A stretch of DNA of 56,031 bases from Nitrospirales bacterium (GTDB lineage Bacteria; Nitrospirota; Nitrospiria; Nitrospirales; UBA8639). A model generated the notes under the pieces. It had not been told where the DNA came from, ran no database searches, and saw only the letters and a list, made by a program, of their open reading frames with translations. The translations under genes were made by a program, and so were the position numbers. Shown in pieces: positions 1 through 56,031 of this stretch. The DNA is taken from NCBI GenBank assembly GCA_029261295.1, contig JAJDBP010000030.1, forward strand, positions 1-56,031, written 5' to 3'. Position 1 is the stretch's first letter; each line of letters begins with the position of its first letter.

Positions 1-102
1 TTCTCATCCGCCGCCTCTGAGCATCAGCATTGGACCAGCCTGCAAAGTGTCGCCTCTTCCCCTCCCGCAGACAAAGAGAGGAGAGACGTCGCAGTCAATT
101 AA
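1..102 (+). CDS. C-terminal tail of an unidentified protein (partial)
   Basis: An open frame from the first base of the window ends at a TAA at 100-102 and would encode the last 33 residues of a protein that begins to the left. The tail is polar and of low complexity (rich in Ser, Ala, Asp, Arg) and matches no family I recognise. It may be a chance open frame; nothing supports it beyond the frame itself and its position at the edge. Confidence 0.25.
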   Translation, partial: FSSAASEHQHWTSLQSVASSPPADKERRDVAVN

Positions 103-467
103 GCTGCGAGAGCCAAAGGTTCGTTGGCAATTAATGTTTTCCCGAAGGTTTTACGAGACTCCGAGAGCTCGACACGCTCTGTTGACCTCTTGATTCCCGT
201 CGAAGCCAGTCACCCCCATATAAAATGTTTGCCCTTTTCCCTCTAAAGAGGGAACCTTCTATTAGTGTATCGCAAAACAGAGAGCCTTTCCAGGTAAGAT
301 AACCACAATATGGAAGATATCAAGAAAGGGTTTTTCGTACGTGCCGAGATTTCGTGGACTTTTTGCCTCCATAAATTTCTGTTCTAAATGACTGGTGGAT
401 AGTGACCGTATGCACGAGGGACAAAAATTTGAGAATGGCGCCTCATTAGACAAAGGAGAGAGGTAAT
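103..467. other. Intergenic region upstream of the SMR exporter
   Basis: About 365 bases with no convincing gene. It holds a perfect 7-bp hairpin at 237-254 (TTCCCTC, loop TAAA, GAGGGAA) and a long leader before the exporter at 468. Exporters of this subtype are often controlled by guanidine riboswitches. The stretch 413-438 contains CACGAGGGACAAAA, which recalls part of the guanidine-I motif, but the pairing GCCC segment and the upstream conserved blocks are missing, so I do not call a riboswitch. Confidence 0.4.
237..254 (+). terminator. Perfect hairpin, possible weak terminator
   Basis: TTCCCTC and GAGGGAA pair perfectly across a TAAA loop. The following bases (CCTTCTATT) are only moderately T-rich, so termination of the gene on the left is possible but not certain. 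Confidence 0.3.
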
Positions 468-788
468 ATGGCCTGGACGTTATTGTTGATCGCTGGGTTT
501 TTTGAGATTGTGTGGGCTACTTTATTGAAATTTACGGATGGATTTACGAAAGTCTGGCCAAGTGTGGGGACCGTGGTCGCTATGGGAATCAGCATGGTGT
601 GTCTGGCATTCGCTCTTCGCGAAATCCCGATGGGAACCGCGTATGTGGTTTGGACGGGGATTGGTGCCGTTGGCACTGTGATCATTGGGATCTTGGTGTT
701 TGCCGAACCCAAGAATGCCGTTCGTTTGATTTGTATTGGGATGATTGTTGTGGGAATTGCTGGTTTGAAGCTGTCGTCCCCCTCATAA
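468..788 (+). CDS. gdx: SMR-family guanidinium exporter (Gdx/SugE type)
   Basis: A 106-residue inner-membrane protein of four helices, the normal length for small multidrug resistance transporters, which work as antiparallel dimers exchanging substrate for protons. The first helix carries the Gdx hallmarks: the essential Glu13 and Trp16 in GFFEIVWA, followed by LKFTDGFTK. GTAYVVWTGIGAVG in helix 3 and the GLKLS end also match the SugE/Gdx subtype rather than EmrE. The family exports guanidinium; substrate here is inferred from subtype. The ATG is preceded by AAAGGAGAG at good spacing. It converges with the oxygenase gene at 873 and has no obvious operon partner. Confidence 0.9.
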   Translation: MAWTLLLIAGFFEIVWATLLKFTDGFTKVWPSVGTVVAMGISMVCLAFALREIPMGTAYVVWTGIGAVGTVIIGILVFAEPKNAVRLICIGMIVVGIAGLKLSSPS

Positions 789-872
789 ATGAAGGGGAGA
801 AAGTAAAAAATTACGCTGGGAGGCAGGATGGCGAGGCAGTGAGAAGCGATGTTTTCGTCATGAGGGGCAATC

Positions 873-1454
873 TTAAAATGCCCAACTGACGAATGTATAG
901 CGTTCGCCTTTTGTGAGTTCTTTGACGGCATGGGGATACATGAAGTTCGAGGGAAACACCATAATGTCTCCGGCCTTCAATGACACCTCATGGTGGCCAA
1001 AGAACACAAACTCGCCTCCTTCATACCCTTCATTGAGCACACCTAAAATACTCAGAATGGGAATTCCTTTTCGCTCTCCATCAAAGAGTGAATGGATATG
1101 GTCATAATGCTCACGCATCATGGTGCCCTCTGAGTATCGGTTAAACCGTATGGGGGTAAACGTTTTGACAAAACTTTTGATTTTGTCATCGTCTTGTGGA
1201 TTGTATTTGATCATATATTCTTGAAGTGCCTGGAAAACAAAAGCTCCAAGTCCATCTTGCAATTCCTGGGTGGTGTTTAAAACATCCAGCTCTTTCTCAG
1301 GTTTGGACTCATAATCGTTAGCCGCATAGCTATACCAGGAATGTTTCGTCCATTCTTTGCCGCGAATTTCACCCAATACTGCCTCACAAACGTGCGAAGG
1401 TATGACATTCGTGACAAAAATATAATCGGTAATTTGATTCATCGAGTTCGTCAT
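873..1454 (-). CDS. 2-oxoglutarate/Fe(II)-dependent dioxygenase, prolyl 4-hydroxylase-like
   Basis: The 193-residue protein has the Fe(II)-binding facial triad of this superfamily: HxD at His116-Asp118 in REHYDHIH and a distal His175 in FMYPHAV, with Arg185 in GERYTFVSW placed to bind 2-oxoglutarate. The GGEFVFF and LKAGDIMVFPS strands are typical of the double-stranded beta-helix core. Members hydroxylate protein or small-molecule substrates; the substrate cannot be read from the sequence. The Met at residue 5 is an alternative start; neither start has a strong ribosome site. It lies downstream of the sulfur operon on the same strand, 124 bases away, so linkage to that operon is possible but unproven. 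Confidence 0.8.
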   Translation of the reverse strand: MTNSMNQITDYIFVTNVIPSHVCEAVLGEIRGKEWTKHSWYSYAANDYESKPEKELDVLNTTQELQDGLGAFVFQALQEYMIKYNPQDDDKIKSFVKTFTPIRFNRYSEGTMMREHYDHIHSLFDGERKGIPILSILGVLNEGYEGGEFVFFGHHEVSLKAGDIMVFPSNFMYPHAVKELTKGERYTFVSWAF

Positions 1455-1578
1455 TCAGGGCTTAGGGAAGAATGTGAATTTCTCAGAATATTTCGTTGAT
1501 TCTGTGGACCAGTCTATAATGCTCAGAATGGCCATTCAACATTTGTGAAATCTTCTCTATTGGTGGAGGACATCAGGA

Positions 1579-3411
1579 TTAAATGGAAAATTGAACGGCT
1601 GGTTGTGAACTACTCGGCTTTGCGAGAATGCCTTTTTGTTTCAAGGTTTCTATTATTTGATGTGTACGGGCATCAAAATCTTCTGGTCCGGCAAAAATGA
1701 GATCTCGATCTGGTTGGGGCCCGGTTTGGTCTTTGGTCATATGAACCGTGACGACCTGAATCGGGTTGACCAGAGTTTGAACCGTTTGGACAATCCCTTT
1801 GGCAGTTGGTGGGAATGGATTAGTGGTGGTAATCACAAGCGAGCCGGTATCGGCCAATAACCGGACGACCTCTCCAAACCGGCGGACAATTTCCTCCGGT
1901 TTTGTATCATGCAAATCGGCATCCAACCCTCGTTGTAGATTCTCGGCAGCGAGTAGATACGCATGGCGCCCTTCGGCAACTAAGACGGTTTCTAGCTTTC
2001 TGGCGAGGAAGCTTTTAGCGGTGGTGTCTGCTCCAGTAAAGAGCACCACGGCTGCTCGGTGCCCATAGCGTAAGCTCCGCTCTTCCACTCCGACATCGCC
2101 TTTCACCCATGCAGAATCTCGTTCTCGGGCTTCAGTTCGGAAATTTTCTTGTTCGTCCGCAACTAATTCCGTGATGATGCCGCCACCAGCCACGTCATAA
2201 TTATCGACGAGAACAAAACGCCCAGTGGTTTCAAAGCTAGCATACAGATCGAAAGCCAAAGGAGCTTTGGTCCGCAAGGTAATATCGGCAACTTCGTTGC
2301 GTTGCACCATGGATTGTGTGTGACGATCGTCTAGATTATTCGCATCCACGATGCGATGAATTGCCGCAATTTCGCATGGGACTTCACGAGTTGCGAGTCG
2401 CAAGGTATAGGTTTTTTGGGTTTCGAGTGGCTGACTGCCCAACCAAAACAGATTGGCGCGTATTTGCGTAGACACCATTGGGCGGGTGTCTTCATGGGTG
2501 GCGATGTGGCCGCGCTCTACGAAAATTTGTTCATCTAACGTAATACCGACTGATTGGCCGGCAATGGCTTGAGTCGGCGGGGGATCACAATTAAAGGCTT
2601 CGATAGATTGAATATTGGCGGACTTATTCGTGGGCGAAAACACCAAGCGGTCGCCTATCTTCAATTTCCCGGCTGTGATGCGGCCTACCAAGATGCGTCG
2701 AGCATCAAATTTATACACGTCCTGGAGAGGGAACCTCAGAGCTTGTTCGTTCCGTGCTGTTTCTAGGTGAAAATGGGCTAAAGATTCCAGTACCGAGGGG
2801 CCGGTATACCATGGGGTCTCAGGGCTGATTTGAGTGATATTGATGCCTTGTTTGGCGCTAGCCGGAATAATGTATTGAGGGACGACATTCAATTGCGTCA
2901 GGAATTCTCGATATTCCTTTTCAATGGCCTGAAAAGTATCCTCGCGATAATTGACCAGATCCATTTTATTGACGACCACGGTGACTTGTTTGACCCCTAG
3001 CATCGAGAGTAATAAACCGTGGCGCTTAGATTGATCGCGAACCCCTTCCAAGGCATCAATGATTAACAGTGCCGCCTCCGCTCGGGCGGCGCCGGACACC
3101 ATGTTTTTTAAAAATTCTTTATGCCCTGGCGCATCGATAATAATGTATTGCCGACCGCCCCAGGTGAAAAACGTTCTGGCCGTATCAATGGTAATGCCCT
3201 GTTGTTGTTCTTCTAAAAAGGCATCGAAGAGAAAGGCGTACTCAAACTCCTTCCCTTGCTGGCGGCAAATGGCTTGAATTTTTTCTATTTTGCCTTCAGG
3301 GAGTGTCCCTGTGTCTGCATAGAGGCGGCCCAATAAGGTCGATTTCCCATGGTCTACATGGCCGACAATGACGATATTCATGCGCTCTTGGATGGTGGTG
3401 TCAGTCGTCAT
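1579..3411 (-). CDS. cysN: Sulfate adenylyltransferase large subunit CysN fused to a degenerate APS-kinase domain
   Basis: The N-terminal 430 residues are a CysN GTPase: P-loop GHVDHGKST near residues 18-26, DAPGHKEF near 94-101 and NKMD near 149-152. With CysD it makes APS from sulfate and ATP, driven by GTP hydrolysis. From about residue 445 a CysC-like domain follows, but its P-loop is GADTTAKS (461-468) instead of GxxGxGKS/T, and the usual LDGDN segment reads LAAEN, so the catalytic Asp is lost. The fold is still recognisable ([14 protein letters not shown]). I therefore expect no APS kinase activity; this agrees with the APS-type CysH in the same operon. An ATG at 3411 is preferred over a GTG three bases earlier that overlaps the cysD stop. 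Last gene of the operon. Confidence 0.92.
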
Positions 3412-3413
3412 CA

Positions 3414-4214
3414 CTACATGTATCCATCTTTGCGTAATTGTTCCATTCCCCGACCTTCGTCTTGTGCGCGTCCAGCTCGCTCGGCCACTTTGCTATTTTT
3501 CAATTCGATAATGACCTCATCTACGTTCTTGGATGTTGACTTGATCGGGGAGGTGCAAGGCGCACACCCCAGGCTGCGATAGCGTGAGCCGGTTCCTTGA
3601 TCTAAATACAAATGGTCAAGGAATGGGATGTTTTCCAGTTTGATATATTCCCAAATATTAATTTCTGTCCAATCTAAGAGAGGATGAATCCGGATATGAG
3701 TTCCTGGTGGAAAGGAAATTTTGTATTGATCCCATAGCTCAGGTGGCTGATCGCGGAAATCCCAATCGTTATTCTTATCTCGTGGAGAAAAATAGCGTTC
3801 TTTGGCACGGGTGGCATCTTCATCAGATCGGACGCCCAAAATAATTCCGGTATAGCCTTTTTCTTCTAGCAAGAGTTTGAGCCCTTCGGTTTTCAAGGCA
3901 GTACAGCAGGCGATGCGGCCTTTTTCATGGTTCATTCCTTCGGCCAGAGCTTTCTTGTTTTGTCCGACCACCAGGTTCAAGCGCCATTCGCGAGCCAGAC
4001 GATCCCGGTATTCAATCATTTCAGGAATTTTATAGCTGGTATCCACATGCAACAAAGGAAAGGGGACATGCCCAAAGAATGCTTTACGTGCTAACCACAA
4101 CAATACGGTGGAGTCTTTGCCCATAGACCAGAGCATGCCTAGGTTGTCGAAGTTTTTGTAGGCTTCTCGGAGGATATAGATGCTCTGGTCCTCTAATTGC
4201 CGAATATGTTTCAT
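3414..4214 (-). CDS. cysD: Sulfate adenylyltransferase small subunit CysD, with four APS-reductase-like cysteines
   Basis: The 266-residue protein is the catalytic ATP sulfurylase subunit that adenylylates sulfate, of the PAPS-reductase-like fold. The nucleotide loop SMGKDST is at 30-36, followed by ARKAFFG and [15 protein letters not shown]; the C-terminus [10 protein letters not shown]...GYM is typical. It is shorter than E. coli CysD (about 300). Unusually it has Cys103-Cys104 ([10 protein letters not shown]) and Cys217-x2-Cys220 (GCAPC), the same CC...CxxC arrangement that binds 4Fe-4S in APS reductases; E. coli CysD lacks these. Whether a cluster is bound is unknown. Its ATG overlaps the stop of the TrpD2-like gene as ATGA, implying translational coupling. 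Confidence 0.92.
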
Positions 4215-5338
4215 GCTGTCACCAATGGAGTCGAAAGTGAATCGTTGTTTGGGGATGTATGAGTCTGCGTATTGACCAGCTTTTGATAAAAAGTTCTGGC
4301 CTTTCCTGAGTCGAGCGCATCATTGGCTAAAGGTGTGGCCTGGGCCAATGAGGAAGCCAGCCCGGCAGCGTAAATGTAGAGCGCCGCATTGAAAATCACC
4401 CATGCGCGCTGGTCGCCTCGCAGGCGATTATCTAACAATTGAATGAGCACGTGGGCTTCATGGTTTGGGCTAGCCGTAGGTGATGCTCCCTCTTGCGCGC
4501 TTATTTTGGCGCTCATGGCTTGGAAAGGGCCAAGTCGAAAACCGGCATCTTCCGGGCCGAAGGTCAAGGGGGAAATGTGCCCACTTCGCAATTCATGTGC
4601 TGATGATGGGCCGGATATAGAGAGTTCGGGGAACCCTTCAACTCCTTGAATAATGAGTGCGCGTGATGTTCGCAACATATCCAAGGCTTCGGTCATTTTA
4701 TTGAGATAAGGCGGATGGGCAATACCGATGACTTGCGAAGGCAGCTGCGCGGGGTTAAGCAACCTTGCAATCTGATGAGACAGATTTTGTAAGCCAAATT
4801 CTTGTCGCAAATCGAGGAGCTTTGTTAAGGGAGCATGGTACCCAGCCAAGTCCATATACGCCCATGAATGTTGTGAGACTTGTTCAGTGGCTTCACGAGC
4901 AGATTGTGCGATGGGGAGCCTGAGCTGGTAAAGGACACGAGGTAGGTCGTAGCCGAGGCCAGGGTTCTCAATTCCATGCATGAATATTCCGGCCCCTGCT
5001 GCGCCGGCAACAAGCGAAGCTGCAATCACGACATGAATGGTATTGTGCTTTTCGCCATATAAGGGGAGATCAATCATGTTGGCAGAATTTGGAAATTGAA
5101 TTGGTTGGGTGCATTTCCGAGCTGTTGTGGTAAACGCGGCTAATTCGCCGATGGACTCCGTTTTAATCCGCATGGCCATAAGGAATGCCCCAATTTGGGC
5201 TGGAGTGGCTTCTCCGTCAATAATGGCATTCAGAGCAAATTTGGCTTCTTCCCATGTGAGGTCCTTCGCGCCTTTTAACCCCTTGCCAATTTTGGCAATA
5301 ATATGATCCATGGAGTGGCCCATCATCAAAATGTCCAT
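4211..5338 (-). CDS. TrpD2/YbiB-like protein of the anthranilate phosphoribosyltransferase fold
   Basis: The protein (up to 375 residues) follows the nucleoside phosphorylase-like helical/alpha-beta fold of TrpD. The opening [17 protein letters not shown] and [19 protein letters not shown] align well with the E. coli YbiB (TrpD2) pattern. The PRPP-binding motifs of true TrpD are lost: GTGGD is replaced by LYGEK (93-97) and KHGNRS by MHGIEN (120-125). No other trp genes are nearby, so tryptophan synthesis is unlikely. YbiB binds nucleic acids; whether this one does is unknown. Three starts are possible: ATG at 5338, ATG at 5326 overlapping the upstream TGA (coupled), and ATG at 5311, which matches the YbiB start best. 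Its stop overlaps the cysD start. Confidence 0.75.
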
Positions 5339-5739
5339 ACCTGATCAGCGGGGAGGACCGCTTCTTTCCAAAAGGCCTCGGCCGTTTGAACTTCGTCTAA
5401 TTCCGCGATAAGTTCTTCGGGTTTAAAGGAAAAATATCGAAGAGAATCCTTGCATGCCGAAAGCTTAACGTTTCCGCTTTCCTTAGCTTTCTGAAACAAT
5501 TCTGAAAGGTCAACTTTATTTTCTTCTCGTAGGATATCTCGAACCGTAGCCTCACGCCCTCGATAGTCGGAAGAGAGGCTCAGTTCTTTTATTTTAATTT
5601 TACTCATGCGGCTCGCTGCTCCATCTCTGAAAAATCCACTTACCTCAATGCCACTTGCAGCAGCCAATGTGATCCATTCACATGTCTGGAGAATGTTGTT
5701 GAAGTCACCGCGAGTAATAATGATGGCCAATTTTTGCAC
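5326..5739 (-). CDS. DsrE/TusD-like small sulfur-transfer family protein
   Basis: A 137-residue soluble protein that begins with the strand-turn typical of the DsrE/DsrF/TusD fold (KLAIIITRGDFNN) and continues with alternating strands and helices. Family members carry sulfur as a cysteine persulfide and often work with TusA. Two cysteines are present; Cys96 in KLSACKDSLRYF sits where the active cysteine of DsrE-like proteins lies, Cys20 is in the first helix. Assignment is by fold pattern and cysteine position, so moderate. The start is GTG, supported by GGGAGAGGG just upstream. It lies between cysH and the TrpD2-like gene in the sulfate operon; a partner could be the TusA domain of the sulfite reductase. 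Confidence 0.65.
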   Translation of the reverse strand: MQKLAIIITRGDFNNILQTCEWITLAAASGIEVSGFFRDGAASRMSKIKIKELSLSSDYRGREATVRDILREENKVDLSELFQKAKESGNVKLSACKDSLRYFSFKPEELIAELDEVQTAEAFWKEAVLPADQVWTF

Positions 5740-5802
5740 AATTTCCCTCTCCCGTTCATGATGTTGTTGTGGAAGTGCTGTTGACTCGCGCCGGGTAACC
5801 CC

Positions 5803-6519
5803 TTAGCGGTGCAGTCCGCATTCCGTCTTGGTCGAACTGCTCCATCGTCCAGATCGGGGATCATCGCCGGGCATTACGGGAGCCGTGCAGTGGGTGCAAC
5901 CAATACTCGGGAAATGTTGGTCATGGAGTTCATTGTACGGTACATTTTGAGCGCGAATGTATTCCCAAACCTGTTCCCATGACCAGGAAGCTAGGGGATT
6001 GAATTTTACCAAACCAAACTTCGCATCCCACTCGACAAGGCCCGCATGTGCACGAGTGGGAGATTGGTCACGCCGGATTCCAGTAATCCAAGCAGCGTAC
6101 TGTTGAAGGACTCGTGTTAACGGTTCAATTTTGCGGAGCTGGCAACATTGATCAGGGTTTCTCAACCACAAACCCTCACCATGTTGGGACGCTTGCTCTG
6201 CTGGAGTTAATACCGATTTCATTTGAATCACCTGGTCATCTTGCAACTGATAGTGTTTGATGATTCGATCTTGTACTGCATGCGTTTCTGTGAATAAAAA
6301 ATCGGTATCCAAATAAAAGAGCACGCTGCGGGGATTGATCCGGAGCATCATATCCACGAGGGCGACATCTTCTGCTCCGAAGCTACAGGCCAATATGACA
6401 CGGGGGGTATATCGCTCCAAAGCCATTTCAAGAATTTTTTGCGGACTCTGGCCTTCCAGCGATTGGTTCCACTCGGCGAGTTCATTTGGAGACGGTGGGG
6501 TATTAGTCGTGGCAGACAT
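5803..6519 (-). CDS. cysH: Adenylylsulfate (APS) reductase, assimilatory, 4Fe-4S type
   Basis: The 238-residue cytoplasmic enzyme reduces APS to sulfite and AMP using thioredoxin or glutaredoxin. Cys125-Cys126 (DQCCQLRK) and Cys208-x2-Cys211 (GCTHC) bind the 4Fe-4S cluster that separates APS reductases from PAPS reductases. The catalytic Cys234 is in the C-terminal KTECGLH motif. Substrate-loop elements SFGAED (46-51) and YLDTDFLF (69-76) and the arginines of GIRRDQSPTR are present. It begins 9 bases after the sulfite reductase stop, with the ribosome site inside the end of that gene, so the two are co-translated. The APS specificity explains why a working APS kinase is not needed in the operon. 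Confidence 0.95.
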   Translation of the reverse strand: MSATTNTPPSPNELAEWNQSLEGQSPQKILEMALERYTPRVILACSFGAEDVALVDMMLRINPRSVLFYLDTDFLFTETHAVQDRIIKHYQLQDDQVIQMKSVLTPAEQASQHGEGLWLRNPDQCCQLRKIEPLTRVLQQYAAWITGIRRDQSPTRAHAGLVEWDAKFGLVKFNPLASWSWEQVWEYIRAQNVPYNELHDQHFPSIGCTHCTAPVMPGDDPRSGRWSSSTKTECGLHR

Positions 6520-6528
6520 TGGAATGGT

Positions 6529-9036
6529 TTACCCTTCAACCTTTTCGACAAGGACCTTGAAATGTTGTTCGTCAACATCCATGGGAACTTGTTGAAGGAC
6601 CTTATGCCCATCATTTTTGAGACTGACAGGCACATTGCGAATTGGATCGCCTGCATCAAGCCAGACTTCCAACTGTTCTCCTTCGTCCATCATTTCTAAT
6701 TTCAACTTCGTTTTGACATAATTCATCGGACAGGCCACGCCTCGCAAGTCATAGACCTCAGTCTCTCCAGCGGTCGATGGTTCCGGTTGAGGCGACAAAC
6801 CATTTGTTGGCGCGGTTTCCTCTGCCCCCACTTCTGCTGGGGTAAGCTTGAGGTCCTGCCCAATTCGTTCTGTGACCGTTCGGCACACGTCGACAAACCC
6901 CTTGGCAAAGGTCAGCTTGCTTTGAGTGAAGTCTGTTGAGGCATCCTTGCTCCCAAGGTCACCAAATTTTTCGGCAACATTATGATAGTCAGCCGGCAAG
7001 AGTCCTTTGGCGCGAATCATGTCATCAAATTCTTTTAAGGTATCCGCATCGGTATTCGGATCAATCCCTTCGGTCACGAGAATCGCTTTTGCGCCAGCCA
7101 CCACTGCACGGTAGGCTTTATTAATGGCCATGGCATATTGGTGCTTTTCGACCAGTAATCGTGCTTGATACAGTTCTTGTTCGGCTTCTAAGATTCGGTT
7201 GTCGATCATTTCTAATGCACCACCAGCACATTCACCTGGCCCTAAATCCTCGACAGAAAATTCCTCATCCCCTTCCCAATCGAAATAAAATTCTTTGTCA
7301 TCCTGAAACGACGGGAGAATGGTATATGGAATCAGTTCGTCTTTCAGTTGAACTTTCCCTGTACGATTAATAAAGGCGGGGAGGGATTCTCCGTCCTTTC
7401 GTGTTCGTCGATACAGATCTAAAAGATGCTGGACCGCAGCTGGCACATTTTTCGCGGGCACTTTTACAATTAATTGTGCAATCTTTGGTGTGCCGTCGAC
7501 TTGGCCACCTAAATGCAATTCATAGACGGGGGCAATATGATCACCAATCCGTTTGCCGACTCCATGAAGGCCAATGGTCGCGATATGGTGTTGTGCACAA
7601 GAGTTGTGGCAACCACTGATTTTGACATCGACACCCTTAAGGTCATCCGGGCATTTCCCAGCTGGGAATACCTCAGCTAACGCGCGGGCGAGCCCTTTTG
7701 ACGAGGTGATTCCCAATCCACAGGTATCCGTTCCTGGGCAGGCCACAATGTCTTCAACCCCTTCGGCTCCGGGATCACCTAAGCCATGCGCCAGAAGTTC
7801 TTCATAAAAGTGAGCCAGTTGATTATCTGGAATCCATCGAACCATCATATTTTGGTTAATTGTGGTTCGAATATTTCCATTGGCGTAGCGTTCGGCTAGG
7901 TCTGCCAACACGAACATTTGTTCTGTTGTCAGGTCACCGGAACGGAGCCGAACGGCTGCTGCTTTAAATCCAGGCTGTCGTTGCGAAATGACATTCGTGG
8001 CATACCAGGCAGTAAAAGCATCTGATTCTGTTGTTGTGCCATTTTGCAAAGAACCGTTTGGCGAGCCTTGACCGTTGCTCTGTGCCGATGCCCCATTGCC
8101 GTTTTTGGTCGGCATGATCAGAGGCGGATCGTCAGGATACACGCCTGGGATTAGCCCCAGTTTCGTGGCTCCAGATTGGATCATGCTGTCATAGGTTTCT
8201 TTCCAGCGTTTTGAAAATTCCTCAAAGCCTAATTTGTCGAGCACAAACTTCATGCGAGCCTTACTGCGATTTTTGCGATTACCCAAATTATCAAATATTT
8301 TCAACATGGCTTCAATGGAGGGAATCAGTTCTTCCATTGGAACAAATTCTCGGAGTGTTTTCGCCAAACGTGGGGTGGACCCTAACCCACCACCTACTAC
8401 CATTTTGAATCCAATCACACCTTCGGCATTGCGGGCGGCTAGAAGCCCTACGTCGTGAATAGGCGTCAAGGCGCAGTCCTGTTTGCATCCCGAGAAGGCA
8501 ATTTTAAATTTCCGTGGAAGACTTTGATTTAGCGGATTTCGTAACAAATGATAGGCCACGGTTTTGGCATAGGGTGTCACGTCAAACACTTCTCCAGGGC
8601 AGACACCAGCAAGTGCACAGGCCGTGACATTTCGCACGGTATTGGCACAGGCTTCGCGAGTGGTTAAATCTACTTCTGCTAATTTCCGCATGATGATGCC
8701 CACTTGGGGAAGTGGGACAAAGTGCAATTGAATATCTTGCCGAGTCGTGACGTGACCCACCCCAGTGGCATAGGTGTCGGTGATTTCAGCCACCTGTCGT
8801 AATTGATTGGCATTCATTCCCCCAAAAGGAATTTTAATGCGGATCATTTGGACATCGGGTTGGCGCTGGCCATAAATACCGTATTGCAGACGGAAGGGTT
8901 TAAACACATCCATGGGGGTATCGCCGGATTGGACCCGAGCGACTTCATCTTCGAACGTTTCGATTTCCTCAATTATTTCCTGGGGAATCGGGATTGTCTT
9001 GATGGGTGGTCTGGTAGAGGCTGGTGACGTGCTCAT
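6529..9036 (-). CDS. Siroheme sulfite (nitrite) reductase fused to HEPN and TusA domains
   Basis: 835 residues. Residues 1-600 form the two-fold repeated hemoprotein of the sulfite/nitrite reductase family, which reduces sulfite to sulfide with six electrons; context favours sulfite. Substrate residues match E. coli CysI: Arg99 (TTRQDIQ), Arg135 (VRNV), Lys176 and Lys178 (PRKFK). The cluster/siroheme ligands Cys433, 439, 476, 480 follow the CX5C...CX3C rule. The N-terminal half also has Cys140, 146, 184, 188 in the same CX5C...CX3C spacing, which assimilatory enzymes normally lack. A Gly/Asn/Ser linker (312-338) separates the halves. Residues about 612-730 look like a HEPN domain and 760-835 a TusA domain with its sulfur-carrying Cys769 (GVACPMN). 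Start ATG after GGAGAAAG; second gene of the operon, 93 bases after the regulator. Confidence 0.9.
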   Translation of the reverse strand: MSTSPASTRPPIKTIPIPQEIIEEIETFEDEVARVQSGDTPMDVFKPFRLQYGIYGQRQPDVQMIRIKIPFGGMNANQLRQVAEITDTYATGVGHVTTRQDIQLHFVPLPQVGIIMRKLAEVDLTTREACANTVRNVTACALAGVCPGEVFDVTPYAKTVAYHLLRNPLNQSLPRKFKIAFSGCKQDCALTPIHDVGLLAARNAEGVIGFKMVVGGGLGSTPRLAKTLREFVPMEELIPSIEAMLKIFDNLGNRKNRSKARMKFVLDKLGFEEFSKRWKETYDSMIQSGATKLGLIPGVYPDDPPLIMPTKNGNGASAQSNGQGSPNGSLQNGTTTESDAFTAWYATNVISQRQPGFKAAAVRLRSGDLTTEQMFVLADLAERYANGNIRTTINQNMMVRWIPDNQLAHFYEELLAHGLGDPGAEGVEDIVACPGTDTCGLGITSSKGLARALAEVFPAGKCPDDLKGVDVKISGCHNSCAQHHIATIGLHGVGKRIGDHIAPVYELHLGGQVDGTPKIAQLIVKVPAKNVPAAVQHLLDLYRRTRKDGESLPAFINRTGKVQLKDELIPYTILPSFQDDKEFYFDWEGDEEFSVEDLGPGECAGGALEMIDNRILEAEQELYQARLLVEKHQYAMAINKAYRAVVAGAKAILVTEGIDPNTDADTLKEFDDMIRAKGLLPADYHNVAEKFGDLGSKDASTDFTQSKLTFAKGFVDVCRTVTERIGQDLKLTPAEVGAEETAPTNGLSPQPEPSTAGETEVYDLRGVACPMNYVKTKLKLEMMDEGEQLEVWLDAGDPIRNVPVSLKNDGHKVLQQVPMDVDEQHFKVLVEKVEG

Positions 9037-9129
9037 GGTCTTTCTCCAAATGGCAGATTAAATTCAGGTAAAGGTCTTTCGTGGGGATCTTTTATGATTA
9101 TGAACATATAGGGGTCCTCATGCGCCGAG

Positions 9130-9585
9130 CTAAATATGATACATCAAGCTGCGTTGGGATTCGAGTTTTTGGTGTTGGTCAACCAAAGATTGGAGTGAAA
9201 TCACTCGAAGAACGGCTTGCTCAGCTTCCTGAACCTGTTCCCAAATGGTTGACAGAATGGTGATTGAAGCCCCACGTTTTTTGGTTTGCGCCGTTAATTG
9301 TCCTGTTGTCGACGCCTTAACCTCATTTCCATTCATGGAATTGACCAATTCAGCCAATGTGATTTGATTGGGGTCTTGGGCTAGGGTATATCCACCTTGT
9401 GCACCTCGTAAGCTTCGCACGATTCCTGCCTGCTTTAATCCCTGCAATATTTGCTCAATAAATCTAGACGGGATGCCTTGGCGGGCCGCAATGGCTTTTG
9501 CCTGAAGCGGGGTATCCCTATCATGTTGAGCCAGTTCGATTGTGGCCATTATTCCGTAGGTAACCTTTATAGGAAATCTGTTCAT
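9130..9585 (-). CDS. Rrf2-family transcriptional regulator (CymR-like)
   Basis: The 151-residue protein has the Rrf2 winged helix-turn-helix at the N-terminus (VTYGIMATIELA, AARQGIPSRFIEQILQGLKQAG) and the wing motif SLRGAQGGYTLA. It contains no cysteine at all, so it cannot bind an Fe-S cluster as IscR or NsrR do. It resembles CymR, the cysteine-metabolism regulator, down to a similar C-terminal MYHI. First gene of the sulfate-reduction operon; no terminator is visible before the sulfite reductase, so it probably controls and is transcribed with it. Signal ligand unknown; CymR acts with cysteine synthase, which is not in this window. Confidence 0.88.
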   Translation of the reverse strand: MNRFPIKVTYGIMATIELAQHDRDTPLQAKAIAARQGIPSRFIEQILQGLKQAGIVRSLRGAQGGYTLAQDPNQITLAELVNSMNGNEVKASTTGQLTAQTKKRGASITILSTIWEQVQEAEQAVLRVISLQSLVDQHQKLESQRSLMYHI

Positions 9586-9594
9586 TTTTAATCC

Positions 9595-9613
9595 ATACTA
9601 AATCGATAGGAAT
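9595..9613 (-). promoter_or_regulatory. Possible Rrf2 operator in the operon leader
   Basis: On the minus strand ATTCCTATCGATTTAGTAT forms an imperfect AT-rich dyad between the -10 box and the Rrf2 start codon. Rrf2 regulators commonly bind such sites and repress their own operons. The site is proposed from position and imperfect symmetry only. Confidence 0.35.
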
Positions 9614-9619
9614 AATATA

Positions 9620-9647
9620 TTTATACTACTTCCTCAAAAAATGTCAA
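9620..9647 (-). promoter_or_regulatory. Sigma-70 promoter of the sulfate-reduction operon
   Basis: Reading the minus strand, a perfect -35 box TTGACA (9647-9642) is followed after 16 bases by TATAAA (9625-9620), about 35 bases before the ATG of the Rrf2 regulator. This is the strongest promoter match I found in the window and would drive the whole seven-gene operon. Confidence 0.7.
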
Positions 9648-9837
9648 GGATCCCAAACTCGTTAGCCTATGAGAATGAACGTCAAAACAAATAAGTCCTC
9701 TTAGTACAGCCATTTCTCAAAAGGAAATATTTATGATTGATATCTCATAACCTCTTAATTTTTAAGGAAAACACACCGATAGGGTATTTGAGTGAAGAGA
9801 AAAAGATAGAGAAGTACTGCTAATTGAGATTTAAGAC

Positions 9838-10266
9838 ATGCCTGACCAAAAAGATATTGCCGATCTCTTAGAAGAGGTTCAGTCCATTGTTCATGGGTTG
9901 AAGGATGAGAAATCTGATTTGCGAGAGCAGGTTGGAAGAGTTGAGGCACAATTATCGGTAGCGAAGGAAGAAAAAACGAAAGAAGTCAAAAAGTTACAAG
10001 ATACCAATGCTGGTTTAAGCAAGGAGTTGCAGGAGACCAAAGCTCGATTGTCTGGGGAATTACAAGATACTCAACAAAAGCTTGATCGCTTTCACCCTGA
10101 ATTGCAGAGTCTCCAAGACGAACTTCAAAACGCGGAACTTCAAAACAATATGTTGGAGATGGAATTGTCAAAGAAAAACGAAGAAATCAAAGCGCTTGAA
10201 AGCCGTCTTCGTAGTTATACGTCACTTGCCTCAAATACCTTGCCTGTTGAAGAACCAATTGCCTAA
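9838..10266 (+). CDS. Coiled-coil protein of unknown function
   Basis: A 142-residue, highly charged soluble protein. From about residue 15 to 130 it is almost wholly heptad-like (Leu, Lys, Glu, Gln), with a repeated unit around LQDTNAGLSKELQETKARL and SGELQDTQQKL, so a long parallel coiled coil is likely. There is no signal peptide, membrane helix or cysteine. The C-terminal 15 residues are less structured. It resembles small division-associated coiled coils such as ZapB in general character, but I cannot assign it to a family. It stands alone, divergent from the sulfur operon and 300 bases before the peroxiredoxin gene. Confidence 0.7.
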   Translation: MPDQKDIADLLEEVQSIVHGLKDEKSDLREQVGRVEAQLSVAKEEKTKEVKKLQDTNAGLSKELQETKARLSGELQDTQQKLDRFHPELQSLQDELQNAELQNNMLEMELSKKNEEIKALESRLRSYTSLASNTLPVEEPIA

Positions 10267-10566
10267 CCCTTTCCTCATTTAGTTCTCTCACATCCTGTTC
10301 GTTAAAATTCCCAAGGTATCTTACTGCATTGAATTCGCTTGTCCGAAAAAGCCAAAAGCTTTGGATGTCTACAATTGTAGAGAAGGCGTCCATTCAAATT
10401 TCTGGGTGTAGAATTCAGGGTATAGAAGAATGACCTGCGTGAAACATTGTAGAATGGTCAATGAGAAATGATTTAAAGTTCAAAAACCAACGAAGTCCGA
10501 GTAAAATCAGGGATTCATTTTAGATTCCTATAGAATATTGAAACATTTTCCAAACGGGAGGATTTC
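10267..10566. other. Gap between coiled-coil gene and peroxiredoxin gene
   Basis: 300 bases with no open frame worth calling. It contains a small palindrome CTACAATTGTAG near 10369-10380 and several AT-rich stretches, but no clear terminator, structured RNA or promoter with good spacing. A ribosome site (GGGAGGA) closes the gap before the ATG at 10567. Confidence 0.4.
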
Positions 10567-11196
10567 ATGTCGTCAAATGCATCATTGAGTAAGGGGAAGA
10601 AGTCTGCTGCAGCTACCTCAAAAGCAGGAGCGAAGGCAAAAGGGACCGTTAAGAAGACAGTCGCAAAAAAAGCCGCACCTTCGGCAGCTAAGAAGATCGC
10701 TTCAACGGCGTCTAAGGGAAAGGAGGCTCCTGATCAGGGGGCGCTTAAGGTTGGGGGTCGAGCTCCAGCTTTTTCTTTACCAAATGATAAAGGGAAAGTG
10801 GTGAAATTATCAGAGCTGAAAGGGAAAAAGATCGTGCTGTTCTTTTATCCGAAAGATGATACATCTGGTTGTACTAAAGAGGCCTGTTCGTTCCGAGATG
10901 GTCTCCAAGCCATTCGAAAGAAAGGAGCGGTCGTCCTTGGTGTGAGTGCTGATTCTGTTGCCTCACATCAAAAGTTTTCTCAGAAGTATGATTTTAATTT
11001 TCCATTGCTCAGTGATGAGTCCAAAGCCATGATTCAGGCCTATGGCGTGTGGAAAGAGAAGTCGATGTATGGTCGAAAATATATGGGAATTGAGCGGACG
11101 ACGGTCCTCATAGCCAAAGATGGGACCATTAGTCATGTGTTTCCCAAAGTGAAAGTTGATGGGCACTATGAGGAGGTCCTAGAGGCGTTAGGTTAA
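10567..11196 (+). CDS. bcp: Thioredoxin-dependent peroxiredoxin (Bcp/PrxQ) with a histone-H1-like N-terminal tail
   Basis: Residues about 58-209 are a PrxQ/Bcp peroxiredoxin that reduces peroxides with electrons from thioredoxin: APAFSLPNDKGKVVKLSEL, FFYPKDDTSGCTKEACSF with peroxidatic Cys102 and resolving Cys107 (CX4C), and a C-terminal KVDGHYEEVL. The first 55 residues are an extension made almost entirely of Lys, Ala, Ser and Thr (for example KKTVAKKAAPSAAKK), like bacterial histone-H1-type DNA-binding tails; normal Bcp is about 155 residues and lacks it. The tail is in frame with the ribosome site GGGAGGA before the ATG, so it is probably translated. Possible role: tethering the enzyme to DNA. 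Confidence 0.92.
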   Translation: MSSNASLSKGKKSAAATSKAGAKAKGTVKKTVAKKAAPSAAKKIASTASKGKEAPDQGALKVGGRAPAFSLPNDKGKVVKLSELKGKKIVLFFYPKDDTSGCTKEACSFRDGLQAIRKKGAVVLGVSADSVASHQKFSQKYDFNFPLLSDESKAMIQAYGVWKEKSMYGRKYMGIERTTVLIAKDGTISHVFPKVKVDGHYEEVLEALG

Positions 11197-11215
11197 AGGA
11201 ACTCAGCGGGAAGAA

Positions 11216-11686
11216 TTAAGTGGGTAGGGTCGGATTGGCTGTGGCTGCCTTGCGTTCGTGTTCATCCCCAATCTGGGAAAAGTCTTGTTCCCCAAAGATC
11301 GCATTGGTGTTCTTATAATATTTGAATTCCAGAAGATTATCGGAGGGGTCTTTTAAAAAAAAGGAGAGGTGTTCGATGGGTTTCCCGGTGAACCGGCATT
11401 GGGGATCCCGAAAAAATGTCAATCCATTCTTTTTGGCACGGTCTCGCAATTCTGCCCATTCCTCTTCCGTTTGACATACTACCCCAAAGTGCCTGGGGTA
11501 AATGTTGGTTTGGGGTGGTCCCAATTCTTCAGTGACCTGAGCCACAATTTGGTGGCCGTGAAAATTAAGCATGATGGCTACCGCTGATTGTCGTCCGATG
11601 CCACATCCCAACCCCGAGACATAAAACTCCTTGGTAGAGGCAATGTCTCGAACCGGAAAAGATAAATGAAAAAGAGAATGACTCAT
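11216..11686 (-). CDS. VOC-family (glyoxalase/bleomycin resistance-like) protein
   Basis: A 156-residue single-chain vicinal oxygen chelate protein. The opening SLFHLSFPVRDIASTKEFYV and the closing HLSFFLKDPSDNLLEFKYY give the paired beta-alpha-beta modules with metal-ligand candidates (His near the start, His in GKPIEHLSFF, Glu in LLEFK). A dioxygenase or lyase function cannot be told apart from sequence alone. A TTG six codons earlier is also in frame; I prefer the ATG at 11686, which follows TGAGGG. It converges with the peroxiredoxin gene only 19 bases away. Confidence 0.8.
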   Translation of the reverse strand: MSHSLFHLSFPVRDIASTKEFYVSGLGCGIGRQSAVAIMLNFHGHQIVAQVTEELGPPQTNIYPRHFGVVCQTEEEWAELRDRAKKNGLTFFRDPQCRFTGKPIEHLSFFLKDPSDNLLEFKYYKNTNAIFGEQDFSQIGDEHERKAATANPTLPT

Positions 11687-11840
11687 TGGGCCCTCATTAG
11701 CCAATTATGACATGTTTAACGACCGGGGGAAATAGTAGAATGTTGGATGAAGGGTAGACTAAAATATGAGGGGAAAAACAGGGCGGCCTCTGACTTTTCT
11801 TGGCGAAGAATTTGAGGAAATGAAAAAAGGAATGTCTTAG

Positions 11841-13361
11841 TTAGGCTAATTGTTCAGCCTTGAGAAACGAGGAGGTGGTAAACCGGTTTCCTCCGTGGAT
11901 TTTCGAATAATACACGGCTTCATCTGCATCCCGGAGCAGGTCAGAAAGCGTTGAGTAAACCTGTTCTGGCCCGTGCGTGGCGATGCCTAAAGAGATGGTG
12001 ACGGTTATGCTATCCTCGGTTGAGGCTTTATGAGTGGTTTCCCGAAAGGCTTTCAAAATTCTTTCGCAGACTTTTTCACCAATATCTTGTGGCGCATTCG
12101 GCAAAATTAGAACAAATTCTTCCCCACCATAACGTCCAAGACTATCTGTTCCACGAAGTTTTACCTGAAGCAGTTGGGCAGCAGATCGTAAAACCACATC
12201 TCCAATCTGATGGCCATATGTGTCATTCACAGACTTGAATTTGTCTAAATCGCAGAATACCAGGGTTAAACATTCCTTATTTTTTATTGCTGCTTCAAAG
12301 GCCGAAGCCAGAGAGGTATCTAGGTTGGCGCGGTTTAAGACACCTGTTAAGGCATCTCGACGATTGTCCTCTTCTAAGTGTTTGAATTCATAGGCCATCG
12401 TCGCATTTGATATTTGAAGTTCTTCAACTTGCTTGATGGCTTGAAGGTTCCGGATAAGCAGGGACTCTCTGGCCTGTTCAAGAATCGTTTGAGGGTTCTG
12501 CCAGAGTTGGAGATCTGTCTCAAAAAGTCTTTCCAATTCAGGCAGCTGAGTCTTCATACTTTCTAGGATCTCAATCAAGGAATCGGGAGAAAGTCCTAAT
12601 AACGATTGTGCCTCCGTTTTTATCCGTTGGATATCCCCTTCAGATGTTTCCCGAAGGAAGATTTCTGCGATACTTCCTGATAGGGATACGCAGGAGATAA
12701 AGGTTGCCAATTCATTGTGTATCGGAATTTGAGGTGAGTCCTCAATTTTGCTAACGGCAAGTCCTAACCGATCAGGGAAATTCCACTGCGTTAATAGCCA
12801 ACTTCCCACCTCTTCATGAGTAATACCCAGAACCTGATTTTCATGAGCTAGAATCTCAAGATGGTTCGATTGTGGAGAGGGAAGAGTGACATACAAATCT
12901 GGGAAGACCTGATCAAGCGCAAGCATGCCGATGTCTTGTAAAAGACCAGCCAAATATACTTCTTCGATTTCTGTAACCTGACAAACCTTGCCAAGAATTC
13001 GGCATGCCGTTCCAGCAATCAATGCGCGTTTCCAATAAAGAGAGTAGTCCAACCCGCCTTCTTTCATTGTTTGTAGGGACTGGACCAAGGTGAAAGACAG
13101 AGCAAGAGAAATGGTGGCATTTAACCCTAAGACCACAAGGGCCTGTCTGAGACTTTCGACTGTTTTGCCAAATGGATAGATGGGAGAATTGGCGGTCCGT
13201 AGTATTTTGCTCGCTAAGGCTGGATCACAATTCAGGAGGTGAAGGATGCGACCTAAATCAATGTCCGGTTCTTTTGCTAGTGAAATAATTTGAATGGCAA
13301 TCGTCGGTGGACTCGGGAGATTCTGACAGGATTTCAGTTTAGTTTCGAGTTCGGGAGTCAT
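11841..13361 (-). CDS. HDOD-GGDEF protein, diguanylate cyclase
   Basis: 506 residues. The N-terminal 270 residues are a HDOD domain (LPSPPTIAIQII, LLNCDPALASKILRTANSP, LGLNATISLALSF), a signalling version of the HD fold without the metal-binding dyad. A helical linker leads to a GGDEF domain from about residue 335 (DALTGVLNRANLD, FCDLDKFKSVNDTYGH). The active loop GGEEF near residue 410 is intact and is preceded by RGTD exactly five residues upstream, the product-inhibition I-site, so c-di-GMP synthesis is expected. There is no membrane segment; it should be cytoplasmic. Monocistronic in appearance. Confidence 0.9.
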   Translation of the reverse strand: MTPELETKLKSCQNLPSPPTIAIQIISLAKEPDIDLGRILHLLNCDPALASKILRTANSPIYPFGKTVESLRQALVVLGLNATISLALSFTLVQSLQTMKEGGLDYSLYWKRALIAGTACRILGKVCQVTEIEEVYLAGLLQDIGMLALDQVFPDLYVTLPSPQSNHLEILAHENQVLGITHEEVGSWLLTQWNFPDRLGLAVSKIEDSPQIPIHNELATFISCVSLSGSIAEIFLRETSEGDIQRIKTEAQSLLGLSPDSLIEILESMKTQLPELERLFETDLQLWQNPQTILEQARESLLIRNLQAIKQVEELQISNATMAYEFKHLEEDNRRDALTGVLNRANLDTSLASAFEAAIKNKECLTLVFCDLDKFKSVNDTYGHQIGDVVLRSAAQLLQVKLRGTDSLGRYGGEEFVLILPNAPQDIGEKVCERILKAFRETTHKASTEDSITVTISLGIATHGPEQVYSTLSDLLRDADEAVYYSKIHGGNRFTTSSFLKAEQLA

Positions 13362-13663
13362 TTCAGTTTTGCTTGTTAAGGGGGCCTATGAACGAAAAAC
13401 GTTTAGGGTCTCGTGCTCATTTGTCGGGTAGTCTTTCTAGTTTTTGGATAGGCTAATGAGAGTATGCGCTACCCTAATCTTTGACTTAATTTCGGCAAAT
13501 TCCCCCCTAATCTGAAGCTCAATGGATGCATTTGCATCATATTTTGGTATTTGGTCGGAGGGCTTTCAAAAAGGGAGAGGAGACTGGGGCAAATTCGTTC
13601 CGTGGAAGAGGGCCTCGATTTCCGATCGAATGAAAAACGGCTCCGAACGAAATTCTGACGTTT
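13362..13663. other. Gap upstream of the HDOD-GGDEF gene
   Basis: About 300 bases between two minus-strand genes. A plus-strand open frame overlaps its right half but has no family resemblance and runs antisense into the next gene, so I do not call it. No terminator or promoter with good spacing was recognised. Confidence 0.4.
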
Positions 13664-14227
13664 TCAATGGTAAAGAATGGTCTTGGCTTGTTGAGCAGGG
13701 GCGTCTTGAAATCGGTCAAGATCTAACCGGACAAAGCCCAGGCCGGCGACGCACATTTCAAAATTAGTCGAAAGCGTTTGAAATAATGAAGGAGGGTTTT
13801 TTGATTGAGGGTCTTGATGTGTTGCGACAATGCCGTACGATCGTTTGCCAGCTTTTACATAGTCGACTAAGAAATCTTTGTGATGAATCAAACCCGAGCA
13901 TTTAATGCGGCTGCAATATTCTGGGAATACGCCTGCCAAAAACAAGGTTAAATCACCGATGTGTCGGTGTATATCACATTCTTTTTCAGCTGAGGAATTT
14001 TGGCTATGTGATTCTGCCTGGTATAAGAGTTCGACTACGGTTTCGACGGGTTCGCCCTCGTGGTTAGCGATGCGGGAAAGTTGATCAGAATGGATAAACT
14101 CTAAAAGAAGATTGGCCACATAGTCGGTGACTTGAAAATCTGGCCAGCCCAGGGCCTCGGAAAAATTTCGCTCAGTTAATCGACCAAATAATTGCTTCAG
14201 CGGATGTTGATCAGGGATTGGCGTCAT
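13664..14227 (-). CDS. Conserved-looking hypothetical protein
   Basis: A 187-residue soluble protein that I do not recognise. It has a helical N-terminal half (HPLKQLFGRLTERNFSEALG, DYVANLLLEFIHSDQL), a His/Cys-containing middle (CDIHRHIGDLTLFLAG) and an end rich in hydrophobics and Asp (GFVRLDLDRF). No signal peptide or membrane helix. The start is well supported by GGAGGGAGGAGC ahead of the ATG, which argues that it is a real gene. It may be read with dtd and murJ, which lie upstream on the same strand (84-base gap). Confidence 0.7.
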   Translation of the reverse strand: MTPIPDQHPLKQLFGRLTERNFSEALGWPDFQVTDYVANLLLEFIHSDQLSRIANHEGEPVETVVELLYQAESHSQNSSAEKECDIHRHIGDLTLFLAGVFPEYCSRIKCSGLIHHKDFLVDYVKAGKRSYGIVATHQDPQSKNPPSLFQTLSTNFEMCVAGLGFVRLDLDRFQDAPAQQAKTILYH

Positions 14228-14311
14228 ATGGCTCCTCCCTCCTCTTCATCGGTTGTAGATTATCCTATGGAAGTTTCATAGATAGTTCTATCGGCCTATG
14301 GGCCCGAAGCC

Positions 14312-14776
14312 TTAACCTTTTTCTCCCTTATCTTTGGAGAGGCTATCAAGAAACAAGGTGACAGGGCCATCATTTTCCAAGTTGATCGCCATGGAGGCCC
14401 CGAAGCGGCCACTTTGGATGGCCAGACCGATAGCCTGGAATTGGTCTAGCATCATTTGGTAGAGGGGACGAGCCTCTGTAGGGGGTGCAGCGGCATCAAA
14501 ACTTGGGCGTCGGCCTTTTGCCATGTTGGCCAATAAAGTGAATTGAGAGACCAACAGGAGTTCCCCCTGAATGTCCTGAAGAGAGTGATTCATTCTTCCC
14601 GTCGAATCTCCAAAGATTCGCAACTGAGGAATTTTATCAACCATGAATTGGACATCAGAATGAGTATCACCTTTGGCAATTCCTACAAACACCAATAGGC
14701 CTTGACCAATCTTGGCAATGCATTGGTCATCGACTGAAACGGAAGCGTAGGCGACTCTTTGAATAACAGCAAGCAT
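14312..14776 (-). CDS. dtd: D-aminoacyl-tRNA deacylase
   Basis: The 154-residue enzyme removes D-amino acids (and glycine from tRNA-Ala) from tRNA, a proofreading step. It has the start MLAVIQRVAYASVSV, the substrate motif SQFTLLA near residue 79 and the NDGPVTLFLDS motif near residue 136, which together form the active site at the dimer interface; the length is normal. A Lys-rich tail follows. It begins 6 bases after murJ with AGGAAG before the ATG, so the two are co-transcribed. The plain cytoplasmic role is secure. Confidence 0.95.
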   Translation of the reverse strand: MLAVIQRVAYASVSVDDQCIAKIGQGLLVFVGIAKGDTHSDVQFMVDKIPQLRIFGDSTGRMNHSLQDIQGELLLVSQFTLLANMAKGRRPSFDAAAPPTEARPLYQMMLDQFQAIGLAIQSGRFGASMAINLENDGPVTLFLDSLSKDKGEKG

Positions 14777-14782
14777 GGCTTC

Positions 14783-16408
14783 CTATTGCACAGATCTTTT
14801 AGGTAATTTTTTTCCAAGGATGACCTTGAGGTGTAGGAGTTCGTCCGAATGAAGGAGGTGATGAATGGCAAAGTATGAGATAGCACTCCCGCTCATTGTG
14901 AGAAATAACCAGCCCACTTTTTGAGAATGAAGGCCAGCTTCCTGCCACAAGGGGAGCGCAGCCATCCATGTACAAAGTCCTATCATAGGAAGCAATGCGA
15001 TTCCTGTTCGTGCCAAAGAGGTTCCCAGTGTTGGCCACAATAAACCCTGAAGACGTCGTCCTAAAATGGTTGCGAGGATGAGGGTATGGATTATCGCGGC
15101 TAATCCCGCTGCCAGTGCTAACCCGGTATGGGCGAGGGGAGTCATGAGCCATAAGGAAAGACCAATGTTGATTCCGACAGAGACAATGGCCGCTGCGGCT
15201 GGGGTCCGGGTGTCTTGTAGGGAATAAAAGGCCATCGCTAAGATTCGATAGCTGGCAAAAGCCCATAAGCCCACGGAGAATCCTAATAGTGCTGATGCTG
15301 TCCCAATCGTATCAAGTGCCGAGAAGGCTCCATGTTCAAAAAAAAGATGAATTATTGGGGTTCTCAAAAGCATGAGTCCGACCATTGATGGAAGAATGAT
15401 AAAAAAGACCATTCGTAAGCCAAAGTTCACCGTGGCTCGAAGTTCGTCATGAGCTCCTTTGGCTGCATGAAGGGAAAGACTCGGCAAAATAGCTGTCGCC
15501 ATGGCGACTCCGAATATCCCCAATGGGAATTGAATGAGTCTCATAGCATAAAATAAATAGGTTGGCCCTCCCTCAAAATATGACGCTAAGATGGTACTCA
15601 CCGTTAAATTGATTTGGGTCACCGCTAAGCCTAAAAGCGTGGGAATGAGTAACACACCCATTCTTTTCACCCCCGGATGGGTCGGGTGAAAATTCCAGGA
15701 GAGTAAAAATCCTTTTTTGTACAATCCAGGTAATTGCATCAGAAATTGGGCTAACCCTCCCACAACGATTCCTAGAGCTACAGCAAAGATGGGTTGCTCA
15801 AACATGGGGGAAATGGCTAAGGCAAAGACGATGACGCAGACATTGAAGAAAACGGGAGCTAGAGCCGGAATGGCAAACGAACGAAGGGCATTGAGAATGC
15901 CCATGGCCAAAGCAGCCAAGCTTACGAAAAGAAGATACGGGAACATAATTTGGGTTAGGAGGGTGGTTGTGGCTAATTGAGTGGCGTCATGATGGAGTCC
16001 AGGAGCCAAAAGCCAGACGAGGCTTGGGGCTGCCAGCATGCCAAGGAGCGTGACGAGGGTGACCAATGTGAGGAGAGTCGTAAATGCTGCACTGGCCAGA
16101 TCCCAGGCTTCCTCTTTGGATCGTGTAGAATGATACTCGGTGAACACGGGAATAAATGCAGAGGACATAGAGCCTTCCGCAAACAGCTCTCGTAAGAGAT
16201 TTGGAATGCGATAGGCGATATAAAAAGCATCGGCAGCCGCATTGGCTCCGAACAAATTGGCCAAAATGATATCGCGAATAAATCCTAGAATTCGGCTACA
16301 GAAGGTTGCCGCGCCGATCAGCCCCGCGGCTCGACTGATCTTGTGAGTTTCTCCTTGTGGGCTTTGAGGAGACAATGGGTTAGATGAAGGTGAGGTGGAT
16401 TGGGTCAT
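14783..16408 (-). CDS. murJ: Lipid II flippase MurJ
   Basis: A 541-residue inner-membrane protein of about 14 helices, the usual size for MurJ of the MOP superfamily, which moves the peptidoglycan precursor lipid II to the periplasm. Family markers include SRAAGLIGAATFCSRILGF near the start, the charged FGANAAADAFYIAYRIPN and LRELFAEGSMSSAFIPVF segments, and later MRLIQFPLGIFGVAMATAI. The tail is cytoplasmic and basic (KVILGKKLPKRS). It is followed at once by dtd. Nothing unusual beyond a Ser/Pro-rich N-terminus of about 20 residues. Confidence 0.96.
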   Translation of the reverse strand: MTQSTSPSSNPLSPQSPQGETHKISRAAGLIGAATFCSRILGFIRDIILANLFGANAAADAFYIAYRIPNLLRELFAEGSMSSAFIPVFTEYHSTRSKEEAWDLASAAFTTLLTLVTLVTLLGMLAAPSLVWLLAPGLHHDATQLATTTLLTQIMFPYLLFVSLAALAMGILNALRSFAIPALAPVFFNVCVIVFALAISPMFEQPIFAVALGIVVGGLAQFLMQLPGLYKKGFLLSWNFHPTHPGVKRMGVLLIPTLLGLAVTQINLTVSTILASYFEGGPTYLFYAMRLIQFPLGIFGVAMATAILPSLSLHAAKGAHDELRATVNFGLRMVFFIILPSMVGLMLLRTPIIHLFFEHGAFSALDTIGTASALLGFSVGLWAFASYRILAMAFYSLQDTRTPAAAAIVSVGINIGLSLWLMTPLAHTGLALAAGLAAIIHTLILATILGRRLQGLLWPTLGTSLARTGIALLPMIGLCTWMAALPLWQEAGLHSQKVGWLFLTMSGSAISYFAIHHLLHSDELLHLKVILGKKLPKRSVQ

Positions 16409-16591
16409 CCGAAAGGAAATATTATCGAATTATACAAGGGAGATCCATCTTGCCAAGTGGTGGGACTTTTCATGATTTAGAGAGTTGACGAGAAAAAACC
16501 AATTCGATACAAAATCAACATGCCCTGAATTGACACCCTGGAGAGCATGCTTTAGCATCATTTCCCTTTTGCCCATAGCTTTTTGTTTCCC

Positions 16592-18145
16592 ATGACACAA
16601 ATAGATTCCTCCCAACCTGTTCGTCCTATTAGCCTACCACGATGGTGGTGTTTTGCGACGGCCTTTACTACAGGAGCCGTGGTGATGGGCTTAGAAATCG
16701 TGGGGAGCCGGCTGCTCGCCCCGGTATTCGGTAGTTCTTTGTTTGTTTGGGGAGCTCTGATTGGGGTGGTGTTAGCAGCTATGAGTACTGGGTATGCCAC
16801 CGGAGGTTGGTTGGCAGATCGGTATCGCCCCCAATGGGTGTTAGCCTGTCTATTAGTAGCATCAGGAGGTTGGACTCTGCTTTTGGCATGGGCGGGCCAG
16901 CCGGTTGTGTTTCAGGTCTTTCAGTGGGTTCAGGATCCGCGTTGGGGCCCCTGTTTTGCAGCTAGTGCCCTGCTGGCAATTCCAGCATTTGGATTGAGCG
17001 GTGTTTTGCCCGCCTTGTTGCGTTTGGCCATTGCTGATATGGGGCATTTAGGAAGGCATACGGGGGGAATGATCGCCGTCTCCACCGTCGGAAGCCTCGT
17101 GGGAACCTGGGGGACCTCATTTTATTTATTAACCTGGATGGGGAGCACGACACTGGTGGCAGTGTTGGGCGTGGTTTTAATGACCCTGGGTCTTATATGG
17201 ACTTTGCAATCTCGCCAACTTTCACTAGTGCTGCAAATCGGGCTTTTTGCCATTGTTGGTGGTATGACCTGGATGGGCTTTCATCCGGTGATCGTCTTGC
17301 CACCGGCTATACACCAGGAGGATAGTCCGTACCAGCAGGTCCGAGTAAGCGAAAATGACATATTCCGGTATCTCATATTAAATAATACGTTTCATGCGGT
17401 CATGTGGAAACCTGATCCGACGGTTCTGGCCTTACCTTATAGTCAGGTGATGATGGGCGTGTTGCCGGTCATGGAGAGCCCGACACGTGGTTTGATTTTG
17501 GGACATGGGGGTGGCTCTCTAGCAAAGTGGTTAGCGAAACATTGGCCAAATTTGGAATTAGATGTGGTGGAAATGGACCCATCAGTGGTCAAAGCTGCTG
17601 CGCAGTACTTTGACTATACCCCGCCAGACAACCACCATGTTGTCGTACAGGATGCACGAACGTTTTTACGCAACAACCCTAATCAGTATGATGTCGTCTG
17701 GGTAGATGTCTTTGCCAGACACTTGATCCCCTTTCATGTCACGACCCAAGAATTTTTTGCGGAATTACGTGCTCATGTCAGTCCGAATGGTGCCATTGCG
17801 GTGAATCTTGCCTCGTCAGATGCGCCTGCAAATGTTCGCCGAGCCGAGGCAGTATCCACGACCATGGGACTGGCGTTTGAAAATATTACTACCTATGGCG
17901 TAGCAGGCCCTGATTGGCTAAACATTAAAAAAGGGTCCGTCAATCTGATATTCTTTGCGGGAAAGCCGATCAAAAAAATGCAAGACCCTCAATTTATTGA
18001 CCGACTCATTCGTTCGATGAACGACAACCAATTTCCGCATAAAGGGTTGGAATTTTTTCTATCTCATAACCCTGTATCTTTACAACCTGGACAAATTCTT
18101 ACCGACGACTTTTCTCCGCTAGATTTACTTCAGGGGGAAGCGTAA
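16592..18145 (+). CDS. Membrane protein with spermidine-synthase-like C-terminal domain
   Basis: About 517 residues. The N-terminal 220 residues form six or seven membrane helices (GAVVMGLEIVGSRLLAPVFG is the conserved first-helix motif of fused MFS/spermidine-synthase proteins). The C-terminal half is a SAM/decarboxylated-SAM Rossmann domain: LGHGGGSLAKWLAKHW, VVEMDPSVVKAAAQYF, VVVQDARTFLRNN and YDVVWVDVF. The acidic DxxxP loop that takes polyamine in true SpeE is changed (VDVFARHLIPFH), so spermidine synthesis is doubtful. Related proteins occur widely with unknown substrates. I use the ATG at 16592; an in-frame TTG lies three codons earlier. Confidence 0.82.
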   Translation: MTQIDSSQPVRPISLPRWWCFATAFTTGAVVMGLEIVGSRLLAPVFGSSLFVWGALIGVVLAAMSTGYATGGWLADRYRPQWVLACLLVASGGWTLLLAWAGQPVVFQVFQWVQDPRWGPCFAASALLAIPAFGLSGVLPALLRLAIADMGHLGRHTGGMIAVSTVGSLVGTWGTSFYLLTWMGSTTLVAVLGVVLMTLGLIWTLQSRQLSLVLQIGLFAIVGGMTWMGFHPVIVLPPAIHQEDSPYQQVRVSENDIFRYLILNNTFHAVMWKPDPTVLALPYSQVMMGVLPVMESPTRGLILGHGGGSLAKWLAKHWPNLELDVVEMDPSVVKAAAQYFDYTPPDNHHVVVQDARTFLRNNPNQYDVVWVDVFARHLIPFHVTTQEFFAELRAHVSPNGAIAVNLASSDAPANVRRAEAVSTTMGLAFENITTYGVAGPDWLNIKKGSVNLIFFAGKPIKKMQDPQFIDRLIRSMNDNQFPHKGLEFFLSHNPVSLQPGQILTDDFSPLDLLQGEA

Positions 18146-18275
18146 CATCCTTCAGCTTGGCTTCCACCATTAAGAGCGAATCCTTTTTCTCCGAATAACT
18201 GATAATGGGGCTCAGGTCTCTTTCTGAGAGACTTATTTGTGAACGCACTGATCTTTAGCGAAAGGGTTGAATGCG

Positions 18276-18920
18276 ATGTGGCCACGGATCCTACCATTTG
18301 CAACCTACATGGGGTTCATTGCTGTTAGCAGCCTTTTGCCTGTTGATTCTGGGGCTGACCTTTGGCTGTATCCGATAAAAACAGCGGTAGTTCTTGGTCT
18401 GCTGGTCTATTTCTGGTCGTCCTATCAAGAATTGCAACGGCCAATTTTCGTGGATTTCAAAGATGCGAGTTTGGCGATAGGTGTGGGCATCTTAGTCTAT
18501 GTATTCTGGGTCAGGATGGACTGGTCATGGGCTATTCAGGGGGAGATGACGGGTTACAACCCTTTTCAGGAAGGCACAGGAATAGGTTGGGGACTTGCTG
18601 CTGTCCGTATTTTTGGAGCGTCCATTGTGGTTCCGCTCATGGAAGAACTCTTTTGGCGATCATTTTTGATTCGCTGGGTCGTCAATCCTGACTTTGAAAA
18701 AGTCGCATTTGGAACGTTTACAATTGCCTCATTTGCCGCAACCGTGGTGTTATTTGGGTTGGAGCATAATTTGTGGTTGGCTGGGATGATGGCCGGAATC
18801 GCGTATAATTGTCTCTACTACCAGACGCGTCGTTTATGGCCCTGCGTGGTGGCTCATGCCACCACCAATTTTATTTTGGGCATGCATGTATTGGCCACTC
18901 ATGAATGGCAGTGGTGGTAA
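18276..18920 (+). CDS. CPBP-family intramembrane protease (CAAX protease-like)
   Basis: A protein of about 214 residues with some six membrane helices. The catalytic signature of the CPBP family is present: EELFWR (the EExxxR motif, with the two glutamates) followed by FGLEHNLWLAGMMAG and, in the last helix, VVAHATTNF with its His and Asn. This short form, lacking an N-terminal extension, resembles the CAAX-protease-related proteins of PEP-CTERM/exosortase genomes, but no exosortase is in the window. The substrate is unknown. An upstream TTG is in frame three codons earlier. It follows the spermidine-synthase-like gene after 130 bases and converges with the gene at 19004. Confidence 0.82.
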   Translation: MWPRILPFATYMGFIAVSSLLPVDSGADLWLYPIKTAVVLGLLVYFWSSYQELQRPIFVDFKDASLAIGVGILVYVFWVRMDWSWAIQGEMTGYNPFQEGTGIGWGLAAVRIFGASIVVPLMEELFWRSFLIRWVVNPDFEKVAFGTFTIASFAATVVLFGLEHNLWLAGMMAGIAYNCLYYQTRRLWPCVVAHATTNFILGMHVLATHEWQWW

Positions 18921-18958
18921 AATTACTTATGAAAATTTGGTGGAAGTATAGGTAGGGG

Positions 18959-18987
18959 AAAAAATCCCCTAACCAGAAGTTAGGGGA
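18959..18987 (-). terminator. Rho-independent terminator of the gene at 19004-19327
   Basis: A perfect 8-bp stem, TCCCCTAA at 18965-18972 with TTAGGGGA at 18980-18987, loops over seven bases. Read on the minus strand it is followed by six T (18964-18959), a classic intrinsic terminator. The upstream GGGG on the plus strand could also pair with the same arm, so an alternative fold exists. Confidence 0.8.
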
Positions 18988-19003
18988 AAAGAATACTTCG
19001 AAC

Positions 19004-19327
19004 TTATGATTGAACGACGGTTTTAGGCCAGAATTTGTAGCGAATTTGAGGGAGCTGTGCTCCATCGAAATTAGGAATATCATAGAGGCAACGGTCGATA
19101 GTTGCCACGTCCTCAGGTGTAAATTCAAAGACCTTTCGCGTTTTCCAAAATTGATCCAACGTAAAATAATCGTTGGTCGTCGGCTTTTCTGCCAACAAAT
19201 CTTGTAGGTGTTGAAACACCGGGGTATCCACCCCTGGAACTCGTCCGTTATTGCGGGTGATGCACCATTTTACAATTTCCGCTACTCCATACACACTCAA
19301 CTCAATTTTTTCCTTCTCCACGGCCAT
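19004..19327 (-). CDS. Small conserved-looking hypothetical protein
   Basis: A 107-residue soluble, acidic protein of unknown family. It starts MAVEKEKIELSVYGVAEIVKW, and the start is fixed by a strong GGAGGAG a few bases before the ATG at 19327. Later segments such as RNNGRVPGVDTPVFQHLQDL and TPEDVATIDRCLYDIPNFDG look like a helical domain. A single Cys near each end gives no metal motif. It has its own intrinsic terminator (18959-18987), so it is a separate transcript. I cannot give a function. Confidence 0.72.
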   Translation of the reverse strand: MAVEKEKIELSVYGVAEIVKWCITRNNGRVPGVDTPVFQHLQDLLAEKPTTNDYFTLDQFWKTRKVFEFTPEDVATIDRCLYDIPNFDGAQLPQIRYKFWPKTVVQS

Positions 19328-19602
19328 TTTCTCCTCCTTCAGCAACACGACAAAAACATACGAAAAAATTCTATACCATAAAGCTGTAACTCTCTGCTAG
19401 TGGGGCATACTACTTCTTAAGGAAAGGCACCTTTCCTTCTTGGGCAGTGAGCAATGACATTCACTAGTAAAAACCATGGTTTAAGTAATTTTACAAGATC
19501 AGGGCAAACCCGTATACTCGGTTGCCCCCATATTGGTTCTTAGGTATAGCCATGATTCCCACCATATTCCCGAAAGCCGCCGCTGTAGCAGAACCGGTGT
19601 TC

Positions 19603-20775
19603 ATGAGGTTTTTGGAGTCTCCATATATAGTTGCTGCTTTTCTTCTCTTGGGATTGGCTGGATGCCCATCCCGGGAAGATTACACGCCCCCGGATCTCAT
19701 TTACCACTACAAAGACCTGAACGTTGGCAAAAACCCAACTTCCATTCGAGCGGGTGACTTTAATGGTGATGGATTTGCTGATTTGGTGACGACGAACATT
19801 CAGGGGAACTCACTCTCTCTTCTCATGGGGACAGGGGATGGAGGCTTTCAAGATCAGAGAATTATTACAGCCTGTCAGGAACCACGAAATGTGGCAGTGG
19901 ATGATTTTAACTTGGATCATAACCTGGATATGGTGATTGCCTGTTCTGGTGATAATCATGCTCTGGTCTTTTTGGGGCAAGGGAACGGCACGTTTTTGCG
20001 TGGGTCTCAATACATGGTCCGTAGAACGCCAGTGAGTATTACCACAGGAGATTTCAACGAAGATTTTTTGCCAGATATGGTCGTGGCTCTTCGCAATGAC
20101 AAGATTCAGGTGTTTTTAGGGATGGGAAATGGGAAATTTCGAGTGGGACCTTTATATGAATATGGGGATACCCCCACCTCGGTCGCCTCGGCCGATTTCA
20201 ATGCCGATAATCATTTAGATCTTGCTGTCAGCAATGGTGGCCCTATGAGTCATGCGGTATCGATTTGGCTTGGCATCGGTGACGGAACATTCCTGGCCCC
20301 AAAAGATTACCGAACTGGCAAGCGACCACTTAGTGTGTCTTTTGCCGATTTTAACACTGACCATCTCTTAGACCTGTTAGTGATCAATGGTGAAATGAAT
20401 ACCATTACTGTTTTTTTAGGGAATGGTGATGGCACCTTTCAGGAAGGAAAGGATTCCGGGGGAGATGCTGGTCCCAATCATGGCGTGGCCCAGGATTTTG
20501 ATGGTGATAAAATACCTGATGTGGCCGTCGTGAATATTCAATCGGCGAGTATTTCCCTGTTATATGGTAAGGGGGATGGGACGTTTCGATATCCTCCCCG
20601 TCATTATGCGACGCCTCATGCCCCTTTTGCTATAGCGACATTGAACATTGCTACTGGGAGAGGTGAGCAGCCTGGGCTGGCTGTGGTGAACAATGCCTCC
20701 AGTAACGTTTCGATTTTTTTGCACCATGGGCTCACAAAAGGACGCGCAGGAGGGGATCCTGATTCATCCTCCTAA
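19603..20775 (+). CDS. Lipoprotein with VCBS/FG-GAP repeats
   Basis: About 390 residues. The start at 19603 gives a lipoprotein signal peptide ending in the lipobox LLGLAGC; longer in-frame starts at 19522 and 19552 exist but would bury the signal. The mature protein is made of about seven repeats of 50-55 residues, each with a DFNGDGFADLV-type calcium-binding loop followed by a VFLGxGDGTF strand pair, which fold as the blades of a beta-propeller. Such proteins sit at the cell surface or outer membrane and often mediate binding; no enzyme domain is present. Membrane attachment and propeller shape are inferred from family. Confidence 0.85.
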   Translation: MRFLESPYIVAAFLLLGLAGCPSREDYTPPDLIYHYKDLNVGKNPTSIRAGDFNGDGFADLVTTNIQGNSLSLLMGTGDGGFQDQRIITACQEPRNVAVDDFNLDHNLDMVIACSGDNHALVFLGQGNGTFLRGSQYMVRRTPVSITTGDFNEDFLPDMVVALRNDKIQVFLGMGNGKFRVGPLYEYGDTPTSVASADFNADNHLDLAVSNGGPMSHAVSIWLGIGDGTFLAPKDYRTGKRPLSVSFADFNTDHLLDLLVINGEMNTITVFLGNGDGTFQEGKDSGGDAGPNHGVAQDFDGDKIPDVAVVNIQSASISLLYGKGDGTFRYPPRHYATPHAPFAIATLNIATGRGEQPGLAVVNNASSNVSIFLHHGLTKGRAGGDPDSSS

Positions 20776-20896
20776 AGACTTCGTGCCCTATTCGTTCTTG
20801 ACACTGTATTTCGGCCCTCAGTAGAGTTTGTTGCGATGAATAAATGAAGAAGTTCTTCGTGCATTCATGGCCTGCTAGAGTCACCTTGAGGAGATT

Positions 20897-21097
20897 GTGC
20901 GAACATTTGCCTGGTGGTTTGGGATGGGGGCTCTGCTCACCCTGGGCATCTTAATGGTGCAAGGGGGAGTGCGAGACTTACTCTATGGGTCGTCTGATTC
21001 AGGAACCTGGGAAGGTGTTCTTTCCATGGGGTTAACCATTTTGGGAGGAGGAGTGCTGGCAGGATGTGTTGCAGTTATTCTCAATCGGTTACGATAG
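20897..21097 (+). CDS. Small membrane protein of unknown function
   Basis: A 66-residue protein with two hydrophobic stretches (TFAWWFGMGALLTLGILMV and VLSMGLTILGGGVLAGCVAVI) joined by a polar loop (RDLLYGSSDSGTWEG), ending NRLR. The GTG start is supported by TGAGGAG upstream. Positive residues at both ends suggest a two-helix hairpin with termini in the cytoplasm. I do not recognise the family. Confidence 0.6.
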   Translation: MRTFAWWFGMGALLTLGILMVQGGVRDLLYGSSDSGTWEGVLSMGLTILGGGVLAGCVAVILNRLR

Positions 21098-21175
21098 CGC
21101 AAGTGTTAATTAACTAGGGCTTTATGGTCGTGATGTAAAGTCTTTGGAAATGAATAAAAAGAGTTTGATTATTGT

Positions 21176-21358
21176 ATGAAATGTCTTCGATGCAAAGGTG
21201 CCATGTTGGTGGAACGTCAATACACCAAAGTGTCACGTCGTTTTAATGCCAAGTGTATTAATTGTGGCTTTTGGTTCGATCTGGCTGATGTCATACGTTT
21301 TTTTAAGCGTGTCCTGGAAAGCGGTGCGCAAGGTCAAAAAATCCGCGAAACTCTCTAA
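21176..21358 (+). CDS. Small zinc-ribbon protein
   Basis: A 60-residue protein with two CxxC knuckles: MKCLRCKG at the start and KCINCGFWFDL near residue 30, spaced as in a zinc ribbon. A basic helical end follows (VIRFFKRVLESG). Such small ribbons bind zinc and may contact nucleic acid or protein, but no role can be assigned. It lies between a small membrane protein and the degenerate HD-GYP gene, all on the plus strand. Confidence 0.65.
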   Translation: MKCLRCKGAMLVERQYTKVSRRFNAKCINCGFWFDLADVIRFFKRVLESGAQGQKIRETL

Positions 21359-21564
21359 TTTCTATTTTAGATTTTCCCTACCTTTTCTCTGCATTAAAAA
21401 ATCACACACGTTTTTATTTCCTTCGGTTTGGATTTTAAGTAAGCCTTAGAAGACATCATATCCTAGTTTTTTGTCAAATTTACAGGATACCCACGTTAAG
21501 CTAGACCAGAAAAGTCCGATAAATAAAGGGTAAATCAGAAATTTTAAAAAATTGGATGTTCTAA

Positions 21565-22860
21565 ATGGGGTTGATTCCAATCAGCGCGGAGAGTTTAGTT
21601 GTTGGCTTATACATCCGGTTGGATCATGGATGGAACGAGCATCCTTTTCTCCGAAATTCGTTTAAAATCAGTTCTCCTACAGATATCGGCATTATTCAGA
21701 AGCAGGGGCTAACGAAAATTTCATATGATCCTACTTCTTCTGACCCCCAAACTCTCGAAGCCATGGTTCCTCAGTTGCAGAACGATAGGCCAGCGAATGT
21801 GGAAAAAGAGAATTCCTTTTCTGAAACAGAATTAGAGGAGGCAACGAAGGCTCTTCAGCAAGAGAAGGAAAAGCTTTTTGATACATTACGAACGCACCAA
21901 GATTCTCTCCAAGAAACCGAGAAAGCCTATCAGGGTGCCCTCAATCAAAACCGGACCGTTTTAAAAAAAGTTAGTTTGGGAGAGTTAGAAGGGCTTGATC
22001 TAACCAAAAAGATCGTTGGGTCTATGTTGGAGATCTTGGAATGTCCGTCCCCAACCCTAACCTTGGTTAACACCCCTCCTCCGAAAGACATAACAGAAGA
22101 AGTGTCTGTGCATTCCATGAATGTGTGTACCCTTGCTTTATTATTAGGGAAGACCCTGAATCTGAATCAGGAAGATATGCAGACCCTTGGGCAGGGCGCC
22201 CTATTTTTTAATATTGGGCTCCATCGTGTTCCCTCGGATGTCCGGAAAAAACTAAAAGAAGATTTATCTAAAAAAGAAAAAAATTTGTTCGAAGCCTACC
22301 CTTTTTATGGACGGCAGATGGTGGAGGGTCTACAAGGGATTTCGTCAGGCTCTTTGGACATTATTAGCCAACACCAAGAAAATCTTGATGGATCAGGATA
22401 TCCAGAGGGACTAGAAGGAGTTCAAATTGCTTTTCTTGCTAAAGTGGTCAGAGTGGTTACGGCATATTATTTTCTGCTCAATAATGGTGGCAAATCTGAT
22501 CCCCTCACCCCAAATGAAGCCTTAATCTTTCTCTATACCAAAATGAAGGAAAAATGTGAGGCCGACATCATTGATGCGTTCATTGCAACGATGACGGTGT
22601 ATCCTCCAGGTTCTTATGTACGGTTATCCGATGACAGTATTGGGCTTGTTCTCAAAACAAACAAATCTGAACGCCTAAGACCCTTGGTAGCATTTTATGA
22701 AACTATGCAAGAATCAGGAGACATCGTTATTTTCGATTTGGCTAAAGGACGTGAATGCTCAATTAAGGAAAGTTTGAACCCGAAGGATATTGACCGTAAT
22801 ATTCTAGCCCAACTTCAACAAACATTGGGTGGTTCAAATGGTTACTATGTTTCCACCTAA
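21565..22860 (+). CDS. Degenerate HD-GYP domain protein with DUF3391-like N-terminus
   Basis: 431 residues. The N-terminal 60 residues (LVVGLYIRLDHGWNEHPFL) match the domain that usually precedes HD-GYP c-di-GMP phosphodiesterases; a coiled coil spans about 85-130. The HD-GYP domain follows (175-350). His183 (VHSMNV) and the QHQENLDGSGYP loop (269-280) remain. But the HD dyad is replaced by Phe215-Asn216 (GALFFNIG), the next helix has YPFYG instead of HPxxG, and the later Asp of the vxDxxDA motif is gone. Loss of most metal ligands means catalysis is unlikely; a c-di-GMP-sensing or scaffold role is an inference. No membrane segment. Confidence 0.85.
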   Translation: MGLIPISAESLVVGLYIRLDHGWNEHPFLRNSFKISSPTDIGIIQKQGLTKISYDPTSSDPQTLEAMVPQLQNDRPANVEKENSFSETELEEATKALQQEKEKLFDTLRTHQDSLQETEKAYQGALNQNRTVLKKVSLGELEGLDLTKKIVGSMLEILECPSPTLTLVNTPPPKDITEEVSVHSMNVCTLALLLGKTLNLNQEDMQTLGQGALFFNIGLHRVPSDVRKKLKEDLSKKEKNLFEAYPFYGRQMVEGLQGISSGSLDIISQHQENLDGSGYPEGLEGVQIAFLAKVVRVVTAYYFLLNNGGKSDPLTPNEALIFLYTKMKEKCEADIIDAFIATMTVYPPGSYVRLSDDSIGLVLKTNKSERLRPLVAFYETMQESGDIVIFDLAKGRECSIKESLNPKDIDRNILAQLQQTLGGSNGYYVST

Positions 22861-23173
22861 GTAAAATAGTTAGGCTATTGCGCCTTAAATTTTTAAGAAT
22901 TTTCTAGGCGGATTTGGGTTGAACGTGGCGAATGCCCTATGTTTTTATATGAGGTTTTTTGAAAGCGTGACCTAGGGTAAAAATCCGTGAAACTCTCATG
23001 CCTGTTTTAAAGCCTACCTTCCACACTCTCAACCCTATAGCAATCGGACCACAATCTTCGGTTTAATGTCGTTCCAATAAATTCCTGGGTATTGAATCTG
23101 ACTTTATTGGATTAGCTCCCCAGGTTTTCCTCCGACAGCCCAGTCCCTTTTGCCGAATCAAAATGACCAGTTC
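22861..23173. other. Gap between the HD-GYP-like gene and ruvA
   Basis: 313 bases between convergent genes. I see no open frame of note, only AT-rich sequence and a loose pairing of CGCCT with AGGCG around 22880-22912 that is too open to call a terminator. Confidence 0.4.
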
Positions 23174-23785
23174 TTACGCTTTGGCGAGTTCTTTGAGGGT
23201 GGTGCGGATGAGGTCTTCGAGTTCGTAGGTTTCAGGCATTTTGGTGATTGCGAGATTTATGGCTTTTTTGACCTCAGGAGTGCGGTACCCCAAGTTGATG
23301 AGGGCGGAGGCGGCTTCATCTTGTAGAAAGGTAGTCGTTTCTGTTGGGGACGTGGAAGGTTTTTGGGGATCAGCAATTATAATGCGGTTGGTTTTGTCTT
23401 TTAGTTCCAGGACGATTCGGCTGGCCGATTTTTTCCCGACTCCGGGAATAGAGCCGAGGGTTTCAATATCGCCTGTCTCAATTGCGGTACATAATTCAGG
23501 GACGGACAGGGTTGATAGCGCGCTTAGTGCGAGCTTTGGTCCTACCCCGCTGATGGTGGTGAGGAGTGAAAAGGCTTGTTTTTCTTCTGTTGTGGCAAAA
23601 CCGAAGAGTTGTATGGTGTCGTTCCGTATGTGGGTGGAGACGAAGATCTGTACCTCAGTGTTGATATTCGGAAGGGTGAAATAGGTTGAGAGAGCGATAA
23701 AAATCTGATAGCCCACGCCCTGCACCGAAATAATGGCATCTTGCGGTGTTTTCGAGGTGAGGGTTCCCGACAATGAGGCAATCAT
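23174..23785 (-). CDS. ruvA: Holliday junction DNA-binding protein RuvA
   Basis: The 203-residue protein forms the tetramer that holds four-way DNA junctions and recruits the RuvB motor. The N-terminal OB domain starts MIASLSGTL and includes GVGYQIFIALSTYF; two helix-hairpin-helix motifs follow (LLTTISGVGPKLALSAL and LGSIPGVGKKSASRIVLELKDK); the C-terminal RuvB-binding three-helix domain is present (AASALINLGYRTPEVKKAI). Length is normal. It follows yebC by 114 bases on the same strand, but neither ruvC nor ruvB is adjacent, so those must lie elsewhere. Confidence 0.96.
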   Translation of the reverse strand: MIASLSGTLTSKTPQDAIISVQGVGYQIFIALSTYFTLPNINTEVQIFVSTHIRNDTIQLFGFATTEEKQAFSLLTTISGVGPKLALSALSTLSVPELCTAIETGDIETLGSIPGVGKKSASRIVLELKDKTNRIIIADPQKPSTSPTETTTFLQDEAASALINLGYRTPEVKKAINLAITKMPETYELEDLIRTTLKELAKA

Positions 23786-23899
23786 GTTTGTCGCAGAATC
23801 AAGACTTTCGCCTAAAGGAACATAGGTGCAAACATTCTGACGGATATGAGAAACGGGAGAAGAAAAAAGAACGGGAGAATGAAGGAACTCCTACAAGGC

Positions 23900-24655
23900 T
23901 TAGGCACTTTCGGAGGCCATTTTTTCCATTAATTCGTCGGATATCTCAAAATTTGCATGGACCTTCGCGACGTCTTCGTTTTCCTCTAAGAGATCCATGA
24001 GCTTTAAGGCTTGCTCTGCATCTCGGCCTTCAAGTTGGATGTGGTTTTGGGCGAGAAACGTGATGTCTGACAGGCTGGTTTCAATTTGGGCTTTCTGTAT
24101 CGCTTCTTTGACCGCTTCAAAATCGGTTGGTTCTGAGATCACTTCAAATCCACTGGGGGTCTGTTTGACGTCTTCGGCTCCAGCTTCCAAGACCAAGTCG
24201 AACAATTGCTCTTCAGTAATCGGTTGGTCTTCGATCACTAATAACCCTTTCTTTTGGAACTGCCATGCCACAGCCCCTGGCTCTGCCATGGTGCCATTAT
24301 GTTTCGTCAGAATATTACGGACTTCCGCGACTGCTCGGTTGCGTTTGTCAGTAGAAATTTCTAGGAGGAGTGCTGTTCCACCTGGTCCATATCCTTCAAG
24401 CATAAATTCTTCGAATTGTACTCCTGGGAGTTCCCCTGTCCCACGTTGAATGGCCCGCTTAACCGTATCGACTGGCATATTCACTTCTTTGGATTTCGCG
24501 ATGGCTTGGCGTAAGGCTGGATTGCCGTCAGGGTCTCCGCCACTTCGGGCAGCAATGGAAATTTCACGGATGACGCGGGTGAAGATTTTCCCGCGTTTAG
24601 CATCTTGGGCACCTTTATGACGTTTGATCGTTGACCAATGACTATGTCCACCCAT
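23900..24655 (-). CDS. yebC: YebC/PmpR-family protein (TACO1-like)
   Basis: 251 residues with the invariant start GGHSHWSTIKRHKGAQDAKR, then KIFTRVIREI, RAIQRGTGE and EGYGPGGTALL, the three-domain pattern of YebC. Family members have been described both as transcriptional regulators and, more recently, as ribosome-associated factors that help translate proline stretches. The start is preceded by AAGGATCG. It is probably co-transcribed with ruvA, a frequent pairing. Confidence 0.95.
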   Translation of the reverse strand: MGGHSHWSTIKRHKGAQDAKRGKIFTRVIREISIAARSGGDPDGNPALRQAIAKSKEVNMPVDTVKRAIQRGTGELPGVQFEEFMLEGYGPGGTALLLEISTDKRNRAVAEVRNILTKHNGTMAEPGAVAWQFQKKGLLVIEDQPITEEQLFDLVLEAGAEDVKQTPSGFEVISEPTDFEAVKEAIQKAQIETSLSDITFLAQNHIQLEGRDAEQALKLMDLLEENEDVAKVHANFEISDELMEKMASESA

Positions 24656-24862
24656 GCTCGCGATCCTTTTCCCTATTCAAAGGGGTCGACGGTGACAGAA
24701 ATTGTCTTCGCGTGGGCTTCTATCACAGTATTTGAAAAGGAGTCAATTCGCCAAAGTGCAGGGGAAATTGTCACGAAATCTATTGGAGACCTGTTGTTCT
24801 TCCGAATCTGAGGTTATATGGTAATCTGTTTTTCTGTTGTGAGTGATTGAGGGAAAGAAATT

Positions 24863-25831
24863 ATGCGTGTGGTCTTTATGGGAACCCCTGAATTCGCGGT
24901 TCCCACGCTTCAACATCTCTTCAATTCCGAATGTGCTGTTGTCGGTGTCGTTTGCCAACCGGATCGGCCAAGTGGGCGAGGGAAAAAGATCCAGTTTGGT
25001 CCCGTGAAAACATTTGCTCTGGCCCAGAACCTTCCGGTTGTCCAACCAGAGAAGATGAAAGCTCCAGAATTTATGGAGGTTCTTCGGTCGTGGAGTCCGG
25101 ATGTTATTGTGGTGGCGGCGTTTGGGCGCATATTGCCTCAAGCCATTCTCGATCTTCCTGCCAAAGGATGTCTGAATGTGCATGGGTCCCTGTTACCAAA
25201 ATATCGCGGAGCCGCTCCCATTCAATGGGCGGTCATCAATGGGGAACCCGAAACGGGTGTGACCATTATGGTCATGGATGCCGGCTTAGATACCGGCGCC
25301 ATTCTCGAACAAGCCGTGATGCCGATATCCGCTGAAGATACGGCAGGGGATGTTGCGGGTCGGATGGCCGAGATGGGTGGCAGTCTTTTGGTGCCTACAC
25401 TTCAAAAATGGGTGGCTGGTTCGATTACACCTCAGGTGCAAAATGAATCGCAATCGACCCTTGCCCCTATACTCAAGAAAGAAGACGGACTTCTTGATTG
25501 GAGCCAATCCGCCTCAACTTTAGCGAATCGAGTTCGGGGCTTATCACCATGGCCCGGCGGCTATACGTTTGTGAAAGGGGAGCGATGGGGAGTTTGGAAG
25601 GTGCAGGTTGAGGAGGCAGACGGGGATTCTCCGTTATCCATGAAAGGTAGTCATGTTGCGCCGGGAACGATTGTAGGAGTGACGAAACATGCTATCCAGG
25701 TTCAAACGGGCGACGGGGTTTTACATCTAAAAGACATTCAACCCGCGAATAAGAAGCGAATGGCTGTCACTCAGTATGTGGCTGGCCACCATATTGAAGT
25801 CGGCATGCAATTTCTGAGAGCAAGTGAGTAA
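24863..25831 (+). CDS. fmt: Methionyl-tRNA formyltransferase
   Basis: The 322-residue enzyme formylates initiator methionyl-tRNA using 10-formyl-tetrahydrofolate. The N-terminal Rossmann domain begins MRVVFMGTPEFAVPTL. The catalytic Asn/His/Asp set is in LNVHGSLLPKYRGAAPIQW and MDAGLDTGAIL. A C-terminal OB-like domain follows (VRGLSPWPGGYTF). Length and order are standard. GAGGGAAAG precedes the ATG. The def gene that usually accompanies it is not seen here; a small unknown gene and rsmA follow on the same strand. Confidence 0.96.
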   Translation: MRVVFMGTPEFAVPTLQHLFNSECAVVGVVCQPDRPSGRGKKIQFGPVKTFALAQNLPVVQPEKMKAPEFMEVLRSWSPDVIVVAAFGRILPQAILDLPAKGCLNVHGSLLPKYRGAAPIQWAVINGEPETGVTIMVMDAGLDTGAILEQAVMPISAEDTAGDVAGRMAEMGGSLLVPTLQKWVAGSITPQVQNESQSTLAPILKKEDGLLDWSQSASTLANRVRGLSPWPGGYTFVKGERWGVWKVQVEEADGDSPLSMKGSHVAPGTIVGVTKHAIQVQTGDGVLHLKDIQPANKKRMAVTQYVAGHHIEVGMQFLRASE

Positions 25832-25920
25832 GGTGAATCTGTCTAGCCAGGCTGGACAGCTTTGAAGATTTCTGGAGAAACGTTGGTGCTCAATGTACAT
25901 AGAAGGTAAAGGGGAAGCTC

Positions 25921-26235
25921 ATGAGTGAAGACACGGAAGAATTGTTGGCCTATATTCAAAGCCAAATAGAAGAAATCACGACCATTCACGCTGAGGCAGA
26001 AAAGGCTCTCAACGCGGTACAGGGGAAAGACCATGTCACGAAATGGAAACGGAAAGTGGTAGATGGCCTTGCGCCCCATGTCAGTCCTGAATATTTACAG
26101 CACATCACGAAGGAGTGGTTGGAAACGACGTACTTTGTGGGAGATGTCTTCGATGAGTTAGCGGATGAAGTCGATATGTGCCGCCGACATCTTAAAAAAC
26201 TGGCCAAAGATATACAAACGACGGGCATTCCCTGA
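25921..26235 (+). CDS. Small hypothetical helical protein
   Basis: A 104-residue, mostly helical acidic protein (EELLAYIQSQIEEITTIHAEAEKAL, ending VDMCRRHLKKLAKDIQ). No signal peptide, membrane helix or known motif. It sits between fmt and rsmA with short gaps (89 and 58 bases) and is likely in the same transcript. A run of GGGGAAG stands before the start. I do not recognise the family. Confidence 0.65.
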   Translation: MSEDTEELLAYIQSQIEEITTIHAEAEKALNAVQGKDHVTKWKRKVVDGLAPHVSPEYLQHITKEWLETTYFVGDVFDELADEVDMCRRHLKKLAKDIQTTGIP

Positions 26236-26293
26236 CGATCGTATCTCGACAATCCTATTTTTCATATCGGGTACTTCTTTTCCCTCACCTGTA

Positions 26294-27091
26294 ATGGCCA
26301 ATATTCCTCCTCATCCCCGCAAACGGTTGGGGCAACATTTTCTGATTGACCCTAATCTGATCCGAAAAATTGTCAGCCTAGCTGACCTCAAGTCTTCTGA
26401 TTCGGTCTGTGAAATTGGTCCGGGTGGCGGTGCGCTGACAGGGTTGTTGTGCCAGTCCGCTAAGCAAGTGTTGGCCTTAGAAGTAGATCCCAGGATGGTG
26501 GAATTTTTGAAGACTGAATTGGTTGGGCACGACAATCTTGTTGTCCAAGAGCAGGACGCCCTCAAATATCATTTCGATCAGTTAGAGCCGTCTTCCGTGG
26601 TAGTGGCGAATCTTCCTTATAATATTTCGACGCCCATCATGTTTCGATTATTAGAGGCGCAACAACATATTAGCCGGATGGTGTTGATGGTTCAGCAGGA
26701 GGTGGCCAAACGATTGGTGGCGAAGCCGAGTACCAAAGACTATGGAGTGTTGACTGTGATGGTACAGCATCTGGCCGAGGTACGGTTTGGTTTCAAGGTT
26801 TCCAGGAAATGTTTCCGTCCGGTTCCGGATGTGGATTCAGGTGTTGTGCGTTTGGATATGCGACAGGATTCTGTGGGGAAATATCAAGGCTTAGCCCATT
26901 TTCAAAAGGTAGTCCGTTCTGCATTTGGTCAACGTCGGAAAACCCTCCTCAATGCTTTTCGTTCCGCAGGCATCTCATTCGAATGCTTAGAGCGAGCCCA
27001 ACAGGACACGGAAATTTCTCTGGCCCGTCGCGCAGAGACTCTATCCGTTCAGGAGTTTCAGGCCTTAAGCAGGGTTTTGTCTTTCGGTTAA
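26294..27091 (+). CDS. rsmA: 16S rRNA (adenine(1518)-N6/adenine(1519)-N6)-dimethyltransferase
   Basis: The enzyme (KsgA/RsmA, about 265 residues) dimethylates two adenines in the last hairpin of 16S rRNA. The ATG at 26294 gives the normal start, PHPRKRLGQHFLIDPNLIRKI; an upstream in-frame start would add 43 unrelated residues and overlap the preceding gene. The SAM loop is CEIGPGGGALTGLL and the catalytic motif NLPYNIS. A C-terminal helical domain (RKTLLNAFRSAG) is present. Confidence 0.95.
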   Translation: MANIPPHPRKRLGQHFLIDPNLIRKIVSLADLKSSDSVCEIGPGGGALTGLLCQSAKQVLALEVDPRMVEFLKTELVGHDNLVVQEQDALKYHFDQLEPSSVVVANLPYNISTPIMFRLLEAQQHISRMVLMVQQEVAKRLVAKPSTKDYGVLTVMVQHLAEVRFGFKVSRKCFRPVPDVDSGVVRLDMRQDSVGKYQGLAHFQKVVRSAFGQRRKTLLNAFRSAGISFECLERAQQDTEISLARRAETLSVQEFQALSRVLSFG

Positions 27092-27189
27092 CAACCGTTC
27101 CCTAATATAACCCTTTTCTTTGGAGTAGCATATTCGAATATCCTAAGGGTTGTTTGCTCGATAGAAACCCTTATGGTACGATTTTTTGT

Positions 27190-29568
27190 ATGAGTATTTT
27201 CCCGAGTAAGAAGGAAGCCAAAAAGAAAAAGACCCCTCAAGAATCTTCTTCATTAACCGTTCAAATTGCAGGAGTTTTTCTGGCCACGGCTGGAATTTTG
27301 TGGTTACTGAGCCTTTTGACTTTCTCCTCAACCGACCCCGTTCTCTTTTTCCCTCATTCTTCATCGCAACTGGTTCCAGACAATGCCGTGGGTCTTGTGG
27401 GCTCGACGCTTGCCTTTTCTTTATTGAAGATGCTGGGCGGAGGTTCATTTGTACTCCCGTTGCTCTTTGTGGGGTTTGGGCTGACGGTTCTGTGGTCGGA
27501 ACGACTGCAAGTGAGCCTGGTTGGCGTGTTGGGTTCGTTATTGGCCATTTTGTCGGTCAGCGCGTTGCTGCATTTGCAGGCATCTCCTCTCGTGAAGGCT
27601 GATGCTTTTGGGCTCAATACTGGAGGATTTGTGGGCCAGGGACTTTCGGAAGTCTTGGGAACTTATTTTGCCTCGACTGGTGCCATCATTATTTTAGGGG
27701 CCATGTTATTAGTGGCCTTTTTGTTGTTGGTTCCCGTGTCTCTTGGACAAATGGTCCGTGGGCTGATCACTCTTGGGGGAATCATATGGGATCACTTAGC
27801 AACATCCCTCGCGGCTCTGAAGGAGCGTGAATGGCGAACACAGGATTCCGAACCGAAAAAGAATAAATCTATTCGTATCAATCGAGAAATAGCAGCGCGA
27901 GGAGGAATTGGGAATTTGGGGTTGGATTCCATCCTGGAATCGTCCAAGGGATCAAAGACACCATCTGAGACGAATCCCGCTCTTCTTGACGCAGAGCCAC
28001 GCTTGGCTTTGACTGATCAAATCGACAATGACTATCTGGTGCGTAAAACCGTCGGGGAAGCGTACAAAATGCCTTCTCCAGTTGAACTTCTGGATACGCA
28101 TGCCGCTCGGGCGGCGCATCAGACCGATTCGGTGTTGAAATCTCAATCGGACATTTTGGTGCAAACATTGGGCAGCTTTGGGATCGAGGGCAGTGTGACG
28201 GATGTGCATCCTGGGCCGGTGATTACGATGTATGAATTCGCACCAGGACCAGGCATTAAAGTCGCACGGATTGTCACCTTGGCCGATGATTTGGCGATGG
28301 CCCTGAAGGCCTTGAAAGTGCGGGTCGTGGCTCCTCTGCCTAACAAATCAACGGTGGGCATTGAAGTCCCCAATCCGCAGCGGGAAACGGTGGGCTTAAA
28401 AGATATGTTGACCTCGGAGGCCTTTGCCAAAGCCCGGTCAAAATTGGCGCTGGCTCTGGGAAAGGATATTTATGGGCGTCCTGTCGTCACCGATTTACGC
28501 ACCATGCCTCATCTGCTGGTAGCGGGTGCGACTGGTTCTGGCAAAAGTGTGGGATTAAATTGCTTGCTTTTGAATATTTTGTTCACCGCTCATCCTGATG
28601 AGGTCAAACTCCTCCTGGTAGACCCCAAGGTGTTGGAGTTACAAGTCTATGATGGGATCCCGCATCTCATTCGACCTGTCATTACTAATCCGAAAGAAGC
28701 GGCCCGTGGTCTCAGCTGGGTGGTGCAGGAAATGGAACGGCGTTACCGAGTGTTGGCCGAATTGGGTGTTCGGAATATTGATGCCTATAATCGGAAAGTA
28801 GTGGAACTTCAAGAATCCGGCTCGGCTGGGCGGAGTAAAAAGAAGTTAAGTAAAGGGCAATCGATGGATCTTGAAGAGGCACCTTCTCTCGAAACTCCGA
28901 TTGAAGATCATACGCCTTTACCTTATATCGTTGTAGTGATTGATGAATTTGCAGATTTGATGATGGTGGCTCCAAAAGATATTGAAGATCGGATTGCCCG
29001 ACTTGCTCAAATGGCGAGGGCCTCCGGGATTCATCTCATTCTTGCGACGCAGCGGCCTTCTGTGGATGTGGTGACGGGGATTATCAAGGCGAACTTCCCT
29101 GCGCGAATTGCCTATCAGGTGTCCTCGAAAACCGATTCACGCACGATTTTAGATGCGAATGGGGCAGAGAGTTTACTAGGAAAAGGTGATATGCTGTTTT
29201 TAGCGTCAGGGACTGGGCGCATTGTTCGATTACATGGCCCTTATGTCTCAGATGAAGAAGTTCGGAATGTTGTTGAATGGGTCAAGGGGCAGGCGTCTCC
29301 AGTTTATGATCAAACGGCTTTGGCGGCGGCGGAAGAATCGTCAACTAAGGATCAAGCTGAAGATGAAACGTACGAACGAGCTCGGGAATTAATTATGACG
29401 ACTGGACAAGCTTCTGCTTCCTTTATCCAGCGGCGCCTCCGGGTGGGGTACCCTCGTGCGGCTCGCATGATTGAACAAATGGAAGAAGAGGGGCTGGTGA
29501 GTGCTCCAGGGCGGGATGGACGTAGGGAAGTCTTGGCCAGAGGAACAGCTACAGCGGAGATTGGATGA
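27190..29568 (+). CDS. ftsK: DNA translocase FtsK
   Basis: About 792 residues from the ATG at 27190; a TTG at 27154 is an alternative. The N-terminal 170 residues hold four membrane helices for anchoring at the septum, then a fairly short linker. The motor has Walker A GATGSGKSVG near residue 443, Walker B IVVVIDEFADLMM, and ATQRPSVDVVTG. The C-terminal gamma winged helix (ARELIMTTGQASASFIQRRL) reads KOPS DNA to direct chromosome dimer resolution. It hands over to lolA by an ATGA overlap, a common gene order. Confidence 0.96.
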   Translation: MSIFPSKKEAKKKKTPQESSSLTVQIAGVFLATAGILWLLSLLTFSSTDPVLFFPHSSSQLVPDNAVGLVGSTLAFSLLKMLGGGSFVLPLLFVGFGLTVLWSERLQVSLVGVLGSLLAILSVSALLHLQASPLVKADAFGLNTGGFVGQGLSEVLGTYFASTGAIIILGAMLLVAFLLLVPVSLGQMVRGLITLGGIIWDHLATSLAALKEREWRTQDSEPKKNKSIRINREIAARGGIGNLGLDSILESSKGSKTPSETNPALLDAEPRLALTDQIDNDYLVRKTVGEAYKMPSPVELLDTHAARAAHQTDSVLKSQSDILVQTLGSFGIEGSVTDVHPGPVITMYEFAPGPGIKVARIVTLADDLAMALKALKVRVVAPLPNKSTVGIEVPNPQRETVGLKDMLTSEAFAKARSKLALALGKDIYGRPVVTDLRTMPHLLVAGATGSGKSVGLNCLLLNILFTAHPDEVKLLLVDPKVLELQVYDGIPHLIRPVITNPKEAARGLSWVVQEMERRYRVLAELGVRNIDAYNRKVVELQESGSAGRSKKKLSKGQSMDLEEAPSLETPIEDHTPLPYIVVVIDEFADLMMVAPKDIEDRIARLAQMARASGIHLILATQRPSVDVVTGIIKANFPARIAYQVSSKTDSRTILDANGAESLLGKGDMLFLASGTGRIVRLHGPYVSDEEVRNVVEWVKGQASPVYDQTALAAAEESSTKDQAEDETYERARELIMTTGQASASFIQRRLRVGYPRAARMIEQMEEEGLVSAPGRDGRREVLARGTATAEIG

Positions 29569-30251
29569 AGAAGAACCGTATTCCATGGCAATTTATCGTT
29601 TTCTGGGGAATGATTCTTCTTTTGTCCGGATTTCCTGCCTTTGCCTCCAAGACGGATGATCTTGTTGGTCGTGTGGATAATCGTTATGCCAAGACTCAAG
29701 ATTTGCAAGGCTCGTTTACTCAAGAAACCATTATTGAAGGATTTGAATCGGGATTTAAATCGAATGGAAAGTTCTATCTAAAAAAGCCAGGGCTCTTACG
29801 CTGGGATTATCTTGAACCGTCGAAAGAGCATATTTATGTCGATGGCGATGCCGTGATGATGTATGTGCCTGAACATCAACAAGTAGTGAAAGGTACGCTT
29901 ACACAAATTTCAGCTTCTAAGGGCCCCTTAGCTCTTCTTTTAGGTGTAGGGAAGCTGTCTCAACAATTCACGGTGTTGGAATCTTCTGAGTCTACAAAAA
30001 ATACGCAGAAATTGCCGAAATTGACTCTAGCTCCTAATCCAGTTGGAGAAACAGCGCCAACAATAAGAAAAATTCAACTGCAATTATTTCCAGAATCCTA
30101 TCTTATCCAGACCATCACGATTTTTGAAACGAGTGGGAATATATCCCGAGTCCATTTTCAAGATATTGAGGTGAATCAGGGGCTTCTGGACGATCACCTG
30201 AAATTTACGGTTCCACCGGATGTGGTGGTGGTAGATTTTCCAACCTTCTAA
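29565..30251 (+). CDS. lolA: Outer-membrane lipoprotein carrier protein LolA
   Basis: 228 residues with a signal peptide (basic MKKNR, hydrophobic FIVFWGMILLLSGFPAFA). The mature part has the LolA features: QDLQGSFTQETIIEG, GKFYLKKPGLLRWDYLEP and a hydrophobic cavity-forming fold. It ferries lipoproteins through the periplasm from LolCDE to LolB. Somewhat longer than E. coli LolA because of an insertion around residues 145-165. Translationally coupled to ftsK by a 4-base overlap. Its presence confirms a diderm envelope. Confidence 0.9.
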   Translation: MKKNRIPWQFIVFWGMILLLSGFPAFASKTDDLVGRVDNRYAKTQDLQGSFTQETIIEGFESGFKSNGKFYLKKPGLLRWDYLEPSKEHIYVDGDAVMMYVPEHQQVVKGTLTQISASKGPLALLLGVGKLSQQFTVLESSESTKNTQKLPKLTLAPNPVGETAPTIRKIQLQLFPESYLIQTITIFETSGNISRVHFQDIEVNQGLLDDHLKFTVPPDVVVVDFPTF

Positions 30252-30309
30252 TACGCAAGGTGTGAATGGATGCGGAATTTTCGGAAATTTTCAAGAAGGG
30301 TGAGCGTCA

Positions 30310-30786
30310 ATGGCTGAACGTATCTTAGTCGTAGATGATGATACTGGAGTCAGGGAAGCCTTGTCAGAGTTTTTGTTGTCTCTCGGGTATGTCGTGGTGG
30401 CTGTTGATAATGGCGAGGAAGCCCTAACCGAATATGGAAAGGGCGATTTTGATGTGGTCATGGCTGATCTGATAATGCCCAATATGGATGGCATGGAATT
30501 ATTGCGACGCATCCGTGAAATAAAAAATAATGAAGTGATCTTCCTGATGATTACCGGTCACCCTTCTATAGGTACGGCAGTTGAGGCCATCAATCGAGGG
30601 GCGGATGATTACATTACTAAGCCGTTTCATTTGGAAGATGTGAAATTACGCATTTCGAAGGCCATTGAAAAGCAAACGTTGAAAGGTCGGCTCAAAACAG
30701 CACAAGGGTTAGCTTGGGGCCTCATGTTGTCCATTCCTCTTTGGCTGCTTCTAGGGATTATTCTAGTTATCCTGTTTAAGGGGTAA
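30310..30786 (+). CDS. Membrane-tethered single-domain response regulator
   Basis: 158 residues. Residues 1-122 form a complete receiver: acidic pocket Asp10/Asp11 (LVVDDD), phosphoacceptor Asp53 (VMADLIMP), Thr82 (MITG) and Lys104 (ITKPF). There is no output domain; instead residues about 135-156 form a strongly hydrophobic helix (GLMLSIPLWLLLGIILVILF) ending FKG. Receivers are normally soluble, so this one appears anchored to the inner membrane by its tail. No histidine kinase is adjacent. It follows lolA after 58 bases in the same direction. Confidence 0.9.
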   Translation: MAERILVVDDDTGVREALSEFLLSLGYVVVAVDNGEEALTEYGKGDFDVVMADLIMPNMDGMELLRRIREIKNNEVIFLMITGHPSIGTAVEAINRGADDYITKPFHLEDVKLRISKAIEKQTLKGRLKTAQGLAWGLMLSIPLWLLLGIILVILFKG

Positions 30787-30846
30787 CGGTATTCCCTCCT
30801 CTCCGTTGTCCTTCTGTCATGTTTGTCCTGCAAGTTTAGGTTGAGT

Positions 30847-31431
30847 ATGAAGGTGAGCGGTAAACAACGTGTGTCTAGGGGCATCTTATTGATGGTAATC
30901 GGGGTTTTGGCCGTCCTTCCTAGCGCTTCTCATTCTTTTAACCGCCATATAAAAGAAGATCCAGTAAAAACGTTAAACAAATATTTATCCTTGGATAAAA
31001 AGGGAGCTCGATTAGAGGCGTCTTCCTGGCAAGTCATTGACCCGTATGTAGACTGGGAGGATGAAATTTCGTGGGGCCAAGTCGTGGTTATCTCGAAATA
31101 TCACATTGTGGATGATGTGAGACAATGGGAAATTATTAGTGGGCTTGAAGCCAAAATTCCCGTGGTGTTTGATGTGGTAGGAACCATGCATTGGGAAAGT
31201 GTGACTTTTGTTCCTGATCCGCACCAGGAATCTTATTTGTTTCATATCAAAGCCGTATACGATCGATGGCAAATTATTCATCCTCAATTGCCCCCTCATG
31301 TTGGTCGACAACGTTTGATAAATTTTGTGCGATGGACAGAATTGAGTGAACCTGAGGTCGAGAGAAAAGCTTTATTTGCCTCATTAAAAAAACAATTAGA
31401 AACGAATAACCAGAAAGATATTCAGAAATGA
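30847..31431 (+). CDS. Hypothetical secreted protein
   Basis: About 194 residues from the ATG at 30847 (a TTG eight codons earlier is possible). It has a signal peptide (basic start, hydrophobic GILLMVIGVLAVLPSASHS). The mature part has repeated aromatic/acidic strands, for example DPYVDWEDEISWGQVVV and YLFHIKAVYDRWQIIHP, suggesting a beta-rich periplasmic protein. I cannot assign a family. Its stop overlaps the gph start by four bases. Confidence 0.7.
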   Translation: MKVSGKQRVSRGILLMVIGVLAVLPSASHSFNRHIKEDPVKTLNKYLSLDKKGARLEASSWQVIDPYVDWEDEISWGQVVVISKYHIVDDVRQWEIISGLEAKIPVVFDVVGTMHWESVTFVPDPHQESYLFHIKAVYDRWQIIHPQLPPHVGRQRLINFVRWTELSEPEVERKALFASLKKQLETNNQKDIQK

Positions 31432-32075
31432 CCAGATGGCGAGCCGAGGTATTGTTTTTCGATTTCGATGGAACGTTAATTGATTCCAAGGTGGATATTG
31501 CCACGGCGGTGAATCTCACCCTTGGAGATTTGGGATTGCCACTTCGTTCGGTTGATGAGATTTTTAGTTTTGTGGGCGATGGCGTGAAGCGGCTGCTCCG
31601 TCTTTCGGTTGGAGAGGGGAATCAGGAGCAGTATGAGCGGGCTCTCAAAGTGTTTCGGCTCCATTATTTAGAGCATTGTGTTCAGACAACAAGATGGTAT
31701 CCAGGAATTTGGGAGGTGCTTCACCATTATAAGGATAGAAAAATGGTCATTGTCACCAACAAATCTTTGGAGTATACCCTTGCTATTGTTGATGGTTTAC
31801 AAGCCCGGGATGTGTTTCAACATGTGGAAGCCCCACGTGATACAAGTGAGCTCAAGCCTGAGCCGGTTATGTTGGAACGAGCTCTCAAGGCCTTGGGAGC
31901 TGATCCGGCTAGCACTGTCATGATTGGTGATAGCACCAATGATGTTCGCGCGGCTCAAGCCGCGGGAATTCGCGCTTGTGCTGTGGGCTATGGTTACGGC
32001 AATCGCGAACGAGTAGCCGCTTTGAAACCGGATTTTTTTTGTGAGACCCCAGGAGATCTCATCAATCTATGGTAA
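31428..32075 (+). CDS. gph: HAD-family phosphatase, phosphoglycolate phosphatase-like
   Basis: 215 residues of HAD superfamily subclass I with a helical cap. Motif I FFDFDGTLIDSKVD with both catalytic aspartates, motif II IVTNKS, motif III Lys (SELKPEP) and motif IV MIGDSTNDVRAA are all present and closely match Gph, which removes phosphate from 2-phosphoglycolate. Related PGP/PPaX phosphatases are hard to exclude. It overlaps the upstream gene by ATGA and is followed by thrH. Confidence 0.88.
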   Translation: MTRWRAEVLFFDFDGTLIDSKVDIATAVNLTLGDLGLPLRSVDEIFSFVGDGVKRLLRLSVGEGNQEQYERALKVFRLHYLEHCVQTTRWYPGIWEVLHHYKDRKMVIVTNKSLEYTLAIVDGLQARDVFQHVEAPRDTSELKPEPVMLERALKALGADPASTVMIGDSTNDVRAAQAAGIRACAVGYGYGNRERVAALKPDFFCETPGDLINLW

Positions 32076-32210
32076 TGGGCATTGGGAAATTCATTGAATG
32101 TTATCTGGGAGTTGTGACGCAGCCAGCAATTCTTTTATGATCACCAGGATTATTGTTTCTTGTTTTTCCTCCAAATAACAGCCGCGATGAACCTAGCCTA
32201 GGATTGAAAA

Positions 32211-32831
32211 TTGGTACAACCTGTCATTACATGCTTGGATATGGAGGGCGTCTTGTTTCCGGAAATCTGGCTGGGATTGGCTGATAAGGTTGGATTACAG
32301 GAACTTCGTCTTACCACTCGGGATATTGCTGATTACGATGTCTTGATGAAGAAGCGGTTGGATGTGTTGTGGGCTCACCACATTTCGATTCATGATATTC
32401 ATGAAGTTGTTCGGGGAATCTCACCTCTACCTGGTGTGCCAGAATTTATGGCATGGCTAAGGCCTCGGTCTCAGGTGATTATACTATCGGATACTTTTTA
32501 TGAGTTTGTGCAGCCCCTGATGGAAAAACTTCAATTTCCTACTATTTTTTGCCATAGCTTGGATATCAATAGTGAAGGAATGATCACCAATTATTTTCTT
32601 CGTCAGAAAGATCAGAAACGAAAAGCTGTCAGTGCCTTAAAGAATTTAGGATTCAAGGTATTGGCAGGCGGTGATTCTTATAATGATGTTTCTATGTTAC
32701 AAGAGGCCGATGCTGGGTTTTTCTTTTGTCCCCCCGATTCTATTGTCCAGGAATACCCTCAGTTTCCTGTCGCCAAAACGTATCAAGAATTTCAAGAGCA
32801 TTTTGCTCGTGCTGGCGGGTTTTCTCCTTGA
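32211..32831 (+). CDS. thrH: Phosphoserine phosphatase/homoserine phosphotransferase ThrH
   Basis: 206 residues of the HAD superfamily. The sequence follows Pseudomonas ThrH very closely: CLDMEGVLFPEIWLGLADKV, TTRDIADYDVLMKKRLDVL, VIILSDTFYEFVQPLM and GGDSYNDVSML. ThrH dephosphorylates phosphoserine and can transfer phosphate to homoserine, joining serine and threonine synthesis. The start appears to be TTG, with AGGA upstream; no suitable ATG lies near. It probably belongs with the gph transcript, 135 bases earlier. Confidence 0.93.
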   Translation: MVQPVITCLDMEGVLFPEIWLGLADKVGLQELRLTTRDIADYDVLMKKRLDVLWAHHISIHDIHEVVRGISPLPGVPEFMAWLRPRSQVIILSDTFYEFVQPLMEKLQFPTIFCHSLDINSEGMITNYFLRQKDQKRKAVSALKNLGFKVLAGGDSYNDVSMLQEADAGFFFCPPDSIVQEYPQFPVAKTYQEFQEHFARAGGFSP

Positions 32832-33016
32832 CCCCTGACCTATTCGGCTAGAGACTGTGCCTGGTCAGTTAGATTGTGCTATGTTTCCCCCACTTCATGA
32901 GATCCGGTTGATCTCCAACAGTTTACCTCCCCCACGAAACGTTTTCCCTTCAAAAAGCCTTAATAGTGTGAGGTTATGGAGGGGGTTAATACCAAATAAA
33001 GAAAGGAGTCTGAAGA

Positions 33017-33769
33017 ATGGGTGTTTCTTTCTCACGGGTATGGGTCCACATTCTTGTAATTTTGGCCATGATAGCCGTTTCTGGTTGTTTAGGTAATCGA
33101 AATTGGGAATATCCTCCATCTGTCTCAGGTAAATATCTGGAGCATCATGCCGGTTCACCCGTCGCAGCGAAAGCCATTGTACTGCCGTTAGAAGACATGA
33201 GAGGAAAAGGAGTAAAAGAAGAATATTGGAAAGCCACAATTCCTCTCGTACCTTATGGCGACACTATGTATGAGCGCCCAGAAGAAGCTGTAAATCCTGA
33301 AGAAGTAGATATCGTCCGGTTTGATCCGTCACAAGATTTCGGCAAGGCCATTGCCGCAGAACTTTCGCAGTCAGGAATTTATTCATCCGTAAAGTATGTG
33401 AAAGATATTCAACAAGAACCGGCAGACCTAGCTTTTCGAGGACGATTGAGATCCACGGAGTGGAATCGACGACTTTATACCTATCTATTAGGCCCAGTAG
33501 GCACGATTTTTTGGATTTTAGGGCTTCCCATGAGTGAAACAACCACTGGCTTGGAATTAGATTTACGTCTTACCCCGGCAAATAATCCAGAAAAGGTTCT
33601 TTGGAGTATGACGATGGATTTTGAAGGGAAGCAGCTTGATAGCCCTTATTATGGTCTGGAGGATGCGGCAGAGAGCTATCCATTAGCCTTACAAGAAGCT
33701 TTGAAGCCTGCAATCGCCGATTTGGTGGGATTAGCAAATCAGGACCCAAATAGGTTGTTGCCGCGCTAA
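33017..33769 (+). CDS. Hypothetical lipoprotein
   Basis: 250 residues. The signal peptide ends in a lipobox (VILAMIAVSGC), so the mature protein is lipid-anchored. The mature region includes AAKAIVLPLEDMRGKGVKEE near the start, a feature of lipoproteins that list factors in a DUF-like beta fold, and an aromatic segment YLLGPVGTIFWILGLPMSE. I do not recognise a characterised family. AAAGGAG precedes the ATG. Likely a single-gene unit. Confidence 0.75.
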   Translation: MGVSFSRVWVHILVILAMIAVSGCLGNRNWEYPPSVSGKYLEHHAGSPVAAKAIVLPLEDMRGKGVKEEYWKATIPLVPYGDTMYERPEEAVNPEEVDIVRFDPSQDFGKAIAAELSQSGIYSSVKYVKDIQQEPADLAFRGRLRSTEWNRRLYTYLLGPVGTIFWILGLPMSETTTGLELDLRLTPANNPEKVLWSMTMDFEGKQLDSPYYGLEDAAESYPLALQEALKPAIADLVGLANQDPNRLLPR

Positions 33770-33978
33770 GTTGTTGGAATTATTGAAGACTGAAAAAAAG
33801 GTATCAATTGTGGGTTGATCTTTTGCTGCAAGAGGATTATTTTTAGACTTCAGCTGGGAAAAAAACAGCCGATAATGATAAACAATGGAGGGTATTGAAT
33901 AGATTCCTCCCTTCTTGAATCTTGGCGTTGGAGTAAACTGATCGTTTATTCGAACAAAGCTGAAATGGGCACCTCCTA

Positions 33979-34311
33979 ATGGATCAAATAGTGGTGCTGA
34001 TCACAGCAGGATCTGAAGCAGAAGCAACGGTAATTGCGAGAACGTTGGTCGAGAAAGAATTAGTCGCCTGTGTAAACATCCTTCCTGGAATTCGCTCTAT
34101 CTTTCAATGGGAAGGCAAAGTCACGGAAGAGCAAGAAGTTTTGCTCATGGCCAAAACAGTGAGCAGGGTTTTTCAAGAAGTGGCAGCGACAGTGAAGTCT
34201 TTGCACAGTTATAGTGTTCCAGAGGTGATTTCCCTTCCAATTCAGGAAGGGCTACCAGAATATTTGAACTGGATTTCTGAAGTGACCAAGCCCGTTCATC
34301 AAACCGAATAA
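33979..34311 (+). CDS. cutA: Divalent-cation tolerance protein CutA
   Basis: A 110-residue trimeric ferredoxin-fold protein of the CutA family. Recognised by LVEKELVACVNILPGIRSIFQW (core given in part: ELVACVNILPG), EEQEVLLMAKT and HSYSVPEVISLPI, all at the expected places. CutA is linked to copper tolerance in E. coli, but its molecular role is unsettled. Located just upstream of the M23 peptidase gene. Confidence 0.94.
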   Translation: MDQIVVLITAGSEAEATVIARTLVEKELVACVNILPGIRSIFQWEGKVTEEQEVLLMAKTVSRVFQEVAATVKSLHSYSVPEVISLPIQEGLPEYLNWISEVTKPVHQTE

Positions 34312-34380
34312 TCGTAGTTTTAAAAATAATAGGGCAATCACGATTTTTGAATAATTTCCTTTAACCCCATCGGTGAACGA

Positions 34381-35367
34381 ATGAAAGAATCCGAAGATAC
34401 GCTGACCGTTATTGTGTTTCGCGGTGCCCGGGCTAATCCCTGGCGTCTAAAAATCCGTAAAGTTTTTGTGAAGCATGGGTTAATTTTGGGGTTGGCGTTA
34501 CTCCTTATTCAAGGTGGTATTGTGACGCATTATGTGTATCAATGGAGCCAATTGAGTGAGCTGGAGGAAATTAAAAGTGAATTGAGCACCTCTCGGGCTA
34601 AAACGGGGACCTTCTCAACTGAAGTTGATGGTATGAAAAAGCGGATGCTGGCTCTAGAAACGCTAAACCGTAAATTGCAAACCATGTTTGGGCTTGAGCC
34701 GGATGAGATCCAAGGGCTTCCTTCGGGAGTTCCTGGGCAAGGTGGCGAAGAATTTCCTTATGAGCAAGACTCAGAGGATCCTCAAAAAACAGATGCCAGC
34801 TCAGCTCAGCAAACCAGGGCAAACCAAGCTTCAAATCCAGGCCATGTCACTATGGTCCGACAAATTTCTGAGATCAAAACGGGTCTTGATTGGTTAAGTC
34901 GCCAGAGCAAATTGGAGAGCCAAATTTTGGAAAATCTTTCTGCGGTTGCAGAAAAAAAAGCGGTTCAATGGGCTTCAACTCCATCAATTTGGCCTGTAAA
35001 GGGATCAATAACGTCAAGGTTTGGACCAAGGGTTTCTCCATTTACAGGGAAAAAGGCCTTACACGCTGGTTTGGATATTGGCGCTCGAAAAGGTACCGAA
35101 ATTCGATCTCCTGGTTCTGGGAAAGTGGTGGTTGCAGCCTATGATGGCCGAATGGGGAAGTTTATTCGCATTGATCATGGATTTTCGATTGAGACCACCT
35201 ATGGACATTTGTCAAAAATTCTCGTGAAATATGGTGATCGGGTCCACAGAGGGGATCTTATTGGACTAGTAGGTAGCACAGGGAAATTTTCAACAGGGCC
35301 CCATCTCCATTATCAGGTAGCCGTCAATGATAAAGTCGTTGACCCGATTCACTATATTTTAGACTAG
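34381..35367 (+). CDS. M23-family peptidase, membrane-anchored (LytM-type)
   Basis: 328 residues. A short cytoplasmic part is followed by one membrane helix (LILGLALLLIQGGIVTHYVY), a coiled coil (about 58-105), a polar linker and a C-terminal LytM/M23 domain. The zinc ligands are in HAGLDIG (His and Asp) and the HLH of GPHLHYQ, so it is probably active against peptidoglycan cross-bridges. The core SRFGPRVSPFTGKKALHAGL is typical. It ends at a strong terminator (35495-35519). Confidence 0.92.
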   Translation: MKESEDTLTVIVFRGARANPWRLKIRKVFVKHGLILGLALLLIQGGIVTHYVYQWSQLSELEEIKSELSTSRAKTGTFSTEVDGMKKRMLALETLNRKLQTMFGLEPDEIQGLPSGVPGQGGEEFPYEQDSEDPQKTDASSAQQTRANQASNPGHVTMVRQISEIKTGLDWLSRQSKLESQILENLSAVAEKKAVQWASTPSIWPVKGSITSRFGPRVSPFTGKKALHAGLDIGARKGTEIRSPGSGKVVVAAYDGRMGKFIRIDHGFSIETTYGHLSKILVKYGDRVHRGDLIGLVGSTGKFSTGPHLHYQVAVNDKVVDPIHYILD

Positions 35368-35723
35368 TTAACCCTTCCACAACGTGGTGTGCCGGCTCAG
35401 GCTTTCTTCCTAGATTATTGCTTTTTTCTCGGATCCGGCCTTTCCTTCCATTTTTGCCTTCTATCCATCCTGGGACAAAAGGCCTAATCAGCGTGAAGAC
35501 CCCATGGGTCTTCTTTTTTAGGAAATGGGCCTTCTTTTGTATTGAATTGTCAGTCAAATTCACCTAGATTATTCCTATCTAAAATTGATAAAGTCTTGTT
35601 TCTCTGTTAGCTTGATAAATAGTAAGTATTCTCAATAGTTTTAAGCAGATACGAGATAATTTTTTTCACTAGTGAATGGCGAGTTTCTCAAACCGACATT
35701 TTTAAACAAGGAGGAGACAAGAT
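35368..35723. other. Gap between the M23 peptidase gene and the oxidoreductase operon
   Basis: 356 bases. The left part carries the terminator at 35495-35519. The right part is AT-rich and must hold the operon promoter, but I found no pair of boxes with convincing spacing. A strong ribosome site AAGGAGGAG precedes the ATG at 35724. Confidence 0.5.
35495..35519 (+). terminator. Rho-independent terminator of the M23 peptidase gene
   Basis: GAAGACCC and GGGTCTTC form a perfect 8-bp stem over a CAT loop, followed by TTTTTT. A textbook intrinsic terminator. Confidence 0.88.
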
Positions 35724-36614
35724 ATGAGTCTCGATTACGTGAAATTTACTCCAGGCTTTGGAAAGTTTATGCCCAAAGAATATCGCGATATGGTGGAGCA
35801 TGGTCCTTTTGGAAAAAAGACAACGGTGTCACAAGTCGGGACATTTAAAGAAATTATGGAAGAGCATCCTATGTGTGCAGGATGCGCAATGACGCTTTTT
35901 ATTCGTTTAGCCTTTATTGCCTTTCCTAATCCTGAAGACACAATTACCGTGGGAACGGCTGGTTGTGGACGGTTGGCGATTTCTCAAGCAGCTGTGCCTT
36001 TTGTCTATGGAAATTACGGTGATCAAAATGGGGTGGCGAGTGGGTTGTCGCGCGGACTTCGATTACGATTTGGAGATAAACCTAAAGACGTAGTTGTGAT
36101 GGCGGGTGATGGGGGAATGGCAGACATTGGCTTTGCTCAAACGCTGCATTCCTGGTTTAGAAAAGAAAAATTTACGACCATCATGTTGGATAACGAAGTC
36201 TATGGAAATACGGGTGGTCAAGAAAGCGGAATGACGAATAAGGGCCAGGTTTTAAAAATGGCGCCATTGGGGAAAAAGTTTGAGAAAATGGATATGCTAG
36301 GAATGGCCAAAGTTGCTGGATGTGCCTATGTGGCCACGGTGGTTCCTAATAATCCAAGACGAGTGGAAAGTGTCATTAAAAAAGCGATATTAATTGCCAG
36401 AGAAGTGGGCCCAACGTATATCCAAGCCTACACGTCCTGTAACATTGAATATGCGATTCCCACAGATCAAGTGTTGCAAGATTGTAAGGATGTTGAGAGC
36501 GATCGTTATGCATTTACTGAATATATTTCTGACGAAGCAAAAGAGCATTTATCTACCCTTTATGGATATAAAGAATATCTCCCGAAGCCTGCAGCGGCAG
36601 TGACGAAGGGGTAG
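35724..36614 (+). CDS. 2-oxoacid:ferredoxin oxidoreductase, beta subunit
   Basis: 296 residues, the thiamine pyrophosphate-binding subunit. The TPP/Mg motif starts at GDGGMADIG (128-136) and ends at LDNEVYGNTGGQ; the latter also marks the pyruvate-oxidoreductase superfamily. Four cysteines, Cys51, Cys54, Cys81 and Cys239 (YTSCNIEY), are placed to bind the proximal 4Fe-4S cluster. With the other four subunits it reductively carboxylates acetyl-CoA or succinyl-CoA using reduced ferredoxin in the reductive TCA cycle. Pyruvate and 2-oxoglutarate forms cannot be told apart here. First gene of the five-gene operon. Confidence 0.93.
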   Translation: MSLDYVKFTPGFGKFMPKEYRDMVEHGPFGKKTTVSQVGTFKEIMEEHPMCAGCAMTLFIRLAFIAFPNPEDTITVGTAGCGRLAISQAAVPFVYGNYGDQNGVASGLSRGLRLRFGDKPKDVVVMAGDGGMADIGFAQTLHSWFRKEKFTTIMLDNEVYGNTGGQESGMTNKGQVLKMAPLGKKFEKMDMLGMAKVAGCAYVATVVPNNPRRVESVIKKAILIAREVGPTYIQAYTSCNIEYAIPTDQVLQDCKDVESDRYAFTEYISDEAKEHLSTLYGYKEYLPKPAAAVTKG

Positions 36615-36674
36615 CTTCTTCTGTCAGCATTAGTAGGGTTTTGGCTGCTTACATTGTGATTAGGGAGGTTTAAT

Positions 36675-37397
36675 ATGGCTATTCGTTATAACATCCGTAT
36701 GGCAGGGGTTGGGGGCCAAGGTGTAGTAACCGGTTCGCATATTTTTAGCACGGCGGTCATTAATGCTGGAGGGGAAAGCACCATCGTTCCTTTTTACGGA
36801 TCTGAAAAGCGGATGGCTCCGGTAGAAAGCTATGTGCGGGTTTCGAATGAGCCTATTTATGAAATTGGAGAAATTACCTTTCCCCACATCCTCATGATCT
36901 TTCATCCACAGTGCATCACCCATGGGAAGAGCTACACGAATCCATTTTATTATGGATTAAAAAAGGATGGAATTGTTCTGATCAATAGTAATACACCTAT
37001 GACGCTTGAGCCGGATCAAGATGCTGAATTGAAAGAGTTAAATGCCAAAATCTATTACATTCCGGCGACACAAATGTCGTTAGATGTGGCGGGAATAGAT
37101 TTGGCTACGAACATGGCGATGGTTGGGTCAATTGGTGCAATTACGGGCCTTTCAAATTTAGAGGCCTGCGGGACGGCAGTGAAAGATCGATTCCTCGGAA
37201 AAGGGTTTGTGGTTTCCGGAGGAACTGCTGCTTTGGATAGTGTGGTGGAAAGAAAGTTTAAGAAAAAGGCAGAGCTGATTGATAAAAATTTAGCAGTGGT
37301 CAAGGCTGGATGGGATTATGCCGTCGATAATGGTTGGACATTGGGAGCTTCCTCAATGGCTGACCAGACAGATGCCAAGGCAAAGGCTTCGGCTTAA
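36675..37397 (+). CDS. 2-oxoacid:ferredoxin oxidoreductase, gamma subunit
   Basis: 240 residues. The N-terminus RMAGVGGQGVVTGSHIF is the hallmark of the gamma subunit/domain that helps bind CoA. GGESTIVPFYGSEKR and ILINSNTP-like segments (IVLINSNTPM) are also typical; the C-terminal 45 residues are an Ala/Lys-rich extension (ASSMADQTDAKAKASA). It lies between beta and delta subunits with about 60 and 30 bases on either side; GGGAGG precedes the start. Confidence 0.92.
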   Translation: MAIRYNIRMAGVGGQGVVTGSHIFSTAVINAGGESTIVPFYGSEKRMAPVESYVRVSNEPIYEIGEITFPHILMIFHPQCITHGKSYTNPFYYGLKKDGIVLINSNTPMTLEPDQDAELKELNAKIYYIPATQMSLDVAGIDLATNMAMVGSIGAITGLSNLEACGTAVKDRFLGKGFVVSGGTAALDSVVERKFKKKAELIDKNLAVVKAGWDYAVDNGWTLGASSMADQTDAKAKASA

Positions 37398-37426
37398 AAA
37401 GGGATGAAATTGAAAGGGGGAAAGCG

Positions 37427-37750
37427 ATGTATTTAGTTGCAAATATTGATCAGGAAATATGTGCCGCAACTAGCTGTAAGTTGTGCACACAATATTGCCC
37501 AGAGGCTAATACGATTCAATATGATACTGAGGCAGGAAAAGATAAGGGCTTGAAATATGGGTCGGCCTATGTGGCTGTCGACCGTTGTAAGGGTTGCGCC
37601 CAATGTGTGTGGGTATGCGATAACATGGCAAAGCATAAGGCCATTAAGATGGAAATGATTGATCAAATCGGGGATCAAGCACTCACCCCAAATATTACTT
37701 ACAAAGAAAAAAATACCAAAGCGGTATTAGCAAGTCCGTGGCAATCCTAA
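37427..37750 (+). CDS. 2-oxoacid:ferredoxin oxidoreductase, delta (ferredoxin-like) subunit
   Basis: A 107-residue two-cluster ferredoxin subunit. The cysteines are Cys12, 17, 20, 24 (CAATSCKLCTQYC, a CX4CX2CX3C spacing) and Cys54, 57, 60, 64 (CKGCAQCVWVC, CX2CX2CX3C), suited to two 4Fe-4S clusters that relay electrons to the TPP site. The first motif is altered from the usual CX2CX2CX3C by two extra residues. AAAGGGGGAAAG precedes the ATG. Confidence 0.92.
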   Translation: MYLVANIDQEICAATSCKLCTQYCPEANTIQYDTEAGKDKGLKYGSAYVAVDRCKGCAQCVWVCDNMAKHKAIKMEMIDQIGDQALTPNITYKEKNTKAVLASPWQS

Positions 37751-37801
37751 GCTCGATCGCTTCCTTGCTAATTTCGTCTTTAATGTGAATCGGAGTCCAA
37801 C

Positions 37802-38566
37802 GTGGAATTAACGAAAGAACTAGAAGACGCAATTGTGGCTCCAGGGCCACAGGGTTTCCATCCTCCATCTGCTGCAGAACTTGGTGTACTGACGCCAGAC
37901 AAAGGACATGGTCTGAAATTTGGCCATGTCGTTGCGGAAGAGCTGGCCATGGAAGCCATGGCCCGTACGATGTTGACGCGCAAAAATGCAACGATTTTTC
38001 CTGGTCCGTTGGTGTTGTGGAATTGGAACGAGCATGCTGCGGATAAGGCCAGGGCTGTATTAGAGCTTGCAGCTCAATTGCCGGAAGTGCTTGTCATTCC
38101 CATGCCGGATTATCGTCCCAAGTACCCTAAGGTTGAACCGGAAGAAGTCATCAACCCGAACCATCCAAATCTCACGATTTGGGGAAATAAAATTGAAGCC
38201 TGTATTTTTATCGGTGTACATTGTCACTATGCCAATTTGACTCTCAAGATGATTCGAGCTGGAACCAACTGCTGGACTTCGGCCATCTGCGCGGAACAGG
38301 GCCATGAAGATGCCATGTTTACGGTAAGAGATTCTGATGCCGCGAAGATTCGAAGGGTTGTGGCCGTCTTTAAGCGGGTACGCGAAGAAATGGGAATTAA
38401 ATTGCCAGAAAATGGAGAGAATGTACGTTTTACCGGACTGCAGTCCAGAGTACATGATGGGATAACACATACCAATCCTCTAAATTTTGGGCCTTCGGTT
38501 GATCCTGAGAGTGGCAATGCTGCAGCTTTTGGGCATAAAGCTGAAAATATGAAGAGTGAAGGATAG
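37802..38566 (+). CDS. 2-oxoacid:ferredoxin oxidoreductase, fifth (epsilon) subunit
   Basis: 254 residues. Not part of classical four-subunit enzymes; it corresponds to the extra subunit found in the five-subunit oxidoreductases of Hydrogenobacter and Nitrospira, often annotated as a carbon monoxide dehydrogenase beta-subunit-like protein. A Rossmann-like core is suggested by TIFPGPLVLWNWNEHAADKA and LTIWGNKIEACIFIGVHCHY. Two later cysteines (NCWTSAIC) are notable. Its job in the complex is not settled. Position between delta and alpha genes makes subunit status nearly certain. Confidence 0.82.
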   Translation: MELTKELEDAIVAPGPQGFHPPSAAELGVLTPDKGHGLKFGHVVAEELAMEAMARTMLTRKNATIFPGPLVLWNWNEHAADKARAVLELAAQLPEVLVIPMPDYRPKYPKVEPEEVINPNHPNLTIWGNKIEACIFIGVHCHYANLTLKMIRAGTNCWTSAICAEQGHEDAMFTVRDSDAAKIRRVVAVFKRVREEMGIKLPENGENVRFTGLQSRVHDGITHTNPLNFGPSVDPESGNAAAFGHKAENMKSEG

Positions 38567-38610
38567 GTTTTGTTAGAAAATTCTACTTTTCCAATAGGGG
38601 AGATGAAGCC

Positions 38611-39963
38611 ATGAGTGAAGGTTTAGAAGCAGAAATCAAAACCAATCCCCAAGGTGATCCAATTACGAGTGCTCCGGAAGCACCAAAGGCTGATAGCGCA
38701 AAAGGAAGAAAAGATCCTCATGGGGCTGCTAAAAGCCAAGTGGAAGTTTCTCCGGAATTTATGTTTTTTGAAGCTCCTCGTGAACGGGAATTTATTACGG
38801 GGAGTGAATGTGCAAAAGAAGCGGTGAGGCGCTCAAATGTTGATATGTCTGTGGCCTACCCTATTACTCCACAAAGTGAAACCTTGCAATTAATTGGTGT
38901 CTTGTATGGAGAAGGGTATGTGAAGGAATTCTATCGAGGCGAAGAAGAATATGGAGTCATGTCGGCAATTGCTGGGGCCTCGCGCGCAGGTGTTCGAGCC
39001 TTTACAGCCACGGCAGGTCCAGGAACATTACGAGGTCTTGAGCCAATCGTCTCGTGGGCTGGCCACCGTCTTCCTGCCGTTTGCATGTTTACATGCCGAG
39101 TGGTTAATGCTCCGTTAGCAATCCAACCGGATAATATTGAAATTGCCTATCTTCTGCATAGTGGAATGCTCGTTTTCCACGCGGAAAATCAACAGGACTT
39201 GTTCGATTTTATTATGAAGGCCTTTATCATTAGCGAGAAAAATGATGTGACGCTCCCTGTAGGAGTCTGTTGTGATGGTTTCTTTGTGACGCATGCTCGA
39301 GGATATTGTGCGATGCCAGATAAAAAGTTCAAGTTACCTGCTCGGGATCCTTACCGAGGGTCTGTGCCAGTATTAGATGCTGAAAATCCTCCTGCTCGAT
39401 TATCTCGTGATGCCCCGGTCCAAAAATCAAACTTTATGGCCTACAATATTCACGCGGTGTGGCAACAGGAAGTTTGGGCTGGCGTTGAGCGGTCAAGAAA
39501 ATATATTGAGCAATATATGGATGGACTGTTAGAAGCTCAGGATGTGGATGGAGCAGACGTTCTTCTTGTTGCTTCAGGCAGTGCCGCGGCCCAATCTCGC
39601 GAAGCGGTCCGGCAATGCCAGGAAAGAGGTATAAAGGCAGGATTGATCAAGATTCGTTCCTTACGACCATTTCCAACAAATGAACTAAGAAAGCTTTGTG
39701 GTAAAGCTAAGCTTATTGTCATTCCAGAATTTAATTATACCGGATGGTTAGCCAAGGATGTGGCTACGGCAATTTATGGCTTCTCCAATGCAAAGATTGT
39801 GGCGGGGCCACATGTCTACGGGGGTATGTCCATGCCCGTTGAAATGATTACGGATGAAATTGAATGTGGCTTGACTGGGAAAAAATCCAATACGGTGCCT
39901 CCTTCAGCTATTATGGGAGTAGCAGATCCGGCAGCTGTAGCAGAATTTATGAAAAGCATATAA
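38611..39963 (+). CDS. 2-oxoacid:ferredoxin oxidoreductase, alpha subunit
   Basis: 450 residues, carrying the pyrimidine-binding half of the TPP site: SVAYPITPQSETLQLIG and EEEYGVMSAIAGASRAGVRA with the catalytic Glu, then TATAGPGTLRGLEP. A transketolase C-terminal-like domain follows (DVLLVASGSAAAQSREAV). The first 55 residues are a polar extension (SAPEAPKADSAKGRKDPHG) not found in most homologues. Last gene of the operon; followed by a strong terminator at 39994. Confidence 0.94.
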   Translation: MSEGLEAEIKTNPQGDPITSAPEAPKADSAKGRKDPHGAAKSQVEVSPEFMFFEAPREREFITGSECAKEAVRRSNVDMSVAYPITPQSETLQLIGVLYGEGYVKEFYRGEEEYGVMSAIAGASRAGVRAFTATAGPGTLRGLEPIVSWAGHRLPAVCMFTCRVVNAPLAIQPDNIEIAYLLHSGMLVFHAENQQDLFDFIMKAFIISEKNDVTLPVGVCCDGFFVTHARGYCAMPDKKFKLPARDPYRGSVPVLDAENPPARLSRDAPVQKSNFMAYNIHAVWQQEVWAGVERSRKYIEQYMDGLLEAQDVDGADVLLVASGSAAAQSREAVRQCQERGIKAGLIKIRSLRPFPTNELRKLCGKAKLIVIPEFNYTGWLAKDVATAIYGFSNAKIVAGPHVYGGMSMPVEMITDEIECGLTGKKSNTVPPSAIMGVADPAAVAEFMKSI

Positions 39964-39993
39964 CTCAATTGTCCAACAGTTGAGTAAATTGAC

Positions 39994-40026
39994 AAGCCCG
40001 CTCCAATAACTTGGGGCGGGCTTTTC
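39994..40026 (+). terminator. Rho-independent terminator of the oxidoreductase operon
   Basis: AAGCCCGC pairs with GCGGGCTT, extended by three more pairs towards the loop, followed by TTTTC. The stem begins 30 bases after the alpha-subunit stop. Confidence 0.87.
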
Positions 40027-40054
40027 TGTATCATCTGCCAAATCAAATTACATT

Positions 40055-40831
40055 ATGGTCACTGCTAAAACAAAACGAATTCTTGTGACTAACGATGATG
40101 GCATTCATGCTCCGGGCATCCGTGCCCTTGCGAAAGCTATGGCAGCATTAGGGGAAGTCTGGGTTGTGGCTCCCGAGAAAACACAAAATGCCGTAGGGCG
40201 AGCCATGACCCTTCATAAGCCGTTGCGGCTTCGACAAATTCGGACCCGGTGGTTTGCGGTCAATGGCACTCCTGCGGATTGTGTCACCTTGGCGTTATGC
40301 AAAATTTTGGAGTCCGACCTGCCGACGTTGGTGGTTTCGGGAATAAATAAGGGTTGGAATTTGGGGGATGATGTTACAAATTCAGGTACGGTCGCAGGAG
40401 CGTTGGAGGGGATGCTTTATGGGATACCGTCAATGGCTGTTTCGTTAGAGGATAGTGCCGGAAGCTCTTATGCCGAAGCTGGGCAGTATGCCGAGAAGTT
40501 AGCGAATCGGATATTGAAATCAGGTTTGCCAGAAGGAACCACTCTGAACGTGAATGTTCCTAGCTCAAAAAAAAATCCCATAGCCGGAATTCAATTTACC
40601 AGTTTGAGCCAAAGGCGATATCATAAACCAGTGGTAGAAAAAGTGGATCCTAGGGGAGGGTCCTATTTCTGGATCGCAGGCCAACGAGAGTCCTGGGCGA
40701 GAAAAAAACCATCCGATCATGATGCGGTGGAAAAGAATCTTGTTTCCGTGACGCCGCTGCATTTAGATTTAACCGATTATAAAGCCCTAGATTCCCTGAA
40801 GAGTTGGGAAAAAGGTTTAAAGTTCCTCTAG
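40055..40831 (+). CDS. surE: 5'-nucleotidase SurE
   Basis: 258 residues, normal SurE length. The metal-binding start ILVTNDDGIHAPGIRAL includes the paired aspartates; VVAPEKTQNAVGRAMTLHKP, VNGTPADCVTLAL and VSGINKGWNLGDDVTNSGTV complete the active site. It dephosphorylates nucleoside monophosphates. First gene of a set that continues with a DedA-like gene, cysS and rlmB on the same strand. Confidence 0.95.
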   Translation: MVTAKTKRILVTNDDGIHAPGIRALAKAMAALGEVWVVAPEKTQNAVGRAMTLHKPLRLRQIRTRWFAVNGTPADCVTLALCKILESDLPTLVVSGINKGWNLGDDVTNSGTVAGALEGMLYGIPSMAVSLEDSAGSSYAEAGQYAEKLANRILKSGLPEGTTLNVNVPSSKKNPIAGIQFTSLSQRRYHKPVVEKVDPRGGSYFWIAGQRESWARKKPSDHDAVEKNLVSVTPLHLDLTDYKALDSLKSWEKGLKFL

Positions 40832-40875
40832 GCAATTTTGTTGTTCGATCTCCCTAATTTTCTCTTTCAAAACAC

Positions 40876-41487
40876 ATGGATTTGGTGAAACAATTATATG
40901 ACTGGATGCTATCTTGGTCAGATTCGCCTTACGGGGTTCCGGCTCTATTTGGCTTGGCCTTAGCTGAATCATCTTTTTTTCCGCTCCCTCCTGATGTGTT
41001 GCTCATTGCTATGACACTTGGTAATCCTGCGAATGCCTGGTGGTATGCCACCGTTGCCACCGTGGGCTCAGTTCTAGGAGGGGCATTGGGGTATGGTATT
41101 GGCTGGTATGGTGGGCGCCCTATTTTGAAAAAAATTATGGGGCAAGATCGCATGGATCTCGTGCATCAGTATTTCCAACGTTACGAAGGTTGGGCGATCC
41201 TTATTGCAGGCTTTACTCCAATCCCATATAAAATTTTCACGATTGGAGCTGGTGCATTCTATGTGGATTTCAAAACTTTTATGGTGGCCTCCCTAGTCAG
41301 CCGAGGTGGGCGCTTTTTCCTGGTAGCTGGAGCCATTCAACTTTTTGGTCCTTGGATGAAAGAAATCATCGAAAAATATTTCAATATTTTTTCCATCGTA
41401 TTTATTGTTTTATTAGTCGCAGGATTTTGGATCGTCAAGCATCAGGGTCAGAAAATCACTCAAAAGACTTCCACGCGAGAATCCTAA
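40876..41487 (+). CDS. DedA/YqaA-family membrane protein
   Basis: 203 residues with four to five membrane helices. The family pattern is seen in FFPLPPDVLLIAMTLGNP, GSVLGGALGYGIGWYGGRPIL and the amphipathic GWAILIAGFTPIPYKIFTIGAG, with SRGGRFFLVAGAI near the end. DedA relatives are lipid scramblases or flippases; this YqaA-like branch is uncharacterised. It ends four bases before cysS. Confidence 0.87.
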   Translation: MDLVKQLYDWMLSWSDSPYGVPALFGLALAESSFFPLPPDVLLIAMTLGNPANAWWYATVATVGSVLGGALGYGIGWYGGRPILKKIMGQDRMDLVHQYFQRYEGWAILIAGFTPIPYKIFTIGAGAFYVDFKTFMVASLVSRGGRFFLVAGAIQLFGPWMKEIIEKYFNIFSIVFIVLLVAGFWIVKHQGQKITQKTSTRES

Positions 41488-41490
41488 ACG

Positions 41491-42990
41491 ATGTCGATTT
41501 TTTTATATAATACTAAGACCAAAAAAAAAGAGGCTTTTGCCCCTTTGCTTCCTGGAAAAGTCAGCATGTATGTCTGTGGGGTCACGGTCTATGATGATTG
41601 TCATTTAGGCCATGCGCGCAGCGCTCTCACCTTCGATATCATCCGTGACTATTTGGAGTTTTCTGGTTACCAGGTCACCTATGTGAGGAACTTTACTGAC
41701 ATCGATGACAAAATTTTAAACCGGGCAGAAAAAGATGGAGTGGCCTGGAATGAAATTAGTGAACGCTATATTCAGAATTTTTATCGAGACATGGGGGCAT
41801 TGGGCATTTCCAGGCCTACGGCAGAACCTCGAGCCACAGAACATATGCAGGATATTCTTACCATGGTCGAAGGCCTAGTAAGCAATGGAATTGCCTATCA
41901 GCTCGAAGGGGGTGTGTACTTCTCGGTAAAGAAGTTTGCCTCCTATGGCGAACTGTCCGGTAAGAATCTAGAAGAATTACAAGCTGGAGCCAGAGTTGAA
42001 ATCGATGTGAGAAAACAAGATCCGATGGACTTTGCATTATGGAAGGCCTCAAAGCTTGGAGAACCCGGCTGGGAAAGCCCATGGGGAAAAGGACGACCTG
42101 GATGGCATATTGAATGTTCTGCGATGTCCGTGGCGACATTGGGTCCGACGTTCGATATTCATGGTGGAGGCAAGGATTTAATCTTCCCGCATCATGAAAA
42201 TGAAATTGCCCAATCTTGCGCCTATACGGGTAAAGAGTTTGCGCGATATTGGGTGCACAATGGGTTTGTGACTGTGGATAAAGAAAAAATGTCCAAATCA
42301 CTTGGTAATTTTTTCACTATCCGAGAAATTATTGACAAATCACCGGTTTCAGATTCCGAAGCGATAATCGGTGAATGTCTGCGCTACTACCTCATGTCCA
42401 CCCATTACCGGAGTGATTTGAATTGGTCCGAGCAGTCTCTTCCCGAAGCTAAAATAGCAATGGATAGTATCTATGGACTCATCCAGCGATTAGAGGAATT
42501 TGATTCCGAAGGAAGCAATCAAGGGGATGAAGACTGTGACCCAGTCTTGCAGAAATTTACCAATAATTTCAAAAAAAGTATGGATGATGATTTTAATACG
42601 CCAAAGGTTCTTGGGACCTTTCATGCCCTTCGAGGAGAAGTGAATAAATTATTAGTGAAAGGGTTGTCGAATGAGGCAAAGAAAAAAGTTTCAGAAAGTC
42701 TCAAGAAATATGGAGAGCCATTAGGGATTTTTCAGCTTTCCGCAAAGGGTTGGCCCGTCAACTCTACGAAACATTTTGCGCATGCATCTGTTGAATCCAA
42801 TCATAATATTTCTTCGAATGTTGAGAAGTTTGAAATAAGCACAGAGTGGATCGAACAACAAATCCAGCTCCGTAATGAAGCTCGCACAAAGAAAAATTTT
42901 GCCACCGCCGATACAATTCGAAATGAACTAGCCGACCGAGGCATTATTCTCGAAGACCGACCAGATGGCACAACACGCTGGAAACGATGA
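41491..42990 (+). CDS. cysS: Cysteinyl-tRNA synthetase
   Basis: 499 residues, class I synthetase. The HIGH-type motif is HLGH in VYDDCHLGHARSAL, preceded by the zinc ligand Cys of MYVCGVTVYD; the zinc ligands Cys/His/Glu of the catalytic core appear in WHIECSAMS and FPHHENEIAQ; KMSKS is in EKMSKSLGNFFTIRE. The C-terminal helical anticodon domain ends DRPDGTTRW. The longer linker around residues 420-455 is mildly unusual. The start of rlmB overlaps its end by 26 bases. Confidence 0.96.
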   Translation: MSIFLYNTKTKKKEAFAPLLPGKVSMYVCGVTVYDDCHLGHARSALTFDIIRDYLEFSGYQVTYVRNFTDIDDKILNRAEKDGVAWNEISERYIQNFYRDMGALGISRPTAEPRATEHMQDILTMVEGLVSNGIAYQLEGGVYFSVKKFASYGELSGKNLEELQAGARVEIDVRKQDPMDFALWKASKLGEPGWESPWGKGRPGWHIECSAMSVATLGPTFDIHGGGKDLIFPHHENEIAQSCAYTGKEFARYWVHNGFVTVDKEKMSKSLGNFFTIREIIDKSPVSDSEAIIGECLRYYLMSTHYRSDLNWSEQSLPEAKIAMDSIYGLIQRLEEFDSEGSNQGDEDCDPVLQKFTNNFKKSMDDDFNTPKVLGTFHALRGEVNKLLVKGLSNEAKKKVSESLKKYGEPLGIFQLSAKGWPVNSTKHFAHASVESNHNISSNVEKFEISTEWIEQQIQLRNEARTKKNFATADTIRNELADRGIILEDRPDGTTRWKR

Positions 42991-43747
42991 ATTTTCAAAT
43001 GTGCTGTACGGGTTTCATGCGGTTACTGAAGCCCTGCAATCGCCAAGCCGTGCTATTGAACGCCTGTGGCTAGCTAAATCTGACGGCAGATTTTTTCCTC
43101 TCACACGTCTCGCCAAAGAACGACACATCCCGTATTCAGTAGAATCTCGTGACCGACTAGATCGCCTAGCAGGGGACCGTCACCACCAGGGGGTTGTCGC
43201 AAGTGTGGCTGCCAAACAGTTTTTGGAAGGGGAAGAATTGTTAGATGAAGCCGATGAACGACCTACCCCATCATTGCTGGTGGTTTTAGATCAGATTCAA
43301 GACCCACATAATCTTGGGGCTATTATTCGGACAGTGGACGGAGCAGGAGGACATGGTATTGTCATTCCAAAACATAGAGCGGTGGGTTTAACGGCAGGAG
43401 TGGCCAAGGCCTCAGCCGGTGCGTTAGAGCATGTTCCCATCGCCCGGGTAGCCAACGCCGGAAAATTTGTCGAACAATGTCAGAAACGACACATTATGAC
43501 TATTGCGCTAGATGCTGAAGCGAAAACTTCATATGCCGAAGTTGATCTGACAGAATCTCTTGCCTTGGTGTTTGGGAGTGAAGGGGAAGGGATTCGACCG
43601 ATCGTCCTCAAAAAGTGCGACGAACGAGTGAGTATCCCGATGTTAGGAAAGATCAATTCCTTGAATGTGTCAGTAGCTGTGGCAGTGACTCTATTTGAAG
43701 CAGCCCGACAGCGAGTGCAGAAGGGGAAGAACGCCGGGCTTATTTGA
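42965..43747 (+). CDS. rlmB: 23S rRNA (guanosine-2'-O)-methyltransferase RlmB-type
   Basis: 260 residues. The SPOUT (trefoil-knot) signature is clear: VVLDQIQDPHNLGAIIRT (motif 1), VFGSEGEGIRPIVLKKC (motif 2) and IPMLGKINSLNVSVAVAV (motif 3). An N-terminal substrate-binding domain (VLYGFHAVTEAL) is present. It most likely methylates G2251 of 23S rRNA, though related TrmH enzymes look similar. It overlaps cysS and its 3' end overlaps the convergent gene at 43740. Confidence 0.93.
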   Translation: MAQHAGNDEFSNVLYGFHAVTEALQSPSRAIERLWLAKSDGRFFPLTRLAKERHIPYSVESRDRLDRLAGDRHHQGVVASVAAKQFLEGEELLDEADERPTPSLLVVLDQIQDPHNLGAIIRTVDGAGGHGIVIPKHRAVGLTAGVAKASAGALEHVPIARVANAGKFVEQCQKRHIMTIALDAEAKTSYAEVDLTESLALVFGSEGEGIRPIVLKKCDERVSIPMLGKINSLNVSVAVAVTLFEAARQRVQKGKNAGLI

Positions 43748-44000
43748 TCTGAATAAGCCCTTCTTGAATAGCGGCATTGAGTAATTGGGCTGCATTCGAT
43801 ACCCGAACTTTTTTCATCATATTGGCACGGTGGGCTTCAACAGTTTTGACGCTAATCTTTAACCGCTGCGCAATCTCCTTATTTTTCAAACCGGACCAGA
43901 TGAGTTGAAGGATTTCCTGTTCCCGTTGGGTTAGGGCTTCTGGGCGTTTGCGCTTGATGGGTGTGTCATCGGCAGGTTTGGGTTTCGGTCTCGTATTCAT
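43740..44000 (-). CDS. Stand-alone LuxR-type helix-turn-helix protein
   Basis: 86 residues, essentially only a LuxR/GerE DNA-binding domain: ALTQREQEILQLIWSGLKNK, then IAQRLKISVKTVEAHRANMM with the recognition helix. A basic, Pro-rich stretch precedes it (PKPKPADDTPIKRKRP). No receiver or ligand domain is present, so activity could be controlled by level or by a partner. Its 3' end overlaps rlmB by eight bases on the opposite strand; it is divergent from the pilus peptidase gene at 44126. Confidence 0.87.
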   Translation of the reverse strand: MNTRPKPKPADDTPIKRKRPEALTQREQEILQLIWSGLKNKEIAQRLKISVKTVEAHRANMMKKVRVSNAAQLLNAAIQEGLIQIK

Positions 44001-44125
44001 GAGGTCCTCGGAATCCTTGGCTAGGCAAATTATCTAAGGGAGAATATCAGGTCATTTTGGGATTGTAAACTGAAAATATACGTAAACTCACCCTAGTCGA
44101 ATTAACTACGGAATATGTGGCATTT

Positions 44126-44899
44126 ATGGCTCACTGGATTGTTTGGCTCAGCGTCTTTACTCTGGGAACCATCATAGGCAGTTTCCTAACGGTCTGCATT
44201 CATCGGATCCCAAATGGGCAATCTATCGTCGCCCCACGGTCAGCCTGCCCAGCCTGTGAGACACAAATCAACTGGTACGACAATGTGCCATTGATAAGCT
44301 TTCTTTGGCTCAAAGGCCAGTGTCGGGCCTGCCAAGGTTCTATTGCTCCCCGGTACCCTGTCATTGAGTTGATCAACGGCCTGGGCTATCTCTTGGTCGT
44401 CTGGCGGTTTGGGTTTATTTGGGAAGCGGTCGTCTATGCCGGATTGTTCTCAGTATTTTGGGTGGTCACATGGATTGATTGGGATCACAAAATAATCCCC
44501 GATGTCATTACCCTACCGGGAATCGTGATTGGGGTTCTGAGTGGCTCCTTGGTCTTGCCCACAGGGTGGCTCAACTCACTACTGGGAATTGTGGTTGGTG
44601 GAGGCATTTTGTTGGTCTTGGCCTGGATGAGTCCCTACGTGTTTGGCAAAGAAGGAATGGGCGGTGGGGATATCAAATTTTTGGCGATGGTGGGGGCGTT
44701 TTTAGGCTGGCAGCAGGCTCTCATCACCTTAATGATCGCGTCAGTCTTTGGGTCAGTAATCGGAATTGGGCTTGTGGTCTTTAAGGTTATGCAAAAAGAC
44801 CAGTACATTCCTTTTGGCCCATATTTAGCGCTAGGCGCCTTCATCGCAATGATTTGGGGCCCAGATATTTGGCAGTGGTATTTTCCTGGTTTGGTCTAA
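44126..44899 (+). CDS. pilD: Type IV prepilin peptidase
   Basis: About 257 residues with eight membrane helices. The zinc-binding tetracysteine is CPAC...CRAC (SACPACETQINWYDNVPL, GQCRACQGS), and the two catalytic aspartates lie in DWDHKIIPD and GMGGGDIKF, the aspartyl protease motifs of PilD/GspO. It cleaves and methylates type IV pilins and pseudopilins, and four pseudopilin genes follow directly. An in-frame GTG lies three codons earlier at 44117. Confidence 0.93.
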   Translation: MAHWIVWLSVFTLGTIIGSFLTVCIHRIPNGQSIVAPRSACPACETQINWYDNVPLISFLWLKGQCRACQGSIAPRYPVIELINGLGYLLVVWRFGFIWEAVVYAGLFSVFWVVTWIDWDHKIIPDVITLPGIVIGVLSGSLVLPTGWLNSLLGIVVGGGILLVLAWMSPYVFGKEGMGGGDIKFLAMVGAFLGWQQALITLMIASVFGSVIGIGLVVFKVMQKDQYIPFGPYLALGAFIAMIWGPDIWQWYFPGLV

Positions 44900-44938
44900 G
44901 TCGATTCATGGAGGAATCAAACATGATAAGCGCAACAG

Positions 44939-45403
44939 ATGAACAACTCGTCTCCAACAGCATCAAAGGGCTTTACTCTCATGGAACTCATGATCGTACT
45001 AGGGATTTTGAGCATTACCCTGCTGTTCACGAACATGTGGCTTTCCACGCAATTGCCTCATTGGCGATTGAACGGGGCAGTAAGGCAGGTGATGTCCGAC
45101 TTGGCTTCAGCCAAGATGAGAGCTGTGGTCGCACGAAACCGTCACAGAGTTTTTTTTCAAGACCATCGACATTATCTGATATTAGACGATAAAAACAATA
45201 ATGGAAAAATCGATGTTGGTGAATCCCAAGAACCACGTGATATCCAAGCTGATTATCAAGATGTCACGTTGATGGCCTCAAACAACCCTTCGTTTTTACC
45301 TCGTGGTACCGCCTCGAATCTAGCCTCCATCACTCTGAAGAATTCGGCAGGCTCAAAAAAAATTACGATCAGTATCACTGGCCGAATAAAAGTAAAGTCC
45401 TAG
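44939..45403 (+). CDS. GspH/FimT-type minor pseudopilin, possibly with a frameshifted start
   Basis: 154 residues. The prepilin cleavage motif KGFTLMELMIVLGI begins near residue 10, followed by one long hydrophobic helix and a small C-terminal beta domain of the FimT/GspH class (NNGKIDVGESQEP). The ATG at 44939 has no good ribosome site; instead a strong GGAGGA lies seven bases before an ATG at 44923 in another frame. Deleting one base within the CAAAGGG run near 44970 would join the two frames to give an equally good leader. Either the upstream ATG is irrelevant or there is a frameshift. Confidence 0.82.
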   Translation: MNNSSPTASKGFTLMELMIVLGILSITLLFTNMWLSTQLPHWRLNGAVRQVMSDLASAKMRAVVARNRHRVFFQDHRHYLILDDKNNNGKIDVGESQEPRDIQADYQDVTLMASNNPSFLPRGTASNLASITLKNSAGSKKITISITGRIKVKS

Positions 45404-45823
45404 ATGGGCCTACAGATACAACAATTAAAGCCATCGCCAAAATTGGTGCGGAATCAGCAGGGATTGTCCTTGCTAGAAATTGTGATCGCCATGGCCGTCG
45501 TCTTTCTCGCCTTAATGGGTTTTGCAGGATTTTCTGTCGTGGCTCATACCGGAGTGAATGCCAGTGAAAAAATGACCCGAGCTATTATTCTAGCCCAGGA
45601 AAAAATGGAAGACGTCAAGCGAGAAGGGGTGCCACCGGGATTAATAATTCCCTTGAGCACTACTGAGGCCTACGGCACTATCACTGGAGCACCTCAGCAT
45701 GAACGCACCCTGACGATCACGCCCCATGATCCTATGCCGGGATTACATACAGCTATCGTCATGATGCAATGGGATAAGGGAGCGCATACCACCTTTCTTA
45801 AAACCTACCTCATCTCAGATTAA
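45404..45823 (+). CDS. PilV-type minor pilin
   Basis: 139 residues. A prepilin leader of about 19 residues ends in the cleavage site QQGLSLLEIVIAMAV, with the required Glu at position 5 of the mature protein. The C-terminal domain is small and acidic (ILAQEKMEDVKREGVPPG). It starts one base after the preceding pseudopilin stop and belongs to the PilV/GspI class that caps or primes pili. Confidence 0.85.
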   Translation: MGLQIQQLKPSPKLVRNQQGLSLLEIVIAMAVVFLALMGFAGFSVVAHTGVNASEKMTRAIILAQEKMEDVKREGVPPGLIIPLSTTEAYGTITGAPQHERTLTITPHDPMPGLHTAIVMMQWDKGAHTTFLKTYLISD

Positions 45824-45833
45824 TACCTGCACC

Positions 45834-46436
45834 ATGTCCTATCCCTCACAAAAATCAGTCAACGGATATACCCTTATCGAAATGGTTGTGGCACTCGGGT
45901 TGAGTTTGGTCACGGTGGGAGCGGTGTACTCTCTTTACGTCAGTGAACTTAAGGCGCAGTATGTGCGGGAAGATCGGTTGGAGATGCAACAACAGGCACG
46001 AGTCGTTATGGATGTCATGAGTCGGGAATTATTAATGGCCGGATATGATCCGCGTGGGGTCAATAAGGATACCAATCTCAATAATGATTTTCTAGGGATT
46101 ACCTATGACCCTGGGCGTCTAATAATCATGGCGGATTTGAATGGCAACGGTCTCATTGCCGATCCCAACGAATTCATTACCTTTGTCTATGATTCCAAGA
46201 CCCACACTCTCCGGCGTAACACCGGTGGGGGCAATCAACCCTTTGGAGAAAATATCGAATCATTTCTGGTGGAGTATTTTGATCATGTGGGAAATCCAAC
46301 GCTCGCATCTGCAAGCATTCGACAAATCCAGATTACTGTGACTGCTCGGACCGAAGATCCCGATCTTAAATACCTTCCGAATGGAGGATATCGAACGATG
46401 ACTCTCCATTCTCGTCTGACCCCAAGGAATCTCTAA
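45834..46436 (+). CDS. PilW-type minor pilin
   Basis: 200 residues. Leader and cleavage motif VNGYTLIEMVVALGLSLVTV are typical, followed by the amphipathic stretch QQQARVVMDVMSRELLMAG that marks PilW/GspJ-type minor pilins. The C-terminal beta region ends PNGGYRTMTLHSRLTPRNL. Ten bases after the PilV-like gene; ends two bases before the PilX-like gene. Confidence 0.86.
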   Translation: MSYPSQKSVNGYTLIEMVVALGLSLVTVGAVYSLYVSELKAQYVREDRLEMQQQARVVMDVMSRELLMAGYDPRGVNKDTNLNNDFLGITYDPGRLIIMADLNGNGLIADPNEFITFVYDSKTHTLRRNTGGGNQPFGENIESFLVEYFDHVGNPTLASASIRQIQITVTARTEDPDLKYLPNGGYRTMTLHSRLTPRNL

Positions 46437-46438
46437 GC

Positions 46439-47749
46439 ATGAAGACAGGGGAAAGATGGGTCAGACAGAACGACTTGTTGAACAACAAGAAAGGCAGTGC
46501 CCTCATTGCCGCACTATTACTGGTCGCAGTGTCCGGCATCATGGGAGCGACGATTCTCTTTGCCACCTCAACGGAGTTGCAGATCAGCGGAAACTACCGA
46601 AGAGCCATCCAAACCTTTTATGCGGCAGAGGCAGGGCTGGTGGAAGCCCAACGGCGCTTAAGAGGAGGGCCTACTTCAAACCCAGTCTTTTTGGGTGATC
46701 TGGTCTCGCCTCATCAACCTAATTGGTCAGTCTATGTCTTTCCCCAAGCTGGATGGAAGTTTGCAGAGGATCCCACCTACAATGCCCTACTCACCAACTA
46801 CGTTCCGCTCTCAGGAAATCCCACGAATACTCTCGTTCAGCAAAATAGTGTGCAAAGTGATTTAGAGTATTGGACTAAAGTGCATCACAAGACCGAGCAT
46901 GACGCTGAACAGGCCGGACATCGACAGGCCTCCCCACATTATTTAGATGGAGATGGTGTGACCACGTTGCATTCCAAGAATAACCGTGGGCAGCTGGTGC
47001 GGTTTGGCTACCCATTGTCCATTTCAGTGAAGCCGGAACAATTCACGACGACTCTTCAGTCCTTGTATCCTCCGATTGAAGTTATTACGAGCCATGGGCA
47101 GGTTGAAGAGGCAGATGCGATTCTTCAGGCTGAAGTGTTTCATCCCGCCGGCCCACCATTGTGGGCTCCCGTATATGTAGGAAATCAGCTGGGGCTTTCA
47201 GGCAGCAGGATCACTATTCAAGGTATGGATGCCTGTGGGCTGTTTTCCGTCGGTCTTCCGCCTATTTCCATGGCATCTTCGGCAACTCTCATGGGAACGG
47301 CTAGTCTGGCGGGAAATCCTGCCAAACCCCAGGTAAGCCTGATTGCTCTAGGTCTAGACCAACAGATCAATAGGCTAAAGAAGGGGGCCACATTGGTGAC
47401 AAGTAATTTGATCGGAGTGAATGTAGGTTCAGCCACCTCGCCTGCAGTGCAATATGCGGAGCCTTCAAACGGCACTCTGATAGTTTCTCAGGTGACTGGA
47501 TATGGCATCCTGTTGGTCAAGGGCAACGTTCAAATCGCCGCTCCTTTTCAATGGGAAGGACTTGTTGTGGTGTCGGGTCAAGCCACATTTGGCGGAGGGC
47601 TGGGATCGTCAATTCTCAACGGCGCGCTCTATGCTGACCGGGTTCAAGTGCCAAATAACGATGTTAGTATCACGCTTAATACCTGCCCCATCGCCAAGAC
47701 CCTTCGAATGCTTCCGGTTCAAATCCTCAACTGGCGTCAATTGCTCTAA
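46439..47749 (+). CDS. PilX-type protein with large C-terminal domain
   Basis: 436 residues. The N-terminus has the PilX pattern KKGSALIAALLLVAVSG without a Glu at position 5, then the helical ELQISGNYRRAIQTFYAAEA. PilX proteins are usually about 170-200 residues; here some 250 additional residues form a beta-rich domain with many Gly/Ser/Thr and alternating Val/Ile (for example VVVSGQATFGGGLGSSILNG). This may be a surface-exposed adhesive part. No pilY1 follows. Ribosome site AAGGAA inside the preceding gene. Confidence 0.82.
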   Translation: MKTGERWVRQNDLLNNKKGSALIAALLLVAVSGIMGATILFATSTELQISGNYRRAIQTFYAAEAGLVEAQRRLRGGPTSNPVFLGDLVSPHQPNWSVYVFPQAGWKFAEDPTYNALLTNYVPLSGNPTNTLVQQNSVQSDLEYWTKVHHKTEHDAEQAGHRQASPHYLDGDGVTTLHSKNNRGQLVRFGYPLSISVKPEQFTTTLQSLYPPIEVITSHGQVEEADAILQAEVFHPAGPPLWAPVYVGNQLGLSGSRITIQGMDACGLFSVGLPPISMASSATLMGTASLAGNPAKPQVSLIALGLDQQINRLKKGATLVTSNLIGVNVGSATSPAVQYAEPSNGTLIVSQVTGYGILLVKGNVQIAAPFQWEGLVVVSGQATFGGGLGSSILNGALYADRVQVPNNDVSITLNTCPIAKTLRMLPVQILNWRQLL

Positions 47750-48073
47750 ATATTTTCCTCAAGCTACCCTAAAAACTAATGAGCAATCTTTGTGAGCGCT
47801 AGCTTTGTGGAATGTTACCGAATAATTGAAAAGGTGTTATAAGTCATTGAATTTCAATGTCTTTCTTTAATGTAAATTAGGCGCATATAAAAATATGTTT
47901 AAATTTTCTTTTGGTCTGGGTCTTTTGTCTCTCCCCTTTGACTGGGCCTTTCGGTTGATTGTCGACCGGCCAAATTCTTATTAAAATCACAAGCTTGGTA
48001 ACTTCTTAGATTATCAGATTTCCCTTAATTGGGTTTTTCTCAGCTATCAAATTTCTAAATTGGAGGAAACGCT
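47750..48073. other. Gap before the isocitrate dehydrogenase gene
   Basis: 324 AT-rich bases. The only structure I can see is a hairpin CGGTTGA/TCGACCG with a TTG loop at 47952-47968, lacking a T-run. It must hold the promoter of the isocitrate dehydrogenase gene, but no clear -35/-10 pair was found. A ribosome site (TGGAGGAAA) precedes the ATG at 48074. Confidence 0.45.
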
Positions 48074-50311
48074 ATGTCAGCCGAACCGGATATCATTTAC
48101 ACCAAAGTCGACGAAGCGCCGGAGTTAGCCAGTGGGTCGTTTGTGCCGGTGATCCAATCTTTTGCGAAAACAGCAGGGGTGAACGTTGGGCGCAAAGACA
48201 TTTCACTGGCTGGTCGAATCATTTCGCAATTTCCAGATAACTTGAAGCCCGAACAGCGGCAACCGGATGATCTGGCTTTGCTCGGTGAGATTGTGATGAC
48301 ACCAGAATCAAATGTAATCAAGTTGCCAAACATCAGTGCCTCAATCCCGCAAATTCAAGCATGCGTGAAAGAATTGCAAGATCAAGGTTATGCCATTCCA
48401 GATTACCCTGAAGATCCGCAAAATGATGAAGAAAAATCCATTCAAGCCAAATTTGATAAAGTCAAAGGTAGTGCGGTAAATCCGGTGTTGCGGCAAGGGA
48501 ATTCTGACCGTCGCGCTTCTTCTTCAGTAAAGCAATATGCACAGAAAAATCCGCATCGAATGGGAAAATGGACAAAGGATTCGAAGTCGCATGTGGCACA
48601 TATGTCAGGTGGAGATTTCTTCGGTAATGAGAAGTCAGCGACGATTACAGAAGCGGCTGCTGGCAAAGGCCGAATTGAATTTGCAGGAGCCGATGGCAGC
48701 ACCAAAATCTTAAAAGATGGTGTTAAGCTTGATAAGGGTGATGTGGTTGATGCGACCAAAATGAGTGTTGCGGCATTGAGAAAGTTTTTTGTCGAACAAG
48801 TAGCTGATGCGAAAAAAGATCCTGATGTTCTCTTCTCGTTACACATGAAGGCGACGATGATGAAGGTCTCTGATCCCATCATCTTTGGTCATTGCGTGAC
48901 AGTATTTTTCGAAGATGTGTTCAAAAAACATGAAACGACCTTTGCGGAATTAGGCGTCAACGCCAATAATGGATTAGGCGATGTCTATGCCAAAATTGGA
49001 AGTTTGCCTGAAGCGCAACAAGCTGAGATCAAAGCCGACATTGAAGCGGCACTGAAGAATGGGCCAACGATGGCCATGGTGGATTCGGATAAAGGCATTA
49101 CCAACTTACATGTCCCAAGTGACGTGATTATCGATGCCTCGATGGCAGCCGCGCTTCGGACATCAGGAAAAATGTGGGGGCCAGATGGTAAAGAACATGA
49201 TATGAAAGCCATCATTCCTGACCGGAGTTATGCGGGAATTTATCAGGCTGTTGTTGATTTTTGTCGAGAGAATGGCGAGTTTAATCCCGCGACGATGGGG
49301 AGTGTGCCCAATGTGGGTTTGATGGCGCAAAAAGCTCAAGAATATGGTTCGCATGACAAAACGTTTGAAGCTCCAGGTAATGGAAGCATTCGGCTGATTG
49401 ATGGAGCGGGCAATGTGCTGCACCAACAGGATGTGGAAAAAGGCGATATTTTCCGTGCTTGCACAGTCAAAGATATTCCGATTCAAGATTGGGTCAAGCT
49501 GGCGGTGAAGCGAGCGAGAGCGTCTTCAACGCCAGTTGTGTTCTGGTTGAACAAGGATCGGGCCCATGATGCACAGATCATTGAAAAACTGAATCGGTAT
49601 CTCAAGGATCATGATACGAATGGGCTGGATATTCAAATTCTTCCGCCAGTGGATGCCATGAAGCTTTCATTGCAACGGGCCAAAGATGGCAAAAATACCA
49701 TATCGGCCACGGGAAATGTCTTGCGGGATTATCTCACTGACTTGTTCCCCATTTTTGAATTGGGGACTAGTGCAAAAATGTTGTCCATTGTCCCCTTGAT
49801 TAATGGTGGAGGATTGTTTGAAACAGGTGCTGGAGGATCAGCGCCAAAACATGTGCAGCAATTCGTGAAGGAAGGCCATTTGCGATGGGATTCACTGGGT
49901 GAATTTTTAGCATTGTCCGAATCCTTTGCCCATCTCAGTCAATTCAAAAACAACAAAAAAGCACAAGTGTTGGCAGATACGCTGGATCGAGCCACTGGGC
50001 AACTCATGGACAATCGAAAGGCCCCAGGGCGTGCATTAGGTGAGTTGGACAACGCCGGCTCTCATGTGTGGGAGGCCATGTATTGGGCGAAGGAATTAGC
50101 CAATCAAAATGATGATCCAGACTTGAAAGCCAAATTTGCCCCAATCGCGAAAGATCTTGAAGCCAATGTCGACAAAATCCTTGAAGAGCTCAAAGCTGTC
50201 AAAGGCAAGCCTGTCGATATTGGTGGGTATTACCGTCCCTGTGATGACAAGGTTGCAGCCGGCATGCGTCCCAGCGCCACTTTCAACAAAATTCTGGCGA
50301 CATTGAACTAA
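48074..50311 (+). CDS. icd: Isocitrate dehydrogenase, NADP-dependent, monomeric type
   Basis: 745 residues, the size of the monomeric IDH-II class and unlike dimeric Icd (about 415). The substrate motif NSDRRAS lies near residue 142, followed by [19 protein letters not shown]; later [17 protein letters not shown] and the acidic [15 protein letters not shown] fit the NADP/metal site. It interconverts isocitrate and 2-oxoglutarate. In a reductive TCA organism it would work in the carboxylating direction. It is monocistronic, with its own terminator at 50350. Confidence 0.95.
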
Positions 50312-50349
50312 GAAACGCCTGTACGACAATAAAGGGTAGGTCTGAAACT

Positions 50350-50384
50350 GGGCCGGGTTCTCATGAGAGCTCGGCCCTGTTCGT
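50350..50384 (+). terminator. Rho-independent terminator of icd
   Basis: GGGCCG and CGGCCC form the base of a long imperfect stem, with CTCATGAG inside, followed by TGTTCGTTT. It lies 38 bases after the stop. The T-tract is interrupted, so moderate confidence. Confidence 0.65.
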
Positions 50385-50463
50385 TTGTGGAGTAGGAGAC
50401 AATTGGAGGCTTCCTTGTCTTAAACCTTTATATGACTTGAATGCTATTGAAGCTGGGATTCCT

Positions 50464-50841
50464 CTATTGCTTTGCGGGATCATCATTCCCGTATTGTTGC
50501 AACACATATTCTAAGACCTTTGGGGCATGTTTGACGATGGTTTCGCGAGCAAGACGATTATGACATTGTCCAGCCAGGATCCAACCTAACGCCTCTTCCT
50601 GATCCCCTTTTCGATACGATTCAATAGAATTGTGAATGCAAGTCCTTCCCGAAACGCTTCCTCGTAGAATCTTAATAGGGTAGGCCTTCACGATATATTT
50701 CATGCAGACGGGTCCCCCTCTTGCGGTGGATTTCATGTCGTTCCATATCCAATCAACTTCTTCCTGGTAGGCTAGGACATTTCCTACCAAGAGAAAAATT
50801 ATTGAAATCATAAAAGCAAGGATTCGTATATATCGAATCAT
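50464..50841 (-). CDS. Small secreted hypothetical protein
   Basis: 125 residues with a signal peptide (MIRYIRILAFMISIIFLLVG, cleaved after VLA). The mature part has four cysteines (in GGPVCMKYIV, GRTCIHNS and GQCHNRLA among them) and a helical character, possibly with disulfides. I do not recognise the family. It is divergent from the next gene at 50947. Confidence 0.65.
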   Translation of the reverse strand: MIRYIRILAFMISIIFLLVGNVLAYQEEVDWIWNDMKSTARGGPVCMKYIVKAYPIKILRGSVSGRTCIHNSIESYRKGDQEEALGWILAGQCHNRLARETIVKHAPKVLEYVLQQYGNDDPAKQ

Positions 50842-50946
50842 GGGGCACTCGGAGGAAAAACATCTTCACCTGGTTGTCTGTGCACGTTAGAATAATAACA
50901 GCCTTGTACTCATTGAACACCTAGATAAACACAGAGGAGGGTTCTT

Positions 50947-51294
50947 ATGCGCCAATTCAAAAGGCAGGTTTTTGTTGTATTGTGTTTAAGTTTCGTATTT
51001 TCGTATCAAGTTTGGGCAGGGCAGCAACTTGATACTCATGATGGGTCGGCGATTACGATTACTTCGCCACAGAATGGCGCAACAGTCGGGAATTCATTTG
51101 ATTTAGTCTATTCTTTTAGAAAGGGCGTAATGGCTGATCATGCCCATGTCTTTTTGGACGGAACCTATCAAAAGGGTTTTAAAGGCACATTCAATGATGT
51201 GGCATCTGGAAAACATACCGTTACCGTGAAAGTCGCCACACACGACCATGATATGGTGACCGTCTCGGATTCGATTACTGTGGTGGTAAAGTAA
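50947..51294 (+). CDS. Small secreted Ig-like domain protein
   Basis: 115 residues with a signal peptide (FVVLCLSFVFSYQVWAG). The mature part (ITITSPQNGATVGNSFDLVY, then HVFLDGTYQKGF and SGKHTVTVKVATHDHD) looks like a single immunoglobulin-like beta-sandwich of the kind found in extracellular and copper-related proteins; several His residues (ADHAHVFLD, THDHD) may bind metal. Function unknown. AGAGGAGG precedes the ATG. Confidence 0.7.
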   Translation: MRQFKRQVFVVLCLSFVFSYQVWAGQQLDTHDGSAITITSPQNGATVGNSFDLVYSFRKGVMADHAHVFLDGTYQKGFKGTFNDVASGKHTVTVKVATHDHDMVTVSDSITVVVK

Positions 51295-51332
51295 AGAAAG
51301 ATTGTCGACAAATATCTGCTAAGGTTTGGTTA

Positions 51333-51752
51333 ATGCGTGAGACCATCCTGATAAAGAGCACTCAGAGGGAAGAGTTAATCGATATAACCGAAGCTACGCG
51401 TGCGGTTCTTACTCAAAGCTCCATTCAGAACGGGGTGATGCATATCTATGCGCAGGGCGCGACGGCAGCTCTGATGGTTCAAGAGAATTGGGACGATAGC
51501 GTTCCTCTGGATGTGGTCAATTTGCTACGAAAACTCATTCCGCCGGGTGTGTGGTTGCATGATGCCCAAGATGGCAACGGAGACTCGCATTTGAAGGCGG
51601 GCCTCGTGGGACCGTCAGAAACGATTCCTATCATTGATGGCCAATTAGGGTTGTCTCAATGGCAGAGCATTTTTTTCTGTGAATTTGACGGCCCTCGTGC
51701 TGAACGCCGTGTAGTCTGCACCCTTCTTCGCGATCCAGATGATGAAATCTAA
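51333..51752 (+). CDS. YjbQ/UPF0047-family protein
   Basis: 139 residues. The family features are clear towards the end: HDAQDGNGDSHLKAGLVG, PIIDGQLGLSQWQSIFFCEF and DGPRAERRV. The usual HTTAA near residue 42 reads AQGATAAL, so a normally conserved His is absent. Relatives show weak thiamine phosphate synthase activity and may be phosphatases; the native role is unclear. Short gap (38 bases) after the preceding gene. Confidence 0.85.
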   Translation: MRETILIKSTQREELIDITEATRAVLTQSSIQNGVMHIYAQGATAALMVQENWDDSVPLDVVNLLRKLIPPGVWLHDAQDGNGDSHLKAGLVGPSETIPIIDGQLGLSQWQSIFFCEFDGPRAERRVVCTLLRDPDDEI

Positions 51753-51771
51753 TATCTTATCTACATAGACC

Positions 51772-52542
51772 CTACAGTTCGTTGAGATCCCAGTCATAGT
51801 CCAAATAATAGACACTCACTTTATCGTTCTTGAGCGTGCCCATGGCCGATTCAGGTGCATAAGGGGCAAGATATTTTCGTACGCCACCTTTCGATTCAAA
51901 GTCTTCTTTGAACCATTTAAAAATTGAAGAGACGTAGACTCGGCCTTTTTTCACATCCACACGCAACCCTTTTTTGGAATTGGCGAGAAAGAGTTTCATT
52001 TGATCATTGAGTTGGCTTTCAAGGTTTTCGACCGTATAAGCTTCTCCACGAAGATCAGGGCAACTTACGGAGGCACAGACAATCGCGACGTGGATTCGAG
52101 GTTCACCCATTTTCCGAAGAATTTCATGTTCAATTTCATTGAGCGTTCGTGTTTTCCCAGCCACCACACCCACTTTCTTTTTCCAGACGGCGGTAAAGAG
52201 ACTGCCAGCATCTTTGATACTCTCCACCGGGTAATGATCCAGTACCATTTTGGCGGCCATAATATTGTAGACATTAATCCAAAACGTCAGTTTCTCCTCT
52301 CGACTCTTTAAATCGGACAGTGATGTTTTTTCCAAGTCTTTTATCAATTTCGTATAGGACGGATCTTTTCCGAGTTTCTTGTAATCGACGGCTTGTAGCC
52401 TGACCCCATTGATGGTTTTTGGAGCCACGTATTTTTTCAGCAGCCCATCCCATGAGGAAAAATCAAACGCAAAAGCCGATGGTGCCAAAAAAACGGCCAT
52501 AACCCCTAAAACGATACCCACGTTCTTAATTAAACGTCTCAT
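51772..52542 (-). CDS. DUF547-family secreted protein
   Basis: About 256 residues from the ATG at 52542, preceded by AGGGGAG; an ATG nine codons earlier would lie on that ribosome site, so I reject it. A signal peptide (VGIVLGVMAVFLAPSAFAF) is followed by the DUF547 pattern: LTFWINVYNIMAAKMVLDHY, LNEIEHEILRKMGEPRIHVA and CASVSCPDLRGEAY with two conserved cysteines. The family is periplasmic and uncharacterised, with a fold related to papain-like and transglutaminase-type proteins in some analyses. Confidence 0.87.
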   Translation of the reverse strand: MRRLIKNVGIVLGVMAVFLAPSAFAFDFSSWDGLLKKYVAPKTINGVRLQAVDYKKLGKDPSYTKLIKDLEKTSLSDLKSREEKLTFWINVYNIMAAKMVLDHYPVESIKDAGSLFTAVWKKKVGVVAGKTRTLNEIEHEILRKMGEPRIHVAIVCASVSCPDLRGEAYTVENLESQLNDQMKLFLANSKKGLRVDVKKGRVYVSSIFKWFKEDFESKGGVRKYLAPYAPESAMGTLKNDKVSVYYLDYDWDLNEL

Positions 52543-52737
52543 AATATTTTTCTCCCCTGACGAGTTCATAATTCTAAAAAATCACATTCCTAAGAGATAA
52601 GTCTTTTTTCTCTATCTAAACATTACAGGGTGGGTGGAATTTTTTTCTCCTTTGCCCCAGCCTTTCTTGTAGAATCAGTTCCGAGAAAAGCCCGGGCCTA
52701 CTAAAAACAGGGGATATCATTTTAAAGGGGTCTTTGC

Positions 52738-53412
52738 GTGAGTCGTGTACAAATTCTAACCCTTCCTCAAATTGGGGATGTCTCTATTGTCTGTAAAACT
52801 AAACGAGACATTTCTGTTGAAACTCCTTTGGATAAAAGAGATGACGAATCTTTGGGGTGGGGCTATTGGGATCGGATTTGGCCGTCCTCAGTGGCTTTCG
52901 CGGAATATCTCATTCATCAATTTTTCCCATCCAAACTGGCAGGCACCAAAGTGTTGGAAATTGGTTGTGGGACAGGGGTACCCGGAGTGGTCGCGGCACA
53001 GCTCGGGGCGTTTACCATGTTTTCAGATATGGTTCCGGTCACATTAGAAGCGGTGAAGGAGACATGCGGATTAAATCAAATAACCAACTTTGATACGTGT
53101 ACATTGGATTGGTCAGGAAAGATTCAATCCAATGAACGCTATGATGTAGTGTTAGGCTGTGAAGTCTTTTATGACGAAGCAATTCTAGCGGATATTTCTC
53201 AGGTCTTGGAACAAGTGCTTGCCCCAGGAGGCAAAGGCCTTTTTTGTGATCCTAATAGATTAGGGCTGGATACCATCGAACTCGCATTCCAAGAGAGGTT
53301 TCACATATCCATTGAACAAATCCCTCTGAACTGGCATCCCCGAAAAGGAAACGAGGCAGGAAAGATGGTCTATTTATACGAACTCACTCGTAGAGGTCAG
53401 TCGACGTCTTAA
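52738..53412 (+). CDS. Class I SAM-dependent methyltransferase (METTL/lysine methyltransferase-like)
   Basis: 224 residues. WGYWDRIWPSSVAFAEYL is the pre-motif seen in protein lysine methyltransferases of the METTL21/ETFBKMT group; SAM-binding motif I is VLEIGCGTGVPGVVAAQ. YDVVLGCEVFYDEAILADIS forms motif II. The substrate may be a protein lysine or a small molecule; unknown. The GTG start is preceded by AAAGGGG. Upstream of fbp on the same strand, 86 bases before it. Confidence 0.83.
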   Translation: MSRVQILTLPQIGDVSIVCKTKRDISVETPLDKRDDESLGWGYWDRIWPSSVAFAEYLIHQFFPSKLAGTKVLEIGCGTGVPGVVAAQLGAFTMFSDMVPVTLEAVKETCGLNQITNFDTCTLDWSGKIQSNERYDVVLGCEVFYDEAILADISQVLEQVLAPGGKGLFCDPNRLGLDTIELAFQERFHISIEQIPLNWHPRKGNEAGKMVYLYELTRRGQSTS

Positions 53413-53498
53413 GCAACGTTATTGTTTGTGAGGCGAAGTCGCATCTTCTTCTTTAAACAAAATTGACGAGTTCTGGGAAGACAGATACAATTTTCTCT

Positions 53499-54458
53499 AT
53501 GTTTCAAACACTTGCGGAATATTCAGCGTCGTCTTGGGAAGGATCTGCAGAATACGATGGCTTAGAGGCGGTTGTGGCGGGGATTGCCGATGGCGCCCAA
53601 CATATTCAAGCCAAAGTGCGAGCGGCGGTGCTTGCGCATGCGGTGGGGGTCACAGGCGAGACAAATGTTCAGGGCGAGGTCGTCCAAATTTTGGATACCT
53701 TTTCCTCTGATACATTAGTCGATACTTTGAGGAAATGTGGGCGAGTGGCGGCCATTGGTTCGGAAGAAATTGAAGAGACGGTTATTGTCGGCGACAGTCC
53801 TGTGCACCAGTATCTGGTGCAAATGGACCCACTAGACGGCTCCTCCAATATCGATGTGGCAGTGAGCGTGGGTTCGATTCTAGGAATTTGGAAAAGACAG
53901 GCTGATGAATCAGTCACGGGTTCGACCTTGTTGAAAAAAGGGAACGAACAAGTCGCGGCGGTCTATACGGTCTATGGGTCTTGTACCATGATGGTCGTGG
54001 CCACTCATGGAAGTGTTCAGGGCTTTACGCTTGATCCCAGTGATGGAATCTTTCGTCTGACCAATTCCAATATCCGTATTCCAAAAAAAAATTCTTGCTA
54101 TAGCACCAATGAAGGCAACTTTAAGGGTTTTGACTCAGGCACTCAAAAGGCTATAGAAGAGTTACGCAATACATATTCTCTTCGATATGTGGGATCCCTG
54201 GTGGCTGATTTTCACCGCAATTTACTCAAAGGCGGGATATTTTTGTATCCCGGCACCAAGAAAAGTCCCGAAGGAAAGCTCCGGCTCATGTATGAAGCCA
54301 ATCCTCTTGCCTTTATTGCCGAACAGGCTGGTGGAGCCGCCTCTTCTGGTAAGGAACGCATCTTGGACATCGAACCTCTGAAATTACATCAGCGTACTGT
54401 CCTCATTATTGGGAACCAAGATGTGGTCGATCGAACGTTGGCGGTCATGAATACATAG
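53499..54458 (+). CDS. fbp: Fructose-1,6-bisphosphatase class I
   Basis: About 319 residues from ATG 53499; an in-frame TTG lies 12 codons earlier. Class I features: NVQGEVVQILD, the metal-site motif MDPLDGSSNIDVAVSVGSI, and LRYVGSLVADFHRNLLKGGI for phosphate binding. YEANPLAFIAEQAGGAAS closes the active site. It performs the committed step of gluconeogenesis, turning fixed carbon into hexose. Next to ATP-citrate lyase, it fits an autotrophic route. The AMP-site residues of the eukaryotic enzyme are not evident. Confidence 0.95.
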   Translation: MFQTLAEYSASSWEGSAEYDGLEAVVAGIADGAQHIQAKVRAAVLAHAVGVTGETNVQGEVVQILDTFSSDTLVDTLRKCGRVAAIGSEEIEETVIVGDSPVHQYLVQMDPLDGSSNIDVAVSVGSILGIWKRQADESVTGSTLLKKGNEQVAAVYTVYGSCTMMVVATHGSVQGFTLDPSDGIFRLTNSNIRIPKKNSCYSTNEGNFKGFDSGTQKAIEELRNTYSLRYVGSLVADFHRNLLKGGIFLYPGTKKSPEGKLRLMYEANPLAFIAEQAGGAASSGKERILDIEPLKLHQRTVLIIGNQDVVDRTLAVMNT

Positions 54459-54480
54459 ATCGTTTCCTCGTGTTTTGCTT

Positions 54481-54497
54481 TGCCTATAAATTAGGCA
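54481..54497 (+). terminator. Short hairpin after fbp, possible terminator
   Basis: TGCCTA and TAGGCA pair around TAAAT, 22 bases after the fbp stop. The stem is short and followed by TTCTAGTCTGTT rather than a clean T-run. Confidence 0.35.
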
Positions 54498-54759
54498 TTC
54501 TAGTCTGTTGGCATTCCAGTTTTACCCTTTTCCTTCCACAAATTTAATCTAGCCTCAAGCGGTTCTCAATTGGCCCTACAAGGTTTTCTTCGAGAACTTT
54601 TGAAGACCAATCCGCTGTTCTCGCTAATATTTTGGAGCATTATCGTTGAACGATTGTTTTTAATAGACATTCTATGGCTATGACGATTTGCCGGTGGGCC
54701 CCATTTCCGTGAGTCTTTTCTGGGACTTTCGTGAGATGTCCAATGGGCCTTTTGATTGA

Positions 54760-54788
54760 TTGCAGACAATGACAGCCCTTCGTACAAT
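54760..54788 (+). promoter_or_regulatory. Possible sigma-70 promoter of aclB
   Basis: TTGCAG (54760-54765) is followed after exactly 17 bases by TACAAT (54783-54788), 74 bases before the aclB start. The -10 box is good, the -35 box weak. Confidence 0.35.
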
Positions 54789-54862
54789 GCACGTTCCCAC
54801 GGTCTGGTGGGTTGGTCTGATTTTGTCTTTCACATTTTAGTCCCTGACGGAAGGGTAGGATT

Positions 54863-56031
54863 ATGGCAAAAGTCCTTGAAGGTCCAGGAATGGGCTTGCT
54901 GCGAAAATGGGGAATTTCAACCCCAAACTATGTTGTCGTTACATCAAACGAAGAGTTCGAACAACTCTCGAAGGTGAATGATTGGCTGCAAAAGAACAAG
55001 CTGGTCGTCAAAGCTCATGAAGCATTGGGTTCTCGTTTCAAGTTAGGTCTGGTCAAGGTGGGGCTAGATTTGGCTGCGGCTAAATCTGCTGTGAAGGAGA
55101 TGCTGGGAAAACAGCTAGAGTCCGTGACCATTCGTGAAGTGATTGTTTCGGAAGCGATCGATCATAAGGAAGAATATTATGCTTCGGTCAAGTCCACTCG
55201 CGAAGGCGTGGATGTGATGGTCACAACCTACGGCGGTGTGGAAGTTGAAGCCAATTGGGAAAAAGTCCAGAAGTTGGCAGTCGAAATTGGAGAAGCTCCA
55301 ACGGATGCTCAATTAGCGAAATTATCGAAAGATGCTGGATTTTCTGGGGACACGGCCACGAAAATGGCCGAATTTTTAAAGAAACTGTATACCTGTTTTG
55401 ATAATGAAGATGCGCAATATGTCGAAATCAATCCGGTCGTCCAAAACTCAAGCGGCGATTTGGTCGCTCTTGATGCCGTGACTTTATTGGATGGCGATGC
55501 GAAATTCAGACATAAAGATTGGACCTTCCCTTTCGCCGCTGAATTTGGTCGTGCCTATACCACCAACGAAGAAGAAGTCATGGCGGTAGATGCGAAGGTC
55601 AAAGGGTCGGTGAAACTCATTGAAATTCCTGGTGGCGACATTGCCATGCTTCCAGCAGGTGGTGGAGCCAGCGTCTACTACTCGGATGCAGTGGTCGCAC
55701 GCGGCGGAAAATTAGCAAATTATGCAGAATATTCTGGTGATCCACCAGATTGGGCAGTAGAAGTGCTGACAGAAAAAATCTGTTCCCTGCCTGATATCAA
55801 GCATATTATTGTCGGAGGTGCTATTGCCAATTTTACCGACGTGAAAAAAACCTTTGGCGGAATTATTAATGCGTTCCGAAAGGCCAAAGGCGAAGGTAAG
55901 CTCAAGGGAGTGAAAATCTGGGTACGGCGTGGCGGTCCTAATGAATTGCAAGGGCTGGCGGCCATGCGTGCTTTACAGGATGAGGGATTTGATATTCACG
56001 TGTTTGACCGCACGACGCCATTAACGGACAT
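54863..56031 (+). CDS. aclB: ATP-citrate lyase small (beta) subunit, cut by the window edge
   Basis: 389 residues are present and the frame is open to the right edge; the Chlorobium subunit is about 398, so only the last few residues are missing. It starts MAKVLEGPGMGLLRKWGIST after GGGTAGGA. An ATP-grasp fold related to succinyl-CoA synthetase beta is followed by a citrate-binding Rossmann domain: LVVKAHEALGSRFKLGLVKV, YVEINPVVQ, MLPAGGGASVYYSDAVV and IWVRRGGPNE. With AclA it cleaves citrate to acetyl-CoA and oxaloacetate using ATP and CoA, the signature reaction of the reductive TCA cycle. aclA should lie just to the right. Confidence 0.93.
   Translation, partial: MAKVLEGPGMGLLRKWGISTPNYVVVTSNEEFEQLSKVNDWLQKNKLVVKAHEALGSRFKLGLVKVGLDLAAAKSAVKEMLGKQLESVTIREVIVSEAIDHKEEYYASVKSTREGVDVMVTTYGGVEVEANWEKVQKLAVEIGEAPTDAQLAKLSKDAGFSGDTATKMAEFLKKLYTCFDNEDAQYVEINPVVQNSSGDLVALDAVTLLDGDAKFRHKDWTFPFAAEFGRAYTTNEEEVMAVDAKVKGSVKLIEIPGGDIAMLPAGGGASVYYSDAVVARGGKLANYAEYSGDPPDWAVEVLTEKICSLPDIKHIIVGGAIANFTDVKKTFGGIINAFRKAKGEGKLKGVKIWVRRGGPNELQGLAAMRALQDEGFDIHVFDRTTPLTD

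Follow-up and report, generated by a model that had tools for sequence, protein, structure and literature searches.

The 56,031-nt stretch of DNA from a Nitrospirales bacterium that was analysed here (the window) encodes a single polypeptide chain in which a sirohaem-dependent reductase is joined to a HEPN-fold domain and a TusA sulfur-carrier domain. The reading we favour, and regard as moderately probable, is that this protein (SIR) is a Nitrospirales assimilatory sulfite reductase with one catalytic site, an ancestral N-terminal cluster and capture of persulfide by its TusA domain.

6529–9036, minus strand: SIR, a sirohaem sulfite reductase-HEPN-TusA fusion of 835 aa (open reading frame and domain matches)

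The gene is one uninterrupted open reading frame running from 9036 to 6529, and the plus-strand translation of 6529–9036 contains stops throughout. The nine cysteines which a sequence-only reading of this DNA had placed at residues 140, 146, 184, 188, 433, 439, 476, 480 and 769 each lie exactly there in the translation, and the architecture it proposed (sirohaem reductase, HEPN-like domain and TusA) was recovered by Pfam and, in the case of HEPN, also by fold. Two NIR_SIR_ferr and two NIR_SIR matches, together with the CX5C...CX3C motif, place SIR in the sirohaem sulfite/nitrite reductase superfamily, with cofactor binding predicted. SIR is a conserved protein of the order Nitrospirales and occurs in several remoter Nitrospirota families: all same-order genomes sampled carry it (in one case as a split and in another as a truncated copy), the best 80 public loci show 64–94% identity under titles naming Nitrospira, Nitrospirales, Nitrospiraceae or Nitrospirota/Nitrospirae, and the copies in the remoter families are 42–50% identical. 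The family comprises at least 117 alignment rows from Nitrospirota, while its distribution outside the phylum was judged from plasmid records and one IMG/VR contig, the latter being the sole relative among viral contigs. A frameshift or read-through origin of the fusion was ruled out, since the fusion is kept in more than 80 public loci. The architecture is real and conserved, and is apparently undescribed, such that novelty of its description is likely but not certain: a literature search lying mostly outside the subscription journals retrieved no paper combining sulfite reductase, HEPN and TusA, the sole co-mention of 'HEPN domain' and 'sulfite reductase' was a fungal domain survey, and publications on TusA, siroheme and fused sulfite reductases, represented mainly by their titles and abstracts, did not describe the SIR-HEPN-TusA fusion.

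8137–8919, minus strand: N-terminal reductase half (residues 40–300), with R66, R99, R135, K176 and K178 (alignment with half-size enzymes)
8473–8619, minus strand: N-terminal ligand set Cys140/146/184/188, CX5C...CX3C (pairing with the classical set, family invariance and tree of halves)
7237–8019, minus strand: C-terminal reductase half, residues 340–600 (Pfam and profile alignments)
7597–7740, minus strand: classical sirohaem-[4Fe-4S] ligand set Cys433/439/476/480 (without exception in the 117 family rows, and shared by all relatives)

Profile alignment of the N half of SIR against its C half (E 3.9e-18) paired the ligand cysteines one to one (C140/C433, C146/C439, C184/C476 and C188/C480), bearing out the matching spacing that had been pointed out for the two sets. 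Because this alignment pairs all four cysteines, the N-terminal motif is judged not to be a product of chance; the probability of five cysteines in 216 aligned positions filling all four ligand columns by chance is 6e-8. In the 117-row family alignment, all eight ligand cysteines are invariant wherever covered. Invariance is the exception in this alignment, being seen in just 102 of 560 core columns, and most rows have another residue in place of the non-ligand Cys462. Cys140/146/184/188 occur in every covering member (114–115 of 117 rows, the remaining rows being gaps), an invariance that spans at least 114 members with identity down to approximately 42%, and the set appears, on the evidence of the alignment, to be still under strict selection. 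AlphaFold2 modelling of SIR with 38 close homologues gave a mean pLDDT of 62.7, with values below 50 at residues 128–155 and 161–195, i.e. around both N-terminal cysteine pairs. The fold matches of the model were NirA (1zj8, E 3.8e-24), plant NiR and SiR and CysI, followed by Fsr and DsrA/B, with further matches to HEPN (2hsb) and TusA.

CysI, ferredoxin SiR and NirA have the two-half fold, the classical cluster set and the R/R/R/K/K residues in common with SIR; however, none of those sampled has the N-terminal ligand set in complete form, a HEPN domain or a TusA domain. The N-terminal set had been proposed to be missing from assimilatory enzymes such as CysI, and it is indeed absent from CysI-type and Bacteroidota relatives. 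Each of the two-half relatives sampled lacks between one and four of these cysteines, the pattern being C?CC in NirA-like proteins, among them that of the source genome, and C?C? in Thermus and in further NiR-like proteins; Bacteroidota, proteobacterial CysI, Deinococcus and Chlorohelix have none of the four. The full set is retained by half-size sirohaem reductases, with which both halves of SIR align with the four cysteines in register (E 5.4e-30 for the N half and 1.5e-23 for the C half). These half-size enzymes (alSir/Dsr-LP-like) and the F420-dependent Fsr differ from SIR in that each chain is a single half into which a ferredoxin domain is inserted. When the halves were placed in one tree, all N halves formed one group (100/95), all C halves another (100/98) and the half-size enzymes a separate one (97/91), and one duplication and fusion therefore lies behind all two-half enzymes sampled. 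Since the half-size group holds the four cysteines and remnants persist at the same columns in other enzymes, the N-terminal set is most simply explained as an ancestral feature that was retained in SIR and lost independently several times elsewhere, which supports the ancestral state put forward as one option by the sequence-only reading. It would thus represent an ancestral second [4Fe-4S] site that the other sampled fused enzymes have lost. Jespersen et al. (PMC10229431) proposed a model in which a duplicated one-cluster ancestor was fused, after which the aSirs lost one sirohaem-cluster site, and the retention pattern suggested by the SIR sequences matches that scenario. Given the small sample from outside the phylum, uniqueness of the complete N-terminal set is not claimed.

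In E. coli CysI, Arg83, Arg117, Arg153, Lys215 and Lys217 surround the sirohaem and sulfite. The SIR counterparts are R66, R99, R135, K176 and K178, all of which are invariant in alignments A1 and A2; these residues would hold sulfite at the sirohaem that is paired with the cluster of the classical set, Cys433/439/476/480. The resulting signature (RRRKK) is that of sulfite reductases, whereas the NirA-like protein of the source genome reads RRRKN, with Asn at the CysI-217 position where SIR has Lys (K178). As Lys instead of Asn at this position marks sulfite over nitrite reduction, SIR is predicted by its specificity residue to be a sulfite, not a nitrite, reductase. In the half-versus-half alignment, the C-half counterparts of the five residues are A361, N394, E428, G468 and D470. 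The residues that hold sulfite therefore exist for the classical site only, and the second site should not reduce sulfite but rather be structural or electron-relaying. A second siroheme had been offered as another option for the N-terminal cysteines, and as an active site it is not supported by this replacement of R/R/R/K/K; a catalytic second site was rejected since the five anion/sirohaem-binding residues have no C-half counterparts. A second catalytically active sirohaem-[4Fe-4S] centre at the N-terminal set, which would give two active sites per chain, is consequently considered very improbable: while the ligand set is complete and each protomer of half-size enzymes such as Fsr holds a single active centre (PMC10229431), the pseudo-symmetric positions do not present R, R, R, K and K, and several of them are variable among relatives. 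Within the single-site reading, the N-terminal set most likely holds a predicted cluster that serves structure or electron relay, and any tetrapyrrole bound there would be non-catalytic, as in DsrA.

Assignment of SIR to established equivalogs was rejected in three cases, as it scored 126.7 against the CysI model (NCBIfam cut-off 756.6), 295 against NirA (NCBIfam cut-off 523) and 36 against dsrA (cut-off 393 bits), and, with regard to DsrAB, it is a single chain without an inserted ferredoxin domain. No cysJ over cut-off was found in the source genome that would provide the flavoprotein partner of an NADPH-dependent CysJI enzyme, and electrons would therefore reach SIR from a non-flavoprotein donor, probably ferredoxin.

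9130–9585, minus strand: Rrf2-family regulator encoded upstream of SIR (closest specific profiles CymR and IscR, each scoring under its cut-off)
5803–6519, minus strand: CysH with the CC...CxxC motifs of APS reductase (motifs and profile)
5326–5739, minus strand: DsrE-like sulfurtransferase with a conserved Cys (Pfam DrsE_2/DsrE)
4211–5338, minus strand: TrpD-like glycosyltransferase family 3 protein, a conserved operon member with no evident role
3414–4214, minus strand: CysD, sulfate adenylyltransferase small subunit (NF003587 over cut-off)
1579–3414, minus strand: CysN with a C-terminal APS-kinase-like domain, P-loop GADTTAKS (TIGR02034 over cut-off)

By its gene content, the operon of the window (rrf2-SIR-cysH-dsrE-trpD-cysD-cysN) is assimilatory, and sulfite would be derived from APS through the action of CysDN and then CysH. 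The arrangement typical of Nitrospirales is rrf2-SIR-cysH-(dsrE)-trpD-cysD-cysN, and of the 80 SIR loci with enough sequence, 71 have rrf2 as the closest upstream gene that was recognised. A dsrE gene was recognised in just 12 of 91 loci of the SIR family, and the cysteine of its product is kept in all 11 covering relatives. The P-loop of the APS-kinase-like domain reads GADTTAKS in the window CysN, compared to mostly xxxTGKS in relatives; this lineage may have lost the kinase step, which would be consistent with an APS-type CysH. Elsewhere in Nitrospirota the arrangement is sat-SIR-cysH (locus L119), aprA, aprB, SIR, a trpD-like gene and sat (L118), or rrf2-aprA-aprB-SIR-sat (L120, L121, L126 and L127), and from these gene orders it appears that the sulfite-making enzyme changes across families and SIR is constant. 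The five loci with an aprA-aprB-SIR-sat cluster have no adjoining dsrAB. Genomes with this cluster could be misread as those of sulfate reducers, or could assimilate sulfate via AprBA. The same five loci would also suit a reverse or two-way enzyme, in which TusA brings sulfane sulfur, the sirohaem site oxidises it to sulfite and AprBA with Sat proceeds to sulfate, and PMC3397948 and PMC4175335 describe TusA, DsrE and DsrC-type relays serving oxidative pathways. We consider this improbable, as CysDN and an APS reductase of the CysH type accompany the SIR of the window under an Rrf2 regulator, the CX5C...CX3C motif of SIR is of the assimilatory type and unlike the CXnCC of catalytic DsrB (PMC10229431), and the genome has no DsrC.

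6532–6774, minus strand: TusA domain (residues 755–835), CPMN motif with Cys769 at 6730–6732 (Pfam and CPxN subfamily)

The preferred reading, in which the product of an assimilatory reductase is captured by TusA, draws on the C-terminal domain and its relatives. The Pfam TusA match at residues 762–832 scored 58.6 bits (cut-off 28.6), and Cys769 is kept in 114 of 114 covering rows. TusA, YedF and YeeD carriers share with this domain the conserved Cys of a GxxCP motif; they display CPxP, whereas the SIR domain displays CPxN (CPMN) and has its putative loading enzyme in the same chain. In a TusA tree (based on few columns), a CPxN group (100/99) stands apart from canonical CPxP TusA and includes every TusA fused to a sirohaem reductase as well as the tusA genes of loci L125, L157, L159 and L160; the tusA of L158, beside a half-size reductase, falls outside this group in the same few-column tree. 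Locus L125 encodes SIR-HEPN without TusA and a separate tusA gene directly downstream (its moaD and moaE genes, L125:9067-9846, minus strand, lie directly upstream of SIR-HEPN), while in L157, L158, L159 and L160 separate tusA genes adjoin half-size sirohaem reductase genes. In L157 and L158, cysH is also found near tusA and the half-size reductase. Furthermore, five half-size sirohaem reductases from Nitrospirota family f10, each containing a ferredoxin insert, are fused C-terminally to the same kind of CPxN TusA as in SIR:

L152:4406-5554, minus strand: half-size reductase-TusA fusion
L154:4470-5624, minus strand: half-size reductase-TusA fusion
L155:4685-6112, minus strand: half-size reductase-TusA fusion
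L153:3830-4987, plus strand: half-size reductase-TusA fusion
L156:4536-6044, plus strand: half-size reductase-TusA fusion

The f10 genomes with these fusions mostly also carry dsrA. Since CPxN TusA is repeatedly fused to, or located beside, sirohaem reductases, functional coupling with sulfur hand-off is supported; this repeated linkage is the best evidence of coupling, though not of chemistry, and lends the transfer of sulfur to TusA suggested by the sequence-only reading indirect support from several architectures. The separate TusA in L125 and its absence from Bacteroidota and Thermus relatives imply that TusA is dispensable for reduction itself. The source genome also has a stand-alone TusA with a CPYN motif (L197:7139-7360, minus strand) beside hemA/hemC-like genes, approximately 4 kb from a cobA/cysG-type gene (G000:C35:160369-161079).

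7228–7230, minus strand: Cys603 in GECAGG, a possible sulfur acceptor near the active site (invariant)

Cys603, which the sequence-only reading had not pointed out, lies between the reductase and the HEPN domain. All 117 rows have it, and its motif is kept in all relatives found of this reductase clade, including those of Bacteroidota and Thermus that lack TusA or HEPN. In the Thermus relative, the motif forms the C-terminus of the chain (...GRGECAV), and this conserved C-terminal Cys recalls DsrC, in which a cysteine lies on a C-terminal arm. The related sulfite reductase ending in GRGECAV is encoded on Thermus oshimai plasmid pTHEOS01 (L140), where it has cysH, sat and sirohaem genes as neighbours, and holds two of the four N-terminal cysteines. 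That Cys603 reaches the sirohaem is a guess. Under the preferred reading, reduced sulfur would be captured at least partly as a persulfide, perhaps first on Cys603 and then on Cys769 of the tethered TusA, from which it would be passed on to the DsrE-like protein or other acceptors.

Alternatively, SIR may be an ordinary ferredoxin-type assimilatory sulfite reductase that releases free sulfide to CysK, its N-terminal cysteines stabilising the fold (as a disulfide, a metal site or a relict) and its TusA serving unrelated sulfur trafficking or docking. The catalytic residues and the operon all fit such a plain enzyme, CysK (a sulfide-using cysteine synthase, present in the source genome together with CobA) can use free sulfide, and TusA-less relatives exist; however, the four N-terminal cysteines are strictly invariant at the cluster-ligand positions of half-size enzymes and a dedicated TusA subfamily is repeatedly linked with sirohaem reductases, and we thus regard this alternative as rather unlikely.

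6847–7218, minus strand: HEPN-fold helical domain, residues 607–730 (Pfam and fold match)

The HEPN domain is weak by sequence (Pfam HEPN at 615–671, 25.6 bits versus a cut-off of 22). Within A2, where several of the 15 proteins do not contain such a domain, it was detected at E 1e-3 in just three. The SIR model matched HEPN AF_0298 (PDB 2hsb) with a TM of 0.80 and an rmsd of 2.6 over 128 alignment columns. The fold is shared; the SIR copy, though, is a domain inside a reductase and has no conserved RNase motif. SIR contains R626...H632, but in the family alignments residue 626 is not invariant and His632 is kept among close relatives only and not in distant members, meaning that the Rx4-6H motif is not conserved. 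A ribonuclease role is therefore unlikely, an active RNase HEPN was rejected, and the domain would most likely act as a non-enzymatic spacer or docking domain.

Considered as a whole, SIR resembles the DsrAB/DsrC system in having two ligand sets per functional unit, the occupancy of the second set in SIR being predicted from the ligands present. In that system, the DsrA site is non-catalytic and the sulfur of DsrAB is handed to the carrier protein DsrC (PMC10229431). SIR differs in being a single fused chain without inserted ferredoxin domains, with a tethered TusA as carrier and no DsrC. A bolder extension of the preferred reading, which we put forward as a tentative possibility, is that SIR is a living intermediate: one chain that corresponds to DsrAB-DsrC, has retained the two clusters inherited from the ancestral duplicate (one catalytic, the other non-catalytic) and passes sulfur via Cys603 to the tethered TusA, in which case Nitrospira sulfate assimilation would deliver protein persulfide instead of free sulfide. 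SIR is a probable survivor of the two-cluster stage in the evolution of sirohaem enzymes, and makes the duplication-fusion-loss model (PMC10229431) testable on a real protein, since both sites appear to have been kept in a widespread group to which cultivated Nitrospira belong. Capture of the product by TusA would, if it occurs, link sulfite reduction directly to persulfide trafficking, with the tethered domain as a counterpart of DsrC. Additionally, as SIR lies beside aprBA and sat in other Nitrospirota families, how it is read affects the annotation of genomes for sulfate reduction.
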